This document shows, one piece after another, positions 1 to 64,000 of a DNA stretch of 64,000 nucleotides. Origin of the DNA: Spirochaetae bacterium HGW-Spirochaetae-1. Lineage in GTDB: Bacteria > Spirochaetota > UBA4802 > UBA5550. A program made the translations under genes and the position numbers. Each line of letters begins with the position of its first letter. Positions within the stretch are counted from its first letter, which is position 1. The notes under the pieces are model-generated. The model saw only the letters and a program-made list of their open reading frames with translations, did no database searches and was not told the origin of the DNA. The DNA lies in NCBI GenBank assembly GCA_002839375.1, contig PGXY01000004.1, positions 441,864 through 505,863 of the forward strand, read 5' to 3'.

Positions 1-3
1 TCA

Positions 4-1110
4 ATGAAGCGTAAGTCTTTCATATCAGGAATCTTCTTTGCCTGCATTATTTTCCATCTGCCGGGGACGAATCTTGCGGCCAGTGATGACGCCTATGATT
101 ATTCCAGCTGGGGCAATAATTATTACCAATCTGAATCGGTAAATATTAAAAATGTCAACGGCAAGTTCTATGCCTATATTGTTCTTCTCTTTAATGAAAA
201 CCCTCATTTTGTAAACCTGATCCAGAAGGACAGCATTCCTCTGAAAATAATGGCCCACGAGGGATTTCACATCAACGCCTATAAAAGCTATCTTAATTCC
301 CTTCCCGAGGGGGCTCTGAAGGGCCTGGCCAGGACTATGCTGTCGGTGTATCTTGAATCAGTCCGGCTTGATGATCAGGAACTGCACCGGATCGAGGATA
401 TTCTCGTTGATCGGAATATCATATTGAAATTTTCCCGTGATAAGAACCGGGAATTCAGAAAGATAACCCTTGATTATTGTATCTATGGCAAAAAGGTGGA
501 AATTACCACAAAACACCCCCTTATGGAACATAAGGATAAAATTTATAACATACAGCCCTTCATTTACTACGATGAATTCTCCACCAGCAATTCCACTTTC
601 TACTATGACATGATTTATATAAACATGGAAGAGGTGCTCAATGACGCCCTCATTGCGAGAAAAACCATCAAAGGTGAAAATGTTAAATCGCTTTTTTTTG
701 TCGGCTCACGTGTAACGGACGATATTAAATTCTGCCTGAATAAAAGTTTCAGCGGCAGCAGCCGCATCCGCGATGAAATATGGGAGATGTTCGTCATCCA
801 TGAGCTTACACATAAAATGATCAACAACCGCTTTAACTATTATGACCAGGTCAACGGCGAGGAGCTTTCGCTCATGAGCACCATTTATGCGAAACCGTAC
901 CTGGGACTCTCAGTCATGTACAGCTATGTCAACTACAATGCCATCAATCCCCACAGGATTGCAGCCATGAATTTCGTTAAATATGTCGCTGAAAAATCGG
1001 GGAACAGGGATATTGGCCGAAATCCGGGACTCATCAAACTCATGGGAGAAGCCCAGCTGAAGCAATTAGCCAGGGATTATTTCCAGCTCATTGTGGATCG
1101 GCTTGATTAG
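4..1110 (+). CDS. Exported protein with two HExxH motifs (putative zinc metalloprotease)
   Basis: 368 aa starting 3 nt into the window, so no ribosome-binding site is visible. An N-terminal signal peptide (MKRK followed by a hydrophobic stretch to about residue 26) supports this start and export. Two HExxH motifs are present: HEGFH at residues 85-89 and HELTH at 266-270. The second is followed about 16 residues later by EE (286-287), the spacing expected of a gluzincin third zinc ligand. I do not recognise a named family, and the substrate is unknown. The gene converges with the phospholipase-like gene, the two stops overlapping by 4 nt. Export is fairly certain; metalloprotease activity is inferred from the motif. 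Confidence 0.6.
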   Translation: MKRKSFISGIFFACIIFHLPGTNLAASDDAYDYSSWGNNYYQSESVNIKNVNGKFYAYIVLLFNENPHFVNLIQKDSIPLKIMAHEGFHINAYKSYLNSLPEGALKGLARTMLSVYLESVRLDDQELHRIEDILVDRNIILKFSRDKNREFRKITLDYCIYGKKVEITTKHPLMEHKDKIYNIQPFIYYDEFSTSNSTFYYDMIYINMEEVLNDALIARKTIKGENVKSLFFVGSRVTDDIKFCLNKSFSGSSRIRDEIWEMFVIHELTHKMINNRFNYYDQVNGEELSLMSTIYAKPYLGLSVMYSYVNYNAINPHRIAAMNFVKYVAEKSGNRDIGRNPGLIKLMGEAQLKQLARDYFQLIVDRLD

Positions 1111-2198
1111 TCCAGTATTCTTGAGGGATTCTTAATATCCATGGCATCAAAACCGGCGTTTTTTACTCCCGTATAGGCATTGTCGGCAAGCATGGAAGTT
1201 ATATCGGGATACTGACCGGTGTAGAGTGAAGCCTCTATTTTTTCCCAGACCGTAACAATTTTTTCACAGGCCTGTTTGAGAAGGTCATCGATCGATTCAT
1301 AATGCAGCCCGGTTTTTTCCGTAGGATAGTTCCAGCGTTCCCGGTGGAAGTTGAGCACATGGGTATTCAGCCTGCGCGGTTGGGGATACTGCACCAGGAA
1401 GTCCGAATAGAACAATTTTTTCATGCGAATCTCGCGCACAAAATTGGAAAAATAAATATTTTTATTCGTTTTTATACCATAGACGGTTTTAATAAGAAAA
1501 GGAACGGCGTCGAGATATCCCCAGGTCCCGGTATAATTGCTTTCATTCTCTTTTTTATCCCGCCATATAATTTTCGGATAAATATCAGGATATGATTTGT
1601 TCAGGGCCTCAAGGATGATGTCCTTAATGGCGTGACGCAGCTGATCGGCCAGGGCACGCTTTCTGACGGGCAGGAGTTTTCCGATATCGGGCTCCAGTTC
1701 ATTTCTCCTCTCATCCTTGTACAGGTAGTAGTTGTCTATGTTGTATTGAAACAGGAGGTTCTGTTCACGGTAAAAAACGGTTTCCTTCCGGTCAAAGGAA
1801 TCGGGAAAGCCGGACCAGAAAAAAATAAAGGGATGTATAAGGGCGTCGGCAATCATATGGGAAATAAAGCCATAGAGATAGGCGCGCTGTTCGGCGCTCC
1901 ATTCATTGTTCTTATCCTCATATGAATAGAGGCGGTCCAACATGGCGGCGATGAGTTTTTCACTGTTGCCATTGTGAAGGAAGAATGATATCTCATGGCC
2001 GTAATAGTGCTTTCTATTTCTTTGCGGAATATAATCGAATATATTGGGACCCAGGGAGCCAAAGACGGCGGCGCGGTAGTATTCATCCGATGAAAACAGG
2101 GCGGCGATGGATCGGAGCAGATAGGTCGATTTTTTCCTTGCTCCCAGAAGCTTGATGCTGTCGATGAGGATGCGCTGATGCGTTATCATCCCCGGCAT
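1107..2198 (-). CDS. Zinc-dependent phospholipase C-like protein
   Basis: 363 aa from the ATG at 2198. That start is chosen because the protein then opens with the family-typical MPGMITH; an upstream in-frame ATG at 2354 would add 52 unconserved residues. Putative zinc-binding histidines and acids are spread as in the Zn_dep_PLPC family (PF00882): H7, H68, H75, H114, D118 and H122, with the SHMIADALIHPF block being most characteristic. There is no signal peptide, so it may act in the cytoplasm or at the membrane. Family members hydrolyse phospholipid head groups or are of unknown role. The gene stands alone and converges with the metalloprotease-like gene. Confidence 0.65.
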   Translation of the reverse strand: MPGMITHQRILIDSIKLLGARKKSTYLLRSIAALFSSDEYYRAAVFGSLGPNIFDYIPQRNRKHYYGHEISFFLHNGNSEKLIAAMLDRLYSYEDKNNEWSAEQRAYLYGFISHMIADALIHPFIFFWSGFPDSFDRKETVFYREQNLLFQYNIDNYYLYKDERRNELEPDIGKLLPVRKRALADQLRHAIKDIILEALNKSYPDIYPKIIWRDKKENESNYTGTWGYLDAVPFLIKTVYGIKTNKNIYFSNFVREIRMKKLFYSDFLVQYPQPRRLNTHVLNFHRERWNYPTEKTGLHYESIDDLLKQACEKIVTVWEKIEASLYTGQYPDITSMLADNAYTGVKNAGFDAMDIKNPSRILD

Positions 2199-2399
2199 AA
2201 TGCTACCTGTGTATATACAGACATGTTCATGGTTTGTGACGATACGGAAAAGCGGGAATAATGTCAAGAATAAACATTTTGACCCTGTGGAAGGGATACA
2301 TTCTTTTTCTGTCATCAAAAACAGGTAAAAATCGTTGACATGGTAGGGATGCAAGGGCGAGAATATGGTTAAAATCTTAATGGGGGATTTAGTATTATC

Positions 2400-3443
2400 A
2401 TGAAAAAGGTTATCGCATTTCTTGTCATTATTGCCGCATTACATAGTACCGGGTGCGCCATGATTTTCCGGCATATGAAGGAGAAACGAGATACTACCTA
2501 TGAGGAAGGTGTAAGGTTATACAACCAGGGACAGTACACGGCAGCCCATGATAAATTTAAAACAGTCATTTCAATCGATCCCGAATATGGTAAAATAAAG
2601 TATTATTACGGACAAACAAGCCGCTTTCTGAAAAAGAAGGAACAGAGGTCGCGCCAGAAGGCCAACAGCTATTACACGCAGGGCAAGCAATATATGAAGG
2701 TGAAAAGATATGAAGCGGCTCTGAACATGTTTCTCATTGTCAAGGAAGAGGATGATAACTATGAGGATGTGGATTTTCAGATCAGTGAATGCAGGGACAA
2801 CCTGGAAACAACCTTAAACGCCGTAATGAAGTACGCAAGGAAATTGAACCGGCAGGGCAGGTACAAAGACGCATATAATCAATGCGAGCGGGCAAAAAAG
2901 CTGAGTCCCATGAGTCCCGATGCATCTATTTTGATGAAGGATATCGAAGAAGCCATGGATGAGCGGTCTGAGCCCTATGAGAAGAAAGCCGTAGCCTTTA
3001 TGGAAAAACAACGATACGAATATGCAAAAAACCTGCTGGGAAAGGCGATCTATTACAATCCGGTTAAGCCGGAGCTTAAGGAAATGATAAATGAATGTAA
3101 TAAAAAAATTGCCATTGATACAGATTACAAAAACGCATTGAGATTATATCAGAGGAAGCAGTATTTTCCGGCTTATTACAGCTTCAAGGCCCTGGAAAGA
3201 AAAGAAAAGGGTTTTAAAAAGACCGAGGTCTATATCCAGCAGCTTGAGACGTATCTCAAAAACAATATCTGGAAGTATTATAACCTGGGTCAGAAATATT
3301 ATGACAGCGGTGATTATAAATCTGCGGTGCGGGAATGGAACAATGTTCTGGCAATTGATCCCAATCATCAGAAGGCCCGGGAGTACCGTGAGCGCGCCAT
3401 GGCCAAGCTGGAGATGAAGGAGTCATTGAGCGGAGGGAAATAA
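2400..3443 (+). CDS. TPR-repeat lipoprotein
   Basis: 347 aa. A short Lys-led signal segment ends in a relaxed lipobox (STGC, Cys19), so the protein is probably lipid-anchored in the periplasm. The rest is tetratricopeptide-like helical repeats. Clear units lie at about 33-65, 87-118, 156-190 and 290-330, with the typical W/Y, G/A and P positions (for example YNQGQYTAAHDKF and ALEIDP-like turns). Such proteins act as scaffolds; no partner is indicated. The gene converges on the VWA gene with a 7-nt gap, so the two share a terminator region at most. Confidence 0.75.
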   Translation: MKKVIAFLVIIAALHSTGCAMIFRHMKEKRDTTYEEGVRLYNQGQYTAAHDKFKTVISIDPEYGKIKYYYGQTSRFLKKKEQRSRQKANSYYTQGKQYMKVKRYEAALNMFLIVKEEDDNYEDVDFQISECRDNLETTLNAVMKYARKLNRQGRYKDAYNQCERAKKLSPMSPDASILMKDIEEAMDERSEPYEKKAVAFMEKQRYEYAKNLLGKAIYYNPVKPELKEMINECNKKIAIDTDYKNALRLYQRKQYFPAYYSFKALERKEKGFKKTEVYIQQLETYLKNNIWKYYNLGQKYYDSGDYKSAVREWNNVLAIDPNHQKAREYRERAMAKLEMKESLSGGK

Positions 3444-3450
3444 TTCCTTT

Positions 3451-4650
3451 TTACAGATCATAGAGGGCGCATTTGCCCGTCATGAGGTATTTCACGCCTT
3501 CGTCGATGCCGTCCAGGGTCAGTTCAAACATGGGGAATATTTCCCTGATCATTTTTATCGTGTGAACATAGTTCCATGACCGGGCCGGAAGAGGGTTGAG
3601 CCAGATGACGTTTTTGAAGTGATCTTTCAGCTTCTGAAGCCATATAATGCCGGGAATTTCATTATAATACCAGTAATCGATGGCGCCGTTTACCCACGTG
3701 AGCTCCGAGGGGGCCATTTCGCCGTCCCCCACAATAATCACCTTGTAATCGGGATCCTCGCTTTTCAGGAAATCCATGGTGGAGACCGATTCGTTCCGCT
3801 CCATGTTGGTCCAGAGGTCCTGGTACAGGCAGTTATGAAAATAGAAGTGCCTGAATTTGTTTATCTGTGACGATGCTGCGGAAAAAAGACGCTCAACCAG
3901 TTCAGAGTAGGGCGTCATGGAGCCGCCCACGTCCATGAAGAGGGCCACCTTGGCTGCCTTTTTCTCCTTGTTCTCCCATACGAATTCGATCTCTCCGGCA
4001 TTTTTGCAGGTCTCGTCGATAGTGGCTTCCACATCAAGCCGTTCTCCCTGCCCGACGGGGAGGAGTGATCGCAGGTGTGACAGGGCTACCCTCATCTGGC
4101 GAGTGTCCAGGGTAATATCGCTGGAATAATTTTTAAAGGACCGTTTTTCCGCTATCTGTATGGCCCGCCGGTGAATGGATTCGCCCTGGCCGATGCGCAC
4201 ACCGGCGGGATTGTATCCCCAGGCCCCCTGTGTGGAACGCCCTCCCGTGCCGATGGCCTTGTTGCCGCCGATATGGTCCTTGAATCCCTCGCCCCATTGT
4301 TCCTTCAGCTGTTCCTCGAAGTTTTTAAGCACTTCGTCCAGGTTTAGCTGCTCCATCTGCTTTTTTTCCTCTTCGGAAAGCTTGAGCTGTTCAACCTTTT
4401 TCAGTGATTCCAGGATTTTTTCCAGGAGCTCGTCGGTAGTTTCAATGTCTTTAAAGGTATCGAGAAAGGCCAGGTCATATTTGTCGAAAAATATTTCATT
4501 CTTTACCAGAATTGAGCGGGCTACATGATAAAATCGCGTCAGGCTGCAGTCGTTGAGATTCATGGACAGCGCCTTATGCAGGGTTATCCACTCGTGCATG
4601 GAAACGGGAACGCCCCGCGATTTCAGGTTAAAGAAGAAATTAATAAACAT
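3451..4650 (-). CDS. VWA-domain protein (CoxE-like), partner of MoxR
   Basis: 399 aa. The C-terminal half is a von Willebrand A domain whose metal-site motif appears as DVGGS (D240-S244), a DxGxS variant of DxSxS. A VIIVGDGEM strand follows about 60 residues later. Residues 80-120 form a charged, probably coiled-coil segment. Its start overlaps the end of the upstream moxR-like gene by 11 nt, so the two are translationally coupled. MoxR AAA ATPases paired with VWA proteins are chaperone-like systems that load metals or remodel protein complexes. The client here cannot be read from the neighbours. There is no signal peptide, so it is cytoplasmic. Confidence 0.8.
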   Translation of the reverse strand: MFINFFFNLKSRGVPVSMHEWITLHKALSMNLNDCSLTRFYHVARSILVKNEIFFDKYDLAFLDTFKDIETTDELLEKILESLKKVEQLKLSEEEKKQMEQLNLDEVLKNFEEQLKEQWGEGFKDHIGGNKAIGTGGRSTQGAWGYNPAGVRIGQGESIHRRAIQIAEKRSFKNYSSDITLDTRQMRVALSHLRSLLPVGQGERLDVEATIDETCKNAGEIEFVWENKEKKAAKVALFMDVGGSMTPYSELVERLFSAASSQINKFRHFYFHNCLYQDLWTNMERNESVSTMDFLKSEDPDYKVIIVGDGEMAPSELTWVNGAIDYWYYNEIPGIIWLQKLKDHFKNVIWLNPLPARSWNYVHTIKMIREIFPMFELTLDGIDEGVKYLMTGKCALYDL

Positions 4651-5494
4651 CCCGTGTCCTCATGCTGGCGTTGTAGGCGTAATGAGATTTTCCCGATTTG
4701 TCAACGAGTTCGATGTCTTCCTTTTTTTTCAGGAGTGTTCCGAGAAAGGGAATTTCCTGCTCCAGTTTTTTTATGGAGATGCCTCCCACCATGAGAGCCT
4801 GGAGCCAGTCGATGAGTTCGCTCGTGGAGGGTTTTTTCCTCAGCATATCGAACTGCCTGATCCAGTAAAACTTTTTCAGTGCCTCTCTCAGCAGCTTTTT
4901 TTCTATGTCGGGATGATGCACCTTGACAATCTCCTCCATGAGTGCTTCTTCGGGAAACTCGATATAATGAAAGACGCAACGGCGGAGGAAGGGGTCGGGC
5001 AGTTCCCTTTCGCTGTTTGAAGTAATGATTACGATGGGTCGTGTGGCGGCCTTGATGGTCTCCCGGGTCTCCGGTATATAGAAGGACATCTCATCGAGCT
5101 CATTGAGAAGGTCATTGGGGAATTCTATATCGGCCTTGTCTATTTCATCGATGAGAAGAACAACCTGCTTATCGGCGGCAAAAGCCTCGCCCAGCTTTCC
5201 TAGCTTGATGTATTCCTTGATATCCGATACGTCTCCCTCGCCGAAACGCGCATCGTTGAGGCGCTGGACCGTATCATATACATAGAGACCCTCGCGCGCC
5301 TTAGTGGTGGACTTAATGTTCCAGATAAACAGTTCCTTGTCCAGCCCCCTGGCTATGGCATGGGCCAGAAGTGTTTTTCCCGTTCCCGGTTCGCCTTTTA
5401 CAATCAGGGGCCGTCCCAGCGCGATGGATACGTTGACGTTATCTTTCAGCTGGGGAGATATGACATAGTCCGGTGTACCTTTAAAATAATCCAT
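4640..5494 (-). CDS. MoxR-family AAA+ ATPase
   Basis: 284 aa from the ATG at 5494, chosen because the protein then begins MDYFKGTPDY, just before the conserved AAA core; a further ATG at 5557 would add 21 unlikely residues. Walker A is GEPGTGKT (34-41), Walker B is LLIDEID (113-119), sensor 1 is IITSN (156-160), and the second-arginine region is LPDPFLRR (165-172). All motifs for ATP hydrolysis are intact. The gene lies first in a two-gene operon with the VWA protein, the usual MoxR-VWA arrangement in which the ATPase acts on VWA-bound client complexes. Confidence 0.88.
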   Translation of the reverse strand: MDYFKGTPDYVISPQLKDNVNVSIALGRPLIVKGEPGTGKTLLAHAIARGLDKELFIWNIKSTTKAREGLYVYDTVQRLNDARFGEGDVSDIKEYIKLGKLGEAFAADKQVVLLIDEIDKADIEFPNDLLNELDEMSFYIPETRETIKAATRPIVIITSNSERELPDPFLRRCVFHYIEFPEEALMEEIVKVHHPDIEKKLLREALKKFYWIRQFDMLRKKPSTSELIDWLQALMVGGISIKKLEQEIPFLGTLLKKKEDIELVDKSGKSHYAYNASMRTRDVY

Positions 5495-5717
5495 AATTAT
5501 CCGCCTGTCTCGTAGGTTAAGCATACTGCACGGGGAGAGCCATTTTAGGGATTTCATCCGTATGATATGGATGAAATATTCCCCGGGATGACCTTCTTTA
5601 TGCAGTATTTCTGGTTTCTAGGCCAATGATTTATATGATGCTGATCATGGCAAGAACTTTCTGGTATCCTGTATCCACTGTTTTTTTCTTTCAAATTAAA
5701 AAAAACAGCATTATGAC

Positions 5718-5746
5718 TTGACACTTACAGTATTTTAGTATATTAT
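5718..5746 (+). promoter_or_regulatory. Strong sigma70-type promoter
   Basis: TTGACA at 5718-5723, a 17-nt spacer and TATTAT at 5741-5746. No open reading frame follows; an intrinsic terminator lies about 70-90 nt downstream. Confidence 0.6.
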
Positions 5747-5752
5747 ATATTT

Positions 5753-5856
5753 ATCAAATACCCTTTGATATCTTCTTGTTAAGTTTAAACTATCCTCCCA
5801 GAACGTTTAGAGCTATTCAGGCGGGTACGAAAATACCCGCCTGGATTATTTTTTCA
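5753..5856 (+). ncRNA. Candidate small RNA (about 100 nt)
   Basis: The interval between a consensus promoter (5718-5746) and a terminator-like hairpin (5818-5843) has no credible coding frame. A transcript starting near 5753 would be about 100 nt. It contains CCTCCC at 5794-5799, which is complementary to a Shine-Dalgarno sequence and unpaired in a simple view, so a translational regulator is possible. I cannot match it to a known RNA family. The call rests only on promoter-terminator geometry. Confidence 0.4.
5818..5856 (+). terminator. Intrinsic terminator
   Basis: A perfect 10-bp stem, CAGGCGGGTA (5818-5827) with TACCCGCCTG (5834-5843) and a 6-nt loop, followed by GATTATTTTTT. Confidence 0.65.
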
Positions 5857-5949
5857 GTGAAATAGTGTCACCGGTCGATTCCTCCAGCAATCACTGTTTC
5901 TCATTCGTATACTTTATGTGTACTTCTGTTCAGAGCGAGGAAAAGTTCA

Positions 5950-6084
5950 TCAAATTTAAAAAAGCTTTACCTTCCCGGAATATTTTGTCAATACATTCAC
6001 TCAACAGTTGCCGGGATGCCAGCTTCGGATAAGACATCTTGTGTTCCATGGGCTGGTTTCCGGTGGCGGAATTCCCTATATTGC
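5950..6084 (+). repeat. Dispersed intergenic repeat, copy A
   Basis: One of at least nine full or partial copies of a roughly 130-bp repeat in this window. It opens with A/T-rich AAATTTAAAAAAGC, then has CTTCCCGGAATATT, CTTCGGATAAGACATCTTG and GGAATTCCCTATATT. It ends about 10 nt before the 3' end of the SDR gene. Confidence 0.7.
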
Positions 6085-6094
6085 AAAATTTAAT

Positions 6095-6988
6095 TTAAAA
6101 TTCTCCAATGACTTTCATAGAATCTTCATAAATTGCAGCGCCAATTTTTTCATCGAAAACGTTGTCTTTCCAGACATAAACAGACGGCTTTTTATTGTAA
6201 GAAAAAACGGTACCCGGTTTGTTTTGAATATGTGGTGTTGTCATGATCCAGGCAGCAGCTCCGGCCGATTTTTTGGTTGAACTCGTATCAGGCAAAAGGA
6301 ACCTCATTGCCGGCATTATATTCCTCCATAAGAACTGTATGATTTTATTCTGCCTGCGAGCAAGACCGGTTCCAGGCATAAGCCCTGGGTCAAGCACATA
6401 TGAAGAAGTATTTTTAAATCTTTTTGACAGTTCCACAGCGGTAATCGTGTTCAGAAACTTTGACGTAGCGTACCTGTCAAGATTCTTCTGCTTCGTGTTT
6501 CCCGCGCCGGACTTTCCCCGGAGTAATTCATCAATAGATGTATACTGAGCACCTCTGAATCCATACATCTTTCCATAAGGATAATTCGGATTGTGAGTGC
6601 CGCTCCCGATAAATAGAATTCTTCCTTCTTTTTTGATATACGGTTGTAAGCCGATAGTGAGCATAAAAGCAGCTAAATGGTTAACCGCTATGGTTTCTTC
6701 ATATCCATCGGGTGTAAATTTTGTATGGTCAACGAACTGTACACCGGCGTTATTTATCAAACCGTCAATTTGCGTGTCCCATTTTTGTATAAATTGTCTG
6801 ATATTGGATAGCTGCGATAAATCAAGCTGAACTGCTTCGACATTGCTTCCCGTTTCCCGGGTAATTTCCCGGCCCCTGTTAAGATTACGAATTGCCATTA
6901 TCACCCTGTTTTCTTTATTTTTCGCAAGATTCTTTACAATTTCGAGACCCAATCCGCTGGTTGAACCTGTGATAAGATATGTTTTCAT
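6095..6988 (-). CDS. Short-chain dehydrogenase/reductase
   Basis: 297 aa from the ATG at 6988, preceded by AGGAGA at a 7-nt spacing. Rossmann motif TGSTSGLG lies at residues 7-14, NNAGVQ at about 77-82, and the catalytic YATSK follows the usual Ser-bearing strand. Length and motifs match the protochlorophyllide-reductase/retinol-dehydrogenase-like SDR group, which reduces carbonyls with NADPH; the substrate is unknown. It is divergent from a TetR regulator. Two identical palindromes in its 5' region make repression by that regulator likely. Confidence 0.8.
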   Translation of the reverse strand: MKTYLITGSTSGLGLEIVKNLAKNKENRVIMAIRNLNRGREITRETGSNVEAVQLDLSQLSNIRQFIQKWDTQIDGLINNAGVQFVDHTKFTPDGYEETIAVNHLAAFMLTIGLQPYIKKEGRILFIGSGTHNPNYPYGKMYGFRGAQYTSIDELLRGKSGAGNTKQKNLDRYATSKFLNTITAVELSKRFKNTSSYVLDPGLMPGTGLARRQNKIIQFLWRNIMPAMRFLLPDTSSTKKSAGAAAWIMTTPHIQNKPGTVFSYNKKPSVYVWKDNVFDEKIGAAIYEDSMKVIGEF

Positions 6989-7008
6989 ATATTTTCTCCT
7001 GTTTTTGA

Positions 7009-7063
7009 ATGTTGACGCTGTCAACATAAATAATATAACAAACTATGTTGACATAGTCAACAT
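7009..7063. promoter_or_regulatory. Two identical 19-bp palindromic operators
   Basis: ATGTTGAC-GCT-GTCAACAT at 7009-7027 and ATGTTGAC-ATA-GTCAACAT at 7045-7063, 36 bp centre to centre, between the divergent SDR and TetR genes. Both arms are perfect. The position and symmetry are those of a TetR-family operator controlling both directions. Confidence 0.75.
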
Positions 7064-7111
7064 TATATGATAAAAAACTGAATTTATAAATATTTAAGGA
7101 TAATAATAGAA

Positions 7112-7684
7112 ATGAATAAGGAAACCAGGCAAAGTCTGCTCAGAGTTACCCATGACCTGATTGACAGCAAAGGAGTTGAGGCAGTATCAATGCGGGAAGT
7201 CGGGAGGCTGGCCGGGTTATCACGCTCGGCATTATACCGGCATTTTGAGAATAAAGAATCGCTTCTGGCTACGATTGTTGTAGAAGATTTCACTCTACTG
7301 GGAGAAAAGATTCATAAATTAGAAGGAATAGTTAAAGATTCCAAACGGCTTTTAATTGAGATTTTTATTGTTTATTATAATTTTGCAATGGAAAATCCAG
7401 GGCATTACCAACTAATGTTTAACACCAAGTGGGATGAGGAAAAGTATCCGGAGATACAACAGGCGGCTTATTCTGTTTTCCAGAAAGTCGCTCTGTTTGT
7501 TTCCGGGGCTCTGTCAAACAAAGAGACGGATACTAAAATATTAATTGAAAAAACAGCAATTCTATACGCCTTTATTCATGGCCTGGTTGAACTGCATTTG
7601 CTTGGGCACAGGGAGATGTCGAAAGGACTGAATGATGCCAGGGTATTGATAAATCATATGGTGGAGTCAATTCTTAAATCCTGA
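7112..7684 (+). CDS. TetR/AcrR-family transcriptional regulator
   Basis: 190 aa. The N-terminal helix-turn-helix is clear: VSMREVGRLAGLSRSALYRHF at about 27-47. The C-terminal part is helical and resembles TetR_C ligand pockets (residues 80-185). It is transcribed away from the SDR gene, with two identical palindromes between them, and probably represses the SDR and itself. The inducing ligand is unknown, perhaps the SDR substrate. Confidence 0.85.
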   Translation: MNKETRQSLLRVTHDLIDSKGVEAVSMREVGRLAGLSRSALYRHFENKESLLATIVVEDFTLLGEKIHKLEGIVKDSKRLLIEIFIVYYNFAMENPGHYQLMFNTKWDEEKYPEIQQAAYSVFQKVALFVSGALSNKETDTKILIEKTAILYAFIHGLVELHLLGHREMSKGLNDARVLINHMVESILKS

Positions 7685-7688
7685 ACAA

Positions 7689-7847
7689 CTATTTTAAAGG
7701 TCCGGCGCCTGCATGTTTATTCGGTACTTGGGATTCATGGGCGTTGATGCCGTCGGTAATCTGTGTGACACAGCTTTCGTCAGTACAGCCAGTAGTAAAT
7801 ATCTGCTTAGCCTGTTTGTATATGACGCGGATTGCTTCTTCATCCGG
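7689..7847 (-). pseudogene. Possible C-terminal gene remnant
   Basis: A 52-codon open minus-strand frame with protein-like composition (contains YKQAKQIFTTGCTDESC and ends GAGPLK-stop) but no start codon; it is closed upstream by TAA. It sits between the TetR gene and the FG-GAP operon. I do not recognise it. It may be the tail of a deleted gene or chance. Confidence 0.25.
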
Positions 7848-7938
7848 TTATATCGGTATCGCCAGAAAGTCCATTCGATGGGAAAATCGGTGCATCGAGT
7901 CTGGCGATATGCCCCCTTAAGGCTGTGTGGTGTTAAAA

Positions 7939-10812
7939 TTATTCTCCATATTCCAGTATATTATTCTCCCATAAGACAATGGTATCGTCATCACCGGAAA
8001 CAGCCAGTATGTCACTGTCACCGTCATTGTCCATGTCAGCGGCATGAACATACGACGGACTGGCGAATTCCGTTTCAATGGAATGCATGGTGAAGACTTC
8101 GCTGCCATCGTTTTCCAGCAATACTATCGCATTGCCATATACATTTGTCGATACAATATCGTGGTCTCCATCGCCATTGAAATCGGCAATATAAATTTTC
8201 GTGTAATCACCATCAAGTCCCGTGGCCAGAGATGTCTGGAGGCTAAAGTTCTGGCTTCCATCGTTTTTCCACCAGTCTATGGCGTTATCTATGCATTCAT
8301 ATACGACTATGTCCTTATGCCCGTCATCGTCAAGGTCACATATATGGACGCTGTTGGATCCCGAACCGAGGACAGTCTTTACAAAAGTCCCTGTCCCGTT
8401 ATTGTTATACCAGGCCAGGCCGCTTGTGCCTGATCCTGCTACGACTACATCAACAGTCGAGTTGCCGTCAATGTCGCCCACGGCAATCGACTTGGGCCAG
8501 TTTATATTACCATCGAGTATATGTTTTGTCGCGAAAGTTTCATTCCCATCATTATCCCACCAGAAGATAGCGTTATTATAATGAGAAGTGCAGATTAAAT
8601 CAATTTCATCGTCGCCGTTCAAGTCGGCGGCGCAAACCGAATAGGCGTAGGATAAGTCGTTTGCAACATCATGGCGGGTGAAATTATTATCCCCGTCATT
8701 CTCGTACCAGGCAATATCGGCACTGCCCGACACGATGATATCGACATCATTATCCCTGTCAAGGTCGACGGCATAGAACGAATACGGAGACGTAAAGCTG
8801 CTGTCAATAGTCACAGGATCAATAAAAGAAGCGTCACCATGGTTCTCGTACAGGACCACCTCTCCCAGATTAGCGTATCCACCGATTAAATCCAGGTCGC
8901 CGTCTCCATCGATGTCAACAGGATAAGGCGCAGCAGGGGACCCGTTTGACGAGTCAATAGTCCTGCTGAACCAGTCAGTGTGGCTGATGTCCCACCAGGC
9001 GATCTCGCCTGAAATCCTGGTGCCGAGTATATCCACAACGCCATCACCGTTAAAGTCGGCGGCATCCACGCCGCAGATGCCCGTGAAGGTACTGGCCACC
9101 TGGTGCTTCAACCAGGAACTGTCACCGTATACGCCATTGTTTTCCCACCAGCAGATATCCCCAAAATTTTGTGAACCGCCGATAAGGTCCGTTTTCCCGT
9201 CATCATTGACGTCAAAGGCGCGCAGCCTGTCAATGCCCTTCGAATCTGTCGTTATGGTAAAGGCTTCCCAGTCTTGCTCCCATCCGCTTGTCCCCATGGC
9301 GTTATCATACCATAGAATCTCAGTGCCGGTATTGCTCACTATTGAAAAAACATCACTGTCGCCGTCATTGTCGATATCGGCAACGGCCTTGTGAGACATG
9401 TTATCTGTAGTAGAAATATCGCCAATCTCGTATTCCGTATAACTCGTATTATTTCCTGAGTTCATATACCAGCGAACGCCGTAATAGCCGCCTACAAGAA
9501 TATCCTGATACGTGTCATTGTTGAAATCGGCCAGGTAAAGAAAATGAGCGCTGCCAATGCCACCACTGGCAAACAGGCTTATTATTGAAGACATGGACCA
9601 GCCATATCCCAGGTTGATTTGATTGTTGCAAAAATTAACATAATCAGCTGAACCATATGCCGTACTGTCAGAAAAGCTCACCAGGTCCATGTCGCTGTCG
9701 CCGTCCATATCATACACATCAAAATACAGCATGTTGTGATAGGAGGAGGTAATGGCATGTTCGGTCCATGAGGTGCCATCGCCGCCATTCTCCCACCAGT
9801 AAATCTGGCCGCCGTCAAATTTTCCCTGGCAGATGACATCGAGATCGCCGTCAAAATCCATATCGGCGACTGAAAGATATTGCGGATATTCGAATGTATC
9901 AGTGATAATATTTTTTGTAAAAGTACCGCTCCCGTCATTTTTCCACCAGGCTATCTCATCTGTCCCTACCGGAGTTCCCATGGTAAACTCGTAACTGGTA
10001 GCAACAATATCCATGTACGAATCACCATCGATATCGGCGGCCCGAACGGCTGTTGCCATGTTGAATCCGTCATCGATAACATGCTTTTGAGGACTGCTGG
10101 TTGTCACGTAACTGGTCTTAATGCGATAATTTACACCGCCAACTCCGGTAGCGTTGAGTACGACTGTATATGTCCCTGGGTTGATATACTGATATTCAGC
10201 GGTCGCTCCGGTGGCATCCACGGTGCCGTCGCCGTTAAAGTCCCATTCCAGCTTTGTTATATTCCCGGTCGACAGACTCTCGAAATTGACTGTTAAGGGT
10301 GCGATTCCCCGTCTCAGCCTTGCCCTGAAATCAACATCGGGAACGCTGATCCCGTTAAGAGTAAAAGTATAATCGCCTTCATCAAAATCATCATTCACAA
10401 TAGAAACCGTTACGGCTTTTTCCTGCGAACTCACGGGAGAAAAGCGTACGGAAAACGTGCTATTTCTTCCCGGGGCAATAACCGCCTCTGATGGCTGTTC
10501 GATGACCTGGAATTCATTGTCAGTGTCATTCTCTATGGAAACACGGGGAGATCCGATAAGGTTCAATTCGGCAGTACCTATGTTTTCTATTGTAAACACA
10601 ACATCCGTGTAAGCGCCACCTACCCTGGCGCCTGTTACATCATATACCCCGCTGTTATCCGGTATAGGAGTACCGCCCTGTTTGATATTTATTTCAGGAA
10701 GCCGCGGGTCCTCCATTGACAGCTCGCCTTTTTCTATCATGCTGTTATCAAAACACGACATGCTTGAAACAAATGCAGATATTATCATTATAAAAATAGA
10801 TATTTTTTTCAT
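7939..10812 (-). CDS. Large FG-GAP/VCBS-repeat lipoprotein with PKD domain
   Basis: 957 aa, with start supported by AGGGGG upstream. A signal peptide ends at a relaxed lipobox (SSMSC, Cys20). Domains in order: a HYDIN/DUF1573-like beta domain at about 30-145; a PKD domain at about 150-235 with WDFNGDG and the NPGTYTV strand; then about 14 FG-GAP/VCBS-type repeats to the C-terminus. The repeats are marked by Ca-binding-like DxDxDGxxD loops and WWxNDG. It is probably a surface-exposed beta-propeller lipoprotein for adhesion or polysaccharide binding. It is the last gene of a three-gene operon, 26 nt after the CsgG/barrel gene, which suggests shared assembly or export. Confidence 0.8.
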   Translation of the reverse strand: MKKISIFIMIISAFVSSMSCFDNSMIEKGELSMEDPRLPEINIKQGGTPIPDNSGVYDVTGARVGGAYTDVVFTIENIGTAELNLIGSPRVSIENDTDNEFQVIEQPSEAVIAPGRNSTFSVRFSPVSSQEKAVTVSIVNDDFDEGDYTFTLNGISVPDVDFRARLRRGIAPLTVNFESLSTGNITKLEWDFNGDGTVDATGATAEYQYINPGTYTVVLNATGVGGVNYRIKTSYVTTSSPQKHVIDDGFNMATAVRAADIDGDSYMDIVATSYEFTMGTPVGTDEIAWWKNDGSGTFTKNIITDTFEYPQYLSVADMDFDGDLDVICQGKFDGGQIYWWENGGDGTSWTEHAITSSYHNMLYFDVYDMDGDSDMDLVSFSDSTAYGSADYVNFCNNQINLGYGWSMSSIISLFASGGIGSAHFLYLADFNNDTYQDILVGGYYGVRWYMNSGNNTSYTEYEIGDISTTDNMSHKAVADIDNDGDSDVFSIVSNTGTEILWYDNAMGTSGWEQDWEAFTITTDSKGIDRLRAFDVNDDGKTDLIGGSQNFGDICWWENNGVYGDSSWLKHQVASTFTGICGVDAADFNGDGVVDILGTRISGEIAWWDISHTDWFSRTIDSSNGSPAAPYPVDIDGDGDLDLIGGYANLGEVVLYENHGDASFIDPVTIDSSFTSPYSFYAVDLDRDNDVDIIVSGSADIAWYENDGDNNFTRHDVANDLSYAYSVCAADLNGDDEIDLICTSHYNNAIFWWDNDGNETFATKHILDGNINWPKSIAVGDIDGNSTVDVVVAGSGTSGLAWYNNNGTGTFVKTVLGSGSNSVHICDLDDDGHKDIVVYECIDNAIDWWKNDGSQNFSLQTSLATGLDGDYTKIYIADFNGDGDHDIVSTNVYGNAIVLLENDGSEVFTMHSIETEFASPSYVHAADMDNDGDSDILAVSGDDDTIVLWENNILEYGE

Positions 10813-10838
10813 CGATTTCCCCCTGCGTTTAATTCATG

Positions 10839-11798
10839 TTAAAACGTTAACCTTATGCCGCCATCGAGTCCAGGGATCTGCCCGGTCTTTCCTTTTTCAA
10901 ACATGATGGTATATGACGGCGATAGAAAAAGCTGCACAAAAGGAGTTATGGTCATCTCCACGTCACACTGCAAAAATATAACGGGATCGATGAAAACCTC
11001 CCGTGTATATTCATAATTGCCGTACTGGTCCGCGTTATCGGGATCATGGTTCATGAGGTTCGCGTGAATACCGGTGCCAAAAATGGGGATGATATGAATG
11101 TTGCGGGAAATGTTCAGGCTGTAGCCGAAACCGGCGGTTACCGGAATTGCCAGGATTGAATCAATCGCGCCATCGGCGCCCTCAAAGGTAAAAAAACCGG
11201 TACCCATGGACAGGACACCGCCTTTGAAAAGAAAATTGTGCAGGCCGGCATGGATACTGCCACCATAACCATTATCAGCGATACCCGAATAATCTCCCAG
11301 CGCCTTTCTGTACCCGGCGCTCGCGGCAATGCTCAGGTACAGCTCGTTGCGGAAATCGTAACGCACCTTCTCCACTATAGACAACACCGCCGGCTCAAAA
11401 TCCGCAGCGTTCATTGCCTCGGAACGATAACTCCCTTCGACCTTTCCGTTTTCAACATTTATGACTTTTACCGCGATGTTGAAAGTGTCCATCTTCAGTA
11501 CGGTGCCGGTGAGGATCTTGTTCGCCGAAAGAAGTTTACCCATTTGAACTGCGCAGGACGAATCGGTGCATCCCGTCTGTTGCAACGACATCTCCCTTAA
11601 AATGGCCTCCATCTCTTCCCGTTCCACCAGGGTGAAGACCTTCGTCTCAAAGATGCGAGAATTCGTCATCTGTCCCACGACACGGGCCACGGACTGCGGG
11701 CAGTTATATGTCTGAAAATCAAGTATGGCTACACGGTCCTTTGCCAGTACAGTGAATGGAAATAATATTAGAAGAAAAGCAGGTAAAAATTTCTTCAT
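10839..11798 (-). CDS. CsgG-like outer-membrane protein with C-terminal beta barrel
   Basis: 319 aa from the ATG at 11798, with GGAG 7 nt upstream and a clear signal peptide (MKKFLPAFLLIL to about residue 20). The N-terminal half has the CsgG/LpoB-type fold signature: VAILDF at 23-28, LVEREEMEAILREM, and an LLSANKILTGTV strand. Two cysteines (C77, C82) lie in GCTDSSC. The C-terminal half is alternating hydrophobic strands ending in Phe, typical of an outer-membrane barrel. It follows the small exported protein and precedes the FG-GAP lipoprotein. A role in exporting or anchoring that lipoprotein is inferred. A paralogue lies at 48988-50259. Confidence 0.65.
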   Translation of the reverse strand: MKKFLPAFLLILFPFTVLAKDRVAILDFQTYNCPQSVARVVGQMTNSRIFETKVFTLVEREEMEAILREMSLQQTGCTDSSCAVQMGKLLSANKILTGTVLKMDTFNIAVKVINVENGKVEGSYRSEAMNAADFEPAVLSIVEKVRYDFRNELYLSIAASAGYRKALGDYSGIADNGYGGSIHAGLHNFLFKGGVLSMGTGFFTFEGADGAIDSILAIPVTAGFGYSLNISRNIHIIPIFGTGIHANLMNHDPDNADQYGNYEYTREVFIDPVIFLQCDVEMTITPFVQLFLSPSYTIMFEKGKTGQIPGLDGGIRLTF

Positions 11799-11835
11799 GA
11801 GTGTCTCCATATGTCGTGTTTTATACGCAACCCGG

Positions 11836-12252
11836 CTATCTCTGCCAGACACGCCTGTCTTTATGGATTTGTTTTGCGATATCCCTCATTGTCTTTTCAA
11901 TGTCACCGGAGTCTGCAGTGCAGGTTTTATTAAAGAGCTGTTCTCCCTTTTCTCCATCCAGGACTTTTATCGTAATAAAATACGTTGCGTCGATCTTTTC
12001 AACCGAACCGGTAAGCTGCCTGTTCGCGCTTCTGTCAAATCCGCCGGTGTTTTTATATATCACACAGTCCTGGCCGCGAAGCCTTACAAGCTCCCGGTAC
12101 AGGACTGATGTCATCTTTTCAACCATGGTGTTGTCACTATGTGTTGATTTAAACGTATTGATGCTGAGCCGCACGGCAATACTGTTATTTCCTGCTGCGC
12201 CATGGCTGGATGCAATTATCAGAATCGTGAGTACATTAATAAATCTGTTCAT
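11836..12252 (-). CDS. Small exported CsgG/TolB-like protein
   Basis: 138 aa from the ATG at 12252. This start gives a good signal peptide (MNRFINVLTILIIASSHGAAG); an upstream ATG at 12288 would place charged residues before it. The mature part has a beta-alpha pattern (IAVRLSINTF, TMVEKMTSVLYREL, TYFITIKVLDGEKGE) reminiscent of CsgG/GNA1162-type periplasmic domains, with one disulfide-capable pair. First gene of the operon with the CsgG-barrel protein (37-nt gap). The function is unknown; the likely periplasmic location is from the signal peptide. Confidence 0.5.
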   Translation of the reverse strand: MNRFINVLTILIIASSHGAAGNNSIAVRLSINTFKSTHSDNTMVEKMTSVLYRELVRLRGQDCVIYKNTGGFDRSANRQLTGSVEKIDATYFITIKVLDGEKGEQLFNKTCTADSGDIEKTMRDIAKQIHKDRRVWQR

Positions 12253-12445
12253 AGCTTCATCTTCCAGTCCTGAATTTTCCGGGTACAAACAGATTTAATG
12301 TTTTGCCAGGAATCGGACAGGAGTTCTTACACTTGACCCATATATTTTATTATGACAATTCCCTGATACCAGACGGCCCAATTCGATATTTTATCTTTAT
12401 ATCCCACTATAAACCCATCCGGTCGGATTATATGGTATTTAATAA

Positions 12446-12474
12446 AAAATACTAAAATTTTCGATAATTGTCAA
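12446..12474 (-). promoter_or_regulatory. Candidate promoter of the CsgG/FG-GAP operon
   Basis: On the minus strand, TTGACA (12474-12469), a 17-nt spacer and TATTTT (12451-12446), giving a leader of roughly 190 nt before the ATG at 12252. The leader holds an ATCCG-GT-CGGAT palindrome (12417-12428). Confidence 0.45.
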
Positions 12475-12637
12475 TATTTAAATACATCCATATAGAGTTT
12501 ATTATGGATATTTTGCAGTACTTATTATTAAATATTCGCTCATCCACCTGCATCCCTTTTTCCCTGAATGGGGTCAGAGCCTCCTGAATACCTTAACGGG
12601 GAGCTTATAAAACAGGGGGAATAGTCTATTTTACCCT

Positions 12638-12672
12638 TTCGGATAAGGCATCTTGTGTCCATGGACTGTTTT
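12638..12672 (+). repeat. Dispersed intergenic repeat, partial copy B
   Basis: Only the central part of the dispersed repeat is present (TTCGGATAAGGCATCTTGTG and CCATGGACTG), beside the 3' end of a lipoprotein pseudogene. Confidence 0.5.
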
Positions 12673-12693
12673 GTAGTGCTGTGCATGCCCGTA

Positions 12694-13407
12694 TCACTCA
12701 AACAGATTAGCCCACACCTGGTAGAAATACCCGTCAGAGTGCATCCATACAATTATGGCCTGCCCGTCGGGATTCATGGAGAGGCGGGGATAGAGGGCAT
12801 TGGCCGTATCATCGAATTCAGCCAGTTCCGGCTCACCCCAGCCCGAATCCCTTGTAAAGCGAGCTGCCATGATATTATATACCGTTGAATCCTCCTGCAC
12901 CCATACGGCAAAGGCCCCTCCTGCCGGAGACATGGAAAAATCCGGGGTTGTAAGGGAATAAATTCCGTTATGGTAATCAGCATATTCGGGGATCTCCCAT
13001 CCGAATTCGTCCGTATATCGTGCACTGAAGCAGTGATGGGTTGTCGATCCGTTATAATAAAGCCATGGCCAAAATGTTAGAATCGTATCTTCATAGTCGA
13101 CACCTATCAATGGATCGGCGCTGGTCCCGGCATTCTGCTGATCCACGAATTGCGGAATACCCCATCCGTCACTTTTTGTATACCGATTCGAGGCAATCCT
13201 TGTAGTTGATGTCATCATGTCGGTCTGCTGCCAGGTCACTATGGCATTGCCGGTGGAATCAATGACCGCTGAAGGGTTGGTTTCATAGTGCAGATTATAC
13301 GGTGATAGGCGCTCCTCTTTTCCCCAGGACCTGGTACTGATATCACTTCCCGATGAATTATCACAAGCTCATAAAAAAATCATGAACAGCCTTAATACAT
13401 ATTTCAT
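12694..13407 (-). pseudogene. Lipoprotein with an in-frame TGA before the lipobox
   Basis: The frame opens at the ATG at 13407 with a signal-peptide start (MKYVLRLFMIFL), meets TGA at 13371-13369, and continues with ACDNSSG and 220 further sense codons to the stop at 12694. Replacing the stop by Ser (TCA) or Gly (GGA) restores a textbook lipobox L-S/G-A-C. The downstream part has repeated GWG-x-PE and AFAVWVQE-like units, suggesting a repeat-built surface protein. TGA is an ordinary stop in neighbouring genes, so recoding is unlikely. An internal start at 13239 would give a leaderless 181-aa fragment. It is most simply a recent nonsense mutation or a sequencing error. Confidence 0.65.
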
Positions 13408-13780
13408 TTGTATCAATTTTAAAACATTTTCCTTTCCATCAAATCTGATAAGGACATTAAAAACATCTTTCTGTTTGCATGTGTGTCATCCGTAGCGTCT
13501 GAAAAATCCTGAGGATATAGTATGTGCCAGGATTACAGATATTAATATAATGCTGATATCCTTATGGCAAAAGTTCAATTTAAAATTCAAGACAGTAGCC
13601 GCAGATTATGGGAAAAACGGCTTGACCGGCTATCAACCTTATATTATGTTAAAGTTATAAATCCCGTAAATCATCCGACTTATTATATTATCTAATCCTT
13701 TTCATTTGCCAGTTCTATTGTACGATATAAAGCTTTTTGTGTATTATTCCTGAAATCACTCCAAAGACGAGGGGGCGACT
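13408..13780. other. Intergenic region without a recognised feature
   Basis: 373 nt between the divergent lipoprotein pseudogene and the DUF362 gene. A/T-rich, with no frame of protein-like composition. It probably carries the promoters of both flanking genes, but none is convincing. Confidence 0.4.
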
Positions 13781-14965
13781 ATGAAGAATAAGACAATGGA
13801 CGGCAAATACAAAAGGGATGAAAAAACAGACATTTTAAACAGGCCGGGATCGGGTCTTACCACGAGAAGGGATTTCCTTCTTTCAGCTGCCAGCGGTGCT
13901 GCGGCCATTTATTTTTCATCATGCGCAGACAGTAATCAATCTAACAAAGACTCAATACCTGTTAACCGTGTTGTGCGCGTAATCGATTCTGACGCAACCT
14001 CGTGGAACGGGGTAAATCCTGATGATTTTTATCAATATACAGACCAGGATGCCGTTGATGCCATGGTAGGGCGTGGCGTAAGGGAGCTTGCCGGGAAAAG
14101 CACGGATGAAGAAGCATGGCGCTCACTTGTACCGTATAACAACGGCGAAATGGTGATGATTCATCTTAACGCATACAACAACAATGACAACAGCAGAAAA
14201 AATAATGTCGCCGCTCCCATCAGCGCAGTAATATACGGACTGGTTGACCTTCTGGGAATTCCTGCGTCGAATATTGTAATTTCAGATCCGTCGCGAACAC
14301 TAGCCGAATCACCAGCAGAGGACCGTATTATCAATGTATGCCGGCATAAGAGTTCCATCTCATGGGATTTGTACCAGGGAGAATACGGATCCGACATTAC
14401 CTTTACTTCCGGTCATGAGCCTTCAAGCGCAGAAAAAATCGCCCGTGCAATAGATGAGGCTGACCATATTATCCTGATGCCGGTACTCAGCTGGCACAGT
14501 TCTGGTATGAGCACAGGAGCCATGAAAATGATGATCGGTTCTCTGGACCATATGTTGGCTATGCATGATTGCGGACCCGGAGATTGGCGCAATAGCGCCG
14601 GCCTGGCCGATATCTGCATGCCTATAAAAGAGAAGCTCAGGCTTATTGTAGCAGATGGACTGTTTGGAAATATAAATGGCAACACCTCTTCTCCCCACGC
14701 ATTCATTACCCTGGGAGGCGCCAGCGGAACAGGCCCCTCCAGCACACTGTACTTATCCAAAGACATTGTAGCCCTGGACTCAGTGATGTATGACGATCTA
14801 CTGGATGAAGCGACAGCACAGGGTTCCCCTAAAAGCGGTTATCTCTACGGGTATTTAAAATTTGCTGCTGACTCTGATCATAATCTGGGCACTTTTGAAA
14901 TGCGTGACGAAACCGACGCAACTGCATACAGCAAGATCAACCTTGTGAAAGTGAATTTGACTTAA
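13781..14965 (+). CDS. DUF362 protein with Tat signal
   Basis: 394 aa, with start preceded by GAGGGGG. A twin-arginine signal TTRRDFLLSA (RR at 29-30) is followed by a hydrophobic stretch and SSC (Cys48), which could also be a lipobox. The body matches DUF362 (PF04015): MVMIHLNAYNN, a proposed fold core near residue 130, and DHIILMPVLSWHSSGMSTGAMKMMIGS around 225-250. DUF362 proteins are iron-sulfur or redox associated in several families, but no CxxC cluster motif is seen here. It is probably exported folded by Tat, with a cofactor. The gene stands alone. Confidence 0.7.
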   Translation: MKNKTMDGKYKRDEKTDILNRPGSGLTTRRDFLLSAASGAAAIYFSSCADSNQSNKDSIPVNRVVRVIDSDATSWNGVNPDDFYQYTDQDAVDAMVGRGVRELAGKSTDEEAWRSLVPYNNGEMVMIHLNAYNNNDNSRKNNVAAPISAVIYGLVDLLGIPASNIVISDPSRTLAESPAEDRIINVCRHKSSISWDLYQGEYGSDITFTSGHEPSSAEKIARAIDEADHIILMPVLSWHSSGMSTGAMKMMIGSLDHMLAMHDCGPGDWRNSAGLADICMPIKEKLRLIVADGLFGNINGNTSSPHAFITLGGASGTGPSSTLYLSKDIVALDSVMYDDLLDEATAQGSPKSGYLYGYLKFAADSDHNLGTFEMRDETDATAYSKINLVKVNLT

Positions 14966-15086
14966 GGGTTTCGACACCGAGGGATGCATTTTATCTGTGC
15001 AGGAATAAATTCCTTCTATCCGCAATAAGCGCAGCAATAATCCGTTTTACTGAATCCATTGTTACATGACTGTCTTAATGAAGCGG

Positions 15087-15222
15087 GAAAAAATTTATAA
15101 AAGCTTTGCCTGCCCGAATATTCTGCTGATAATTTAACATATCGATCATCAGGATCAGCTTCGGATAAGACATCTTGCGTCCCATGGATTGGTTTTCGGC
15201 GTCGGAATTTACTATGTATCAA
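15087..15222 (+). repeat. Dispersed intergenic repeat, copy C
   Basis: Near full length: AAATTTATAAAAGCTTTGCC, then TGCCCGAATATTCTGCTGAT, CTTCGGATAAGACATCTTGC, CCATGGATTGGTTTTCGG and GGAATTTACTATGTATC. It ends about 15 nt from the stop codon of the minus-strand DUF2156 gene. Confidence 0.75.
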
Positions 15223-15235
15223 ATACCCGCCCGGT

Positions 15236-16093
15236 TTATTTTTTCAGCATGACATTGTATTTCTTCACCATGTCTTCAGGATAATAAGACTCCTTGGCCT
15301 GGCGAAGAGCCTCGTTTCCCATATCCTGTTCAAAATTGAAACAGCAGTATTTTTTCGGCATGATATTGGCAAAATTGTTATACATGAACTGGTAGATTCC
15401 CTTGTACCGGCGCAGGCCCTTGGCGAAGTGGAGCGCAAAAACCTTTTCGTTCAACTCCTCGCCAATGATGAATCCCGCCGGCTCGTTGTCGACGTAATAG
15501 ATGCCGCCGCAGAGAATGAGCTCATCGTAGAGGGTCAGAGCCTCCTTTGTGGAATAATAGTCTGTCTCCTCGGGGGCAACGGTCATCTCCTTCTGCCACA
15601 GGTCCAGTATGCGGTGGGCATCTGCCATCTCTTTTTCCGTCAGAGGAAGGGCCTGATGAGTGTAAAGAGCGAGAAACTGTGTGAGAAGGTTTTTCTTTTT
15701 ATGCATTTTTTTCCCGGCATAGGAGCCCATTTTTTCTATGTGATGCATGTAATCGGAATCGTCGTTGCTGTAGCTGAATAAATACTCTTCGCCGCTGAAG
15801 GCAGTGAGCCATTCCTCGGGGATGGGATACATGTTTTCATATTCCATCAATATATCGCGGAGATAGGAGACTTCCAGTTCGCGAATATCTCTCGTGGGCA
15901 TTATATACCGCCGGCCTTTCCTGGTCCGTCCCTCTATCCAGGTTTCACGGTCTGAAATGACATGATAATCGTGTACATCCCTGAAGAGGTACAGGTTGGC
16001 GAAGCTGTACTCCGAGAGATTTGTGCCTGCCAGTTTTAATGCAGTGAAAAGAACATCCTTGTGCTGCAGACCAAGTTTTTCCCTATTCATCAT
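15236..16093 (-). CDS. DUF2156 / phosphatidylglycerol lysyltransferase C-domain protein
   Basis: 285 aa. It matches the LPG_synthase_C/DUF2156 fold (a double GNAT-like domain): a second-half GGIYYVDNEPAGFIIGEEL strand pair and the diagnostic end block FNFEQDMGNEALRQAKESYYP (about 250-270). These domains transfer aminoacyl groups to lipids or other acceptors. The soluble stand-alone form here lacks the MprF membrane part, so its substrate is uncertain. Its start overlaps the end of the MATE exporter by 11 nt, indicating co-transcription and coupling. Confidence 0.75.
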   Translation of the reverse strand: MMNREKLGLQHKDVLFTALKLAGTNLSEYSFANLYLFRDVHDYHVISDRETWIEGRTRKGRRYIMPTRDIRELEVSYLRDILMEYENMYPIPEEWLTAFSGEEYLFSYSNDDSDYMHHIEKMGSYAGKKMHKKKNLLTQFLALYTHQALPLTEKEMADAHRILDLWQKEMTVAPEETDYYSTKEALTLYDELILCGGIYYVDNEPAGFIIGEELNEKVFALHFAKGLRRYKGIYQFMYNNFANIMPKKYCCFNFEQDMGNEALRQAKESYYPEDMVKKYNVMLKK

Positions 16094-17438
16094 ATAACCA
16101 ATTCCTCTGTAAATATCGTCGTGTTACAAAAAGGGCATGTAAAAAAATGGAGGCGTTCATGGCCCACCAGATGGCCGGCGCACCCAGACCCGCCGTAATA
16201 CCCAGGACATATGCCAGGGGAATTCTGACAAGCCAGAGGCTCATAACCACAATAATCATGACGCTGCGTGTGTCCCCCGCACCGTTCAGGCCGCCGCTCA
16301 GCACCACGGCCCAGGCCATGAAGGGTTCGCTTATCATGCTGATATAAATATAGCGTATCGATTCCGCAACGACAATAGAATCGTTGGAGAGAAAACGGGA
16401 AAGTTGACCGGCATTGAGTACGACAAGGAGGGTCAGTATGACGATGACGATAACACTGAGAAAAGCCGTGATAAGTCCCGCCCTGAAGGCGTCATCGGTT
16501 TTTTTCTGACCAAGATAATTCCCCACGATTACGGCGTTGGCCATATTAAAGGCAAAGGCAGGCAGAAAAATCGCCGATTCTATGCGCATGCCATTGGTAA
16601 AGGCGGCCAGTGTCTCCACGCTGTGAAAGGGCAGGGAGCCGATAATGAGAAAAAGAACCGTTGAGCCCAGCTGCCAGGCCCCGCGAAGAAGAACGGCGGG
16701 CCATCCAATAACGGCGATTCGTTTCACGTTTTCCCGGGAAAAGGTCTTTTTTTGCCGCAAAACCGGGCCCAGGTGGAGATAATTCAGGATACAGCCCAGG
16801 AGAACGCTGAGAGCGGTGGAAAGGGCTATTCCACGGTATCCCAGCGGTGTGTGGAAAACCAGGATAAAATTGAGGATGATATTGCTCAGGGCCGTCACTG
16901 CCATGGTGGACATGGATTTTCGTATCATGTCACCGGCCCGCATGAGACCGTTGCTGTTGATGAGAAAATAGTGGAACACCAGCGATGCAGCATATATTTC
17001 CAACAGCGGTCCGGCAACTTCCTTTACTTCACGGGGGATATGTATGATGGAGAGTATCAGCGGTGAAAAGAGAAGGCCGAAAACTCCCAGCAGGCCTCCC
17101 AGGACAAGAATGGTTACGGTTATGGACCAGGCCGAGTCCGCAAAGGCCTGTCTGTCCGAGGCAAATTGCCGGGCCGTTACAGCCACGGTCCCGATTGTCA
17201 GGGCGTTGCCGATGACCACGAAAATGAAATACAGAGTGGAGACAAATCCCACGGCGGCCTGGTATTCACGGCCAAGCTTACCGGCTATATAGACATCGGT
17301 GAGATTTATCACGAATTCAAAAAACATGATGAATATCATGGGCCAGCTTATATCCCAGCTTTTTACGGCAATGGCCTGCAATTCCCGGTTTTTAAATAGA
17401 GATATATATTTCATGGGCATAACTATATAGATCGCCAT
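16083..17438 (-). CDS. MATE-family efflux transporter
   Basis: 451 aa, about 12 membrane helices, the usual length of MATE exporters. Two internally related halves are visible, with P/G-rich helices such as WPMIFIMFFEFVINLTDVYIAG at the N-terminus and the matching GWPAVLLRGAWQLGST in the second half. It probably expels cationic compounds by Na+ or H+ antiport in the inner membrane. The exact start is uncertain: ATGs at 17438, 17420 and 17414 are all possible, with no clear ribosome-binding site. It overlaps the following DUF2156 gene. Confidence 0.85.
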   Translation of the reverse strand: MAIYIVMPMKYISLFKNRELQAIAVKSWDISWPMIFIMFFEFVINLTDVYIAGKLGREYQAAVGFVSTLYFIFVVIGNALTIGTVAVTARQFASDRQAFADSAWSITVTILVLGGLLGVFGLLFSPLILSIIHIPREVKEVAGPLLEIYAASLVFHYFLINSNGLMRAGDMIRKSMSTMAVTALSNIILNFILVFHTPLGYRGIALSTALSVLLGCILNYLHLGPVLRQKKTFSRENVKRIAVIGWPAVLLRGAWQLGSTVLFLIIGSLPFHSVETLAAFTNGMRIESAIFLPAFAFNMANAVIVGNYLGQKKTDDAFRAGLITAFLSVIVIVILTLLVVLNAGQLSRFLSNDSIVVAESIRYIYISMISEPFMAWAVVLSGGLNGAGDTRSVMIIVVMSLWLVRIPLAYVLGITAGLGAPAIWWAMNASIFLHALFVTRRYLQRNWLYDE

Positions 17439-17502
17439 TATTATGGCAATCTAAAACCTGTTCCTTGAGCCGACCTCATATAGTTTTTATGACCCACCCT
17501 TC

Positions 17503-17521
17503 TATAGGGGATTCCCCTATA
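17503..17521. promoter_or_regulatory. Palindrome between divergent MATE and dikinase genes
   Basis: TATAGGGG-ATT-CCCCTATA, perfect 8-bp arms, in the 200-nt divergent intergenic region. It has no T-run, so an operator is likelier than a terminator. Confidence 0.35.
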
Positions 17522-17638
17522 TATAAAATAGGGGCTGTCCCATTTTCAATAAGTGCTTTGGCCTATGGACTGTGCGCTCATTCCATGGTTATACTTTTCT
17601 TATCATCAGTATGTTATCACATGTGACACCGGGCTGAC

Positions 17639-20600
17639 ATGAATGAATTAAATCACATGCACCCACCTGATCTTCAGGCTCTGTACCTACCAGTGGGGGA
17701 CAGGTATGGAGCCGTGAAAAAGGTGGAGAATCTCATCTTTGAACTTGAACATACGAACATTGACTGGAAGTATGTCATCGCCGAGTTCCGGTCCTACCTG
17801 TATGACTTCCTTTACGATAGTATCCCCTATGCCCACGATGTTTTGAATATCATTTTTCATTATCTTATTGAAGCCGTGGCACGCAGGAAGGTGTCGGCTC
17901 TCCGCGCCAGTGATACTTTTTTTGACCGTTATATCTTTGTGGTTAAGCAGGTGATTGACGGGAAAGATGAATTTATCCCCGTAAAGGAAATTTTTGATGC
18001 CAATGCCTCGTCATTTCTCGATATAATGATGCAGGAGAGTGAAGAGGGTTTTTATTTCAAGGCCATAAACAACAGGGTAAAGAACCTGGGCAGCTTGCTT
18101 ATCACCGCGGGAGACCGGGATGGTGATATTACAGGCATTATAGGTAAATTTTTGTTCCTCCAGTATCGCCTGTATGTAAACAGTTCCATAAAGACCAATG
18201 ACTCCGAGATACAAACATTGATATCATACATCGACGACGAGATTGTGCAGGATGAACTTGTTCATATGTTCGATATCGTGTCAGAGACCACCTATGACGG
18301 GAATCTCCGCCAGATTGAACGGGTCCTATCGGAAGCACCGGCTGATCTGCTTGTTCAACACCATATATTGATGGATTTCTCACATAATGCCAGAACATGG
18401 GAGAAGATATGTCTCCGCATACGACGTATGATAGAAGAGGGGACACTGGTCCGGGATAATTCCATACTTCCCCTTCTCTCCTATTTGATAAAGAAGTCCC
18501 ATGAAGGGAATGACGGTGAACTGCAGCTGTTTATATCGAGGACGGTGGCATCGGCATGCACCGTGTTTGTAGCGAGGAGAAATCATGACCTCCTTAAGAA
18601 CATAATCGACCTGGTGATGCCCATACTCCTTTCAGAGATCGAGCGGGATGGGAATTATAATTCGGCCTTTTCCACCATCTACAATATCGGGAAAACAATC
18701 ATAGAGTCGGGGAACATCTCTCTCATCGATTACTTCAATGACATACTTGTAGCTTCCCGTTTCTGTTTTCCCGAGTTCTCCGGTGTCGCCTCAGACTGGT
18801 CAGTGATCGTCAATGCCAGCCACCTGGAAAATATCAGAACATGGATGAAACTCATCGAGCTGAATCCGCCGGTTATGAAAAAACTTGCAGCCAGTCTTAT
18901 AGTCAACATGAAGCTCGGCGGCGTGTACCTGAAAGACACCGATGTTTTCCAGAGGGACATCTCGGAACTTCTGAACAGCGATCTTGGTGAGGTGTTTTAT
19001 CTTATCACGTCCCTGGCCGCGGTATTTCCGGCTTTCTACCATGATATCGGCGCCACGGGAGACATTCGTTCCTTCACGGAAAAAATTGATACCAATCACC
19101 GCATGAACGATCTCATCCATTTCCTGAGGAAGCAGGTGCATGTTGAATCATCAAGCAGGACCGTCACCCTTTTCCAGAATGTTATGGAATACTGGATGAG
19201 CGGAGAAAAAGAAATCCTGTTGAATATGATCCCCGGCGAGGTATACGAAAATATCGACGGTTTTTTCAGGATGATCAACATGGCCGACGAGAAGGCCGCC
19301 CAAATAATTTTCCAGAAGCTCAAAAAGAATTTTTCCCAGTATGATCATCTTCATTTTTGGGATATTCTGGAGGCCGTGGGAAAGGAATACTTCAATACAT
19401 TCGTCACGGAAAACGATTTTGAAGATGTCGGCAACGGAGAAAAGACCGTGGTGCTTGATTACTGCAACCGGTATTTTGATTCGAGAAACCCAACGGAAAT
19501 GACCAGCATGCTTCACTATATTTCCGGCATGGCGGGCCTCGATGAGTCGAAAATATCCATATGGAAAATGCTCTATGAAATTTCCGATGATGATTTCCGC
19601 AAACTTTTCAATGTGGTGAGCCAGTGCAATATTTCCAAGGTGAACATCGAGAAATTCATCACCTTTCTTCATGTCTACCGCATGCTCGTTGATAAATACA
19701 ATTTCTCCGATATCCGGGGGATTGATAAACTTATGAAATATGCCTCGGAGGGCCTCTTTGATCCACCCAGGGATTTTTTTGATATATTACAGGGAGAGAA
19801 TACCATAGAGGCCCTGGATGAACTTTTAAAGGTGCAGCATGAGCTGAAGGAATCGGTGCTTCTCAGCAGCAGGCGGTTCGAGGCCCTGGACACCATTGAA
19901 TTCAAACGGCACATCGCCTTTGGCATTCCGTCCATGTACGGTTCCTATAAGGAGAAAAAATTTGATACGCTGAAGGTTTTTTTCCAGATGAACCTGGTCC
20001 GTTTTTCTTTCTTTGAAAAAATAGTAGAGGATTTTTTCAGTGATGCCCTCGTGGTCCCCGATTACAAACGGATGAAAACAGTCATGCAGCTGTTTATCCG
20101 CGCCTTTCTGGTCGATGGACTTGTCAACCAGGAGATGATTACCGTGGCGAACCTGCTGGAAACGCCCAATATGAAAACCTCCCAGTTTCGTGATGTGGTG
20201 AATTACCTCATCACCATCCATGGTGAAATATCGGATCGTTTCAACGAAACGTTCAAAGATGTATGCCGGGCAGCAGTGCATACCATCGGCGTCGATAATA
20301 TTTCCCGGCGTTTTATCCCCAATGGCAAACCGCAGAATATCGACACTGTTGTGGACAGGCTGCTCCGTGACCAGATCATGCAGTCCCCCCACCTGCAGCT
20401 CTTTGATAATTTTCTTATCTCCATGCGTGATTGTATTATCTATGATCTTGAAGAGCACGGGGACCTGGTGTGCGTCAACAGCGACACGGGGAAACGGTTC
20501 CGGGGAAATGTGGCTTTCGCAATCGGGAAAACAGAGGCCTTCCCGGGGCAGGGGAAGATATACGCCCCGATCTGGCAGGTGGGAAATAAGGCCCATGGCC

Positions 20601-22048
20601 TGCTCTTTGCGGCAAACATGGAGGGAGTCAATGTTCCTCCCGGTTTTATCATTTCCTCCGGTCTATACAAGAGACTTAAGGACGGGAACCTGAAAAATCC
20701 CCGTTTTAAAAGAAAGATACTACATGTTCTGAAAAAAAATATCGACCTGTATACGGGCGGCCGTTACGCCAACAAGCGGAATCCCGTTCTGCTTTCTGTT
20801 CGCAGCGGCGCCGTCTTTTCCATGCCCGGTGTTATGGATACCATAACCAATGTGGGAATAACCCAGGAAATCCTGGATCAGTATGCCCGCCATGATAAAT
20901 GGTTCGCCTATGACTGTTTTCGCCGGCTTATCCAGGACCTGGCCATATCCTCCTTTGGCATGGAAAGAAGCATTTTCGAGAGCCTCATGAATGAGGCAAA
21001 AGAGGAAGCAGGCGTTGCTCTCAAGGAGATGCTTACGGGAAAACAGATGGAGGCTCTGACCCTTCGTTACCGCTATGCCATTAACAATTTTGGCTACTCC
21101 ATACCCAAGGACCCTTACGAACAGCTCCTCCATGCCATCATTGCCGTTTATGAATCCTGGGATTCGGAGATAGCCAGGAACTACAGGGATTATATCAATA
21201 TTTCCGGTGAGTGGGGAACCGCCGTCGTTGTTCAGCAGATGGTTTTCGGTAACTATTCGCCGTTCAACATCACAGGCGTGGTGCACAGCCAGTACCTGGG
21301 AAAGGAAAAAATCAGCCTCTTCGGTGAATACAAGACACGTGCCCAGGGTCATGACATTGTCAGCGGAGTGGCGAAGGTATTCCCCATCAGCGAAGAACAG
21401 AAAAAAATATATGAGCATAGCAGCATTTATCCTTCCATGGAAAACAAGTTCCCGGATATTTACCGGAATCTTTTTCTCCTGGTGAAACAGATCAGGGACA
21501 GCTGGGGCAATGACGTGGAGATTGAGTTCACCATGGAGAATGACCTGATCTACATACTGCAGATACGCGGAATGACCAAGCATATATTCGATGTAGAGGA
21601 ACTGGAGGAGTCTCCGGCTGATCTGCAGCACTCCCTCCTTGGACAGGGACTGGCCGCATCGGGGGGAGCCGTATCGGGCAGGGCGGTTTTTGACATGGAC
21701 CGCATAGGCATTATGCGGAACAAATATCCCGGAGAAAAAATAATCCTCATGCGTCCCGAAACGAACCCCGAGGACGTCATGGGTCTGAAAGAGTCGGATG
21801 GGATACTGACCTGCATCGGCGGCATGACCTCGCATGCCGTTCTCCAGATGCGGCGTCTTGAAAAGAGCGGTGTCAGTGATTTTAACATCATGAAGATTGA
21901 TGAGGACCGGAACATAGCCGTCGTTGACCGGGTTCTCATGGACGGGGAAAAGGTCAGGATACTGGAAGGAGACCATATTACCATTGACGGGAATACCGGG
22001 TACGTATACCTGGGGCATCATCCCACGAGAAAAAGAAACGGTCATTGA
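17639..22048 (+). CDS. Giant PPDK-like phosphotransferase lacking the PEP-binding barrel
   Basis: 1469 aa. Residues 1 to about 960 are predominantly helical with no recognised domain. From about 970 it resembles the N-terminal half of pyruvate phosphate dikinase: a GNKAHGL-type start, SVRSGAVFSMPGVMDTI near 1052, a VVVQQMVFGN strand near 1197 and EIEFTMEN-LIYILQIRG near 1302, together an ATP-grasp nucleotide site. The swivelling phosphohistidine domain follows with GGMTSHAV; its histidine is H1399. The protein stops about 70 residues later, so the C-terminal PEP/pyruvate TIM barrel is absent. A phosphoryl group could be moved from ATP to His, but the acceptor is unknown; glucan-water-dikinase- or rifampicin-phosphotransferase-like chemistry is possible. 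No clear Shine-Dalgarno precedes the ATG. The GAPDH gene follows after 69 nt. Confidence 0.75.
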   Translation: MNELNHMHPPDLQALYLPVGDRYGAVKKVENLIFELEHTNIDWKYVIAEFRSYLYDFLYDSIPYAHDVLNIIFHYLIEAVARRKVSALRASDTFFDRYIFVVKQVIDGKDEFIPVKEIFDANASSFLDIMMQESEEGFYFKAINNRVKNLGSLLITAGDRDGDITGIIGKFLFLQYRLYVNSSIKTNDSEIQTLISYIDDEIVQDELVHMFDIVSETTYDGNLRQIERVLSEAPADLLVQHHILMDFSHNARTWEKICLRIRRMIEEGTLVRDNSILPLLSYLIKKSHEGNDGELQLFISRTVASACTVFVARRNHDLLKNIIDLVMPILLSEIERDGNYNSAFSTIYNIGKTIIESGNISLIDYFNDILVASRFCFPEFSGVASDWSVIVNASHLENIRTWMKLIELNPPVMKKLAASLIVNMKLGGVYLKDTDVFQRDISELLNSDLGEVFYLITSLAAVFPAFYHDIGATGDIRSFTEKIDTNHRMNDLIHFLRKQVHVESSSRTVTLFQNVMEYWMSGEKEILLNMIPGEVYENIDGFFRMINMADEKAAQIIFQKLKKNFSQYDHLHFWDILEAVGKEYFNTFVTENDFEDVGNGEKTVVLDYCNRYFDSRNPTEMTSMLHYISGMAGLDESKISIWKMLYEISDDDFRKLFNVVSQCNISKVNIEKFITFLHVYRMLVDKYNFSDIRGIDKLMKYASEGLFDPPRDFFDILQGENTIEALDELLKVQHELKESVLLSSRRFEALDTIEFKRHIAFGIPSMYGSYKEKKFDTLKVFFQMNLVRFSFFEKIVEDFFSDALVVPDYKRMKTVMQLFIRAFLVDGLVNQEMITVANLLETPNMKTSQFRDVVNYLITIHGEISDRFNETFKDVCRAAVHTIGVDNISRRFIPNGKPQNIDTVVDRLLRDQIMQSPHLQLFDNFLISMRDCIIYDLEEHGDLVCVNSDTGKRFRGNVAFAIGKTEAFPGQGKIYAPIWQVGNKAHGLLFAANMEGVNVPPGFIISSGLYKRLKDGNLKNPRFKRKILHVLKKNIDLYTGGRYANKRNPVLLSVRSGAVFSMPGVMDTITNVGITQEILDQYARHDKWFAYDCFRRLIQDLAISSFGMERSIFESLMNEAKEEAGVALKEMLTGKQMEALTLRYRYAINNFGYSIPKDPYEQLLHAIIAVYESWDSEIARNYRDYINISGEWGTAVVVQQMVFGNYSPFNITGVVHSQYLGKEKISLFGEYKTRAQGHDIVSGVAKVFPISEEQKKIYEHSSIYPSMENKFPDIYRNLFLLVKQIRDSWGNDVEIEFTMENDLIYILQIRGMTKHIFDVEELEESPADLQHSLLGQGLAASGGAVSGRAVFDMDRIGIMRNKYPGEKIILMRPETNPEDVMGLKESDGILTCIGGMTSHAVLQMRRLEKSGVSDFNIMKIDEDRNIAVVDRVLMDGEKVRILEGDHITIDGNTGYVYLGHHPTRKRNGH

Positions 22049-22117
22049 CCATGATTATATGCGGGGACTGAGACCCTGCCATATATACGGGTAACTACGA
22101 TTTACAAGGAGAAAAAT

Positions 22118-23269
22118 ATGAGCAGCATATCCATAACATCGGCGGTGGGGGTCAACAGTATCGGCAGAATAGGGAAACTTCTGGTCTGGAGCCTGACGGC
22201 ACGCAAAGAACAGGACAGTATAGTAATTTCCACGGGACGTGAAGTGGGGAAAAGCATCGAGGACCTGGCGACCTATTTAAGCTATGACTCGACCTATGGT
22301 TCCTATTCCCGGTTTTTTTTCGGATTGCAGGGAGATGAGCGGGTAGAGATACGCGGCGGCAACCTGTACATGAACGGGGTAAAAATCATATGGCTCAATG
22401 ATGCGCCGTGCCGTGTCCCTGGCAATATCCCCTGGTCTGAGTACGGCGTGGATGTCGTTTTTGATACAACGGGTAAAATGACGGACCCTACTGCTACGGA
22501 AAATAATTCACTGCGGGGACATCTCAATCACGCGAAAAAAGTTATCCTGAGCGCTCCTTTCAAGATAAAGAACAAGGGTGCCATGCTTCCCGAGGATTCG
22601 ATCACCGTTGTGGGCGGTATTAACTTTGACAAGTATGATGAAAGTATCCATACTGTTATATCCAATGCATCGTGCACCACGAACTGTTGTGCTCCTCCCA
22701 TCAAGGCTCTGGTTGACCATTTCGGCGATAAATTCATCTCCTATTCACTCACGACGGTTCATGCTGCCACCAATTCCCAGAGTGTGCTTGATTCCCTGCC
22801 GAAGGCGGGAGACAAGGATACACGGAAAAGAAGAAGCATCATCAACAATATGATTCCCACGTCAACGGGAGCCGCCAATGCCGTCCTGGAAGTGATCCCG
22901 GAAATACGGGATCTGGGTATCGGGTCACAGGCTTCATCGATTCGTGTTCCCACCAACACTGGATCCATCGTTATTCTCGATATAACCCTCATGGGTGAAT
23001 TCGACAATGATCAAATACATGAAATTTTCCGCGAATATAGCAGGAAAAATCCCGACATCATGAAGTTCTCTACTGACCAGCTCGTGAGCGGTGATATTAT
23101 CGGCAGCCCCTGGTCAACCGTGTATGACTCTCCCTTCACGCATCGAAGGACTTCAAAAAGAAACAACCAGTTTTTCACCATGGTGGATCTGAACTTTTGG
23201 TATGATAATGAATTCGGTTATGTCTGTTCGCTCATGAGGCTCTATGATCATATGACGGGAAGGCGGTAG
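22118..23269 (+). CDS. Divergent glyceraldehyde-3-phosphate dehydrogenase
   Basis: 383 aa, about 45 longer than usual GAPDH, with a strong AAGGAG site. The catalytic block SNASCTTNC is intact (Cys186), as are TTVHAAT (His215) and IPTSTGAANAV for phosphate binding. The N-terminal dinucleotide motif is altered (GVNSIGRIGK rather than NGFGRIGR). The loop after the second strand reads STGRE where NAD-specific enzymes have an Asp, so cofactor preference may differ (inference). It lies 69 nt downstream of the dikinase-like gene and before a strong terminator, so the two form an operon. Whether it is the glycolytic enzyme of this organism or a specialised paralogue cannot be told. Confidence 0.85.
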   Translation: MSSISITSAVGVNSIGRIGKLLVWSLTARKEQDSIVISTGREVGKSIEDLATYLSYDSTYGSYSRFFFGLQGDERVEIRGGNLYMNGVKIIWLNDAPCRVPGNIPWSEYGVDVVFDTTGKMTDPTATENNSLRGHLNHAKKVILSAPFKIKNKGAMLPEDSITVVGGINFDKYDESIHTVISNASCTTNCCAPPIKALVDHFGDKFISYSLTTVHAATNSQSVLDSLPKAGDKDTRKRRSIINNMIPTSTGAANAVLEVIPEIRDLGIGSQASSIRVPTNTGSIVILDITLMGEFDNDQIHEIFREYSRKNPDIMKFSTDQLVSGDIIGSPWSTVYDSPFTHRRTSKRNNQFFTMVDLNFWYDNEFGYVCSLMRLYDHMTGRR

Positions 23270-23340
23270 GAAATTTTCTGTTGAGATGCCTGTCTTTTCA
23301 GAAGGTATAAACATATAAGATATAAGAACATTACTTTAAA

Positions 23341-23368
23341 AAAATTGGGCCGAAAGGCCCTTTTTTTT
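23341..23368 (+). terminator. Intrinsic terminator after the dikinase-GAPDH operon
   Basis: GGGCC (23347-23351), GAAA tetraloop, GGCCC (23356-23360), then eight T. Confidence 0.85.
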
Positions 23369-23821
23369 CAATTTATTCAAAAAAATCCCATTTATTTTTG
23401 ATTTTTCTCCATAAATTTAGTATATTACTCCGATTTACAAAAGCATTAATTTAGAGCTTTTCCCATTCGCCATTCAGAATTTTTATAGCAAAGCAAATTT
23501 CATGGTCAGCGTTTATACAAGGTAAAACACTGTATATTCATTAATAATTGAAAATGTCCATATATATCACTATTTTACAACTGTTAGAGTGGGAGGTCCA
23601 ACTACAAAAAATATCTGCACTTGAAATGTTTTAGCACTATATATGAATACACGAGCTTCTAAAAAAAGCTTAAACTGTATATTCTTTGCATAACTGTCTC
23701 AGTATGTAAAGAAAAGCAGGGGCCCTGAGTTGACAGCAAAATCATATATCACTTCAAATAAATACAAATAAGTCAAATCAGCCCCCTGAAAAATTAAACT
23801 ATCCGAAAAAGGGGGTACGTC
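23369..23821. other. Long A/T-rich intergenic region
   Basis: About 450 nt with no credible frame and no clear promoter pair; a lone TTGACA lies at 23730-23735 without a good -10 at the right distance. It contains GGGAGG at about 23591. I see no RNA structure I can name. Confidence 0.35.
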
Positions 23822-25993
23822 ATGAAATTTTTTCTATTATTAACCGGGCAAAGAATAGGTGCCAGGCTGTTACGCCTGTGTTTTTTGCTTCTTTGTACAT
23901 TTTCTTTGATCCTGATTCCCGGATGTCTACCGCAGGGCGATAAAGGTACTCTGACCATTGATTTCTCGGTAAACAATGGACGGAGTATTCTACCTGAAAT
24001 CGATATGGATATCAGCCGATATGATGTTCGTGGAACAGGGCCGGGAGGAGCTACTTTTTCTGTGTCAACCGTGGAAAGCTCGGTTACTATTGATGATATC
24101 GTGCTGGGTACATGGGTGATAGAGGTTGATGGCCTGAACGCCGAGGGAACAATTATCGGCTTTGGACAGGGCGAAACCACGCTTGTCAATTCACTTGGAA
24201 CAACATGCAACATTACCATAAGCCCGCTGTCAGGGGAAGGTGCCCTGGCTCTCACGGTTACTTGGGGAGATTACACGGGGACAGTTCAGATTTCATCTCA
24301 GCTTATTTCCCGCGTTTCCACTGCGACACCAATCCCTGTTGTATTTGATATCGGCACGGACAGCGCTACATACACGAACGATGCAATTCCCGCCGGTTAT
24401 TATGATCTCACCCTGGTAATCAGCAATGAGACCAGGGATATCGGCGGCGCAATGGAGACAGTGCGGATTGTCAATGATGCCACAACGAGCGCGACGATTA
24501 ATGTTACCATTAATGAAGGCGGTGATGCGACGATCGTTATCGACGAAGTCATGAATGATCCAATCAATGTTGTATTGACCGGCCAGTTGAACCTGCTCCA
24601 GGAGGGAGGCTCAATGACGGTAACCGCCAATGGAGAAAATATTACTGCGGAGGAGGAACCGGTTTATAGGTGGTATCTCAATGGAGGCCTGATTCAAACC
24701 GGTGCAACGGCAACTTTTGGCAGTAACCTTACCATCGGGACCTATCGACTGGATGTGAGCATCTTTTCAGGAGATGGTGAAAGAGGCGGTTCGGCAACAC
24801 ATGCTTTCACCGTGGTTGATGCGGCAGAATACATATATGCGCCCGAGAATTTATCCGCGCTTTCAGGTTCCACCACAAGCATCAATCTTGAGTGGGATGA
24901 TATGTCCGGAAATGAAACCGGGTTCAGAATTGAGCGGAAGATGGGTGAATCGGGAATCTTTGAGGAAATTGCAGCAGTTGCTGCCAATGTCACCGCGTAT
25001 TCCGATGAAGGGCTCTCTTCAGGAGCTGTGTATTTTTACCGGGTATGTGCTTATAATGGCTCATACAATTCAAATTACTCGGATATCACTGAAGGCACGG
25101 TGCAGAATCCTATAGAAGTATCTGTCATGGCAGACCATACCTGTATTGATCTATCTCAGGTTCCTGAAGAGTGGATAAATACCGCGAAAGATGTCCTGCA
25201 TATTGCCTATCAGAATACCTCGCATGGGAGCCAGATCATATCAGGGATGAACACCCTTGAGGCTTATCCCGCTTTTGGTGATCTTTATCAGCTAAGCGAA
25301 GACGGCAGCGAGGGCTTAGATCTTGATTCCTATGATCCCATCATGTCGGGATATCATGATCTCAGCACCGAAGATTCTGAAGATGAATACGGAAATACCC
25401 CTTGGGCGAATGCTACGCGTATCTTCCTTGATAATGCCGATAATTATCACATAAATGTTGTTATGTGGTCATGGTGTAGTATCGACGGCCACAATATTGA
25501 TCGGTATATAACAAATATGGAAAATCTCATTGCCGAATATAGTGCAGAAGGAACTAATCCCCGCGCAGCGGAACATCCGGTAGAATTCGTTTTCATGACC
25601 GGTCATACAGGAGGCCAGGATGAGACTGCATTTATTGCCCAGGCGGCAGCGCAGATTCGTTCTCATTGTATTGCCAACAACCGCTGGCTCATCGATTACT
25701 ATGATTTGGAATGCTATGATCCCGATAACAATTACTTTGGTGATTTATATATCACCGATAATTTGAATTATAATTCAGGTGCTAACAACTGGGCAGTTGA
25801 ATATCTTGAACGTCATGACGGTGATATACTGGATATTCTCACTATGGGAGACGGAGATTCTTTCAGCGGCTGTACGGACTGTGCTCATTCAGATAGCCCA
25901 CGTGCAGCTACTTTGAATTGTGTAGTAAAAGCTCAGGCTGCCTGGTGGCTTTTTGCAAGACTTGCCGGATGGGATGGGGTGTCAGCGACTTAG
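23822..25993 (+). CDS. FN3-containing lipoprotein with uncharacterised C-terminal domain
   Basis: 723 aa, start preceded by GGGGG. A long signal peptide ends in LIPGC (Cys36), so it is lipid-anchored. Beta-sandwich regions fill residues 40-330, with a fibronectin type III domain at about 338-430 (PENLSALSGSTTSINLEW). The last 290 residues form a separate domain opening with DHTCIDLSQVPEEW and carrying HIAYQNTSHGSQI, WSWCSIDGHN and FVFMTGHTGGQD. I recall similar sequences only as hypothetical domains of surface proteins; the conserved Ser/His/Asp pattern hints at a hydrolase of SGNH type (inference). It probably acts at the cell surface on a polymer. A terminator follows. Confidence 0.65.
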   Translation: MKFFLLLTGQRIGARLLRLCFLLLCTFSLILIPGCLPQGDKGTLTIDFSVNNGRSILPEIDMDISRYDVRGTGPGGATFSVSTVESSVTIDDIVLGTWVIEVDGLNAEGTIIGFGQGETTLVNSLGTTCNITISPLSGEGALALTVTWGDYTGTVQISSQLISRVSTATPIPVVFDIGTDSATYTNDAIPAGYYDLTLVISNETRDIGGAMETVRIVNDATTSATINVTINEGGDATIVIDEVMNDPINVVLTGQLNLLQEGGSMTVTANGENITAEEEPVYRWYLNGGLIQTGATATFGSNLTIGTYRLDVSIFSGDGERGGSATHAFTVVDAAEYIYAPENLSALSGSTTSINLEWDDMSGNETGFRIERKMGESGIFEEIAAVAANVTAYSDEGLSSGAVYFYRVCAYNGSYNSNYSDITEGTVQNPIEVSVMADHTCIDLSQVPEEWINTAKDVLHIAYQNTSHGSQIISGMNTLEAYPAFGDLYQLSEDGSEGLDLDSYDPIMSGYHDLSTEDSEDEYGNTPWANATRIFLDNADNYHINVVMWSWCSIDGHNIDRYITNMENLIAEYSAEGTNPRAAEHPVEFVFMTGHTGGQDETAFIAQAAAQIRSHCIANNRWLIDYYDLECYDPDNNYFGDLYITDNLNYNSGANNWAVEYLERHDGDILDILTMGDGDSFSGCTDCAHSDSPRAATLNCVVKAQAAWWLFARLAGWDGVSAT

Positions 25994-26023
25994 CATAATC
26001 GGTAATTGGAATGTGCAAAAATT

Positions 26024-26050
26024 CCGGCGGCGATTGCTGCCGGTTTTTTT
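26024..26050 (+). terminator. Intrinsic terminator
   Basis: CCGGCGGC (26024-26031), GATT loop, GCTGCCGG (26036-26043) with one G-U pair, then a T-run. Confidence 0.8.
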
Positions 26051-26068
26051 AGAGATACTACTCCTGAT

Positions 26069-27238
26069 TTATTCAATATACAATAGCACGGCCTTCAGAT
26101 ATTCCGTTTCAGGGCAGTAGATGCTGACGGGATGGTCGCCGGGGTGGTTGAATTTTCCCAGGATAGAGCCGTTTCTGCCCGAGTCTGCCAGGGCTGAGAA
26201 CAGGACTTTTTGGAACAGGTCCATATCCACAAAGCGTGAACAGGAGCAGGTAAGCAGCAGTGTCCCGGCGGGACATCGGCGGGCGATCTGGAGATTGAGG
26301 TCTTTGTAGCCCCGGCACCCCTTTTCCAGGGATGAGCGGTTTTTTACCAGGGCCGGCGGATCACAGATAATGAGGCTGCTGTCCAGCGGGGCCTCGCGTA
26401 TATACTGGAATACATCTGATTTTATATAACGGCTATTTTTATGAAAGCCGTTAAGTTCGGCATTTCGTTCCGCCATGCCAAGGGCGTCCTGCGAGGAATC
26501 AACTGAGATGACTTCCCGTGCCCCTCCTTTGAGGGCATGGAGAGAGAATCCTCCCGTGTAGCTGAAGAGATTCAAAATGCTTCTATCCCGGGCCAGGCCC
26601 TGAATCATGAGCCGGTTTTCGCGCTGATCAATAAAAAAACCCGTTTTCTGACCGTGATGCAGGTTGACTAAGATGGATACCCCGTTTTCCTCAATGACAA
26701 CCTCTTCCGGTGTTGTTCCATATACCTGGCCGCAACGCTCAGATATCCCTTCGAGTTTTCGTCCCTCATGTTCACTTCGCTCATAAATACCGGCGGGTTG
26801 CACCAGTTCCACGAGAAGATTGATTATAGGGTCCCGAAGCTTTTCCATGCCCAGCGTCAGGAACTGGACCACCAGGTGTTCATTGTACCGGTCCACAATG
26901 AGTCCCGGCAGGAAATCGCCTTCGGAAAAGACCAGTCGTATGGCGCTCGTTCCGGAGAGCAGGGGATTATGCGTGCGTTTATTCAGGGCATTTGTCAAAA
27001 GTTCCCCGAGATAATCCTTCGTGACGGGCCGCTCAGAAAACGAAAGCATACGAATGGCGATGGGGGTTCTGCTGTTGAAGTATCCATAGCCCAGATGGAC
27101 ACCGTCGCTACTGCACACGGCGACCATGTCCCCGTCTTCTATGTGGGAGGCGCGCGATTGCAACGCTCCGGAAAATATCCATGGGTGCCGGTTCAGAATG
27201 GATTTTTCCCTGTTTTTTTTAAGATATACTGCTTCCAT
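26069..27238 (-). CDS. rlmI: RlmI-like 23S rRNA m5C methyltransferase
   Basis: 389 aa, typical family length. An N-terminal PUA domain (about 1-75) is followed by the EEHD-like linker and a class I methyltransferase: QKTGFFIDQREN (197-208), SAM motif NLFSYTGGFS (223-232), acidic D247, and DPPALVKN (293-300). The C-terminal TCSCSRF supplies the cysteines used in m5C formation. RlmI methylates C1962 of 23S rRNA in E. coli; the same role is expected, though close paralogues differ in site. It is monocistronic. Confidence 0.85.
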   Translation of the reverse strand: MEAVYLKKNREKSILNRHPWIFSGALQSRASHIEDGDMVAVCSSDGVHLGYGYFNSRTPIAIRMLSFSERPVTKDYLGELLTNALNKRTHNPLLSGTSAIRLVFSEGDFLPGLIVDRYNEHLVVQFLTLGMEKLRDPIINLLVELVQPAGIYERSEHEGRKLEGISERCGQVYGTTPEEVVIEENGVSILVNLHHGQKTGFFIDQRENRLMIQGLARDRSILNLFSYTGGFSLHALKGGAREVISVDSSQDALGMAERNAELNGFHKNSRYIKSDVFQYIREAPLDSSLIICDPPALVKNRSSLEKGCRGYKDLNLQIARRCPAGTLLLTCSCSRFVDMDLFQKVLFSALADSGRNGSILGKFNHPGDHPVSIYCPETEYLKAVLLYIE

Positions 27239-27365
27239 GGCCGTTTATACAGATATGAGACGGCATGATGCATGACAATTCATTTTTAATTCTTCAGCCT
27301 TTTTTTACCTGAATATCTCTATTATTGACTCAATAGTACCGATATTAATAATGAGTAGGTGAACC

Positions 27366-27758
27366 ATGGATGAAATAGCACATAAGGAATACCGCATAAA
27401 GAAAGCTGATGTCGTTTTTTATCCCGATACCCGTGTGCAGCATGATCCGGGAAAAGACGGTAAAGGACGGAATAGCCGGCGGCATCATGGCGATGATGGC
27501 AGGAATGAGGTAAAGGATTATGTCGATGATATGATTACCATGGTGGAAGATGCGAACAGCCAGCTGGAAATACAGGATTCCCCGTTACGTTTCCGTATTC
27601 ACCGTGAGGAGGATGAGGTGTTTATCGATATCATCATCACCGATCGGAAAGGCACTGTCCTGGCAGTCCGGGAAAAAAATATTACCCATGAAAAGTTCCT
27701 TGAGGCCGTGGATCACATTTGTGGCAGGGAGGGCCTGCTCTTTGATCAGCTGGGCTGA
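27366..27758 (+). CDS. FlaG-like protein
   Basis: 130 aa. The N-terminal 45 residues are charged and His/Gly-rich. The C-terminal part has the FlaG pattern of a helix leading into LRFRIHREEDEVFIDIIITDRKGTVLAVREKNITHEKFLEAVDHI-type strands (about 70-120). FlaG proteins are flagellar accessory proteins affecting filament length. The usual IPPE-like end is altered, so the match is moderate. No flagellar gene lies beside it; FlaG genes are often near fliD or fliS. Confidence 0.55.
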   Translation: MDEIAHKEYRIKKADVVFYPDTRVQHDPGKDGKGRNSRRHHGDDGRNEVKDYVDDMITMVEDANSQLEIQDSPLRFRIHREEDEVFIDIIITDRKGTVLAVREKNITHEKFLEAVDHICGREGLLFDQLG

Positions 27759-27790
27759 TTGTCAAAAATGCATGCTTCAATTCCCCTGCT

Positions 27791-28705
27791 TTATTTCGTG
27801 ACTTTTGATTTAATCATCTTCTGATCGCCGCGCTTGAGCTTAACCCTGAAATTGGTGTCTTCATCATCGATAATCCCGTTCAGATATTTCATATGCCGCT
27901 TAATGGCCACTGTGTACAGATTAGAGTTGATGTGGTATCGTGTTTTGAAATGAAACCTGGAGAAGCGCTGGACATTGAGATATTCATTCTTTAGGCGACT
28001 GTCCGTGAGTTCATAGAACCCCCTGGTTTTCCTGATTATATCAAACTCGGTGTCGTATCCGGGAACTCCCGCCTCCCTGAATTCATAATAGAGGAACAGG
28101 AGCTTTTCCAGGTAATCCCTGTCGGCCATCTGGCCCAGAAGATCGGCCGAGCCCAGCATGGCCCCGGCTGTCCGCTCCTCCCTGGATTTGAATGGGATGT
28201 CGTTAAAACTGGTGTTGAGGCCCGTACTCTGTATATTCCATGAGATTCTCTCAACACTGGAACCGCTCAGTTTCAACTGACCGTTAATTTGTGCAAGGAA
28301 TTCAATACTGCGGTTTACATGATCTTTTGTATATTTAGCTCCCGTACCGCGGTAATCACTTTTTGTCTGAATATATCCCGAATCATGGAACAGGGCGGCA
28401 ATGATGAGGTCCCGGGCTGTTTCATTAACCATGGGCTTTTTGCCAAGGGAATATCCATCGAGGAGCCGTACCGCGGCCAGGGTAGCGTCCAGCGTATGGT
28501 GGAAGTCATGATACTGGGTGTTGCACGAGCGGTAGCCGGGATAGTTGCCTTCAAAAAGATTTTTTGTTATGGTGTAGGCTTTATTGATCGGGTGGAAATC
28601 CTTTTCGGGATAATGAAATAAAAATATGCGTTTTATCTCTTTGAGATAATCAGCGGGTTTATTGTTTTTCATTATTTTAGACAGTTGATTTGTTCTGCTC
28701 TTCAT
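27791..28705 (-). CDS. HD-domain phosphohydrolase
   Basis: 304 aa, start preceded by GGAG. The metal-binding HD motifs are clear: YHDFHHTLD (H66-D73) and ALFHDSGY (H107-D108), with a further SADLLGQMADRDY block near 180-195 completing the HD superfamily set, as in cyclic-nucleotide phosphodiesterase-like proteins. It probably hydrolyses a nucleotide phosphoester; the substrate is unknown. There is no sensor domain or signal peptide. It lies convergent with flaG-like. Confidence 0.75.
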   Translation of the reverse strand: MKSRTNQLSKIMKNNKPADYLKEIKRIFLFHYPEKDFHPINKAYTITKNLFEGNYPGYRSCNTQYHDFHHTLDATLAAVRLLDGYSLGKKPMVNETARDLIIAALFHDSGYIQTKSDYRGTGAKYTKDHVNRSIEFLAQINGQLKLSGSSVERISWNIQSTGLNTSFNDIPFKSREERTAGAMLGSADLLGQMADRDYLEKLLFLYYEFREAGVPGYDTEFDIIRKTRGFYELTDSRLKNEYLNVQRFSRFHFKTRYHINSNLYTVAIKRHMKYLNGIIDDEDTNFRVKLKRGDQKMIKSKVTK

Positions 28706-28977
28706 TAATCCGGCTCCATGAGTGTAGTATCTTCTTAATCAATCAGGATTGCGATTTTGCTGTGATCCCGGTGAGTCAATACGAATTCATACGCCACAGG
28801 CGCTCTGTATTCTATTACAGCCCGATATTTTTAAAAGTGCAAGAAATAATTTATTCACACAGACCGGCACGTAAAAAAGTAACTTTCCTTTTCTGTAATA
28901 ACCACATGTCAATACCTGAAAGGAAAAAGGTTGATGATGAGAGGGAATGTCCATTCACGTGTTTCTGGTGATTTGAT

Positions 28978-29586
28978 ATGAAGTATTTGAATATATTATT
29001 AACGATAATTTTACTGGCAGGCATGGAGAGTATAATGGATGGAAAGGAAAGACAGGCCGGGATAAAACAGGAAAAGGCCACATTTGCCGGGGGGTGTTTC
29101 TGGTGTATGGTGCCGCCTTTTGAGAACCTGAAGGGAGTTGTGGGGGTTGCTTCCGGATACACCGGAGGACATACTGACAATCCAACCTATGAAGAAATAT
29201 GTTCAGGAACAACGGGCCATATCGAAGCGGTGCAGATTACCTATGATCCGGCCATAATAAGCTATAATGAGCTTTTAGATGTTTTCTGGCAGCAGATCGA
29301 TCCCACCGATACGGGCGGGCAGTTTGTTGATCGCGGCACCCAGTATAAAACGGCTATTTTTTATCATTCCGAAGAGCAGAAAGCCATGGCACAGAAATCG
29401 AGAGACAGGCTGGAAAAGTCAAAGCGTTTCGGTGCCCCCATTGTCACCGAGATACGCATGGCCGGTGTTTTTTATCGTGCCGAGGAATATCACCAGGATT
29501 ATCACAATAAAGACAGTTTCAGGTATAAAATGTACCGGAATAATTCCGGCAGGGATCGTTTCATCCTGAAGTACTGGGATAAATGA
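28978..29586 (+). CDS. msrA: Peptide-methionine (S)-S-oxide reductase MsrA, exported
   Basis: 202 aa. The catalytic block GGCFWC is present (catalytic Cys40), as are GYTGGHTDNPTYEEICSGTTGH, DPTDTGGQFVDRGTQY and the AEEYHQDY motif, all diagnostic of MsrA. It reduces S-methionine sulfoxide in proteins. An N-terminal hydrophobic segment (MKYLNILLTIILLAG) suggests periplasmic export, so it would repair envelope proteins. No resolving Cys pair is obvious at the C-terminus. The start lacks a strong ribosome-binding site. Confidence 0.92.
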   Translation: MKYLNILLTIILLAGMESIMDGKERQAGIKQEKATFAGGCFWCMVPPFENLKGVVGVASGYTGGHTDNPTYEEICSGTTGHIEAVQITYDPAIISYNELLDVFWQQIDPTDTGGQFVDRGTQYKTAIFYHSEEQKAMAQKSRDRLEKSKRFGAPIVTEIRMAGVFYRAEEYHQDYHNKDSFRYKMYRNNSGRDRFILKYWDK

Positions 29587-29634
29587 TCGGGAAGCGCAAC
29601 GCTGTGTTCTTTATACTGTATACTGTCCCGGAAG

Positions 29635-29943
29635 TCAGGCGTTGAAAAACTTATCGTCGGGCATATTCCGAAGCTTGTTTTCCATTATCCTGTTTTTTGT
29701 GTTTATGGAATCCTGTTCCAGATTCTGCGAGGTCCGATAAATCTTTTCCAGGTTGGAGATAATATGAAAGGCAGCATTACCCAGCCTGATTATATTGTTC
29801 CTGGTGGTTATACCGGCCTGAATAGTCTGCACCTCACGTTTTCTGCATTCCACTATAAGTTCATGATGCAGTTCTTTTTCCTCGTCGCTCAGGTTCTCAA
29901 TAATGTCCTCAATAGAGTTGATTGAATCCAGTCGTATGTTCAT
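29635..29943 (-). CDS. Small helical protein of unknown function
   Basis: About 102 aa from the ATG at 29943 (AAGGA just upstream); ATG at 29955 is an alternative. Entirely helical by appearance, with an acidic middle (IENLSDEEKELHHELI) followed by KREVQTIQAGITTRNNIIRLGNAAF-type amphipathic helices. No signal peptide, cysteine pair or recognised family. Spirochaetal flagellar or chemotaxis accessory proteins can look like this, but that is only an impression. Confidence 0.4.
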   Translation of the reverse strand: MNIRLDSINSIEDIIENLSDEEKELHHELIVECRKREVQTIQAGITTRNNIIRLGNAAFHIISNLEKIYRTSQNLEQDSINTKNRIMENKLRNMPDDKFFNA

Positions 29944-30184
29944 AAAATCCTTCATGCATATGAAAAATGTTTCATCTTGATAAAACCATTTCAGCTCACG
30001 GAAGCCCGTAGTCAAGGGAATATTAAAAAAAATTTCTTCATTAAAAAAAGATGAATATACATTATTTAGCCTGTTAATTTATATATAAATATTGTTGCAT
30101 GGATGAAATATCCGAATATTTGAAGGGATTTGATAATAGCGGGACTTTGACGCGGCAGGCGGAGAGGCGCGTGCCGCTTGTGTT

Positions 30185-30724
30185 TCACTTAACGGGCATG
30201 AGTTCCTTAACCGCTGACGCTGCTGCATCGACAGCTGCACCTTTTTTAACCAGGTCCTCGTATTGAATGATGAAGCGTTTCAATTCGGTTTCGCCCCTAT
30301 AGGTAGTGAGAATAATTCCCCTGCTTTTTTGTCTTCTGCAATAGCCGGTCTTGCAGAAGCGGCAGTTCGATATGACCAGTCGCAGGGATTCAGCGGGAAG
30401 GGGGTTATCATTGACCCAGCGTCCCAGTTGGGTCACTAACTCATCGAAGAGCTGCTTAACCGGCCCATCCAGGATGTCGTCGGAGAGCCGGCTGGAATAA
30501 ATTACCTCAATGGTGAAGTCACCACGGCGCACGGTTCGTTTCCCATCCTCAATGGGCTCGCCATAGGGTGTTTTTCCGTCCATGGGAATGATGGTGACAC
30601 TGCCGTCTTTTGCCGTATATTGGATGGATCCATCTTCATTGTATTGTATCGGCTTAGAACGCAACTCGTAAGAAAAAAGAATCAGCATCACGGCGATAAT
30701 AATTACAGGCACTTGTTTTTTCAT
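30185..30724 (-). CDS. Exported protein of unknown function, downstream of purD
   Basis: 179 aa with a signal peptide (MKKQVPVIIIAVMLILFSYELRS). A 35-residue N-terminal stretch has short beta strands with repeated DGS/DGK turns, like a repeated prefix found in several spirochaetal exported proteins. Two Cys pairs (SNCRFCKTGYCRR, about 122-134) could bind metal or form disulfides. It lies 34 nt downstream of purD on the same strand, hence probably co-transcribed, though unrelated by function. Unknown family. Confidence 0.5.
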   Translation of the reverse strand: MKKQVPVIIIAVMLILFSYELRSKPIQYNEDGSIQYTAKDGSVTIIPMDGKTPYGEPIEDGKRTVRRGDFTIEVIYSSRLSDDILDGPVKQLFDELVTQLGRWVNDNPLPAESLRLVISNCRFCKTGYCRRQKSRGIILTTYRGETELKRFIIQYEDLVKKGAAVDAAASAVKELMPVK

Positions 30725-30758
30725 GTATCTTTCCCCTTTGCTCCCCTACACGGTTATT

Positions 30759-32003
30759 TTACTTTAAAGCCCGGTGGGCGATGTCTTTCCGATAAAAGGC
30801 ATCGTCAAAGGAAATCCTGTCGATTTCATTGTACACCGCGTCCCTGGCCTGGACAAGAGAGTCTCCCAGCGCCGTTATATTCAGGACTCTCCCGCCGTTG
30901 GTGAAAAATTTTCCGTCTTTTTCCACTGTGCCGGCATGGAAGGCCGTGATGGAATTGCTCAGTGAATCGAGGCCGGTTATCTCTTTCCCCTTTTCGTAAT
31001 CACCGGGATATCCTCCCGACGACATGACCACGGTGATGGCATGCTTTTTTTTGAATGATATAGTTTTTGTATGCAGCGTGCCTTTTATTGAGCCCTGTAT
31101 AAAATCGCCCAGTTTGCCTTCCAGGAGAGGCAGGATTACCTGGGCTTCGGGGTCGCCGAAGCGGACATTGAATTCCAGAACTTTTATATCATCACCGTGT
31201 ATGATGACCCCGGCATAGAGTATGCCCTTGAAGGGAACCCCCTCCTTTTTCATGCCGTCAATGGTGGGCTGCAGCACCATGGAATGAATCCGTTTCAGGC
31301 GCTCGTCGGTGACTACGGGAGCCGGCGCATAGGCGCCCATACCGCCCGTATTGGGTCCCCGGTCGCCGTCGAAGATACGCTTATGGTCCTGCGCAGCCAC
31401 GAAGGTCAGGACTGTCGTGCCGTCGGAAATGCCCAGTACCGATGCCTCTTCACCCTGGAGAAAATCCTCGACAAAGACGCGGGTCGTGTCCCCCACGTTT
31501 TCATTGGTGAAGGCAAGGGCCTCTTCCCGGGACTCGGGTATTCCGACACCCTTTCCCGCGGCAAGCCCGTCGAGCTTTATGACAACAGGGAATTGCTCCT
31601 GGCTTTTAATGAAATCAAGAAGTTCGGCCTTTCCTGTAAAATCATGGTGCCCAGCCGTGGGTATCCCGTATTTTTCCATGATCATCTTGGCGAAGAGTTT
31701 GCTTCCTTCGAGCCGGGCTGCTTCTGCCGAAGGGCCGAATACGGGGATATTCTCTTTCTGCAGGTGGTCTACGATGCCGGCCGCCAGGGGCGCCTCGGGG
31801 CCCACCACGACCGTATCAATCCCTTTTTCCCGGCAGAATCGTGTGATTCCTTCGAAGTCGTTGATGCCCAGATTAACACGATATGCCGGATCGATGCCGC
31901 CGTTGCCCGGCGCCACATACACCTCATTGGCGCTTCCATCTTTCAGAAGCCGCCAGGCTATGGTATGTTCCCTGCCGCCGGACCCGATAACGAGATATTT
32001 CAT
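30759..32003 (-). CDS. purD: Phosphoribosylamine-glycine ligase
   Basis: 414 aa, start preceded by GGGGGA. It begins with GSGGREH (7-13), the GAR synthetase signature, and carries DGLAAGKGV, the ATP-grasp region DRGPNTGGMGAY, and NVRFGDPEAQVILPLL for Mg2+ and ATP binding. Length is normal. It makes glycinamide ribonucleotide in purine synthesis. No other pur gene is adjacent; an exported protein follows in the operon. Confidence 0.97.
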   Translation of the reverse strand: MKYLVIGSGGREHTIAWRLLKDGSANEVYVAPGNGGIDPAYRVNLGINDFEGITRFCREKGIDTVVVGPEAPLAAGIVDHLQKENIPVFGPSAEAARLEGSKLFAKMIMEKYGIPTAGHHDFTGKAELLDFIKSQEQFPVVIKLDGLAAGKGVGIPESREEALAFTNENVGDTTRVFVEDFLQGEEASVLGISDGTTVLTFVAAQDHKRIFDGDRGPNTGGMGAYAPAPVVTDERLKRIHSMVLQPTIDGMKKEGVPFKGILYAGVIIHGDDIKVLEFNVRFGDPEAQVILPLLEGKLGDFIQGSIKGTLHTKTISFKKKHAITVVMSSGGYPGDYEKGKEITGLDSLSNSITAFHAGTVEKDGKFFTNGGRVLNITALGDSLVQARDAVYNEIDRISFDDAFYRKDIAHRALK

Positions 32004-32255
32004 GATTTCCCCCAGTTTCTTCCTGTATTTTTCATAACAGCATTAAAAAAGTCAATTCAAAAGCTATAATGCAGGTGTATTAACATTGCAGGTACAACAG
32101 GTGATTTCTTCCGTAGCAGGCGTGTACGTAAAGAAAAAATTTGAAAATTGAGGGGAAATTATTTAGATTATAGAAGATATTTTCATCTTTCTCCTGTTTG
32201 CATAACTACCAGGTGTGTAGGTAATAGGGGTCAGAGCAGATAAGGGAAATGCGTA

Positions 32256-32657
32256 ATGTCATCATACACACAACAGAAAAACATTTCGGCAATGAATGAC
32301 CTTTTTTTCTTCGGAGATAACGGCGATGTGAAGGCTGCCGTGGAATTTCTGCTGAAAAAACTGCCCACGAAGGTGGCGGAAACCATCTATCAGGACTGTA
32401 TCGTCATTGTCATTAATGATACACTTGACGGTTATTATATCCCGGCAGAACTGGTGACGGGGAAAAGCATTATCGTGCTCAATTATGAGCTGTTCAGGAG
32501 TAAATACAATAAATTCATTACCACTTTTTTCCATGAGGTGGCCCACCACTGGCTGAAACATGCCGTGCTTTTCGGCAGGGACTCGCAGAGGGAGAAAATA
32601 CAGGAGAAGGAAGCAGAGGAACTGGTCTCCCAGTGGCTCCTGCGGAACGGGGATTGA
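32256..32657 (+). CDS. Small HExxH metallopeptidase (ImmA/IrrE-like)
   Basis: 133 aa. FFHEVAHHWLKH contains HEVAH (93-97), with acidic EKEAEELVSQW about 20 residues later as a third ligand; this is the layout of ImmA/IrrE/M78-like peptidases, which cleave repressors. The N-terminal 80 residues have alternating strands (IVIVINDTLDGYYIP). No DNA-binding domain is fused and no repressor gene lies beside it. A single-domain anti-repressor or toxin-linked role is inferred. AAGGGA precedes the ATG at a moderate distance. Confidence 0.6.
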   Translation: MSSYTQQKNISAMNDLFFFGDNGDVKAAVEFLLKKLPTKVAETIYQDCIVIVINDTLDGYYIPAELVTGKSIIVLNYELFRSKYNKFITTFFHEVAHHWLKHAVLFGRDSQREKIQEKEAEELVSQWLLRNGD

Positions 32658-32970
32658 GGGTGGGCTCTGCGGGGCAGTTTTTGCCGTAATCCACGGCATT
32701 GGAACCAATTGCCCCGTTACCACGGGGCGGATGGTGGTGCCCCTTTTTTGTCGCGCCACAAAAAAGGGCGCTCGCTCAGGCGCCGCGAGGGGCTGGCACT
32801 ATGATTGCAAGTAACTCGCTCAGTGTGGTCTGCGGAGGCACATCGTGTGCCATCCTCGACCACAGCCAATGCGCTCGCCCGTCCATGGGCTCGCTTTCTG
32901 CGGTAAGGATTTTTAATAGGAATGACAATCTAAGCTGCCACATATCCACGACCCGATAAAATATGGTTTT
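32658..32970. other. Non-coding region with a strong inverted repeat
   Basis: About 310 nt. It holds an 11-bp perfect stem, CCCTTTTTTGT (32741-32751) with ACAAAAAAGGG (32758-32768), whose arms are rich in T and A. It is followed by repeated GCTCGC-type words near 32769, 32813, 32872 and 32890. The composition suggests a decayed repeated element rather than a gene. Confidence 0.4.
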
Positions 32971-33195
32971 TCATTCAATTAACAGGCCTTCACCTTCGTA
33001 TAGTATATGTGTACATCTGATCAGAACATGGTGAGAAACCTCCGTATAGACCGGGACCCCTCTTAATTTTTTATATCCCACGGGCCTTGGGTTTTGAGCC
33101 AGGGTGTCAATGGCTTTGTTGAGACGGGGAATATCTTTTTGAGGTATTTTTTTATAATCTCTCGTGGCGGCAGGAGAGAAAAGAATTTCATACAT
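32971..33195 (-). CDS. RelE/ParE-family toxin, probably truncated
   Basis: 74 aa. The N-terminus matches RelE/ParE toxins (YEILFSPAATRDYKKIPQKDIPRLNKAIDTL, RPVGYKKLRG). From about residue 50 the expected YRVRVGDYRVIY strand is distorted, and the protein ends at LLIE without the GHR-x-x-Y end. A second frame in the same stretch carries DQMYTYTI, so one or two small frameshifts are likely. It follows the antitoxin by 6 nt. RelE toxins cleave mRNA in the ribosome; this copy is probably inactive or altered. Confidence 0.65.
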   Translation of the reverse strand: MYEILFSPAATRDYKKIPQKDIPRLNKAIDTLAQNPRPVGYKKLRGVPVYTEVSHHVLIRCTHILYEGEGLLIE

Positions 33196-33201
33196 AGCAG
33201 C

Positions 33202-33384
33202 TTACCGTTTTATATCTTTCCATGAGGCGGGTGTGTCATGTTGCTGTTTTGCTTTATCATAAGCAGCGATATCTTCAAGGTCTTCAATGTAATCCATGAG
33301 GCGGTCATAGTCTTTTTTGGTAAGGATTACGTTGGTTTTTTTGCCGTTATCATCGATGATGTATTTTTGATGTACTGAAATCAT
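33202..33384 (-). CDS. RelB/Phd-type antitoxin
   Basis: 60 aa from the ATG at 33384; an upstream in-frame start at 33441 would add 19 unlike residues. HQKYIIDDNGKKTNVILTKKDYDRLMDYIEDLEDIAAYDKAK matches the Phd/RelB pattern of an N-terminal beta dimerisation part and C-terminal toxin-binding helix. It is first in a two-gene module on the minus strand with a RelE-like toxin. It would bind its own operator and neutralise the toxin. Confidence 0.7.
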   Translation of the reverse strand: MISVHQKYIIDDNGKKTNVILTKKDYDRLMDYIEDLEDIAAYDKAKQQHDTPASWKDIKR

Positions 33385-33477
33385 AACACTGCTCACTTGG
33401 TAAAAAGTATTTTTGAGCCTAGAATATTGACTTTTAAGCAAAGATATCTCGTATAAAAGTAAGAGTCAAGTCAAAAT

Positions 33478-33632
33478 AATTTAAAAAACCTCGCCTGCCG
33501 GGAACTTTCTGCTAATCTTTTGACCTATTGGTCATCAGGAACGGGTTCCGATGCTTCGACAGATTCAGCACAAGTAAGATCTGTTGTGTCCCCTCAACCG
33601 TTTTTTATCGAAGGAATTTCCTATATTTCAAG
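33478..33632 (+). repeat. Dispersed intergenic repeat, copy D
   Basis: TTTAAAAAACCTCGCCTGCC opening, then CTGCTAATCTTTTGACCTATTGGTCATCAG in two parts (CTGCTAATCTTTTGACC and TATTGGTCATCAGG), ACGGGTTCCGATG, and an end CCGTTTTTTATCGAAGGAAT with TTCCTATATT. The 3' third is shared with copy E, not with A or C. Confidence 0.7.
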
Positions 33633-33763
33633 CTCTTTAAGGTTTTTTATCCTGCAACAGAACTAAAAAAGCCTTACATGACCATGATACTCTAAATACA
33701 GAGATAATCTTTTTTATATATGCATTAAATATTATATCTTTTATTAATATTAATACAATATGC

Positions 33764-33792
33764 TTGACACTTTTAGAGTTTTGCTCTAATTC
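33764..33792 (+). promoter_or_regulatory. Promoter of the Asp-rich lipoprotein gene
   Basis: TTGACA (33764-33769), 17-nt spacer and TAATTC (33787-33792), 44 nt before the lipoprotein ATG. Confidence 0.5.
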
Positions 33793-33836
33793 AGTCAAAA
33801 GCTTACATCTATTACTCTATAGGAGGAGTTATAATC

Positions 33837-34475
33837 ATGAAGTTACTTTTTAATTACAGGCTAATCTTTTCTCTTTTATTTGCTTTAACTCTCATTCTGG
33901 CAGGATGTGATGCCGGTGGCGGCGGCGGTGACGATGACGATGACGATCTGGACCCCGATCCTACCCCTTATACAATCACTTTTGTGAACAACACTGGTGC
34001 CATGCTGAGCAATGTATATGTTGGCCCCAGCTCCTGCGGTACCATGGACGTAGGCGACACGTGCTCTTACACCTATACATCAAAACCCAGCAGTGTAACG
34101 ATACAAAAGGAGAGCGCTAGTGATATCGGAACAGCTTTCGACAGTAATGTCTATCACACCCCGGGAGCCGGAACATCTGGTACCTATACACTTAATACAC
34201 CAAGCGGTTATTATGCTCTCTGGGTTAAGAATAACACCAGCATAGAAATAGATTTTATGGGAATAAACTGGACAGGATCTGATTATGCCGATGGTTATAA
34301 TTTTACCAGCCATATTACAAATAATGGATTATACCGTTATATCGGTTTAGTATCTACGTCATGGACTAATGTAGACCTTTGGAATACAACTGATGATATT
34401 TATGTTGAATATATGGACATTAATCCAGCCACTATCAGTGGTGTCCGATCCTACACATGCATTGTTAATCCTTAA
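33837..34475 (+). CDS. Lipoprotein with Gly/Asp-rich linker
   Basis: 212 aa, with strong AGGAGG site. A signal peptide ends in LAGC (Cys24), followed by a GGGGG and an Asp6 run (residues 27-37), then a beta-rich domain (YTITFVNNTGAMLSNVYVG, YYALWVKNNTSIEIDFMGINW) resembling small secreted beta-sandwich proteins. It is lipid-anchored, probably in the outer membrane. The Asp-rich linker is typical of surface lipoproteins. No family recognised. A promoter lies upstream and a terminator downstream, so the gene is monocistronic. Confidence 0.7.
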   Translation: MKLLFNYRLIFSLLFALTLILAGCDAGGGGGDDDDDDLDPDPTPYTITFVNNTGAMLSNVYVGPSSCGTMDVGDTCSYTYTSKPSSVTIQKESASDIGTAFDSNVYHTPGAGTSGTYTLNTPSGYYALWVKNNTSIEIDFMGINWTGSDYADGYNFTSHITNNGLYRYIGLVSTSWTNVDLWNTTDDIYVEYMDINPATISGVRSYTCIVNP

Positions 34476-34502
34476 TACAGATAAACATACAAAAATAAAA
34501 AA

Positions 34503-34533
34503 AGAGACTGGTTTTAAACCGGTCTCTTTTTTT
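34503..34533 (+). terminator. Intrinsic terminator
   Basis: AGAGACTGGTT (34503-34513) pairs with AACCGGTCTCT (34517-34527) with one G-U, then T-run. Confidence 0.85.
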
Positions 34534-34856
34534 ATCAGTCTCTGGCAGCTGTTTCAGGGAACTGTACAGATGCTAAAAGGCAACACCAGCAGCAAAATTA
34601 CCCACTATAATTCCAGAATACCTCTAGTTCGCATTCTAATTAATTTTTGATGTAGAGGCAGCGTCAAAGGGGTCCTATGCATCCTGTTTAAAGTAGCCGC
34701 TGTAACCGAGTTGTACGTAGACATCAAGATAGACGAAGGACCATTGCCTTATGCGCTGGCTGATGGTGCAGCAGTTGATTATATATTTAAAAGTATTGCT
34801 GTGACCGTAATAATGGGTATAAGATGACTTTAATTAAATGATGGGGGAAGTTTACC
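34534..34856 (+). other. Intergenic region with an unstarted coding-like frame
   Basis: A plus-strand frame about 34656-34827 is protein-like (FKVAAVTELYVDIKIDEGP and ADGAAVDYIFKSIAV) and ends at TGA 34825-34827 but has no ATG. It may be the tail of a gene whose start was lost. Nothing else is seen. Confidence 0.3.
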
Positions 34857-35003
34857 ATGTATACAAAAAAACGCCCGATAAAACTCATTGTTCACGTACT
34901 CTGCCTGATACTCTCTTTAGTGGCAGTCAAGCATGGCAGCGCGGAAAATGAAGAGTCACTTTCAAAAAACTTGTCCCGGATAATCCTTCAGCGAAAATTT
35001 TAA
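34857..35003 (+). pseudogene. Truncated secreted-protein gene ended by repeat E
   Basis: 48 codons opening with an intact signal peptide (MYTKKRPIKLIVHVLCLILS to about residue 30) and a GGGGGAAG ribosome-binding site. The frame meets TAA exactly in the A/T-rich start of dispersed repeat copy E. No continuation of the frame is found beyond the repeat (35183-35253). This looks like the 5' stub of a secreted protein cut by the repeat. Confidence 0.5.
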
Positions 35004-35184
35004 AAAAGCCTTGCCTTCCCGGAATATTTTGTCAATGTAATATCAGAGTAGCAAGGTTCAAGATGCAAGGTGAAAGTCTAAATTGCCAGCATAGTTTAAC
35101 TTGTCCCTTTTTTCTTGTACCTTGCAACTTATATTTCACTGTCCCTTCAACCGTTTTTTATCGAAGGAATTTCCTATATTTCCA
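34994..35184 (+). repeat. Dispersed intergenic repeat, copy E, interrupted
   Basis: It starts TTTTAAAAAAGCCTTGCC with TTCCCGGAATATTTTGTCAA, as in copy A, and ends CCGTTTTTTATCGAAGGAAT and TTCCTATATTTCC, as in copy D. About 90 nt between (35045-35137) is an insert flanked by an inverted pair, GCAAGGTTCAAG (35051-35062) and CTTGTACCTTGC (35114-35125). Confidence 0.7.
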
Positions 35185-35253
35185 ACGAAACCAGACACCT
35201 CAGCCATTGTTCATACTGTGATTATATTTTGAATTTTTTAATCTAAGTATTTA

Positions 35254-37683
35254 TTATTCTCCCGGCTGAACGACAAAGTTACCTACTGAGTAGATACTTG
35301 CACCACCCGTGTCATTGCTTATTTTTATTGGATCTGTTCCATCAGGTCTAATAGAATAGAGCTGTGTTCCTTTACCTGTTTCATGATTAGCGAGATATAT
35401 TATTCTTTGACTGTCTGCGGTGATATAAAATGGAGCCCATACAATCCCGGTAAACGAATTGGTCAATTGAATATTGTCAGTGCCATCCGGTGCCACGGAA
35501 AAGAGTTCATATTTCTCATCCCTAATCAGATCTCCCCGATAAATGATCCTCGAACCGTCAGGAGTAAAAAGGAAAGCGCTTAAGTTATTATATGATTGGA
35601 TATCTCCACCAGCAATAATTGTTTTATTTAATTTGAGCAAATCTGTGCCGTCAGAAAGAATGGAATAAAGCTCCCACTGGTCGTAAGTCTGCTGATCAGC
35701 CTGATAGACGATTCTTGCGCCATCTGGAGACCAGGCATAGAGCCATAAGTGACATGAATACATGGTCAGCTTTACAATGTCAGTTCCGCCAATAGGTACT
35801 ATAAAGAGATCAGAATTGCCGACAAAGCATATTTTTGTACTGTCCGGAGACAGCGAATAATTAAATACATTGTATGCGCCGCTGACCAGGGTTTCTTCCT
35901 TACCGTCTGCCTGTACAGTGTACAGCCTGTAGAAATCCAAATCATGATCTTTTGTCGTGAAGGCAACACAATTACTATTATTGGCCCAGGAGAATGATAA
36001 AACTGAATCATCATAAATTAAAGTACTTAATAAAATTTTATCGGTTCCATCCGGCCTGATTGAATATAATCTAACTCTATCATCATTATAAAATTTGACC
36101 GTATAAAGGATTCTTGAACCATCGGGTGACCAGGCGAAGGAACGAACATACCCATCTGGAGCCTGATTGAATATTACTTTACCTGTACCATCCGGTGAAA
36201 CGACAAACAGTTGATCATGAATGTTTATGGCTGCTTCAGAGGCTATATATGCTACAAGAGAATTATCAGGAGACAAGTCATAACTATGAACAGATACACC
36301 TCTATTAAGAGTTCCATTAAGTTTTATACAATCTCTGCCATCAGAAACGACTGAATATAATTCCAATATTCCGTCGGTTTCCTGGTCAGCACAATAAATA
36401 ACTCTTGAACCATCACCGGTAACTTTATAATATTGAACACTCCCTCCAGCAACGAGGTTATTATTAACCTGCGTCAATCCCGTTCCATCCGGAAGCACTG
36501 AATAAAGATAATAAAAATTATTAAATGATTTTTCAGCAAGGTAAAAAATACGGGAACCATCAGGTGACCAGCTAAAAGTAATGATGGTTCTGCCTTGAAG
36601 TAGAGGGCCATTAACCTTAACCTGGCCGGTTCCATATAACGAGGCAACGTATAATTCGCAAGGTGAAGCGGAGTCATGACTGGCACGGTATAGTATTTTT
36701 TTCCCAATTGTTCCAAAAGATATTGTTATTGGTGAAAAATCACATCCGTCAAGACTTGCGGTAAATCCATTTGTGGTAACCGTCACCCGCTGGTCCTTTG
36801 AAAAACTGGTGGCAGGGTCAATTGTTAACCGGGTATTATCGTCATTCCAACTGCCTGACGTGTATTCATCGGTCCCATTGACAGTGACAGTCCAGGAAGA
36901 ACCCGTGTCAACCGGTTCGTCAAAAGCAAGCACGATGTTTGTATCCAGGGCAATATCTGCAGCACCGTTCGCCGGAGTTGCAGATATGATGGGAAGCTCG
37001 CTTACCGTTGAAAATGAAGAATTTGCATCACTGAATGAGTAATTATCAAGACTGACCTGGAACCCGCGTGCCAGAACGGTTACTTCTGTATTTCTTCTGA
37101 AATCAACCGCTGGTTCAATTGTCAGTTGAGTACAGGAAGTATTCCACTGTCCTGTGGTATATTCATCAGTACCATTAATAACGACACTCCATGATGCGTC
37201 CGGGTCTGCCGGCTCGTCAAATGTAAGTATAATATTACTGTCTACCTCGATTTCTGTTGTACCATTCATGGGGCTTATTGAGAAGCTCGGCTCGGGGGTT
37301 GTGTTAAATGAAAAAAACCTGTTGTCTTCTCCGAGAATAATATTTACATCCTCGGCGCTTACGAAATTGATCAGTTCAATCTCAATATGCTCGTCCCGGT
37401 TGAAGGGTTGTGAAGGTGTAATGGTAAGTATTTTTCCTGATACATCAAAGCTGCCGGACATAACCGGTGTGTCATTTATCAATATCATCCAACCATCCTG
37501 TAAAACAGGGCGATTAAAAAGAATAGTAATATCCGTTGTGGTGCTTATATCCGCTGAGTTATTTTCCGGCAGAAACGAAGCGACAAGTAAATCCGAATCG
37601 GAGGCTCCTTCTACTCCATCGCAGGCAGACAGAGATATAGCGATAGCGAAGAAAAAACATAGTAATTTCAACATTCTGCACAT
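35254..37683 (-). CDS. Big_5/PD40 beta-propeller lipoprotein
   Basis: 809 aa from the ATG at 37683, chosen because GGAG lies 6 nt upstream and it gives a compact signal peptide ending at LSAC. Three Ig-like (Big_5) domains cover about 35-310, each with a (P/S)xNGxxxIxxxTxIxxxFDEPV pattern. From about 325 to the end are about ten WD40-like PD40 units marked SPDGSRIxY, as in TolB. It is probably surface-exposed with a propeller for ligand or protein binding. A related seven-unit PD40 lipoprotein lies at 50540. Confidence 0.75.
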   Translation of the reverse strand: MCRMLKLLCFFFAIAISLSACDGVEGASDSDLLVASFLPENNSADISTTTDITILFNRPVLQDGWMILINDTPVMSGSFDVSGKILTITPSQPFNRDEHIEIELINFVSAEDVNIILGEDNRFFSFNTTPEPSFSISPMNGTTEIEVDSNIILTFDEPADPDASWSVVINGTDEYTTGQWNTSCTQLTIEPAVDFRRNTEVTVLARGFQVSLDNYSFSDANSSFSTVSELPIISATPANGAADIALDTNIVLAFDEPVDTGSSWTVTVNGTDEYTSGSWNDDNTRLTIDPATSFSKDQRVTVTTNGFTASLDGCDFSPITISFGTIGKKILYRASHDSASPCELYVASLYGTGQVKVNGPLLQGRTIITFSWSPDGSRIFYLAEKSFNNFYYLYSVLPDGTGLTQVNNNLVAGGSVQYYKVTGDGSRVIYCADQETDGILELYSVVSDGRDCIKLNGTLNRGVSVHSYDLSPDNSLVAYIASEAAINIHDQLFVVSPDGTGKVIFNQAPDGYVRSFAWSPDGSRILYTVKFYNDDRVRLYSIRPDGTDKILLSTLIYDDSVLSFSWANNSNCVAFTTKDHDLDFYRLYTVQADGKEETLVSGAYNVFNYSLSPDSTKICFVGNSDLFIVPIGGTDIVKLTMYSCHLWLYAWSPDGARIVYQADQQTYDQWELYSILSDGTDLLKLNKTIIAGGDIQSYNNLSAFLFTPDGSRIIYRGDLIRDEKYELFSVAPDGTDNIQLTNSFTGIVWAPFYITADSQRIIYLANHETGKGTQLYSIRPDGTDPIKISNDTGGASIYSVGNFVVQPGE

Positions 37684-37959
37684 ATTGTACTCCATTATAT
37701 AATATTTATAACTTTTGACATGTTAAATAAGAGTTTCTTTATTTCAAGATAATATGAAATTATTTAAATGATGAATAGTATTCCATATTAGAGTGAACCA
37801 CTTTAATGTCAATATTAATTTCCGTCCGGTTGGACTTTGTTTTTAAAGAGAAATAGGAAATCAGTGACTCTATACCCTGCAGCGTTTTTTCATCGGCCCC
37901 GGCAGCCTCGACTTCTTTTTAATATGTTTTACCTGATGCCTTTTTCCGCATTAATATAC

Positions 37960-37988
37960 TTGACGCTATGATGTTTTATATGTACATT
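37960..37988 (+). promoter_or_regulatory. Promoter of the FadR-like regulator operon
   Basis: TTGACG (37960-37965), 17-nt spacer and TACATT (37983-37988). The predicted start falls inside the operator that follows. Confidence 0.5.
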
Positions 37989-37992
37989 GTAA

Positions 37993-38022
37993 TTGGTCGG
38001 ACCAATGGACCATCGGACCAAT
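37993..38022. promoter_or_regulatory. FadR/GntR-type operator
   Basis: TTGGTCGGACCAA (37993-38005) is a near-perfect palindrome of the FadR-subfamily type (TGGTCxGACCA). A second GGACCAAT half-site lies at 38015-38022, 16 bp from the first. They overlap the predicted transcription start, so autorepression is likely. Confidence 0.65.
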
Positions 38023-38041
38023 ATTGGAGCCAGAAAAACCC

Positions 38042-38767
38042 ATGACACAGAAGCTGAAAACGCTTATTCCCGTCAATAAGAGCAGGCTGCACGAAGAAAT
38101 TGTTCTTCAGATAGAAAAAAAGATAATTTCGGGTGAACTGGCAGCCGGCGATAAACTTCCCGCTGAACGTGAACTTGCCATAAGTCTTGATGTAAACCGT
38201 TCAACGGTACGTGAAGCCCTGAAAAAACTGGAGATGCTGGGACTTATCGATATTCATCACGGAGACGGTATCTATGTGCGCAATTACCTGGAAAGCGGCA
38301 ACCTGGAACTGCTGAAAACGCTCATCTATATGGGAGACCGCATCAATGTCGGCATTCTGGCAAACCTGCTCGATGTGCGGAGAATAATGGGAGCCGAAAT
38401 GGCAGGCCGGGCGGCCCTGTACAGAACCGAAGAGCATCTGTCGGAGCTCAGGTCCGTCATTTCTTCTGAAATAGAAGAGACCGTTCTCGAGGGAGACCTG
38501 CGCGTGCATCATATCATCGGGAAGGCCAGCGGTAACCTTCTCTATGTATTCATACTGAACTTTTTCAACCAGGTGTACCGTGATTACGGATATCTCTATT
38601 TCGATGATAGGGATAATAGCCGCCGGTCGCTGAAATTCCACCACGAGATATTGGAAGCCCTTGAAAATCGCGATGATACAAGGGCAAAAAATATAATGGC
38701 CGATGTGCTGCTCTATACGGAGGAACGCATCTATAAAAAATACCGGGAGATAAATGGTCTATCATGA
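38042..38767 (+). CDS. FadR/GntR-family regulator
   Basis: 241 aa from the ATG at 38042; an in-frame TTG at 38024 is an alternative. N-terminal winged helix: LPAERELAISLDVNRSTVREALKKLEMLGLI-type sequence at about 38-70, followed by HHGDGIYVRNY. C-terminal FCD/FadR ligand domain with VHHIIGKASGN and HHEILEAL carrying the D/H positions that bind metal in this family. Its operator lies just upstream, and it overlaps the next frame by 4 nt before the glpD start. It probably senses an acid or phosphate metabolite and controls the whole operon to DUF1667. Confidence 0.85.
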   Translation: MTQKLKTLIPVNKSRLHEEIVLQIEKKIISGELAAGDKLPAERELAISLDVNRSTVREALKKLEMLGLIDIHHGDGIYVRNYLESGNLELLKTLIYMGDRINVGILANLLDVRRIMGAEMAGRAALYRTEEHLSELRSVISSEIEETVLEGDLRVHHIIGKASGNLLYVFILNFFNQVYRDYGYLYFDDRDNSRRSLKFHHEILEALENRDDTRAKNIMADVLLYTEERIYKKYREINGLS

Positions 38768-38784
38768 CCGTAGGAGGTTCCCTG

Positions 38785-40434
38785 ATGAAACGTTTTATTG
38801 AAGAGTATGCGGGAAAGGAGTTTGATCTTGTTATCGTGGGAGGCGGCATCACGGGTGCGGCTGTGGCGTACGATGCCGCAAGCAGGGGTTTGTCCGTGGC
38901 ACTGGTGGAAAAAGGGGATTTCGGTTCCGCCACCTCGTCGGCCACATCAAAGATGATCCACGGCGGGCTCCGGTATCTTGCAACGTTCGAGTTCGGCCTG
39001 GTCCGGGAGTCGCTGCGGGAGCGGCGTATCATGGAGAATATCGCCCCTAATTTTGTCTATCCCATGCCCGTCATGTTCACATCGAGCGATACCCGTCTCT
39101 CAAACAATAAATGGTTCATTGAAATCGGCATGATTCTTTATGATATACTTTCCTTCGACAAGGGGTGGACATGGGATAAAAGCAAAAAGCTGCCCATGCA
39201 CCGCATGGTCTCCCGGGACAGGGTCCTGAAAATGGAACCAAATGTTAAAAAGGAGGGGCTTACCGGGGCAGCCATGTACTATGACTGTGTCAGCATTGTC
39301 CCGGAACGGCTGACCCTGGCGTTCATTAAATCGGCGGTGAAATACGGCGCACAGGTATCCAACTATACAAAAGCCATGGATTTTATCACTAACGGTGGGG
39401 ACGGCAAGCACCGGCGAATAACGGGTGTCAGGGTGAAGGACCTGATAAAAAACAAAGAACATGATATCAGGGGCAAGCTGGTAATTAACTGCGGCGGTCC
39501 CTGGGCCGATATCCTCCTTAACCTGGCCGGAGGGAAAAAGGCCGATGAAAAACTGCGGCGCTCCGAAGGCATTCACATTATAACGAAAAAGCTCATCAAC
39601 GATCATATCGTGGGCTCCACCACGGCGGCAGGGAAACATTTTTTTCTCATTCCCTGGAGAAACCACTCTCTTATCGGAACAACGGACACGGAGTATGTTG
39701 GAAGCCCCGATGAATACTGCGTTACGCGAAAGAGTATAGAGTCCCTTATATCGGAAGTAAATGAGTCTTTTGGAAACGGGTCTCTGATAAAATATGATGA
39801 TATTCTCTACACTTACGGCGGCCTTCGGCCCCTCGTGGAAGACCAGACCGAGGACGTCTATGAGTCTTCCCGCAAGTACGAGATTTACGACAACAAAGAG
39901 GACGGCCTCGATGGTCTTGTAACAGTGGAAGGCGGGAAATACACCACGAGCCGGAACCTGGCCGGCAGTGTCATGAAAATGGTGAAGGAAAAAATCGGGA
40001 AAAAAATCGGTGAGGAAATCACTGCCAAGGAATATCTCGCGGGAAGCGAGATTCCCGACATGGAGATGTTCGTCCTGGAATGCAAGAAGAAATATAACAG
40101 TTTCCGCGATTCTCACATGGACTATCTCAGCCGGATTTACGGCAGGGAACTGGACGCGGTCATGGCCATTGCCGGTGAAAAAAAGGAATGGTCTGCGCCC
40201 CTGAACAGAGACGGGGAAATGCTGGCCCAGGTGATATATGCCATCAGGAACGAGATGGCCCTGACCCTGAAGGATATTCTCTTCAGGAGAACCGGTCTGG
40301 GTACTCTGGGCCATCCCGGTGACGCGGTCCTCAAAAAAATTGCTGACACAGCGGCCCGCGAGCTGAAGTGGGATGAGAAGCGGAAGAAAAAAGAGATAAA
40401 AGAAGTTCTGGACCAGTTGCGGATTCCGGAATAA
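38785..40434 (+). CDS. glpD: FAD-dependent glycerol-3-phosphate dehydrogenase
   Basis: 549 aa from the ATG at 38785, preceded by a perfect AGGAGG 7 nt upstream; an earlier ATG at 38764 is less likely. FAD-binding VIVGGGITGAAVAYDAASRG (about residues 17-36), the FGSATSSATSKMIHGGLRYL block, and the GlpD C-terminal helical domain (about 420-545) are all present. It oxidises sn-glycerol 3-phosphate to DHAP at the inner membrane, feeding quinone. It is the first enzyme of the FadR-controlled operon and is followed by an AGPS-like flavoprotein and a second, GlpA-like, enzyme. Confidence 0.9.
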   Translation: MKRFIEEYAGKEFDLVIVGGGITGAAVAYDAASRGLSVALVEKGDFGSATSSATSKMIHGGLRYLATFEFGLVRESLRERRIMENIAPNFVYPMPVMFTSSDTRLSNNKWFIEIGMILYDILSFDKGWTWDKSKKLPMHRMVSRDRVLKMEPNVKKEGLTGAAMYYDCVSIVPERLTLAFIKSAVKYGAQVSNYTKAMDFITNGGDGKHRRITGVRVKDLIKNKEHDIRGKLVINCGGPWADILLNLAGGKKADEKLRRSEGIHIITKKLINDHIVGSTTAAGKHFFLIPWRNHSLIGTTDTEYVGSPDEYCVTRKSIESLISEVNESFGNGSLIKYDDILYTYGGLRPLVEDQTEDVYESSRKYEIYDNKEDGLDGLVTVEGGKYTTSRNLAGSVMKMVKEKIGKKIGEEITAKEYLAGSEIPDMEMFVLECKKKYNSFRDSHMDYLSRIYGRELDAVMAIAGEKKEWSAPLNRDGEMLAQVIYAIRNEMALTLKDILFRRTGLGTLGHPGDAVLKKIADTAARELKWDEKRKKKEIKEVLDQLRIPE

Positions 40435-40542
40435 CATCCGGACTTGGCGCTCATATATAGTTAAAGGCGCATGCTGGAAAGCCCAGTACTCTTGAGTAGG
40501 GGCCCCATCAACAACACAAGAATAATTTAAATGGAGGAAGAT

Positions 40543-42270
40543 ATGGCTAAAAAAATGGGATTTCAACCGGACTGGAATGAGGAGGCCCCGGTACAGGGCT
40601 CATACCGATCTATTTTTAAATGGGGTGATCCTCTTGGTTTCAAGCATCCCAATGGGAAATTTTTACAGGCGCTTAAAGAGATTTGCAACATGACTGATGA
40701 CGATTTCAGGGAAAAGAAAACGACCGGGAATGAGCCGGTACACTATAAGGCTGCTGTAAAACTGTCAAAGACCCAGGTGGGCAGCCTTGCGAAGATAGTC
40801 GGCGCTGAAAATATTTCTTCCAGTGAATATGACAGGCTGAAGTTTTCAACTGGCAAGACAATTGAGGAAGCCATGTATCTGCGCCGTGGCAAGGTAAACA
40901 GGGTGTCGGATATTGTGATCCACCCCCGAAGCAGTGAGGATATTCAGGAAGTTGTTACATATTGCAACCGGCAGAAGATACCTGTGTATGTATTCGGCGG
41001 AGGTTCATCGGTTAATTTCGGTCTTTATCCCGCCAAGGGCGGCGTGACTCTTGTAATGTCAACGCACATGAATAAGATTATTGAATTGAATGAGACCAAC
41101 CAGACCGTCCGCGTTCAGGCCGGAATGATGGGACCGGCCTTTGAAGAAGCGTTGAATAAGGCACCGGAAAAGTTCGGGGCGAAAAGAAAATATACCTGCG
41201 GCCATTTCCCCCAGTCATTTGAATATTCATCCGTGGGTGGATGGATCGTTACACTGGGTTCCGGCCAGCAATCGTCATATTACGGCGACGCCTATGACCT
41301 GGTGCTGAGCATGGAAGTCGTGACGCCCTCCGGAACAATCCGAACGCTGGATTACCCGGGAACGGCAACGGGACCAAAGGTTACGGATATATTAAAGGGG
41401 AGCGAGGGAACCTTCGGTGTTGTCACGGAAGTGACATGGAAGCTATACCGATATATGCCGGAGAACCGACGATATTTCGGATTTATCTTCCCATCATGGA
41501 AAGACGCTGTTGATGCGAGCCGGGAGATATCTCAGAGTGAGTTCGGTATGCCTGCCGTTTTCAGAATATCCGATGAAGAAGAAACCCATATGGGCCTGAA
41601 ACATTACGGCATCGATGGGACAATTTTAGACAGGCTCATGACCCTGAGAGGGTTCAGGCCCATGGAGCGCTGTCTCTTCCTGGGCTCCGCCGACGGGGAG
41701 AAGCATTTTACGGCCAACATCAAGAAACAGGTAAAAACTATATGTAAAAAACACGGCGGCATGTATCTCACCGGTTTCGCCACCAGGCAGTGGGAGCCGG
41801 GACGCTACAGGGACCCCTACATCAGGGAAGATCTCATGGATTATGGGATTCTATCAGACACGCTGGAAACGGGAGTGAAATGGGACAATCTGCACAAAGT
41901 CCATCAGGAAGTGAGGAAGTTCGTCAAGAGCCGTCCGGGTACCATATGCATGACACACTGTTCACATTTTTATCCCCAGGGAACGAATCTCTACTTTATA
42001 TATTTCATAAAGGACAACGATATCAAAGACTATGTTGAGTTTCAGGACGGAATTATCGACGCTGTTGAACGCAGTGGCGGTTCCCTGTCACATCATCATG
42101 GTGTGGGACGGATGATAGGGCCCTGGATGGAAAGGCATCTCGGGAAAGAACAGATGGATGTTCTCAGGACACTGAAGGGACATTTCGATCCGAAGAACAT
42201 TATGAATCCCGGCGGGCAGATGGGACTTGATCTGAAAGGGACGGACTGGCGCAAAATAAAAAATAGTTAA
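40543..42270 (+). CDS. Alkyl-DHAP synthase-like FAD oxidase
   Basis: 575 aa from the ATG at 40543, with GGAGG 7 nt upstream. It starts with FKWGDPLGF, as AGPS-type enzymes do (KWG). A PCMH-type FAD domain follows (PVYVFGGGSSVNFG, about 145-158; CGHFPQSFEYSSVGGWI; GSEGTFGVVTEVTW). The C-terminal half carries the HCSHFYPQGTNLYF tyrosine block and SLSHHHGVGR with the three histidines at about 517-519, the substrate-phosphate site of alkyldihydroxyacetonephosphate synthase. AGPS swaps an acyl for a fatty alcohol on DHAP, making ether lipids. Its place between two glycerol-phosphate dehydrogenases fits a DHAP-based ether-lipid route, forward or reverse. D-lactate dehydrogenase-like oxidase is the alternative, but the HHH block argues for AGPS. 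Confidence 0.75.
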   Translation: MAKKMGFQPDWNEEAPVQGSYRSIFKWGDPLGFKHPNGKFLQALKEICNMTDDDFREKKTTGNEPVHYKAAVKLSKTQVGSLAKIVGAENISSSEYDRLKFSTGKTIEEAMYLRRGKVNRVSDIVIHPRSSEDIQEVVTYCNRQKIPVYVFGGGSSVNFGLYPAKGGVTLVMSTHMNKIIELNETNQTVRVQAGMMGPAFEEALNKAPEKFGAKRKYTCGHFPQSFEYSSVGGWIVTLGSGQQSSYYGDAYDLVLSMEVVTPSGTIRTLDYPGTATGPKVTDILKGSEGTFGVVTEVTWKLYRYMPENRRYFGFIFPSWKDAVDASREISQSEFGMPAVFRISDEEETHMGLKHYGIDGTILDRLMTLRGFRPMERCLFLGSADGEKHFTANIKKQVKTICKKHGGMYLTGFATRQWEPGRYRDPYIREDLMDYGILSDTLETGVKWDNLHKVHQEVRKFVKSRPGTICMTHCSHFYPQGTNLYFIYFIKDNDIKDYVEFQDGIIDAVERSGGSLSHHHGVGRMIGPWMERHLGKEQMDVLRTLKGHFDPKNIMNPGGQMGLDLKGTDWRKIKNS

Positions 42271-42301
42271 CCTCAAACCAGAATGATTATCAGAGGATGT
42301 T

Positions 42302-44059
42302 ATGGGAAAGAAATATCAAGCCGTGAGAAAAGCCCTGGACCGGAAGGGGTTCAAAAGCATTGAGGCCGTGGAATGGCGTTCCTCCATAGTGCTTACGGGA
42401 ACGGTTAAAACATGGGATGAAAAGATTAACGCCGGTTATGCAGCTGCCGGCAGGGGCTACAAGGCCGTGGTAAACGATATCGAGGTTCCCGGCGCCCCGG
42501 CGGATTCCATGTCGGTACCCGCTCTCCGGGATTCCTTTTTGGAAGGCCGGCATTTTGACGCGGTTATCATCGGGGGAGGAATTACCGGTGCTGCCATAGC
42601 CCGTGAGCTTTCCCGGTATGACATATCAATCGCCCTTTTTGAAAAAGAGGAGGATATGGCCAAACACGCCTCGGGTCGCAATGACGGTATGATACATGAC
42701 GGTTTCGCGGCAAGGGCGAAAACGAAGAAAACCATCTATAATGTCCGGGGAAACAGGCTTTATTCCCGGGTGACAAAGGAACTGGGCGTGGAATTTCACC
42801 GGCCCGGTTCCATGATTCTCTTCAGCAGTCCTCTTATGAGACTGGCAGTTCCGATAATGAAGGCGCGGGCGAAGAAAAATAACGTTGACGGATACTGCTA
42901 CCTGAGCCGCAAGAAGGTGGCTAAAATGGAACCCTGGCTCGTGGATAAACAGTACGGCGCCTTTTTCCTTCCCTCGGCGGGAGTTCTCTCGCCCTACAAG
43001 ATGGTGATAGCCTATGCCGAAAACGCCGTGCAGAACGGGGCCGAGGTGATCTTAAGCACCGTGGTGACGGGTTTTGACATGAAGGAAGGCAGTATTGAAA
43101 GGATACGAACAAACCGCGGCAGCTGTACGGCCCGTGTTGTTATTAACGCTGCCGGGATCTGGGCTGATACAATAGCCGGTTATGCCGATGATCGTTTTTT
43201 TTCCCTGCACGGAAGAAAGGGAACCGACGCCATCATGGATCTCAAAACCGGCCGGTACCAGAGCCATATAACGGCCATGCCGAATCTGCTGAAGTCTGAT
43301 TCAAAGACCAAGGGAGGCGGCCTGGTCATGACGCCCGAGGGAAACATACTTGTCGGTCCCACGGCCCGGGAGGTTTCCTATCGTGAAAATTATGCCACGG
43401 ACCCCGGTGATATTAACGAATTGATGCATCATATAGAACTAAACCGAAAGCTTGACCGGTCCCAGATAATAACCTATTTCGCCGGGATACGGGCCTGCAC
43501 CTACGAGGAGGATTTCATCGTCGAGGCCTCGGAGCATGTGGACAATCTGGTCCATGCTGCGGGAATCCAGTCGCCGGGGCTTGCCTCGGCGCCGGCCATA
43601 GCAGAAGATATCGTAAAAATATCCCTGGGAATCCTGGGAAAAAAAATGACCGTCAATGAAAAGAAAAATTATAATCCCATACGTAAAGGGATACCGGTTC
43701 TGAAAAACATGCCCCTGGATGAGCGCGATCTCTTCATCAGGCGGAACCCGGCCTACGGCAGGATCGTCTGCCGCTGCGAGGAGATTTCCGAGGGGGAGAT
43801 CCGCGATGCCATGCGATCTCCCATTCCCGTAGCCACCATGGACGGGCTGAAGAGAAGGGTCAGGGTGAGCGCGGGACGATGCCACGGCGGGTTCTGCACG
43901 CCGCGCGTGCTGGAGATCATGGCCGAAGAACTGGATGTAGATATAACCGGTATCACCAAAAAGGGCCCGGGTTCACCCTTCTTCTTCGGCCATACCAAGG
44001 AGGAGCGGGAGTACCGGGGACGAACGGTGAAGACGATCATCGGCGGAGGTCAGGCATGA
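42302..44059 (+). CDS. GlpA-like FAD dehydrogenase with N-terminal BON-like and C-terminal [2Fe-2S] domains
   Basis: 585 aa, with GAGGA just before the ATG. Residues 1-65 resemble a BON domain (AVRKALDRKGFKSIEAVEWRS then VVNDIEV). The FAD-binding AVIIGGGITGAAIA is at 87-100 in a DAO fold, and a C-terminal BFD-like cluster-binding domain has C490, C492, C527 and C532 (CRC, then C-x4-C). This is the GlpA-type anaerobic G3P dehydrogenase plan. BON domains bind membranes or phospholipid, so the fusion may tether the enzyme to its lipid substrate (inference). The stop overlaps the next start (ATGA). Confidence 0.8.
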   Translation: MGKKYQAVRKALDRKGFKSIEAVEWRSSIVLTGTVKTWDEKINAGYAAAGRGYKAVVNDIEVPGAPADSMSVPALRDSFLEGRHFDAVIIGGGITGAAIARELSRYDISIALFEKEEDMAKHASGRNDGMIHDGFAARAKTKKTIYNVRGNRLYSRVTKELGVEFHRPGSMILFSSPLMRLAVPIMKARAKKNNVDGYCYLSRKKVAKMEPWLVDKQYGAFFLPSAGVLSPYKMVIAYAENAVQNGAEVILSTVVTGFDMKEGSIERIRTNRGSCTARVVINAAGIWADTIAGYADDRFFSLHGRKGTDAIMDLKTGRYQSHITAMPNLLKSDSKTKGGGLVMTPEGNILVGPTAREVSYRENYATDPGDINELMHHIELNRKLDRSQIITYFAGIRACTYEEDFIVEASEHVDNLVHAAGIQSPGLASAPAIAEDIVKISLGILGKKMTVNEKKNYNPIRKGIPVLKNMPLDERDLFIRRNPAYGRIVCRCEEISEGEIRDAMRSPIPVATMDGLKRRVRVSAGRCHGGFCTPRVLEIMAEELDVDITGITKKGPGSPFFFGHTKEEREYRGRTVKTIIGGGQA

Positions 44060-45324
44060 GAACGGAACAAGAATGGGATGTCATAGTAATCGGCGGCGGG
44101 CCGGCTGGACTGGCCTCGGCCATATCGGCCCATGATGCCGGTGCCAGGGTCTGCGTTATTGAAAGAGAGGAACGGCCGGGAGGCATCCTGAAACAGTGCA
44201 TACATGACGGGTTCGGTCTTGTCCGGTTTAAGGAAAAGCTCACGGGGCCCGAGTATGCCTCGCGGTATGTGGAAATGGCCCGGGAGCGGAATATCCCCGT
44301 TTTTCTCAATTCATTTCTCACGGAAATATCCCGCCGGGATGGTGCGTATCATCTTGCGCTGGTAAATAAGAAGGAAGGTGTTTTCTATTCCAGGGCAACG
44401 GCGGTGATCATGGCCATGGGATGCCGGGAGAGGACCTCGCGGCAGATTTTTATACACGGCAGCAGGCCCGCCGGGGTGTTGACTGCTGGACTGGCCCAGT
44501 ACTTTATAAACATCCAGGGACTCATGCCGGTGAAAAAGTGCGTGATCCTGGGCTCGGGGGACATCGGTCTTATCATGGCGCGGCGCCTCACGCTGGAGGG
44601 GGCCGTGGTGGAGGGCGTGTATGAGCTGCAGAAAGAGCCCTCGGGCTTGACGAGAAATATTGTCCAGTGTCTGGAGGATTTCAATATTCCCCTTCACCTG
44701 GGTACAACGGTTACGCAGGTCCACGGCGAGAAACGCGTCGAAGGCGTGACTGTAGCGGCCGTAGATGAAAAGTTCCGGCCAATCGCCGGAACGGAGCGCT
44801 ATATAGACTGTGACTCCCTCATTCTCTCCGTGGGTCTCATTCCCGAGAACGACATTCTTGATCCCCTTGATGTGGCTATGGATGGAAAAACAAAGGGACC
44901 CGTGGTGGACCACACCATGATGACCATGCGCGATGGGATTTTCTCCTGCGGCAATGCCCTGCATGTGAACGACCTCGTGGACTATGTTTCCGAGAGCGGT
45001 GAAATAGCGGGGCGGCGTGCAGCGGCCTATGCACGGGATGGCCTGCTTGAGCGGAAGCTGGTGCCCGTGGGACACCGGGGACACGTCATGTACACGGTTC
45101 CCCAGTTTATCGACACGAGCAGTACCCATGATGCGATCCTGTATTTCCGCAGCAGCAAGACCTTCACCGATGCACGGCTGCGCATTATGGCCGGAGATGT
45201 TGAACTCGTGACAAAGAAGTACCGCATCGTGAAGCCGCCGGAAATGGAACGGGTTGTGCTGAAGATGGAGGATATTCCCAAAGATGCCCGTGAAATTACC
45301 GTTGAACTGAGGGAGGAACAATAA
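44056..45324 (+). CDS. NAD(P)/FAD-dependent oxidoreductase (GlpB-like)
   Basis: 422 aa from the ATG at 44056, which overlaps the preceding stop (ATGA) and follows GGAGG. Two dinucleotide sites are seen: VIVIGGGPAGLASAISA (about 9-25) and CVILGSGDIGLIMARRLTLEG (about 160-180), in the thioredoxin-reductase/nitrite-reductase-like fold. GlpA, an NAD/FAD oxidoreductase and a small DUF1667 protein commonly sit together in anaerobes. It probably passes electrons between GlpA and NAD(P) or quinone. It has no redox-active CxxC pair. Confidence 0.8.
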   Translation: MRTEQEWDVIVIGGGPAGLASAISAHDAGARVCVIEREERPGGILKQCIHDGFGLVRFKEKLTGPEYASRYVEMARERNIPVFLNSFLTEISRRDGAYHLALVNKKEGVFYSRATAVIMAMGCRERTSRQIFIHGSRPAGVLTAGLAQYFINIQGLMPVKKCVILGSGDIGLIMARRLTLEGAVVEGVYELQKEPSGLTRNIVQCLEDFNIPLHLGTTVTQVHGEKRVEGVTVAAVDEKFRPIAGTERYIDCDSLILSVGLIPENDILDPLDVAMDGKTKGPVVDHTMMTMRDGIFSCGNALHVNDLVDYVSESGEIAGRRAAAYARDGLLERKLVPVGHRGHVMYTVPQFIDTSSTHDAILYFRSSKTFTDARLRIMAGDVELVTKKYRIVKPPEMERVVLKMEDIPKDAREITVELREEQ

Positions 45325-45325
45325 C

Positions 45326-45700
45326 ATGGAACATACAGCAGCTGTTATAACCTGCATATCGTGCCCACTGGGATGCGCCATTGAGATAGAACGGTCCGGT
45401 GAAGAATTCACGGTGCAGGGGAACCGGTGCAAAAAGGGAAAGGACTATGCGCAGCAGGAACTGGTGTGCCCCATGAGAAGCATTACCTCAACGGTGCAGA
45501 CATCTTTCCACGATTTTCCCCGCCTGAGCGTGAAGACCGACCGGGAAGTGCCCCTGCGGGAAATATTTCATTTCATGACGGCCATAAACGTGATCAGCGT
45601 TGATAAACGGATGAAACCCGGCGACGTGGTAGCCCGCGGACTCTGCGGAAGTGAAGTGAACCTCGTTGCCACGGGAGATATGTCGGAGATAGCGGTGTAG
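45326..45700 (+). CDS. DUF1667 cysteine-rich protein
   Basis: 124 aa, beginning 1 nt after the preceding stop. Cysteines at 10, 13, 17, 35 and 48 (CISCPLGC, NRCKKG, LVCPMR) match DUF1667, a probable cluster-binding electron-transfer subunit of GlpA-type complexes. It is last in the operon. A 50-80-nt portion of its 3' half (FMTAINVISVDKRMKPGD) recurs in altered form at 48770-48846, on the other side of the SDR/XRE/acyl-CoA-dehydrogenase cassette. Confidence 0.85.
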   Translation: MEHTAAVITCISCPLGCAIEIERSGEEFTVQGNRCKKGKDYAQQELVCPMRSITSTVQTSFHDFPRLSVKTDREVPLREIFHFMTAINVISVDKRMKPGDVVARGLCGSEVNLVATGDMSEIAV

Positions 45701-45748
45701 CCGGAAAACAATTTTAATGTGAGTGAATGAAAGAGGCCGTTGTAGAAT

Positions 45749-45882
45749 AAAATTTTAAAAAAGCCTTGCCTGCCCGGAATATTCTGCTAATAATTTGACA
45801 TATTGGTCATCAGGAACAGGTTCCGATAACCTGCGTTGTATCCCATGAACCGGTTTTTGGTGACGGAATTTCCTGTATATCT
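45749..45882 (+). repeat. Dispersed intergenic repeat, copy F
   Basis: Near complete: AAATTTTAAAAAAGCCTTGC, CTGCCCGGAATATTCTGCTA, TTTGACATATTGGTCATCAG, AACAGGTTCCGATAA, CCGGTTTTTGGTGACGG and AATTTCCTGTATAT. Taken with copy G it gives the best consensus. Confidence 0.85.
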
Positions 45883-45888
45883 AAAGTC

Positions 45889-46070
45889 TCGCCAGCCTCG
45901 GGCGCCTCGATACGTTTCACTGCGTGAAACACTCGGCAACCGAGGTCTCGGTCCTGGGGTGAAATACCGCGAAAGGAGTAAGGCCCCGGTTGCTGAGTGA
46001 TCGCTGCTTAGATACGACGGCATTGCTTTTACCCGGCAATCAGGCGATCGTATCGAAGCGACCGGGGAGG
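45889..46070. repeat. Imperfect inverted-repeat element between copies F and G
   Basis: About 180 nt whose ends form an inverted pair, CCTCGATACG (45905-45914) and CGTATCGAAG (46049-46058; 9 of 10). Inside is a second pair, CTCGGCAACCGAGG and CCCCGGTTGCTGAG, and a perfect GTTTCAC-TGC-GTGAAAC hairpin (45914-45930). It has no coding frame. It resembles a non-autonomous mobile element or a REP-type composite and is bracketed by dispersed-repeat copies. Confidence 0.6.
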
Positions 46071-46096
46071 CCATAACAGAAAAATTTAAAATTTAA

Positions 46097-46231
46097 AATT
46101 TAAAAAAAGCCTTGCCTGCCCGGAATATTCTGCTAATAATTTGACATATTGGTCGTGAGGAACAGGTTCGGATAAGATGTCTTGTGTCCCCCGGGCCGAT
46201 TTCCGGCAACGAAAATTTCTGAATATCAGAG
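46097..46231 (+). repeat. Dispersed intergenic repeat, copy G
   Basis: Near complete, starting after three AAATTTA units (46084-46105). It carries AGCCTTGCCTGCCCGGAATA, TTTGACATATTGGTCGTGAG, GGTTCGGATAAGATGTCTTG and a shortened GAAAATTTCTGAATATC end. It lies 25 nt before the SDR start and may supply its promoter. Confidence 0.8.
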
Positions 46232-46255
46232 AAAAATCTTATATGGAGATACTGT

Positions 46256-47023
46256 ATGGAATTAATTAATGTGACTGCAATTGTTACAGGCGGGGCTGCA
46301 GGACTGGGTGCTGCTGTTGTAAGGGAAATTATTGCAACCGGCGGCAGAGCTGCAATCCTCGACCTTGCCGAGGAAAGCGGGAAATCCCTTGCAGAGGAGC
46401 TTGGTAAAAACAGCATTTTCATTAAATGCAATATTGCCGATGAAAATGATGTTATTAAGGCTATTGATAAAACTATTGAGAAATTCGGTAATCTGAACAG
46501 TGTTGTTAACTGCGCAGGTATTATCAGTGCAGGAAAAATTGCCGGGAGCAAAGGCCCGTTAAATCTTGAATCATTTAAAAAGACTATTGATATAAATCTG
46601 GTTGGGACGGTAAATGTTATCAGACTGGCTGCAGACAGAATGCTTAAAAACACTCCGGGAGAAGATGGCGAGAGAGGGGTGATTATAAATACCGCATCTA
46701 TTGCCGCTTTTGACGGTCAGATTGGACAGTGCGCCTATGCTGCGTCGAAGGGGGGAATTGTTGCCATGACCCTGCCCATCGCAAGGGATCTTGCAGATTC
46801 CGGAATAAGGAATAATACAATTGCACCGGGTATTTTTGAAACGGCAATGACTGGTCAGATGCCGGAAAATGTTAAGGATTCTCTTGTAAAAATGATTCCA
46901 TTCCCAAAGAGGTTCGGAAAATCTGAAGAATTTGCAAAACTTGTTCTTCATATTATTGAAAATAAAATGCTGAACGGAGAAGTTATACGGCTTGATGCAG
47001 GTGTAAGAATGGGGAATAAGTAA
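46256..47023 (+). CDS. HSD10-like short-chain dehydrogenase
   Basis: 255 aa. TGGAAGLG-type cofactor loop (about 11-18), NCAGI, the catalytic Ser-Tyr-Lys set with YAASKGG (about 162-168), and the PGIFETAMT loop match type-II 3-hydroxyacyl-CoA dehydrogenases (HSD17B10 group). It would oxidise 3-hydroxyacyl-CoA with NAD+. It is first in a three-gene set with a XRE-cupin regulator and an acyl-CoA dehydrogenase, a plausible fatty- or branched-acid oxidation module. Its codons are more A/T-rich than those of the upstream glp operon. Repeat copy G lies directly upstream. Confidence 0.8.
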   Translation: MELINVTAIVTGGAAGLGAAVVREIIATGGRAAILDLAEESGKSLAEELGKNSIFIKCNIADENDVIKAIDKTIEKFGNLNSVVNCAGIISAGKIAGSKGPLNLESFKKTIDINLVGTVNVIRLAADRMLKNTPGEDGERGVIINTASIAAFDGQIGQCAYAASKGGIVAMTLPIARDLADSGIRNNTIAPGIFETAMTGQMPENVKDSLVKMIPFPKRFGKSEEFAKLVLHIIENKMLNGEVIRLDAGVRMGNK

Positions 47024-47053
47024 ATAATACTATTATTAAAAAACAGGGTGAAT

Positions 47054-47605
47054 ATGAAAAAAAAACCTGAATTATCAGCTGTAAATCCCATTGGCGAAAG
47101 ACTTGTGAAACTCAGAAATAAAAAAAAGATATCAATAGAAAAACTTTCTGAGATGACAGGTCTTTCCGTTAAACATCTTGAAAAGATAGAAGAGGGAAAT
47201 GATTTTGCTCCCGTAGGAGATATCCTGAAAATATCCAGAGCATTGACTGTAAGCCCCGATGATATATTAAAATCTAAAGACAATAAAAATGAAAGAATCC
47301 AGGGATTTAAAAGACGGGAAGAGGCATATCAGTATAAGGTGCTTACCCCGGAGGCAAAGGACCATCACCTTCGGTCCTTTCGGGTAACTATCCCTCCGGA
47401 ATCGGAACACCCCAAAATACATTATCAGCACGAAGGGGAGGAATTTGTATATACCCTCAAAGGCCAGGTGGAGATAAAGGTCGGAGCGAAAAACCATCAC
47501 CTTAAAAAGGATGAAACCCTTCATTTCAATTCGGGAATCAAGCACTCTCTGAAAAATCCAGGTAAGACTGAAACCGTGCTGATCGTTACACTCTACACAC
47601 CATAA
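47054..47605 (+). CDS. XRE-cupin transcriptional regulator
   Basis: 183 aa from the ATG at 47054; the in-frame GTG at 47048 is an alternative. N-terminal helix-turn-helix ISIEKLSEMTGLSVKHLEKIEEG (about 25-47). C-terminal cupin with HYQHEGEEFVYTLKGQVEIKVG and HFNSGIKHSLKN (about 125-175) for ligand or metal binding. Such fusions control small-molecule catabolism. It lies 31 nt after the SDR gene and 10 nt before the acyl-CoA dehydrogenase gene, so it probably regulates that operon by sensing an acyl or amino-acid ligand. Confidence 0.85.
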   Translation: MKKKPELSAVNPIGERLVKLRNKKKISIEKLSEMTGLSVKHLEKIEEGNDFAPVGDILKISRALTVSPDDILKSKDNKNERIQGFKRREEAYQYKVLTPEAKDHHLRSFRVTIPPESEHPKIHYQHEGEEFVYTLKGQVEIKVGAKNHHLKKDETLHFNSGIKHSLKNPGKTETVLIVTLYTP

Positions 47606-47615
47606 GGATACTGCA

Positions 47616-48758
47616 ATGAATCTTACTCTGACCGACGAACAAATAATGATACGTGACATGATCCGGACTTTTTCCCGCAGCGAGATTGAACCTGTTGCCA
47701 GGGAGTATAACGAGGCCGGAAGATTCCCTGAGGAAATAATTAAAAAACTGGGGGAACTGGGCATCTTCGGAATGATGATACCCGAAGAATACGGCGGCGC
47801 CAATGCAGGCCCGGTGAGCTACAGTCTGGCTTTGCAGGAAATTGCCTGGGCCTGCGCATCAGTGGCGGTAACCCTCAGCGTAACAAATCTTACAACTGAA
47901 CCCATATACAACTTTGGAACAGAGGAGCAGAAGCGCAATTTTCTGTTTCCCCTTGCGTCCGGGGAACATATAGGGGCATTCTGTCTTACCGAGCCCGATG
48001 CAGGCTCTGACCCCGGCGGACTCAAGACTACAGCGGAATTAAAGGGCAATTCATATATCCTTAACGGGAGCAAACAGTTTATTACAAATGGAGCCTATGC
48101 CGGAATTTTTATTGTTATTGCCAGGACCTCATCCGGCAAGGGAGGGCTCACTGCTTTTCTTGTTCCCAAAGGGACCAAGGGTCTGATCATTGGAAAAGCT
48201 GAGAAGAAAATGGGTCTGAACGCTTCAAATACAGTTGAAGTTTTTCTTGAAAATTGCAGAATAGATAAGGATATGATGCTGGGGAAGCCGGGCATGGGTC
48301 TGAAAATTGCGCTCAACGCACTTGATAGCGGAAGAATCGGAATTGCCTCACAGGCTACGGGCATGATAGCAGCCTGTCTTCACGAAAGTGTGCACTATGC
48401 CCGTGAAAGAAAGCAGTTCGGAAAACCAATTATCCGCCACCAGTCAATAGAAAATATGATAGCCGACATCAGCACAGATTATGAGGCAGCCTGTCTTCTT
48501 ACCTGGAGCGCAGCCATGTCAAAGGAAAAGAAATGCAGCTTTACAAGGGAGGCATCTATTGCCAAGCTGTTTGCCAGTGAGGCTCTTAACAGATGCGCCT
48601 ACCGTGCGCTTCAGATCTTCGGAGGATACGGCTACATAAAGGATTATAAAATTGAAAGGATCTACCGTGATGCAAGGGTGACTACTATTTATGAGGGTAC
48701 ATCAGAAATACAGAGAATGGTTATTGCGAGGGAAACTGATAATTCCATGGTCCCCTGA
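47616..48758 (+). CDS. Acyl-CoA dehydrogenase
   Basis: 380 aa, the normal length. The N-terminal helices, the FCLTEPDAGSDPGG FAD block (about 126-139), YARERKQFGKPI and QIFGGYGYIKDY (about 340) and the catalytic YEGTSEIQ with Glu360 are complete. It oxidises an acyl-CoA at C2-C3, passing electrons to ETF. Position of the catalytic Glu is that of short/medium-chain enzymes. No ETF gene is nearby. It ends the SDR/XRE/ACAD cassette; just beyond lies a fragment of DUF1667. Confidence 0.9.
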   Translation: MNLTLTDEQIMIRDMIRTFSRSEIEPVAREYNEAGRFPEEIIKKLGELGIFGMMIPEEYGGANAGPVSYSLALQEIAWACASVAVTLSVTNLTTEPIYNFGTEEQKRNFLFPLASGEHIGAFCLTEPDAGSDPGGLKTTAELKGNSYILNGSKQFITNGAYAGIFIVIARTSSGKGGLTAFLVPKGTKGLIIGKAEKKMGLNASNTVEVFLENCRIDKDMMLGKPGMGLKIALNALDSGRIGIASQATGMIAACLHESVHYARERKQFGKPIIRHQSIENMIADISTDYEAACLLTWSAAMSKEKKCSFTREASIAKLFASEALNRCAYRALQIFGGYGYIKDYKIERIYRDARVTTIYEGTSEIQRMVIARETDNSMVP

Positions 48759-48768
48759 ATTTTTTATT

Positions 48769-48850
48769 TTCATGGCGGCCATAAACGGGATCACCGTGGA
48801 TAAAAGGATGAAACCCGGTGAATCTCGTGGCCCGGGACCTGGGCGGTCGC
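48769..48850 (+). pseudogene. Duplicated 3' fragment of the DUF1667 gene
   Basis: TTCATGGCGGCCATAAACGG, then GTGGATAAAAGGATGAAACC and CGGTGA, match positions 45576-45625 of DUF1667 with few changes; similarity fades after an indel at about 48823. The protein read is FMAAIN-ITVDKRMKPG. It is a remnant not attached to any DUF1667 start, lying just after the acyl-CoA dehydrogenase, and marks one edge of a rearrangement. Confidence 0.7.
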
Positions 48851-48987
48851 CGGGATCAACTCCTAAGGTCAACTTTGAAGTGCAGCAGGTACTCTGAAGA
48901 AAACTTTATATGAAGTTCTGCACTTAAGAGATTTACAAGGCATAGTATTTATCCTGTTGATGACCCCGTCTACTTCTACTGAGTGTA

Positions 48988-50259
48988 ATGATTTTTGTCT
49001 CATCGTCCGTCTTTGCCATGTCGGAGATCAATGACCTGGCGGAAGACCTGTCCAGGGAATACATACAGAAGACCGGACAGGTGCTTATCAAGAAGCGCAT
49101 TGCCGTCCTGGACTTTGATAATGTGACGCCAATGATGAAAAAGCACGATATTGGTGCCACGGTGGGCGCCCTGCTTACGGGAGAAATGGGCAGCAGCACT
49201 GTCTTCCGGCTCGTTGAACGAAAGAGCATCAGCAAGATCATGAAGGAAATGGAGCTTTCCATGACCGGCATGGTAAACCAGGAACAGGCGGTCAAAGCCG
49301 GAGAACTTTCCGGGGCCGAACTTCTGCTTCTGGGAACGGTGTCCGAAACCGGTGAGACCATAAGCATCACGGCCCGCATCATCTCGACGGAAAAGGGTGA
49401 AGTGATTGTAGCTAAAACCGTGAAGGTACAGCGCGAGGAAATGATCAAGACCGCCGACGAGGTCTACTGGTCGGCTTTCCAGAGCGAATACGGCATAAGC
49501 ATTTCCCTTGGCATGAATCCCATTATCACCAACGACGGCAGCATGGGTCCGATGATGAGCCTTAACGTGGGTTATAAGCCCCTGCGCTATCTCCGCGTGG
49601 GCGGCGGCTTTGTTTACGGAAAGATTATAGAATTCAGAACCGACAAATATGATATGAACGCTTCTACCACTGCCCAGACCGGGGTTGAAACCAGCGCCTT
49701 TACCCCTTTTTCCATTTACATTTCTAGTCGTGAGTTTAGCATTCAGCACAACTATCACGTGAACGTTGCCATGATTAAGCTCTATGTGGATGGTCTCTAT
49801 CCGGTCTACCGGTGGCTCACCCTGGGCGCCCGCATGGAGTACTGGTTCGGCATGGGCAAGATGGTCAATATCGAGCAGGAGATCCACGGCTTTCCAGTAC
49901 CGGTGAGCTTCGATGCAGACAACAGCGGTACTTACGTTTCACCTGAATATGCCGAACAGCGCATCGTGGTGAACGCCGCCGGCTCCGTAGTTCATGTATT
50001 CAATCCCGGTATCATCGCAGAATTTCTCATCTCAAAGCGCATCTCCATCAACCTCTCCCTGGGTTATCTCATTGCCACGACAATTAAGCCGGATTTGTTC
50101 TATACGGCCGATGACAACCGGGAGACAGGTGACATTGATGCCTCGGGTATTTTTCCCCGGTATCCCTACTACAACTTCGCCCGGGACCAGAACGACAAGC
50201 GCATTACCGCCAACATCTCGGGGGTTAATTTTTCTCTCAGTGTGGGACTGCATATCTAG
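48988..50259 (+). CDS. CsgG-like/beta-barrel outer-membrane protein with a slipped signal peptide
   Basis: 423 aa from the ATG at 48988. The N-terminal half has the CsgG-like pattern: RIAVLDFDNV, LVERKSISKIMKEMEL, GAELLLLGTVSETGE. The C-terminal half is alternating barrel strands to LSVGLHI. The ATG at 48960, followed by ACCCCG, would encode MTR-LLLLSVMIFVSSSVFA, a textbook signal peptide, if one C of the run 48964-48967 were removed. With the sequence as given, translation must start inside the hydrophobic stretch. It may be a phase-variable homopolymer slip, a pseudogene or a sequencing error. It is a paralogue of the protein at 10839-11798. Confidence 0.65.
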   Translation: MIFVSSSVFAMSEINDLAEDLSREYIQKTGQVLIKKRIAVLDFDNVTPMMKKHDIGATVGALLTGEMGSSTVFRLVERKSISKIMKEMELSMTGMVNQEQAVKAGELSGAELLLLGTVSETGETISITARIISTEKGEVIVAKTVKVQREEMIKTADEVYWSAFQSEYGISISLGMNPIITNDGSMGPMMSLNVGYKPLRYLRVGGGFVYGKIIEFRTDKYDMNASTTAQTGVETSAFTPFSIYISSREFSIQHNYHVNVAMIKLYVDGLYPVYRWLTLGARMEYWFGMGKMVNIEQEIHGFPVPVSFDADNSGTYVSPEYAEQRIVVNAAGSVVHVFNPGIIAEFLISKRISINLSLGYLIATTIKPDLFYTADDNRETGDIDASGIFPRYPYYNFARDQNDKRITANISGVNFSLSVGLHI

Positions 50260-50270
50260 GACGAATATAT

Positions 50271-50305
50271 CAAAGGCGCGTATCATGGCAATGAACGTGC
50301 CTTTG
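50271..50305 (+). other. Hairpin after the CsgG-like gene
   Basis: CAAAGGCGCG (50271-50280) pairs with CGTGCCTTTG (50296-50305), one G-U, 15-nt loop, without a T-run. It may be a transcript-end structure or an operator. A further AATGAGC-CTCA-GCTCATT stem lies at 50413-50430. Confidence 0.4.
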
Positions 50306-50539
50306 ATGTACAGGAAATTTCCTTCTAGCAGCGGGCTTTCAGGCCCCGGACCTCTGAGGCAGGGCCCTGTTCTGCCATAGCAGTTTCGTGTATCAGGCAT
50401 TTAGTGAACATAAATGAGCCTCAGCTCATTGAATTTATTACTTTACAAGTCTGACTTTAACCTGCAGTATAATACTATAATACAGTTCAAATCGATGGTT
50501 TCACCAGATATTCATTAATCTACCTGTAAGGAGGATATT

Positions 50540-51565
50540 ATGAAACGTGTTCATCTGCTGCCGGGAATTCTTATAATAATGGCCTTCGTCTTTGTTTTTA
50601 TTGTATCAGGGTGTGGTGACAACGGGGCTAACAGTTCACCTGAAGTCTATACTGTTGCCTTTTATTCTGACCGTGATGGCAATACGGAGATTTACATAAT
50701 AAATACTGACGGTACAAATGAGACCAGGCTGACCAATAATAGTACTGACGACAAGTTTCCCGTTTTTTCCCCTGATGGATCACAAGTAGCTTTTGAATCC
50801 AACAGGGATGGTAATGGCGAGATATACATTATGAATATAGACGGATCAGCCCAGACTAACCTTAGCAATACTGCAGCTGATGAATATTTGCGGGGCTTTT
50901 CACCTGACGGCTCAAAAATTCTTATTACGAGAAACATTAGCGGTACGGATTTTGATACATTTATTATTGACGGCACTGATGAAATAGTTCTCTCCAATTC
51001 AACGTCTGTAGATATAAGCGGCGTTTTTTCACCCGACGGATCAAAGGTCGCCTTTCAGTCAAGCCGTGATGGTGATGTTGAAATTTTTATAGTGGATGCA
51101 GATGGGTCAAATGAAACACAACTTACGTATAATACTTTTGTAGAAGGAAACTGTGTTTTTTCACCTGACGGGTCAAGGATTGCCTTTTATTCAAACCGTG
51201 ACGGGAATAATGAAATCTATATAATGGATGCTGACGGGTCAGATCAAACACGGCTTACAGATAATAGTGGAGATGACTATGCCCCTGTTTTTTCACCTGA
51301 CGGGTCAAGGATTGCCTTTTATTCAAACCGTGACGGAAATAATGAAATCTATACAATGGATGCGGACGGGTCAGATCAAACGCGGCTTACAAACAATAGT
51401 GCAAGTGACAGATACCCGTTATTTTCTCCTGATGGATTAAAAATATTCTTCCGTTCAGATCGTGACGGCAATGCTGAAATTTACATGATGGATGTGGACG
51501 GATCACACCAGAAAAATATAACAAATAACAGCGCCGATGATTTAGGCTTTAATATCCTTAATTAA
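50540..51565 (+). CDS. PD40 beta-propeller lipoprotein
   Basis: 341 aa, with strong AAGGAGG site. A signal peptide ends in VSGC. About seven TolB-type PD40 units of roughly 44 residues follow, each with [37 protein letters not shown], forming one propeller. Two central units are almost identical at the DNA level (period 132 nt, around 51161 and 51293), a sign of recent unit duplication. It is probably a periplasm- or surface-facing lipoprotein binding a protein or glycan. It resembles, but is shorter than, the protein at 35254-37683. Confidence 0.8.
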
Positions 51566-52088
51566 TTACAAGGTACCATAAAGAAGGATCAAATGGAAAT
51601 ACAAAGGGACTCCTGACGCTCGAACAGAATCCCCTGGTCAATGCCGCTAAATTCCATGGAAGATGGTTGTCGTGTAATGGGCAGCTTAAGCAGCAGGCCG
51701 AGAAAACGGCTTGATTTGTCGAGACCTGTGAAACGGTTTTACAGAGCCAGTCCCTGTTGTAAAATCGATACATGTATTTTATTCGCCGCTATAAAAAAAA
51801 AAAAAAAGTTGTTTTGTCTGCCGTTATTTCTCTCACTGTTATTTATTCACAGCACATGATCACAATAAAATCAATTTTATTGAAAAAATTACCCTTATCT
51901 ATGCTTAAATGCATAGATAAATAAATAAAAAATTGTTGAACAATGATACTGTTTACCGCAAACTATGGCACGAATATTGCATATAAATATATTGTCACAT
52001 CTCTTGTGGGAAAAATCAGACATAGAATGTGCGCCAAAGCAGGCGGCCGGAAGGGCTTACCTGACTATTGAACTATTTGAGAAGCTCT
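51566..52088. other. Intergenic region with stacked palindromes and an A15 run
   Basis: About 520 nt before the inositol-phosphate synthase. It contains a run of 15 A (51793-51807) and three perfect palindromes in 82 nt: CAATAAAAT-CA-ATTTTATTG (51863-51882), TTATCTATGC-TTAAAT-GCATAGATAA (51895-51920) and ATTGTT-G-AACAAT (51932-51944). These look like operators or structured leader elements. No credible gene is seen. Confidence 0.45.
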
Positions 52089-52100
52089 GGAGGCTTGTCC

Positions 52101-53387
52101 GTGGAAGCAAAGTCGAGAATTAAAGTAGGAATTATCGGCGCAGGCAACTGCGCAAAATCGCTTGTTGAAGGAATTCAATATTATGCCCAGAACCCCGAAG
52201 ATAAAGTCGGTCTGATGTATGAGGATATCGGGGGATATACGGTCAACGATATAGAATTCGTGATTGGTTTTGACATCGATCCGCGTAAAGTGAACAAGCC
52301 GCTTAGCGTCGCGCTCCGTGCCGCGCCCAATTGTGCCATGGATCATGTCCGGGAAATCGACAACACCTGCATTGCCGAAGGAACGATGGTTTACTGCGCA
52401 CCCGTGATGGACGGTGTAGCGCCTCACATGCTTAAGTATCACCAGGATGTATCATTCCGCACAAGCGACGAACGCGCAAAAACGACTGATGAAATCATAA
52501 CCCTTATAAAAGACACAAAAGTTGATGTGCTCATCAACTATCTCCCCGTAGGATCCGAAGATGCGACACGATTCTGGATCGACATTTCGATCAAAGCCGG
52601 TGTTCATTTTGTCAATTGCATCCCCACCCTCATTGAGACGAAGGAAACACAGGTTGTCGAACAGCGTTTCATCGATGCCGGACTGACAATCGTCGGCTCG
52701 GATATGCGCTCCGCGTGGGGATCATCACGCATGTCAGAAGTGCTCCAGGGTGCAATGCTTGATTCCGGTCTTATGATCACGCAGCATATCCAGATGAATA
52801 TGGCAGCCGGCTCCACACAGGGGCAGGAAAATATACGCACCGGCAGAACCGCGAATACCGACTTCCTTAACATGGCAAAACAGGAGCGGCTCGTGAACAA
52901 ACATATTTCCAAGGAGAATGTACTCAAAGGGCAGAATATAGTACGCGACGAATCGATATGCGGGATGACCCTCTTCGCCGGTCCGTCGCTTACGGTTCAG
53001 CAAAAACCGGGCGGGAGACATCTCGGCTCGGACAATAAGATCGCGAACTTCGATATAGTCGCCTACGGATTCGCCGGCGCGCGCTACGAAATAGCAGCTC
53101 GTCTGTCTGTGCAGGATTCTCCGAACTCGGGAGGAGTAGTGGTATCGGCAATTCGTTTCTGTAAGGTCGCCTCGGAGATGGGAATCGTCGGATTTCTGAG
53201 AGGCCCGTCGGCGTGGACGCAAAAGACTCCTCCGCTCCAGTTGAGGACACAGGATGCGAAATTCGAATGTGACGCCCTCTCGCGCCGTGTCCTCACGGAT
53301 CTTACGACTCCCCAGTTGAAGGACCGCAACCCGAAGGCGAAAGATCTGCCCTATACCTTCCAGGACGGGAAAAACGATTACGAATAA
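52101..53387 (+). CDS. ino1: Inositol-3-phosphate synthase
   Basis: 428 aa from the GTG at 52101, chosen because GGAGG (52089-52093) lies 7 nt upstream. NAD motif VGIIGAGNCAKSLVEGI (about 9-25), the DVLINYLPVGSEDATRFW strand, NCIPT, and the long MSEVLQGAMLDSG-QHIQMNMAAGSTQGQEN region match the archaeal/actinobacterial class of myo-inositol-1-phosphate synthases. It makes inositol phosphate from glucose 6-phosphate, used for inositol lipids or compatible solutes. Its codons are more G/C-rich and use CGC and GCG freely compared with the neighbours, which may reflect transfer. No inositol monophosphatase or lipid gene lies beside it. Confidence 0.88.
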   Translation: MEAKSRIKVGIIGAGNCAKSLVEGIQYYAQNPEDKVGLMYEDIGGYTVNDIEFVIGFDIDPRKVNKPLSVALRAAPNCAMDHVREIDNTCIAEGTMVYCAPVMDGVAPHMLKYHQDVSFRTSDERAKTTDEIITLIKDTKVDVLINYLPVGSEDATRFWIDISIKAGVHFVNCIPTLIETKETQVVEQRFIDAGLTIVGSDMRSAWGSSRMSEVLQGAMLDSGLMITQHIQMNMAAGSTQGQENIRTGRTANTDFLNMAKQERLVNKHISKENVLKGQNIVRDESICGMTLFAGPSLTVQQKPGGRHLGSDNKIANFDIVAYGFAGARYEIAARLSVQDSPNSGGVVVSAIRFCKVASEMGIVGFLRGPSAWTQKTPPLQLRTQDAKFECDALSRRVLTDLTTPQLKDRNPKAKDLPYTFQDGKNDYE

Positions 53388-53613
53388 AACCTGAGAAGAA
53401 GGCCAGATATAAAAGCCCGCGGGATAACCGGGGGCGTTTATATCTTTCCACTTGCATAAAATATATTCGCTTTCCGGCTGGATATTTCATGCATCCAGGT
53501 CTCGCTGAGTCAGGATTCGCCAGGGTCGCAGCTGAAATTGCCAGGGAATCCTCATAATGTATGTTAAGAATGCAGGCCAGTGCCTTTTCTTTTAGGATCT
53601 GGCGGTCGATGGC

Positions 53614-53720
53614 GTTAAAATTCAAAAAAAGCTTTGCCTGCCCGGAACAGATTCGCATGCTCCGACAGGTTCAGTACAAGCAATAGACATGATATCACTG
53701 TGACCGGTTTTTGACATGAA
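53614..53720 (+). repeat. Dispersed intergenic repeat, degraded copy H
   Basis: AAATTCAAAAAAAGCTTTGC and CTGCCCGGAAC are well matched. The central part is replaced by CAGATTCGCATGCTCCGACA, similar to copy D, and the end retains GACCGGTTTTTGAC. Confidence 0.55.
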
Positions 53721-53749
53721 CGGCGTGCCAATGGGCGCACGCCGTTTCT
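53719..53749 (+). terminator. Probable terminator
   Basis: AACGGCGTG (53719-53727) pairs with CACGCCGTT (53738-53746), then TCTTC. It sits between the inositol-phosphate synthase and the histone-like gene. Confidence 0.55.
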
Positions 53750-53762
53750 TCATATGAATTTA

Positions 53763-54115
53763 TTACTTGCCGCGCCCGTCAATCTTTCTAACGCGCTCTA
53801 TGACAAAATCCGTCATCGGGGTGGCCGATTGAACGGCTTTTTTTATGACCGGCTTTTTCGCCTTGGGTGCGGCTTTTTTTGCGGCCGGCTTTTTCGGTTT
53901 TGCCGGAGCCTGGCCGGCTTTTTCGGTTTTGCCGGAGCCTTGGGCTTGCTTGCCGTTTTCTTCACAGCTTTCTTGACGGCTTTTTTTACGGCCGGCTTTT
54001 TCGCCTTGGGTGCGGCTTTTTTAGCGGCAGGCTTTTTCGGTTTTGCCGGAGCCTTGGGTTTGCTTGCCGATTTCTTCTTCGTCGTGGTTTTTTTTACTGA
54101 CTTTGCTTTTTCCAT
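53763..54115 (-). pseudogene. Lys/Ala/Pro-rich histone H1-like gene with a frameshift
   Basis: It reads from the ATG at 54115 as a basic, low-complexity protein (KKTTTKKKSASKPKAPAKPK, repeated KPKAPAKPKKPA) that would be a DNA-compacting histone H1-like protein. At about 53910 the reading shifts into an unlike Arg-rich tail ending at 53843. Restoring one A in CCTGGCC continues the repeat (KPKKPAAKKAAPKAK) and ends in a well-formed C-terminus, MTDFVIERVRKIDGRGK, stopping at 53765-53763. The repeated unit is GGCTTTTTCGGTTTTGCCGG on the plus strand. It may be slippage in repeats, an error or a real knockout. Confidence 0.6.
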
Positions 54116-54265
54116 TATGACTGCTCCTCTTATTTAATAAATTTATTATTCAATCAACTGCTACAAACCATGTAATATCATCCTTGCCGGTTCCATTGAA
54201 CACGATAAGTAGTATACTAAATCATTATCGGCAATAAGCATAAATCTAATATATTGTAAAGTCTA

Positions 54266-55456
54266 CTATTCTTTCATTCTGCCTCTTTTTTTTCTGAACT
54301 CGTCAATGAACTCCCGAGAGGAGACATGTTTGTCAACGAACGTTACAATGTAGGATTCCCGGTATCGTGGAGGAATCAGCGTAAGGGGCCACATGTGTTT
54401 AACGATGATGTCCTTTTCTATGTCATTGACGGGAAAATACTTCATTGAATTTTCAAGAGCGATGCGCGGATGTTCCACACCATGATATTTGTCCCGGTGA
54501 AGTTCAGGCTCGTCATGATTACGCCAGTCATACAGAAAAAAGTCGTGAAGTAATCCCCCCCGGGCCGCAGATATATAATCCAGATTCAAATACTTGCAGG
54601 TTCTGTAGGCAATATATGACACGGCTTTTGCGTGTTCATAAATCGATGAGTTGTGATGAAAAAAGTTATTGAGCTTCATAAATTCCGGATGATCGAGAAT
54701 ATCTTTGACTATATTGTTATATTCATCGCTGTCGGGACGCCTTTCGTTAATTACTGATTCCACAATGTCAGACATTTTACCCATAGCGGTATTTACTTTC
54801 AGTTTGATATTTTTACCGAGGTTTTCATCAAGTTTTCGGTTGAGGTCAGGGAAAGCGCCGAGAATCCGTTTGAATGAACCAAGTATCCGCTCAACTTCGG
54901 CGTTGTTGAGGGTAACATATTTTTCGTACAGGTAGCGCAAATTGGCCCTGAACCTGTTCAGTGAAACAACCGATGCCGACAAATCAGAGATAAAATAGGC
55001 ACCCAGCAGGCCGGATATCATTGCAGCCTGACCGTTTTCCAGCCGGTATACATTTTTTGCTATGAACGGCTGCAGAAGATAGACAACGGCCATGGCAAGA
55101 ACACCCCAGGCCAGTGAAAACGTCAGGCATATCTTGCCATTGATGTTAAGCTTGCTGTCTGAATAATCCCATAGTTTGAGGTCGAACAGTCTTTCGAAAA
55201 ATTCCCCGGTTATATACTCGATCACGGAAAGCAGAATGACGTATACAATGAATTGCACAGCCATGTTTAGATCGCCGATGTAATTTTGTACACCGAGAAT
55301 CAGCAGGGCGCCTGTTCCGTAAACGGGAACAAAGGGTCCGAAAAGAAATCCCGGGTTAATGAGACGTTTCTGTGTCCATGACCTGTAAACGAACTCAATC
55401 AGCCACCCGATAAAACAATAAATAGTAAAAAATACCGTAATGTATGCCGGTTCCAT
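54266..55456 (-). CDS. CmpB-like membrane protein fused to an HD domain
   Basis: 396 aa. The N-terminal about 165 residues have four or five membrane helices with the putative ABC-transporter type IV (CmpB/PF06541) signature: YCFIGWLIEFVYRSW, GFLFGPFVPVYGTGALL, EYITGEFFERLF. A long soluble helical linker follows (170-260), then an HD-type domain with H275 (IYEHAKAVSYIAY), H304-D305 (GGLLHDFFLYDW), H329 and VDKHVSSREF. This is a membrane-anchored HD hydrolase, perhaps acting on a nucleotide or phospholipid. CmpB domains are otherwise usually stand-alone; the fusion is notable. Confidence 0.7.
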   Translation of the reverse strand: MEPAYITVFFTIYCFIGWLIEFVYRSWTQKRLINPGFLFGPFVPVYGTGALLILGVQNYIGDLNMAVQFIVYVILLSVIEYITGEFFERLFDLKLWDYSDSKLNINGKICLTFSLAWGVLAMAVVYLLQPFIAKNVYRLENGQAAMISGLLGAYFISDLSASVVSLNRFRANLRYLYEKYVTLNNAEVERILGSFKRILGAFPDLNRKLDENLGKNIKLKVNTAMGKMSDIVESVINERRPDSDEYNNIVKDILDHPEFMKLNNFFHHNSSIYEHAKAVSYIAYRTCKYLNLDYISAARGGLLHDFFLYDWRNHDEPELHRDKYHGVEHPRIALENSMKYFPVNDIEKDIIVKHMWPLTLIPPRYRESYIVTFVDKHVSSREFIDEFRKKRGRMKE

Positions 55457-55638
55457 GTATCACCCTGTAAGTATTTTCTGTATCCGGATATAAGGGAACC
55501 TTTAAAAATTAAATTTTGGAAGTTCCCTTGTGGGTACAAGCATTGGAAAAATCAGGTTTTATCATTCTTGTAATAATGAGAAAACCTGATTTTTAGAAGT
55601 ACCCATAATATTATAATGCAAAAATAAAAAAACAATAA

Positions 55639-55706
55639 TTTTTAAAATCCTTGCCTGTCTGGAATTTTCTGTTAAATATTGCATTCAACTGAAAGAGGTT
55701 CGAAGG
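55639..55706 (+). repeat. Dispersed intergenic repeat, partial copy I
   Basis: TTTTTAAAATCCTTGCCTGT, CTGGAATTTTCTGTTAA and GAGGTTCGAAGG match the first half of the repeat. Its end supplies the sequence just before the acetyltransferase start, including AGAGG. Confidence 0.6.
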
Positions 55707-56312
55707 ATGGAATGTTTTATGCAACAAATAAATAAAAATATGATTAATGATGCAGCGTATGTCTTGTCCAGGGCGTTTAAAAATGATCCCTTGTTTGTTT
55801 TCTTTTTCCCCGATGAGAGTACGAGGGTTGAGCTGACTTTTTATACTTTCAGGTTCATCGCTGCCCACGCACAGAAAAAAGGATTTGTTTGTGCCGTATC
55901 ACCGGGGTTCGAGGGCGCATCTATATGGTTGCCCTTTACGGCACTAAAGAGGGGCCTGGTTGACCAGGTACGGTTCGGCGCGTTAAAGATGCTGTTCAGG
56001 CAGGGGAAAGAAGCGATCGGCAGGCAGATCATGGCCAGCGAGCATATGAGAGCCATACATGCTGAAAGTCTCGGAGAACCGCATATGTACCTTTCCACAA
56101 TCGGGATTGATGAAAAATACAGGGGGAAGGGATTTGCATCAGAACTCATGCGGCCGGGGCTTGAAAAAGCTGACAGGGAGAGCCTTCCCTGTTATCTTGA
56201 CACGCATAATGAAAAAAACATAGGTCTTTATGCGAGGTACGGTTTTGAAATTGCTGCTGAATCCGTCATACCTGGTTCTGATGTGCGCCACTGGGCGATG
56301 ATAAGAAAGTAA
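55707..56312 (+). CDS. GNAT-family N-acetyltransferase
   Basis: 201 aa. The acetyl-CoA-binding core is clear: MYLSTIGIDEKYRGKGFASELMRPGLEKAD (about 131-160), with the R-x-x-G-x-(G/A) loop at YRGKGFAS, then CYLDTHNEKNIGLYARYGFEI (about 168-188). It transfers acetyl to an amine; the substrate is unknown. The start at 55707 uses AGAGG or GAAGG from the adjoining repeat; the ATG at 55719 is an alternative. It stands alone. Confidence 0.82.
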   Translation: MECFMQQINKNMINDAAYVLSRAFKNDPLFVFFFPDESTRVELTFYTFRFIAAHAQKKGFVCAVSPGFEGASIWLPFTALKRGLVDQVRFGALKMLFRQGKEAIGRQIMASEHMRAIHAESLGEPHMYLSTIGIDEKYRGKGFASELMRPGLEKADRESLPCYLDTHNEKNIGLYARYGFEIAAESVIPGSDVRHWAMIRK

Positions 56313-56412
56313 AATTTGCTGTCCCTGGATAGATTTCCCGGGATCAAAATTCCTGGTGTTCAGGAAGAAGGGATAGGGGCGCGGAGCGCATTATTCATTG
56401 CAGGGAGGTGGA

Positions 56413-56994
56413 TCAGCCCAACTCCACATCGGGGAGATTTTTCCTCACCTCGTCATAGGTCCTGTATGTCGACAGGACTTCCACCACTATGGGAAGTGGA
56501 TCGGACCAGATTCCCGTTATCATTACCTCTCCGGGTTTTCCCCCGGGGAAGGCCAGCCGCTCCACGGGAGGTGTGAACCGGGCGTCAACATCACTCCTGT
56601 TTCCCCTGGCGTCCATGCGATACCAGCCTGTTTCGGGAAGATATACGGCGTTGAGGCCGTGAAGGCAATAGGGCGGTGAACCTTCTTCAAGCGTCAGGCG
56701 CTGATAGCACAGGCCTGTGGGGATACCATTGGCCCTGAGCAGAGCCGCCAGGAGATGGCTCTTGGCATAGCAGTACCCGGTGCGGTGCAGCAGCACATCC
56801 GAGGCAGTCAGCGTCACGGGATTCATTTTATGATCATGGCTGTGGAATATATCATCGCGGACGAATTCAAAACATTTTAGTGCAATGGCAGCCGGTGTGT
56901 TCAGGCCTTGTGAAAGTTCACGTGCCTTGCCTGTTACCGCCGGGTGTGTCCAGTCAATGATTGCCGTCGATCGAAGATAGTTCTGTGTATTCAT
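56413..56994 (-). CDS. Transglutaminase-like cysteine protease/amidase
   Basis: 193 aa. The transglutaminase core shows the catalytic triad: TGYCYAKSH (Cys75), CLHGLNAVYL (His112) and YRMDARG (Asp128). It is compact and has no signal peptide. Bacterial members act as proteases or amidases. It overlaps the chemoreceptor stop by ATGA, so it is co-transcribed and coupled with it, which could link it to signalling or receptor turnover (inference). Confidence 0.82.
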   Translation of the reverse strand: MNTQNYLRSTAIIDWTHPAVTGKARELSQGLNTPAAIALKCFEFVRDDIFHSHDHKMNPVTLTASDVLLHRTGYCYAKSHLLAALLRANGIPTGLCYQRLTLEEGSPPYCLHGLNAVYLPETGWYRMDARGNRSDVDARFTPPVERLAFPGGKPGEVMITGIWSDPLPIVVEVLSTYRTYDEVRKNLPDVELG

Positions 56995-58559
56995 ATCGTG
57001 AATTCGAAGGAATCCACGAGCCTGTTGAGCCGTTCGGCCACACTGGCTATCTCTTCCGTATTTGCCGCCATTTCCTCGGCGGCGCTGGAGTTCTCCTGAC
57101 CCACCTTGCTGATTTTTTTGATGGCGTCGGAAATGTTCATGGTAGATGCACGATGAGTCTCAAGTGATTCGTCTATTTTTTCTGAGATATATCGCATGCT
57201 TTCCGATTCGGCTGCCACGTCATTATTATATTTGATCTGCAGATTCATGAATTCCGATATGCGCTGCATAAGACTACCGATGCCCCCGATATCGTTGATG
57301 ATCAGTTTAATGATGTCACTCAGGTAGCTTACGCTTTCAAGGCCTTTCTGGATATCTGTTTTATTGGTCTGAATGATCTGTCCGATATCCTTGATGCTGT
57401 GGGCCGTCCTGTCGGCGAGTTTGGAAATCTCATCGGCTACAACGGCGAAGCCCCGGCCAGCGTCACCGGCACGGGCCGATTCGATTGAGGCGTTGAGAGA
57501 AAGGAGGTTGACCTGGTCGGAAATATCGTTGATGAGGCCCATGATATTAGTCATTTCCGATGAGCTGTTTTCAATGGCCCTCATTATTTCATTGGTTGTT
57601 TGAAGTGCCTTCTCGCCGTCGGCTACACGTTCCGCGATGGACCGGGTCTGCTTCAGGGCGTCGGCCGTCTCTTGGTTGAGGTCTTCAATAGAATGGGAAA
57701 GCTCGTTCATTTTGCCGGTGAGGGTTTTAAAGCTGACACTCTGAGTGTCGGCATTTGCAGCCAGTTCATCAATACTGGAATCATTGATTGTGCTGGCAGT
57801 CATTATTTCATCTTCCATGGCGGTCTGGGACTGGGTGTTTTCGGCCAGGGAAAGGGTCGTGGCCGACATTTCCTCCATGGAACTGGCAAGAGTAGAGGCC
57901 ACATCGCGCACGTTGCTGAGAAGTGTATTGGTTCTTTCCAGGTTGTCACTGGCGGTCTGCCGGGCATTTTCGATAAGTCGTACATTATTTGTTGTAAAGT
58001 TGGCCATGAGATACACAAAGTAGGTGTTGCCCATCATGAAAAGAATTTTTGCCAGTTCAGTCGGTATCCGCAAAGCGCCGGGCTCGAAAATGAGTTTTGA
58101 ATCTGTGACAAAGCTCATACCGCCCCATGCGATTCCCATGGCAATAAGGATAATATAACTCGTAATAGTGATAATTCCCATATATATGTTCAGCCTGCCG
58201 TTAAAGCGCAGGGAATGAATGATAACATACAGTATATAAAGTATAAAAGTGGCCGATTCCTTGACAGTCAGCGCCCATCCGTTGAAGGCATCATAGTGAA
58301 AGGAAAATTTGACGAAAAAGAGAATCATAACTTCAATGGTCACTGAAATATAGATAAGTGCCATGGGCGTTTTTTTCAGGGCGATATACACCTGGTTTAC
58401 TATGGCTACAGAAAGGTGGATAACGCCGCCAATGAGAATGGAAAGATAAATGGCCTTTTCAGAACCGGATCTCAGAGAGGAAATTGCCAGGACTATAAAA
58501 AAAATAGCGAATATATACCTGGTTCTGTTTATAATTCTTTCAGTGGCGAGTACGTTCAT
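56991..58559 (-). CDS. Methyl-accepting chemotaxis protein
   Basis: 522 aa, start preceded by GTGGGG. The N-terminal about 190 residues have six hydrophobic membrane segments and no periplasmic sensing domain, so the sensor is within the membrane. The signalling domain (about 215-520) has the highly conserved hairpin AGDAGRGFAVVADEISKLAD. It would bind CheW/CheA and control flagellar motility. The adjacent transglutaminase-like gene is translationally coupled. Ligand is unknown; a hydrophobic or redox signal is possible. Confidence 0.9.
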   Translation of the reverse strand: MNVLATERIINRTRYIFAIFFIVLAISSLRSGSEKAIYLSILIGGVIHLSVAIVNQVYIALKKTPMALIYISVTIEVMILFFVKFSFHYDAFNGWALTVKESATFILYILYVIIHSLRFNGRLNIYMGIITITSYIILIAMGIAWGGMSFVTDSKLIFEPGALRIPTELAKILFMMGNTYFVYLMANFTTNNVRLIENARQTASDNLERTNTLLSNVRDVASTLASSMEEMSATTLSLAENTQSQTAMEDEIMTASTINDSSIDELAANADTQSVSFKTLTGKMNELSHSIEDLNQETADALKQTRSIAERVADGEKALQTTNEIMRAIENSSSEMTNIMGLINDISDQVNLLSLNASIESARAGDAGRGFAVVADEISKLADRTAHSIKDIGQIIQTNKTDIQKGLESVSYLSDIIKLIINDIGGIGSLMQRISEFMNLQIKYNNDVAAESESMRYISEKIDESLETHRASTMNISDAIKKISKVGQENSSAAEEMAANTEEIASVAERLNRLVDSFEFTI

Positions 58560-58743
58560 TAGTGAGCCCCACTTTCAGTTGTTTTTTCCCGTTTCATATT
58601 CTGTCAGGATGAAGGTCAGCAGAAATATAAAAATACCTTATTAGAGTATTCATCGGAATAATACCGTTATCTTTGAATCTCTTTTTTTTTATTTCCCGAT
58701 GCGTAATGAAAAATATGAATGTGGATTCCCGGGAAAATTTTAA

Positions 58744-58771
58744 TTGAAAATGCCGGTCTTTTTTGTATAAT
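58744..58771 (+). promoter_or_regulatory. Promoter of the outer-membrane protein gene
   Basis: TTGAAA (58744-58749), 16-nt spacer and a perfect TATAAT (58766-58771), leaving a leader of about 120 nt. The rest of the 58560-58900 interval is A/T-rich with no gene. Confidence 0.65.
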
Positions 58772-58900
58772 ACATTAATTAAAAAAGTTACATGTCGGAA
58801 TCGGAGACAGAAGGTATTTTTCCTGATGAGCGATTGACCGTCCGTGTAAACAGGTCCCATTATGTATATCGTATATATAAAAATGCAAGGAGTATGAGAA

Positions 58901-59719
58901 ATGTTAAAAAAAACGTTTTTGCTGTTCTCTTTTTCTCTTATCATCGTTTTCCTTTATACTGCAGGCGCCATGGCCCAGGAAACTGAAGCTGCCGAGGGCG
59001 ATGCGGGCGGTATCGGTCTCACCGTGGGGCTGGACTACTGGAGCAACTATTACTGGCGCGGTACGCCCTATTTCCAGGAAGACGGCGTTTTCTTTCCCAC
59101 CGTGGCCTATGATGTTATGGGGTCGGGCCTGGTACTCACCCTGGGTGCCGAGCTTTCGGAAGACTGGGTTTTTGACGGAAAGCCCGTGGATACGTCGGCT
59201 TCTCCTGACGGAGTAGACAATAAAGATATTCACTCGACGGATTTCGCCGTCGATTATTCCACCACCATTGCCGACATGGTTTCTGTGGGAGGCGGGTTCT
59301 GGTATTTCCTGACATGGAATACCGATTATAACTTTATGTACTGGTACCTGACTGCCGGGCTCACCTCGGTGCCCCTGTCACCCACGCTGACCTTCTATCA
59401 TGACATTTACCAGGAATCGGGCGATGCGAAAGACTTCTATGTCCAGCTTGCCCTGAGCCATGGATTTGAGCTGACCAAGGAAGCTGGTCTGACCCTGGGT
59501 GTGGCAGGCGGATATTATAATTATGATTCATACGGACTGAGGGGTATCAGCGATATCGATTTTTCCGCGGCCCTTGAGATAGCCGTGGGTATCGTAACCT
59601 ACACCAGTTCATTTCATTATATCATTGTTCCGACGAAGGATTTTTATGATTATACTGCTCCCGGTGCCAAGGATATCAACCGGTTCTACGCCAGCTTCGG
59701 GGCATCGGTTTCACTGTAA
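58901..59719 (+). CDS. Outer-membrane beta-barrel protein
   Basis: 272 aa, with AAGGAG upstream. It has a clear signal peptide ending MAQ (about residue 25). The mature part has alternating amphipathic strands with aromatic girdles (YWSNYYWRGTPYFQ, FWYFLTWNTDYNFMYWYLTAG) and ends in hydrophobic SVSL, as in eight- to twelve-strand barrels. WSNYYWRGTPYFQ resembles the TorF-type/hypothetical spirochaetal porin family. It probably forms a pore or surface protein in the outer membrane. Confidence 0.75.
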   Translation: MLKKTFLLFSFSLIIVFLYTAGAMAQETEAAEGDAGGIGLTVGLDYWSNYYWRGTPYFQEDGVFFPTVAYDVMGSGLVLTLGAELSEDWVFDGKPVDTSASPDGVDNKDIHSTDFAVDYSTTIADMVSVGGGFWYFLTWNTDYNFMYWYLTAGLTSVPLSPTLTFYHDIYQESGDAKDFYVQLALSHGFELTKEAGLTLGVAGGYYNYDSYGLRGISDIDFSAALEIAVGIVTYTSSFHYIIVPTKDFYDYTAPGAKDINRFYASFGASVSL

Positions 59720-59728
59720 GAGAGGAAT

Positions 59729-60217
59729 TTATTTCTTCAACAGGGCGGTATGATCCTTATACCCCGAGACTTTGCCTGACATATCGGTAATATCAATGCG
59801 AATCACAGCCATGTTCTCTACCAGATCATGGCTGTATTCGTATATACCCGTACCGGCATATTTTTCCATTATGATGTCCAGGGCTCGTGTCTTTTCCTCC
59901 CGGGAGTCCATGAGATAGGCTGATCCGAAACCGATGACGCTGTAATACCGGGCGCCCCAGTCGCATGCCTTTTCACCGGTGACCAGTTCGATATCCGTTT
60001 CAGCGGCAAAACAGACATTGCTGTTTTCCCGAATCATCTTTATTTTTTTACCTTCTCGCGCCGAGTGAAAGTAGAGGCTGTATTCCCGGTAGCCGAAATT
60101 GACCGGTACAACATAGGGCTGATTGTCCCGCGCCAGTGAGAGGTGACAGATGGCCGCCTTGTTAAGCACGGCCTCAATGACGGCTACATCCTTTATTTCC
60201 TTGTCATGTCTTCGCAT
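59729..60217 (-). CDS. Pyridoxamine 5'-phosphate oxidase-like flavoprotein
   Basis: 162 aa. It matches the PNPOx-like/NimA split-barrel family: CHLSLARDNQPYVVPVNFGYREYSLYFHSAREGKKIKMI (about 24-62), with FMN-binding strands, and SVIGFGSAYLMDSREEK. It lacks other domains. Members reduce nitro compounds or store flavin; the substrate is unknown. It is the last gene of a four-gene minus-strand operon headed by the gamma-carbonic anhydrase-like gene. Confidence 0.8.
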   Translation of the reverse strand: MRRHDKEIKDVAVIEAVLNKAAICHLSLARDNQPYVVPVNFGYREYSLYFHSAREGKKIKMIRENSNVCFAAETDIELVTGEKACDWGARYYSVIGFGSAYLMDSREEKTRALDIIMEKYAGTGIYEYSHDLVENMAVIRIDITDMSGKVSGYKDHTALLKK

Positions 60218-60276
60218 GGTTATGGTCTACCGGACCGGCCGGGAAAAGTCAATTCACTTTTCCGTCGTATGATATC

Positions 60277-60717
60277 CTATTCATCAATTACTTCCCAATC
60301 CCCTTCACCGAACCGTACGGCAAGTTCATGACGCCGCCCCATCTCAAAAAAATGGAATATGACCCGCGGATGCTCTTCCTTAAGGAACCGGCTGGATTCT
60401 GAATCGGTGAGGATTTCGAAGGCCCACCATACGGCCTGCTCAGCCAGATCGGGATTGATTTTCCCTGTCCAGCCATAGGGCTGCTCGTCTTCCGTGAGGG
60501 GAACGGTGCCCTTTTCCGTGGCAGGGACATATATTTCCACGGGATTGCTTGATGAGAAAAAGACTCCGCCGGAACGGGCGTACAGGGAGGCAAGGTTCAG
60601 GCTTATCTGCCATTTGTTGAGAAAGGCGCCCTTCTTACTGAAACCGAAAGGGGATTCAATCAGGGGATTGTCACCGGCCCGGTTGACTTTTTCTTTTATA
60701 TAATCGTTCAGGGTCAT
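60277..60717 (-). CDS. Protein of unknown function
   Basis: 146 aa. No signal peptide or membrane segment. Contains PFGFSKKGAFLNKWQISLNLASLYARSGGVFFSSSNPVEIYVPATEKG and ends in a HELAVRFGEGDWEVIDE strand. Composition is normal for a real gene. Family not recognised. It lies between the DUF4389 gene (30 nt upstream) and the PNPOx-like gene (59 nt downstream) on one strand, so it is probably part of that operon. Confidence 0.55.
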   Translation of the reverse strand: MTLNDYIKEKVNRAGDNPLIESPFGFSKKGAFLNKWQISLNLASLYARSGGVFFSSSNPVEIYVPATEKGTVPLTEDEQPYGWTGKINPDLAEQAVWWAFEILTDSESSRFLKEEHPRVIFHFFEMGRRHELAVRFGEGDWEVIDE

Positions 60718-60747
60718 GGTCTTTTTTACTGACCACGGAGTGTCACA

Positions 60748-61080
60748 TCAGTCTTCATCGACAGATGTTGGAAGCGATGTATCATAATCCAGCTCCAACT
60801 CGGGAGCGGGCCAGTCTGAAAAAGGAAACGGGCGGTCATCGGTGGCGTAACCGAGGAATAGAAGCACCTGGTACATGTATTGTGAAAGCTGGGCGCTGAA
60901 GACCCGCGCCTGTCTGTTGGGTTCTCCCGTGAATAGATTTAAAAGCATCTGAAATATCAGAATGATGGCGAAGATATTTATCGCAGCTCCCATGAAGATG
61001 ATAAATAAAAACATGTAGAAGAGCCGCAGCCAGGTGCCGGTATTTTTCAGGTGCTGTTTGATTTCACTGTTGTCTATCAT
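60748..61080 (-). CDS. DUF4389 membrane protein
   Basis: 110 aa from the ATG at 61080, chosen for the AGGAGG immediately upstream; an ATG at 61110 is less likely. One long hydrophobic region (LFYMFLFIIFMGAAINIFAIILIFQMLLNLFTGEPN) forms one or two membrane helices, followed by an acidic C-terminus. The pattern with LFTGEPN fits DUF4389. Role unknown. Confidence 0.7.
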   Translation of the reverse strand: MIDNSEIKQHLKNTGTWLRLFYMFLFIIFMGAAINIFAIILIFQMLLNLFTGEPNRQARVFSAQLSQYMYQVLLFLGYATDDRPFPFSDWPAPELELDYDTSLPTSVDED

Positions 61081-61136
61081 GGATATTCCTCCTGTAATAA
61101 TGTTGCCCATTTAAGGTGTTATTTGCAGACTTTGAG

Positions 61137-61658
61137 TCATTCCTCCCGTATCAGGTCCATGGCGTAGCGCCGGGAATTTTTGACATAGTGACGGGCCGAA
61201 TCCCGTATGGTCTCAATGTCATCTTCCGTTATCTGCCGCACCACCCTGCCGGGAGATCCCATGACTACGGAGCCGTCGGGGATGTGCTTGTTCTCGGTGA
61301 TGAGGGTATTGGCGCCGATTAAGCAGTTTTTTCCTATGACGGCGCCGTTGAGGATTACGGCGTTGATGCCGATAAGGCATTCATCGCCGATGATGCAGCC
61401 GTGCAGCATGACCTTGTGTCCCACCGTTACGTCTCTGCCGATCGCGAGAGAATAGGTGTCGTCAACATGAAGAACGCAGCTGTCCTGTATGTTGCTGTTT
61501 TCACCGATGGTGATGGTGTTGGAGTCTCCGCGTACAACGGCGTTAAACCATATGCTGGCATTGTTTTCAAGTATTACGGAGCCGATGACCACGGCATTAT
61601 CGGCGATAAAATGTTCACCCTTTGTCGTGGGGCCTCGGCCGTTCAATGTATACTTCAT
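61137..61658 (-). CDS. Gamma-carbonic anhydrase-like hexapeptide-repeat protein
   Basis: 173 aa. A left-handed beta-helix with [LIV]-G-x-x-x-x hexapeptide turns. The zinc-ligand histidines of the gamma-carbonic anhydrase class are present: H64 (VLHVD), H81 and H86 (VGHKVMLHG). A C-terminal helix closes the trimer. It may hydrate CO2 or be a YrdA/PaaY-like thioesterase-linked protein; the sequence cannot decide. It heads a four-gene operon. Confidence 0.88.
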   Translation of the reverse strand: MKYTLNGRGPTTKGEHFIADNAVVIGSVILENNASIWFNAVVRGDSNTITIGENSNIQDSCVLHVDDTYSLAIGRDVTVGHKVMLHGCIIGDECLIGINAVILNGAVIGKNCLIGANTLITENKHIPDGSVVMGSPGRVVRQITEDDIETIRDSARHYVKNSRRYAMDLIREE

Positions 61659-61875
61659 GATTATTTCCCTGCAGATTTAATAGCATGAGCATATCCTCCA
61701 TACAAGCTGCCGTCAATCACTAATCACGGCATGGGGATTATTTGTTAGATTGCCGCATGATGATTGGGCACTGTTTGGCCGCAGAGTGATTTTTACTTGA
61801 CAGAGGGCAAAAATTATTGATCGCTCTTGTATAATATCGGTTTGGATATACTGAAAGGCTTCAGGGGAATGATAC

Positions 61876-62475
61876 ATGGCGAAAACATCAAAGGATAAAC
61901 CCCAGAAAGAACTCATAATGGACAGGTCCCGCGTTCTTTTCTGGGAAAAGGGATACATGGAAACCAGCATGAGGGACATCGCCCAGGCCTGCGGGTTCAG
62001 ACCCGCCAATATCTATAATTTTTTCACCAACAAAGAACAGATACTCTTTGAAATCCTAATAGATGAGATGAACCAGATCATTGAACCGATACGGCACCTG
62101 GAGCATGAAGATGACGGCGACCCGGTCCGGCAGCTGCGCCTTGTCATCGAAAATCATACACGGCTGACCCTGGGACACCGGCGGTCGTCGAAACTCCTAT
62201 TCGATATGGAACTGGGCAGCCTGTCTCCGGCCAATAAAAAAAAGATTATCAGGCTTCGCGATGATTATGACAGGATAGCCAGCACAATCATCAGGCGCGG
62301 CATGGAGCGGAAGATTTTTAACACGGCCGATGACCGCATGGCCGTGTACTGCATTGCCTCCATGATTGTCCGTACGCGTATGTGGTATTCGCCCGATGGA
62401 AGACTGAGCATCGATGAGATCATCGACTTTATCTTCAATTTTGCCCTGAAAGGACTCAACTTTAAGGGAAGGTGA
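61876..62475 (+). CDS. TetR-family regulator of a lipid-type operon
   Basis: 199 aa. Helix-turn-helix TSMRDIAQACGFRPANIYNFF (about 30-50) and a C-terminal helical ligand domain typical of the KstR/FadR-like TetR group. TATAAT (61830-61835) may be its -10 box. It lies 105 nt upstream of a START-domain gene whose leader carries the palindrome AACCGTC-TG-GACGGTT. It probably regulates that gene and the esterase downstream, sensing a lipid or acyl-CoA (inference). Confidence 0.85.
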   Translation: MAKTSKDKPQKELIMDRSRVLFWEKGYMETSMRDIAQACGFRPANIYNFFTNKEQILFEILIDEMNQIIEPIRHLEHEDDGDPVRQLRLVIENHTRLTLGHRRSSKLLFDMELGSLSPANKKKIIRLRDDYDRIASTIIRRGMERKIFNTADDRMAVYCIASMIVRTRMWYSPDGRLSIDEIIDFIFNFALKGLNFKGR

Positions 62476-62522
62476 TTCCTGTAAAATTTCCGACACAAAG
62501 TTAAAAATGTTCTTGATTTGTT

Positions 62523-62578
62523 AATACCCCCTGTTTATTTATAACCGTCTGGACGGTTTTAAATAAACAGGGGGTATT
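62523..62578 (+). promoter_or_regulatory. 27-bp inverted repeat over the START-gene ribosome-binding site
   Basis: Left arm 62523-62549 and right arm 62552-62578 pair at 26 of 27 positions with a 2-nt centre, ending 2 nt before the ATG at 62581. The core AACCGTC-TG-GACGGTT (62543-62558) is a TetR-type operator. The right arm contains AGGGGG (62569-62574), the ribosome-binding site, paired with CCCCCT in the left arm. As RNA, the start site would be closed in a long hairpin. Confidence 0.8.
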
Positions 62579-62580
62579 CA

Positions 62581-63243
62581 ATGAAAAAGGTTTCATTATT
62601 CTTTCTCGTAATGATTTTTGCCGTGGGGATTTTGCCTACAACAGCTCAGGAAACCTGGAAACTGAGTAAGGATTCAAAGGGAGTAAAGGTTTTCACCCGT
62701 GATGTGACAGGTTCACCCTACAAGGAAATGCGGGCGGTTATGAACAGCAAAACTCCCTTTGAGGTGGCTGTGGAGGTCATGAAGGATCCAGAGCACTACT
62801 ATGAATGGTATGGTATGTGCGGAGGGCTCTCCGTGATAAACAAAAAGACCGACAGCAATTTTGATATGTATTTTATCCTTGATCTTCCCGTTGTGACCGA
62901 CAGGGACGTGGTCATAAATGTGGTTCAGCACGTGGATTTCGCCAAAGGGGTTGCCAAGGTTGATATTAACAGGATTGAGAGTACCTATAAAAAGGATTCC
63001 GGGCTGGTGCATATGGCCAAGATGAACGGAACTTTCACTATCACAAGGCAGAGCAATGGGGAGATCGTCATCGTGTATCAGCTTTTTGCCGATGTGGGCG
63101 GTTCTCTTCCAGCCTGGGTAGTCAATATTGCTTCAACGGATCATCCCTTCAAGACCATGACGGGTGTACGGAAACAGTCAAAGCAGGATAAGTACTGGGC
63201 AAGCGCCAAAGCCCTGCACAAAAAAGACTTTGTCCGGCAGTGA
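62581..63243 (+). CDS. Exported START-domain protein
   Basis: 220 aa. Signal peptide (MKKVSLFFLVMIFAVGILPTTAQ). The mature part is a START/polyketide-cyclase-like lipid-binding domain: GVKVFTRDVTGSPYKEMRAV, YYEWYGMCGGLSVI, DLPVVTDRDVVINV and the closing helix WVVNIASTDHPFKTMTGVR. Such domains bind sterols or lipids in a cavity, here in the periplasm. Translation may be controlled by the hairpin over its ribosome-binding site. An esterase gene follows 168 nt later. Confidence 0.8.
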   Translation: MKKVSLFFLVMIFAVGILPTTAQETWKLSKDSKGVKVFTRDVTGSPYKEMRAVMNSKTPFEVAVEVMKDPEHYYEWYGMCGGLSVINKKTDSNFDMYFILDLPVVTDRDVVINVVQHVDFAKGVAKVDINRIESTYKKDSGLVHMAKMNGTFTITRQSNGEIVIVYQLFADVGGSLPAWVVNIASTDHPFKTMTGVRKQSKQDKYWASAKALHKKDFVRQ

Positions 63244-63411
63244 AGAACAGCCAGACAGGTAATGTAAGGTGCCCGGTTAAATTCTGATTATCGAATGAAT
63301 GGCTGATCATTAATATTTTTTTAATGTTTCCATTTAAAAGGAAAATGTTGTTGATACTAAAAGCTGTCCAGAGCAGATGTTTATTATTCAAGATGGATGG
63401 AGACAGGGGAT

Positions 63412-64000
63412 ATGGCTTCCAGGGAGTTTTACCGTATCAGGGACAGCATTAAAAAAATTATACAGCGATTTGACTATTCGGGAAATCAGGATGATATAAA
63501 CCGCCTCAGGTTTTTCATGAACATGGGGATACAGCCCTTTTCGGACAGGGCATCATTGAGTGAAGTGACGGCCGGGACGGTCCCGGCTGCATGGATCTAT
63601 GATTGTGATGCAGAACCGAAAAACAGGATACTGTTCCTTCATGGGGGCGGATATGTGGCGGGCGGCATTATATCGCACCGCAACCTGGCGGCATGGATTT
63701 CCAGGGCCGCCGGTTGTGCCGTGCTGCTTATCGATTACCGGCTGGCGCCGGAGAATCCTTTCCCGGCAGCCCTGGATGATGCTCTCACGGCATACCGGTG
63801 GATGCAGCTGAACGGACCGATGGGTGAAGAGAGTGCCCGTAATACATTCATAGCCGGCGATTCGGCCGGCGGCGGTCTTACCCTGGCCACGCTTCTTGCA
63901 CTGAAGCAGGGAGGGGAACCCCTTCCCCGGGCTGCCGTGACTCTTTCGGCCTTTGCGGACCTGTCCATGGGAGGTGAGACAATTCACAGCCTGGCGGAGC
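63412..64000 (+). CDS. HSL-family alpha/beta hydrolase, cut by the window end
   Basis: 196 codons seen, running off the window. AGGGG precedes the ATG at 63412. Hormone-sensitive-lipase motif HGGGYVAGG (oxyanion hole, about 77-85) and nucleophile elbow GDSAGGG (about 149-155) are present, as is DYRLAPENPFPAALDDA. Catalytic Asp and His lie beyond the window. It probably hydrolyses short acyl esters. It lies downstream of the TetR/START pair and may be under the same control. Confidence 0.88.
   Translation, partial: MASREFYRIRDSIKKIIQRFDYSGNQDDINRLRFFMNMGIQPFSDRASLSEVTAGTVPAAWIYDCDAEPKNRILFLHGGGYVAGGIISHRNLAAWISRAAGCAVLLIDYRLAPENPFPAALDDALTAYRWMQLNGPMGEESARNTFIAGDSAGGGLTLATLLALKQGGEPLPRAAVTLSAFADLSMGGETIHSLAE

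Follow-up and report, generated by a model that had tools for sequence, protein, structure and literature searches.

The window (the whole 64,000-nucleotide stretch of DNA that was analysed) contains two adjacent genes on a common strand, which encode a long PPDK-like dikinase without a PEP/pyruvate barrel (dikinase A) and a divergent GAPDH paralogue (GAPDH2). Both reading frames have exactly the coordinates and lengths given in an earlier, sequence-only reading of this DNA, which was confirmed in each detail checked. The features of the locus are as follows:

17639..22048, + strand: barrel-less PPDK-like dikinase A, 1469 aa (open reading frame, domain matches, full-length orthologues)
17639..20563, + strand: residues 1-975 of dikinase A, a predicted all-helical region of no recognised family (no Pfam, PDB or Foldseek relative)
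18761..19168, + strand: residues 375-510, the most conserved island of the N-terminal region (block identity, invariant charged residues)
19883..20014, + strand: residues 749-792, a second invariant island, TIEFKRHIAFGIPSMYGSYKEKKFDTL (orthologue alignments, motif search of the phylum)
20576..21583, + strand: ATP-grasp (nucleotide-binding) domain, residues ~980-1315, with K984, R1055, E1296, Q1308 and R1310 invariant (domain matches, PPDK alignment, orthologues)
21626..22027, + strand: phosphohistidine swivel domain, residues ~1330-1463, with a GGMTSH motif (domain matches, PPDK alignment, orthologues)
21833..21835, + strand: codon of His1399, the expected phosphate carrier (alignment to the PPDK H455 motif)
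22106..22111, + strand: Shine-Dalgarno-like AAGGAG ahead of the GAPDH2 gene (sequence)
22118..23269, + strand: GAPDH2, 383 aa (open reading frame, family matches; adjoins dikinase A in relatives)
22232..22240, + strand: T39-G40-R41, at or beside the NAD-specifying Asp32 position, invariant in 21 members (ND(L) in the relatives' canonical GAPDHs)
22673..22675, + strand: codon of the catalytic Cys186 (alignments)
22760..22762, + strand: codon of the catalytic His215 (alignments)
about 23347..23368, no single strand: bidirectional terminator-like hairpin ending the two-gene unit, GGGCCGAAAGGCCC then TTTTTTTT, which matches on both strands

The two genes are separated by 69 bases, and a strong terminator-like hairpin is present only 3′ of GAPDH2, at 23347-23360, with none between the pair. 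The GGGCCGAAAGGCCC hairpin is perfect, with T-runs flanking both sides. No Shine-Dalgarno sequence is evident for the dikinase A start at 17639 (window positions 17600-17660), and an alternative start at 17657 is possible, given that alignable conservation begins at about residues 11-18. A Tat-signal DUF362 protein is encoded upstream of the pair (13781-14965) and is absent from the relatives' loci examined. A PADLOC search for a defence system had no match, and a search for RNA elements at the locus gave none.

The C-terminal part of dikinase A resembles the catalytic half of a PPDK. Pfam places PPDK_N at residues 1046-1315 (6.5e-19) and PEP-utilizers at 1366-1454 (6.1e-11), and the NCBIfam PPDK model (TIGR01828) matches from residue 982 onward (4.5e-95; 319 bits, with a cut-off of 843). 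Solved PPDKs align to residues ~982-1464, which make up complete nucleotide-binding and phosphohistidine domains, and the C-terminus falls where a PPDK would continue into the PEP/pyruvate barrel. The barrel has no Pfam match, and the chain stops after the His domain. Because the barrel is missing and the family score is far under the cut-off, dikinase A is, judged from its sequence, not a PPDK by membership. The positions equivalent to PPDK K22, R92, E323, Q335, R337 and T453-S-H455 (numbers whose roles we take to be those of the C. symbiosum enzyme) are invariant in the 25 orthologues, as is H1399 within GGMTSH, and at the equivalent of PPDK D321, 18 of them have E and 7 have Q. In all, 378 positions are invariant across the orthologues. 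A Foldseek search with a structure model of residues 300-1469 returned PPDKs as the best matches (up to 6.1e-21), with RPH at 1.2e-6 and HpeI at 6e-3. In a tree, the dikinase A proteins form one clade (stem 1.7) that lies outside the sampled spirochaete PPDKs, long-branch effects blurring the exact placement. The initial description of a dikinase that keeps its ATP-grasp domain and phosphohistidine and has no PEP barrel is thus borne out by the Pfam and NCBIfam matches and the invariance of H1399, and the PPDK-type ATP site and phosphohistidine of dikinase A are apparently competent.

The remaining two thirds of the chain have no recognised relative, as had been proposed for some 960 residues: for residues 1-975 of the window protein, no Pfam family scored above its cut-off, a PDB sequence search found no relative, and Foldseek searches of the PDB and viral models gave nothing at E<=0.001 (best 8.5e-3, to generic helical solenoids). 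A plasmid tblastn search for a known acceptor fold was also negative, and none of the 25 dikinase A members has a Pfam match to a carbohydrate-binding module. Lacking any significant Foldseek match, the putative acceptor region would belong to no known family. The model of residues 1-975 is predicted to be all-helical, with a mean pLDDT of 74 and a pTM of 0.44. Two islands stand out, at ~361-510 and 749-792, which are conserved to the same degree as the catalytic domains and contain many invariant R, K, H, D and E residues; the 60-residue blocks spanning 361-540 have 69-83% mean identity to the window protein. These islands mostly overlap poorly modelled parts (confidence is low over most of 378-474), and a second model, of residues 300-1469, improved the conserved island only partly. 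A motif at ~736-800 was used to look for a wider family within the phylum, and found only same-order orthologues and two weak matches (E ~0.005) in stop-broken frames. Because the two islands vary no more than the catalytic domains and hold many invariant Arg, Lys and His residues, it is plausible that the N-terminal region binds the phosphate acceptor. The same role is suggested by the general principle of dikinases, in which the ATP site and the acceptor site are distinct and the swivel domain moves between them (PMC4844700, PMC12167813).

GAPDH2 was described at the outset as a divergent GAPDH with intact Cys186 and His215, which is correct for both residues; they are invariant among the GAPDH2 members. 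Aligned with 16 canonical GAPDHs, it keeps C186, H215, T218, T250, R276, N364 and Y368. The residues that bind the substrate phosphates (equivalents of T179, T/D181, T208 and R231) are T218, S220, T250 and R276, of which S220 is a conservative change. The protein shares the fold, the Cys/His pair and the substrate-phosphate residues of type I GAPDHs, including the NADP-dependent GapB type, but differs from them in forming a monophyletic clade on a very long stem, in its inserts (about six, with ~40 extra residues, some positions invariant), in its sub-cut-off score (295 bits against 367 for TIGR01534) and in having a dikinase as partner. The stem of this clade measures 2.7 changes/site and is followed by slow evolution, with long-branch effects again blurring its exact placement. 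A structure labelled GAPDH 2 (8wwz) is the second best solved match. A further GAPDH clade on a long branch, separate from both the canonical and the paired GAPDHs, was seen in some genomes of the order (L116, L117, L118).

In ordinary GAPDHs, Asp32 contacts the 2′-hydroxyl of the NAD ribose (PMC3728087). In GAPDH2, the Asn-Asp at this position is replaced by TGR, although the alignment shifts by 1-2 residues between methods and E42 of the window protein could act as the Asp. The invariant TGR at or beside Asp32 suggests that GAPDH2 may prefer NADP(H). NADP(H)-dependent GAPDHs are marked by the loss of Asp32, as in the GapB type, and by a basic residue for the 2′-phosphate; the apparent loss of Asp32 in GAPDH2 would be comparable.

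Dikinase A and GAPDH2 are strictly coupled, both physically and genomically. Among the order's 46 genomes, 26 have dikinase A, whole or as fragments, and 25 have the paired GAPDH; the mismatches are all in fragmented assemblies (only dikinase pieces in G043 and G045; only the GAPDH in G036, which has 730 contigs). Complete genomes without one gene are also without the other, and presence and absence go together over 59 relatives. Conservation of the pair in relatives had been named as a check on the sequence-only reading, and wherever both genes were seen they are adjacent, in constant order and strand (24/24 genomes). The flanking genes are almost wholly different among the 18 loci compared, and a larger conserved operon was rejected, only the pair itself being constant. 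Identities across many genera are 55-62% for the dikinase and 70-75% for the GAPDH, which argues that the pair is not there by chance. The pairwise distances among the dikinases are correlated with those among the paired GAPDHs (0.85-0.92, uncorrected for kinship), as expected for joint vertical inheritance. Neither of the two observations that were to speak against the sequence-only reading was made, since no known PEP- or glucan-binding fold was found for residues 1-960 and the pairing is conserved. That the two genes are coupled and the dikinase is active is, as a joint claim from these sequences, well supported and very probably right.

When 393 genomes of the phylum were searched with a profile of residues 1-975, 26 had a match, and these all belong to one order (families f1, f2, f4, f5 and f7); in a pattern search of the genomes of 84,980 species, which reaches close relatives only, the confirmed matches were Spirochaetota or MAG records. 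As far as searched, the pair is restricted to five families of one uncultured Spirochaetota order. The long stems in both families are what one would expect of two decaying paralogues that are neighbours by chance; this explanation is highly improbable in view of the 378 invariant dikinase positions and of an adjacency that persists across five families of the order despite changing neighbours.

The pair coexists with the ordinary enzymes of glycolysis. The host genome encodes an ordinary PPDK (a 947-aa frame, ~69 kb upstream of the window start), a second PPDK/PEP-synthase-like protein (an 875-aa frame), an ordinary GAPDH followed by an apparent triose-phosphate isomerase gene, and a PGK. Each of the 14 pair-bearing genomes checked by family has a canonical GAPDH gene and at least one more member of the GAPDH family. 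The idea that the pair substitutes for an absent canonical PGK or GAPDH was therefore rejected, both being present, and the ordinary PPDK, GAPDH and PGK mark the pair as an extra module.

A second clue comes from relatives without dikinase A. Seven of these (G001, G005, G009, G010, G014, G016 and G039) carry the gene of a different PPDK-like protein without a barrel, dikinase B, of ~1006 aa, with an N-terminal part of ~450 residues in which homology to that of dikinase A was sought and none was detectable. A PGK family search found a second, divergent PGK (PGK2) in exactly these seven genomes, and when 326 genomes of the phylum were searched with a separate profile for each protein, dikinase B and PGK2 were each found in those seven only; G036 also has an extra PGK, which is distinct from PGK2. 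The genes are located as follows, with (-) for the reverse strand:

Dikinase B: L073:643-3660, L074:543-3560, L076:676-3684, L077:676-3681; also in G005, G016 and G039
PGK2: L092:4482-5780(-), L093:536-1822(-), L094:4303-5589, L095:4860-6152, L096:4884-6188(-), L097:4633-5943
LysE-like genes after dikinase B: L073:3774-4469, L074:3694-4392, L075:1324-2076(-), L076:3782-4489, L077:3796-4482

The PGK2 gene does not adjoin that of dikinase B. Most catalytic residues are retained in PGK2, with Gln for the Arg of the canonical AHR(G/A)HAS motif. In a tree of canonical PGKs, the dikinase B genomes are at two places (a six-genome clade in family f1, and G039 in f4), so that there are about two independent co-occurrences of dikinase B and PGK2 rather than seven. 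Dikinases A and B never occur in one genome (hypergeometric 0.0009, a simple test uncorrected for kinship). Several smaller features of these loci were seen. A small conserved membrane protein, LysE-like by eye, is encoded directly 3′ of dikinase B in the five loci seen. In G005:C183 (L075), dikinase B is broken into two frames that overlap (173 + 817 aa), by either a true frameshift or an assembly error. PGK2 adjoins an ArsR-like regulator and an apparent S-adenosylhomocysteine hydrolase (by eye) in four of six loci.

The co-occurrence of dikinase B with PGK2 suggests chemistry of 1,3-bisphosphoglycerate or a similar acyl phosphate. 1,3-Bisphosphoglycerate is the compound on which GAPDH and PGK, the two partner enzymes, both act, and we consider this to be the main functional clue. 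The coupling of a kinase with a reductase of the GAPDH fold is a standard route of carboxylate reduction (PGK/GAPDH, aspartokinase/ASADH). In the mechanism that we tentatively favour, dikinase A would make an acyl phosphate that GAPDH2 reduces with NADPH. Dikinase A would split ATP to AMP, carrying the phosphate on His1399, and phospho-His1399 would pass it on to an acceptor bound in the helical N-terminal region, most likely a carboxylate such as 3-phosphoglycerate or a similar compound. The product would be an acyl phosphate like 1,3-bisphosphoglycerate, which GAPDH2, probably using NADPH, would reduce to an aldehyde; overall, the pair would correspond to PGK plus GAPDH working in one direction only and forming AMP. 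This mechanism is favoured by the invariant ATP-site residues and T1397-S-H1399 of the dikinase, by the intact catalytic residues of GAPDH2, by the constant adjacency and co-presence of the pair, and by PGK2 in the dikinase B genomes. The last of these also counts against a simple replacement of PGK, which would be redundant, and for this reason our confidence in the mechanism is low. Further points against it are the presence of canonical GAPDH, PGK and PPDK, the E or Q at the D321 position, the ambiguous alignment of TGR, and an N-terminal model that is weakest exactly in the conserved island.

The sequences point to a phosphate-transfer step, hitherto undescribed, that would convert ATP to AMP and be connected with the chemistry of triose phosphates. 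If true, the dikinases with a swivelling phosphohistidine would gain a new acceptor domain and a tie to the 1,3-bisphosphoglycerate of glycolysis, and ~960 otherwise unplaceable residues, with islands as invariant as the catalytic core, would have a concrete and testable function. Depending on direction, the pair would be an irreversible, AMP-forming alternative to PGK/GAPDH or an ATP-making, pyrophosphate-linked one. A broader and fairly doubtful proposal is that of a new carboxylate-reducing (or triose-phosphate-linked) energy module, in which a dikinase with an all-helical acceptor domain would replace PGK before a dedicated GAPDH, and sister lineages would pair another barrel-less dikinase with a dedicated, modified PGK.

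The flow might also run in reverse: GAPDH2 would make 1,3-bisphosphoglycerate or an analogue, His1399 would take the acyl phosphate, and ATP would be formed from AMP and PPi, the pair standing in for PGK with a link to pyrophosphate. In favour of this, the catalytic part resembles PPDK, a reversible enzyme, rather than PEP synthase; in addition, GAPDH and PGK, the respective partners of dikinases A and B, can both supply 1,3-bisphosphoglycerate. We nevertheless consider this direction unlikely, as canonical PGK and PPDK are present and a possible NADP(H) preference suits reduction better than glycolytic oxidation. Somewhat unlikely is a regulatory or scaffold unit, in which the dikinase would phosphorylate a macromolecule (possibly GAPDH2), with the helical region as docking platform and GAPDH2 as a sensor of triose phosphate or redox state. 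The ~960 all-helical residues are possibly solenoid-like (Foldseek gave generic solenoids, none of them significant), and the extra, partly invariant loops of GAPDH2 could be docking surfaces. However, the catalytic residues of GAPDH2 are fully kept under strong constraint, and the invariant motifs of the N-terminal islands resemble a binding site more than a variable platform.

The catalytic half of dikinase A is of a known kind, and its N-terminal half, its architecture and its partnership with a GAPDH were not found described in the open-access literature searched. The original remark that no phosphotransfer-GAPDH pairing had been described agrees with this literature, which is an incomplete sample. 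The closest relatives are the PPDKs (TIGR01828; 1kbl, 1dik, 5jvl), which share the order of ATP-grasp and swivel domains, the ATP-site residues and the TSH motif; dikinase A differs in having no barrel, ~975 extra N-terminal residues and a GAPDH partner. Glucan and phosphoglucan water dikinases likewise have PPDK-like catalytic domains and a big N-terminal part for the substrate. GWD differs in carrying carbohydrate-binding modules, none of which was found in dikinase A, and in having its His domain ahead of the ATP-grasp domain. Rifampin phosphotransferase and related small-molecule dikinases (PMC4844700) are similar in having a C-terminal His domain and a non-barrel acceptor part, but RPH has the order ATP-grasp, acceptor domain, His (PMC4844700), whereas in dikinase A the N-terminal region comes first, followed by the PPDK-like catalytic part. 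Dikinases of this type swap acceptor domains freely (PMC4844700, PMC12167813), and dikinase A might be one of them, of the rifampin-phosphotransferase or HpeHI type, acting on an unrelated substrate, with GAPDH2 catalysing a separate step of a common pathway. This is decidedly unlikely, given a PPDK-like catalytic part to which RPH is a far weaker match (1.2e-6 vs 6e-21) and the lack of other pathway genes conserved beside the pair. HpeHI, CreHI and PpsAB (PMC12167813) resemble the pair in their phosphohistidine relay and in being two-gene dikinase units. In those systems the ATP-grasp domain and the His/acceptor part are on different proteins, whereas here one chain carries the ATP-grasp and His domains, and the second gene encodes a GAPDH.

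Follow-up and report, generated by a model that had tools for sequence, protein, structure and literature searches.

A long palindrome in front of a spirochaetal START-domain gene: a possible promoter-operator that hides the Shine-Dalgarno sequence of read-through transcripts

In the fold-back inhibition of IS10, which acts at the end of this mobile element, read-through RNA of the transposase gene folds over the ribosome-binding site. In phage T4, the Shine-Dalgarno (SD) sequences of genes e, soc, 49 and I-TevI are sequestered in long transcripts (PMC3014915). Gene e carries a late promoter in the 5′ strand, and its long early transcripts are described as locked, while the late ones are translated (PMC3014915). 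On the side of the DNA, the QacR operator IR1 covers positions −6 to +21 of qacA and overlaps the start point; the operator is 28 bp long and held by a pair of dimers, and the palindromes of QacR and CgmR measure 28–32 bp (PMC9210681).

Here we analysed a palindrome of Spirochaetae bacterium HGW-Spirochaetae-1 that lies within a stretch of 64,000 nucleotides (the window, to which positions without a locus name refer). The palindrome occupies positions 62523–62578 of the plus strand and precedes a gene for a START-domain protein of 220 aa (62581–63243, plus strand; PF01852, E 7e-6, above the curated cut-off), the N-terminus of which resembles a signal peptide by eye. Upstream, a TetR-family regulator with profile matches to TetR_N and TetR_C_24 is encoded on the same strand (61876–62475). 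The earlier note had described an inverted repeat of 27+2+27 nt with one mismatch that ends 2 nt before the ATG, and this was confirmed: the arms (62523–62549 and 62552–62578) are paired at 26 of 27 positions around the spacer TG, T62542/T62559 is the sole mismatch and the right arm stops 2 nt short of the ATG at 62581. The ribosome-binding site was also placed correctly, since the SD sequence AGGGGG (62569–62574, plus strand) lies inside the right arm, opposite CCCCCT (62527–62532) in the left one. The outer left arm (62523–62542, plus strand) is thus the reverse-complement partner of the SD leader.

Beyond a central core of 16 bp, 19 of 20 pairs match, where 6.1 are expected (P about 7e-10), and the best of 200,000 shuffles reached 15. 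The palindrome is therefore not due to chance. The RNA of 62490–62620 is predicted to fold at −44.3 kcal/mol, where shuffles average −21.9 (z −7.2), and none of 200 shuffles equalled it. A genome search found a single copy of the full palindrome, which rules out repeated or mobile copies. Rfam returned no match at the gathering score for 60500–64000, only two sub-threshold matches, and a known RNA family was thereby dismissed. An intrinsic terminator was discarded as well, because T makes up only one of the nine following bases on either strand and the element is absent from the terminator scan. The usual substrate of RNase III is a long uninterrupted RNA helix, and the strong fold of 62490–62620 would offer one, so that cleavage of the stem in a tetR-START read-through RNA might separate or destroy the START message. 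This would leave the operator core and the position of the SD unexplained, and we consider it extremely unlikely.

To place the element in its genome, we surveyed palindromes in 1.264 Mb of the 5.2-Mb genome, made up of the window and 60 stretches of 20 kb. In this sample 19 palindromes scored at least 17, among which that of the START leader shares fourth place. Stems covering the SD with a score of at least 9 were found in three of 986 SD-preceded leaders (window included), where shuffles predict none; these are the START leader, a leader at L235:12747 and a terminator-like one. The control genome G003 (0.4 Mb) gave no such stem in 305 leaders, and G051 (0.4 Mb) gave six in 345, with a best score of 12 and none of at least 15. 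Further long palindromes with 20-nt arms lie in the window at 34495–34535 and 55547–55594, away from any SD. L230:6175 and L234:4144 are perfect palindromes that have GTACGG-CAGGTCGCGACCTG-CCGTAC in common and differ by an A-T to G-C exchange that is matched between the two arms. In addition, an intergenic palindromic repeat family, GGGGCGGGTTTNAAACCCGCCCC, occurs at nine places in the genome with up to three mismatches (control 0), among them G000 C5:139117, L264:19099 and L276:8170.

The centre of the START palindrome is formed by the operator-like core AACCGTCTGGACGGTT (62543–62558, without strand), which recurs across the order. Of 46 genomes of the order, 12 contain exact WACCGTCYRGACGGTW, with 21 sites in total, compared to one site in one genome for the reversed control, and the part of the earlier note that took the core for an operator-like palindrome is thus well founded. 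In the source genome, ACCGTCNNGACGGT with at most one mismatch occurs at 34 places versus 14 for the control. Many core sites lie in AT-rich intergenes 5′ of genes for exported proteins, and some of the one-mismatch places are intragenic. As a dyad of about 14–16 bp that recurs at promoters, the core has the form of a TetR-family operator. From the pattern of its sites, the core behaves as a real operator, and protein binding to it is predicted.

The genes preceded by the core encode secreted hydrolases, surface proteins, an acyl-CoA-reductase-like enzyme and a second START protein. A Pfam search with 13 proteins encoded downstream of core sites gave S15 twice, an OmpL1-type porin and an acyl-CoA-reductase-like NAD_binding_4 domain once each, alpha/beta hydrolases twice (one of the Palm_thioest/lipase type, one below the cut-off), Cadherin-like domains twice and Big_5 once; four had no match. 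Three core-downstream proteins have the look of FadL-type outer-membrane proteins, by eye only. Nine of the ten START matches in the source genome were examined, the window included and C5:189437 left out; one paralogue carries a core with a single mismatch 46 nt upstream of its start, and the core of the window START gene lies 38 nt before its start. The downstream gene types and the core at the START paralogue make it probable that the START gene is part of a regulon for lipid and envelope functions; if so, the element also points to such a lipid and cell-envelope regulon in an uncultured order of spirochaetes. On the reverse strand of L151 (1363–1417), another palindrome, with 25-nt arms and TTTACAAAGTNACTTTGTAAA, separates a START paralogue from a divergent operon whose regulator looks winged-helix-like by eye; it is the single such site in the genome.

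The adjacent TetR protein was the regulator proposed by the earlier note. Its best NCBIfam score is with Bacillus FadR, below the cut-off. At E 1e-14 or better, another 19 genomes of the order have a relative, although that of G024 is only 26% identical, and named genomes contribute 45 loci. Among these we considered the 33 closest (L178–L210, at least 47% identity), which come mainly from MAGs labelled Spirochaetes or Deltaproteobacteria/Desulfobacterota. Upstream of the TetR relatives a different dyad, TTAATGGTCRTTCATTAA, is conserved: allowing two mismatches, it was found at 22 of these 33 loci, and the reversed pattern at none. The core was found at one of the 33, about 3 kb away, and all 33 lack a START gene. 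By eye, relatives of the adjacent TetR adjoin enoyl-CoA hydratase- and thiolase-like genes. In MAGs of Spirochaetota and Desulfobacterota (the 33 loci and L146:1876), TTAATGGTCRTTCATTAA is the conserved operator of a FadR-like TetR and lies 5′ of the genes for TetR and enoyl-CoA hydratase.

The source genome has one TTAATGGTCGTTCATTAA site, 34 nt before genes for an enoyl-CoA hydratase and an acyl-CoA dehydrogenase, and TTAATGGTCRTTCATTAA with up to four mismatches has no match in 61650–62700, which spans the regulator's own gene and the palindrome. Moreover, of the 12 genomes with the core, G002, G005 and G022 lack a TetR of the adjacent type. Since the operator of the relatives differs, occurs elsewhere in the source genome and the regulator is missing from these three genomes, the adjacent TetR is, judging from these comparisons, probably not the reader of the core, and we no longer assign it the transcriptional switch. 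It likely regulates the enoyl-CoA hydratase and acyl-CoA dehydrogenase genes elsewhere. The START leader, if read correctly, cautions against the assumption that a palindrome is read by the TetR encoded next to it. Another TetR family is present in all 12 core-bearing genomes and in 30 of 46 overall, and adjoins a core site in three of 25 loci, counts that ignore kinship; this family is a better candidate reader than the adjacent TetR, as a lead and not as proof. The candidate TetR proteins of the source genome are encoded at G000 C7:502847 and C8:97398.

For the transcript start, both here and at L235:12747, we scored promoters with E. coli base frequencies, which is a weak point of these scores. 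The top match in 62476–62600 was TTGTTA-16-TATAAC, with a candidate −35 at 62518–62523 and, after a 16-nt spacer, a candidate −10 at 62540–62545 (both plus strand). Its score of 4.9 lies below the mean of the best shuffled matches (6.7), and the match is therefore weak evidence. The candidate −10 lies inside the left arm and includes the mismatched base 62542; the outer left arm (62523–62542) thus harbours the candidate spacer and the initial bases of the −10. From the position of this −10, transcription is predicted to start at 62551–62553 (plus strand), in the centre of the palindrome. Of the oriented core sites (20 with that of the window), 10 place the top-scoring −10 at 4–17 nt upstream of the core; this raw count, with no null, would typically put the core at the start point. 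A start at the palindrome centre would give the START gene an mRNA without the left arm and the hairpin.

Next to this stands the RNA fold. In read-through RNA with both arms, opening the SD costs a computed 21.9 kcal/mol at a pairing of 1.00, compared to 4.6–5.0 kcal/mol in RNA from starts at 62546–62555. In the predicted short START mRNA, the SD and the start codon are partly paired with the coding region (mean about 0.84 and 0.98). The terminator scan found no terminator-like site between tetR and the START gene (62475–62581), and transcription of tetR could continue into START. The idea of translational control by folding therefore survives in part: RNA with both arms buries the SD, while the gene's own mRNA would, by the weak promoter match, lack the left arm. 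A translation switch in that own mRNA, as first proposed, is not favoured, as the best, albeit weak, promoter match starts inside the repeat, an outcome that the earlier note had itself named as a refutation. The same match speaks against the full dual switch of the earlier note, in which the adjacent TetR would bind the core and the palindrome in the own mRNA would open and close the SD. This scheme draws on the adjacency of the regulator, the TetR-type dyad and the strong fold. However, the operator of this TetR family differs and is found in the source genome, and the 17 aligned TetR sequences all share the recognition-helix residues P43–N48 (PANIYN). We judge the dual switch very unlikely.

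The second start-abutting palindrome of the survey, L235:12747–12790, has 22-nt arms and the core TGACATGTCA; it abuts the start codon and carries an SD at its right edge. Its candidate promoter, TTGACA-17-GATGAT, has a consensus −35 and a score of 9.8, which 1.1% of shuffles equalled, and would put the start near the palindrome centre. The downstream gene encodes a lipoprotein-like protein of 784 aa and lies 3′ of a phosphofructokinase-like gene (by eye). Opening of its SD takes about 9.8–9.9 kcal/mol whether the left arm is present or not. This palindrome supports the DNA geometry, not the RNA lock.

To see whether long arms belong to the core, we compared the START leader with 21 other exact core sites. 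Allowing one mismatch, the arms reach 28 at the START leader and 8–18 (median 9) at the others, which rules out long arms as a general trait of the core. Pairing past the core at the 21 sites gave p 0.02 for offsets 8–10, p 0.21 for 11–16 and p 0.26 for 17–28. These numbers bear on a reading in which several repressor dimers, or a dimer and a second factor, occupy the whole 56 bp as a long DNA operator and the RNA is irrelevant. QacR and CgmR, with pairs of dimers on 28–32-bp palindromes, are a precedent (PMC9210681), the length and predicted position of our palindrome fit the QacR type, and two of the other core sites have a perfect reach of 16 and 17. Yet pairing past the core is only weakly above chance at the 21 sites, the outer arms are not common to them, and by eye these arms hold the SD and no repeated half-site. 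A long operator of this kind thus appears distinctly unlikely.

The right-arm sequence AACAGGGGGTAT also leads another gene of the source genome, at L008, where the left arm is missing. The right arm thus resembles a plain SD leader, and the left arm is the odd, added part. This is what would be expected under the main rival explanation, in which a replication template switch nucleated at the core copied the right arm leftward, leaving a functional core and an incidental RNA hairpin. Template switches have been reported to make perfect hairpins in a single event (PMC8794818). Furthermore, the 1.264-Mb sample contains 12 palindromes with a score of at least 17 and loops of 0–2, most of them away from start codons, so that long palindromes of this genome need not serve translation. 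Against such a by-product stands the lone mismatch: a perfect palindrome would give TAAAAC where the candidate −10 has TATAAC, which suggests selection on that strand. In addition, two palindromes abut start codons among 986 leaders where shuffles predict none, although shuffles do not model template switching. We regard a by-product as not very likely, yet as the explanation to be weighed most seriously against ours.

Relatives of the leader were also sought. A protein search of named genomes gave no close relatives of the START protein, and a search for the leader DNA across 46 genomes gave short pieces only; the source genome was the sole representative of its genus. Among 29 loci with START homologues, the 28 leaders checked (L016 has no usable frame) contain neither a core with at most one mismatch nor an SD-covering palindrome; the core of L018 has two mismatches. 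In the genomes of family f7 (L011–L015), the START homologue lies directly 3′ of a thiolase-like gene, and in four of these a relative of the window TetR is found about 9–10 kb off on the same contig.

Taken as a whole, we tentatively prefer to read the element as the promoter-operator of the START gene, with dyad, transcript start and SD in one palindrome that blocks translation of read-through RNA; we put its chance somewhat short of even. The core would be bound by a regulator with target genes across the order, probably a TetR-family repressor encoded elsewhere. On the core, this repressor would sit over both the −10 and the start point, halting transcription. When the site is free, transcription would start at about 62551–62553 and yield an mRNA with the right arm only, in which the SD is computed to be reachable. 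Transcripts entering from tetR would carry both arms, fold into the computed hairpin and presumably stay untranslated. With read-through RNA locked and the own mRNA open, the palindrome would leave the controlled promoter as the sole route to expression, like the leader of T4 gene e. In a further reading, selection lengthened a repressor site around the transcript start so that any RNA begun elsewhere folds over the SD; one dyad would then serve two locks in a bacterial chromosome and make the gene repressible and silent to read-through, which in our estimate is rather unlikely. If the promoter-operator reading is true, the leader is a compact means for a gene to answer solely to its own controlled promoter.

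How does this compare with the described systems? Our limited literature search gave no described case of the same layout, or of START/TetR in Spirochaetes. The wider statement of the earlier note that no such case is described is too broad, since T4 e, soc, 49 and I-TevI lock the SD (PMC3014915) and the QacR operator overlaps the start point (PMC9210681). Like QacR IR1, the START element is a long TetR-type palindrome overlapping a (predicted) transcript start (PMC9210681). However, the account of IR1 in PMC9210681 describes no arm that buries an SD, and of the START element the 16-bp core alone recurs elsewhere. The adjacent regulator is like the FadR-type TetR regulators of fatty-acid metabolism in that it carries TetR_C_24 and has relatives beside enoyl-CoA hydratase- and thiolase-like genes (by eye), but the operator of these relatives is TTAATGGTCRTTCATTAA, from which the core of the START leader differs. 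As in IS10, RNA from outside would fold over the ribosome-binding site; unlike here, IS10 does so at a mobile-element end without an operator. The closest likeness is to T4 gene e, where the SD also lies in a helix of upstream-initiated RNA, the promoter (predicted in our case) in the 5′ arm, and where short transcripts, as predicted for START, lack the 5′ arm (PMC3014915). Unlike gene e, the START leader is chromosomal, has an operator at the centre of a stem of 26 pairs and a weak predicted promoter, and is known from computation only. The START element is thus a variation on the known layout of T4 gene e, centred here on an operator, with its function predicted; if true, a bacterial chromosome would hold its own equivalent of the gene e leader, merged with an operator.
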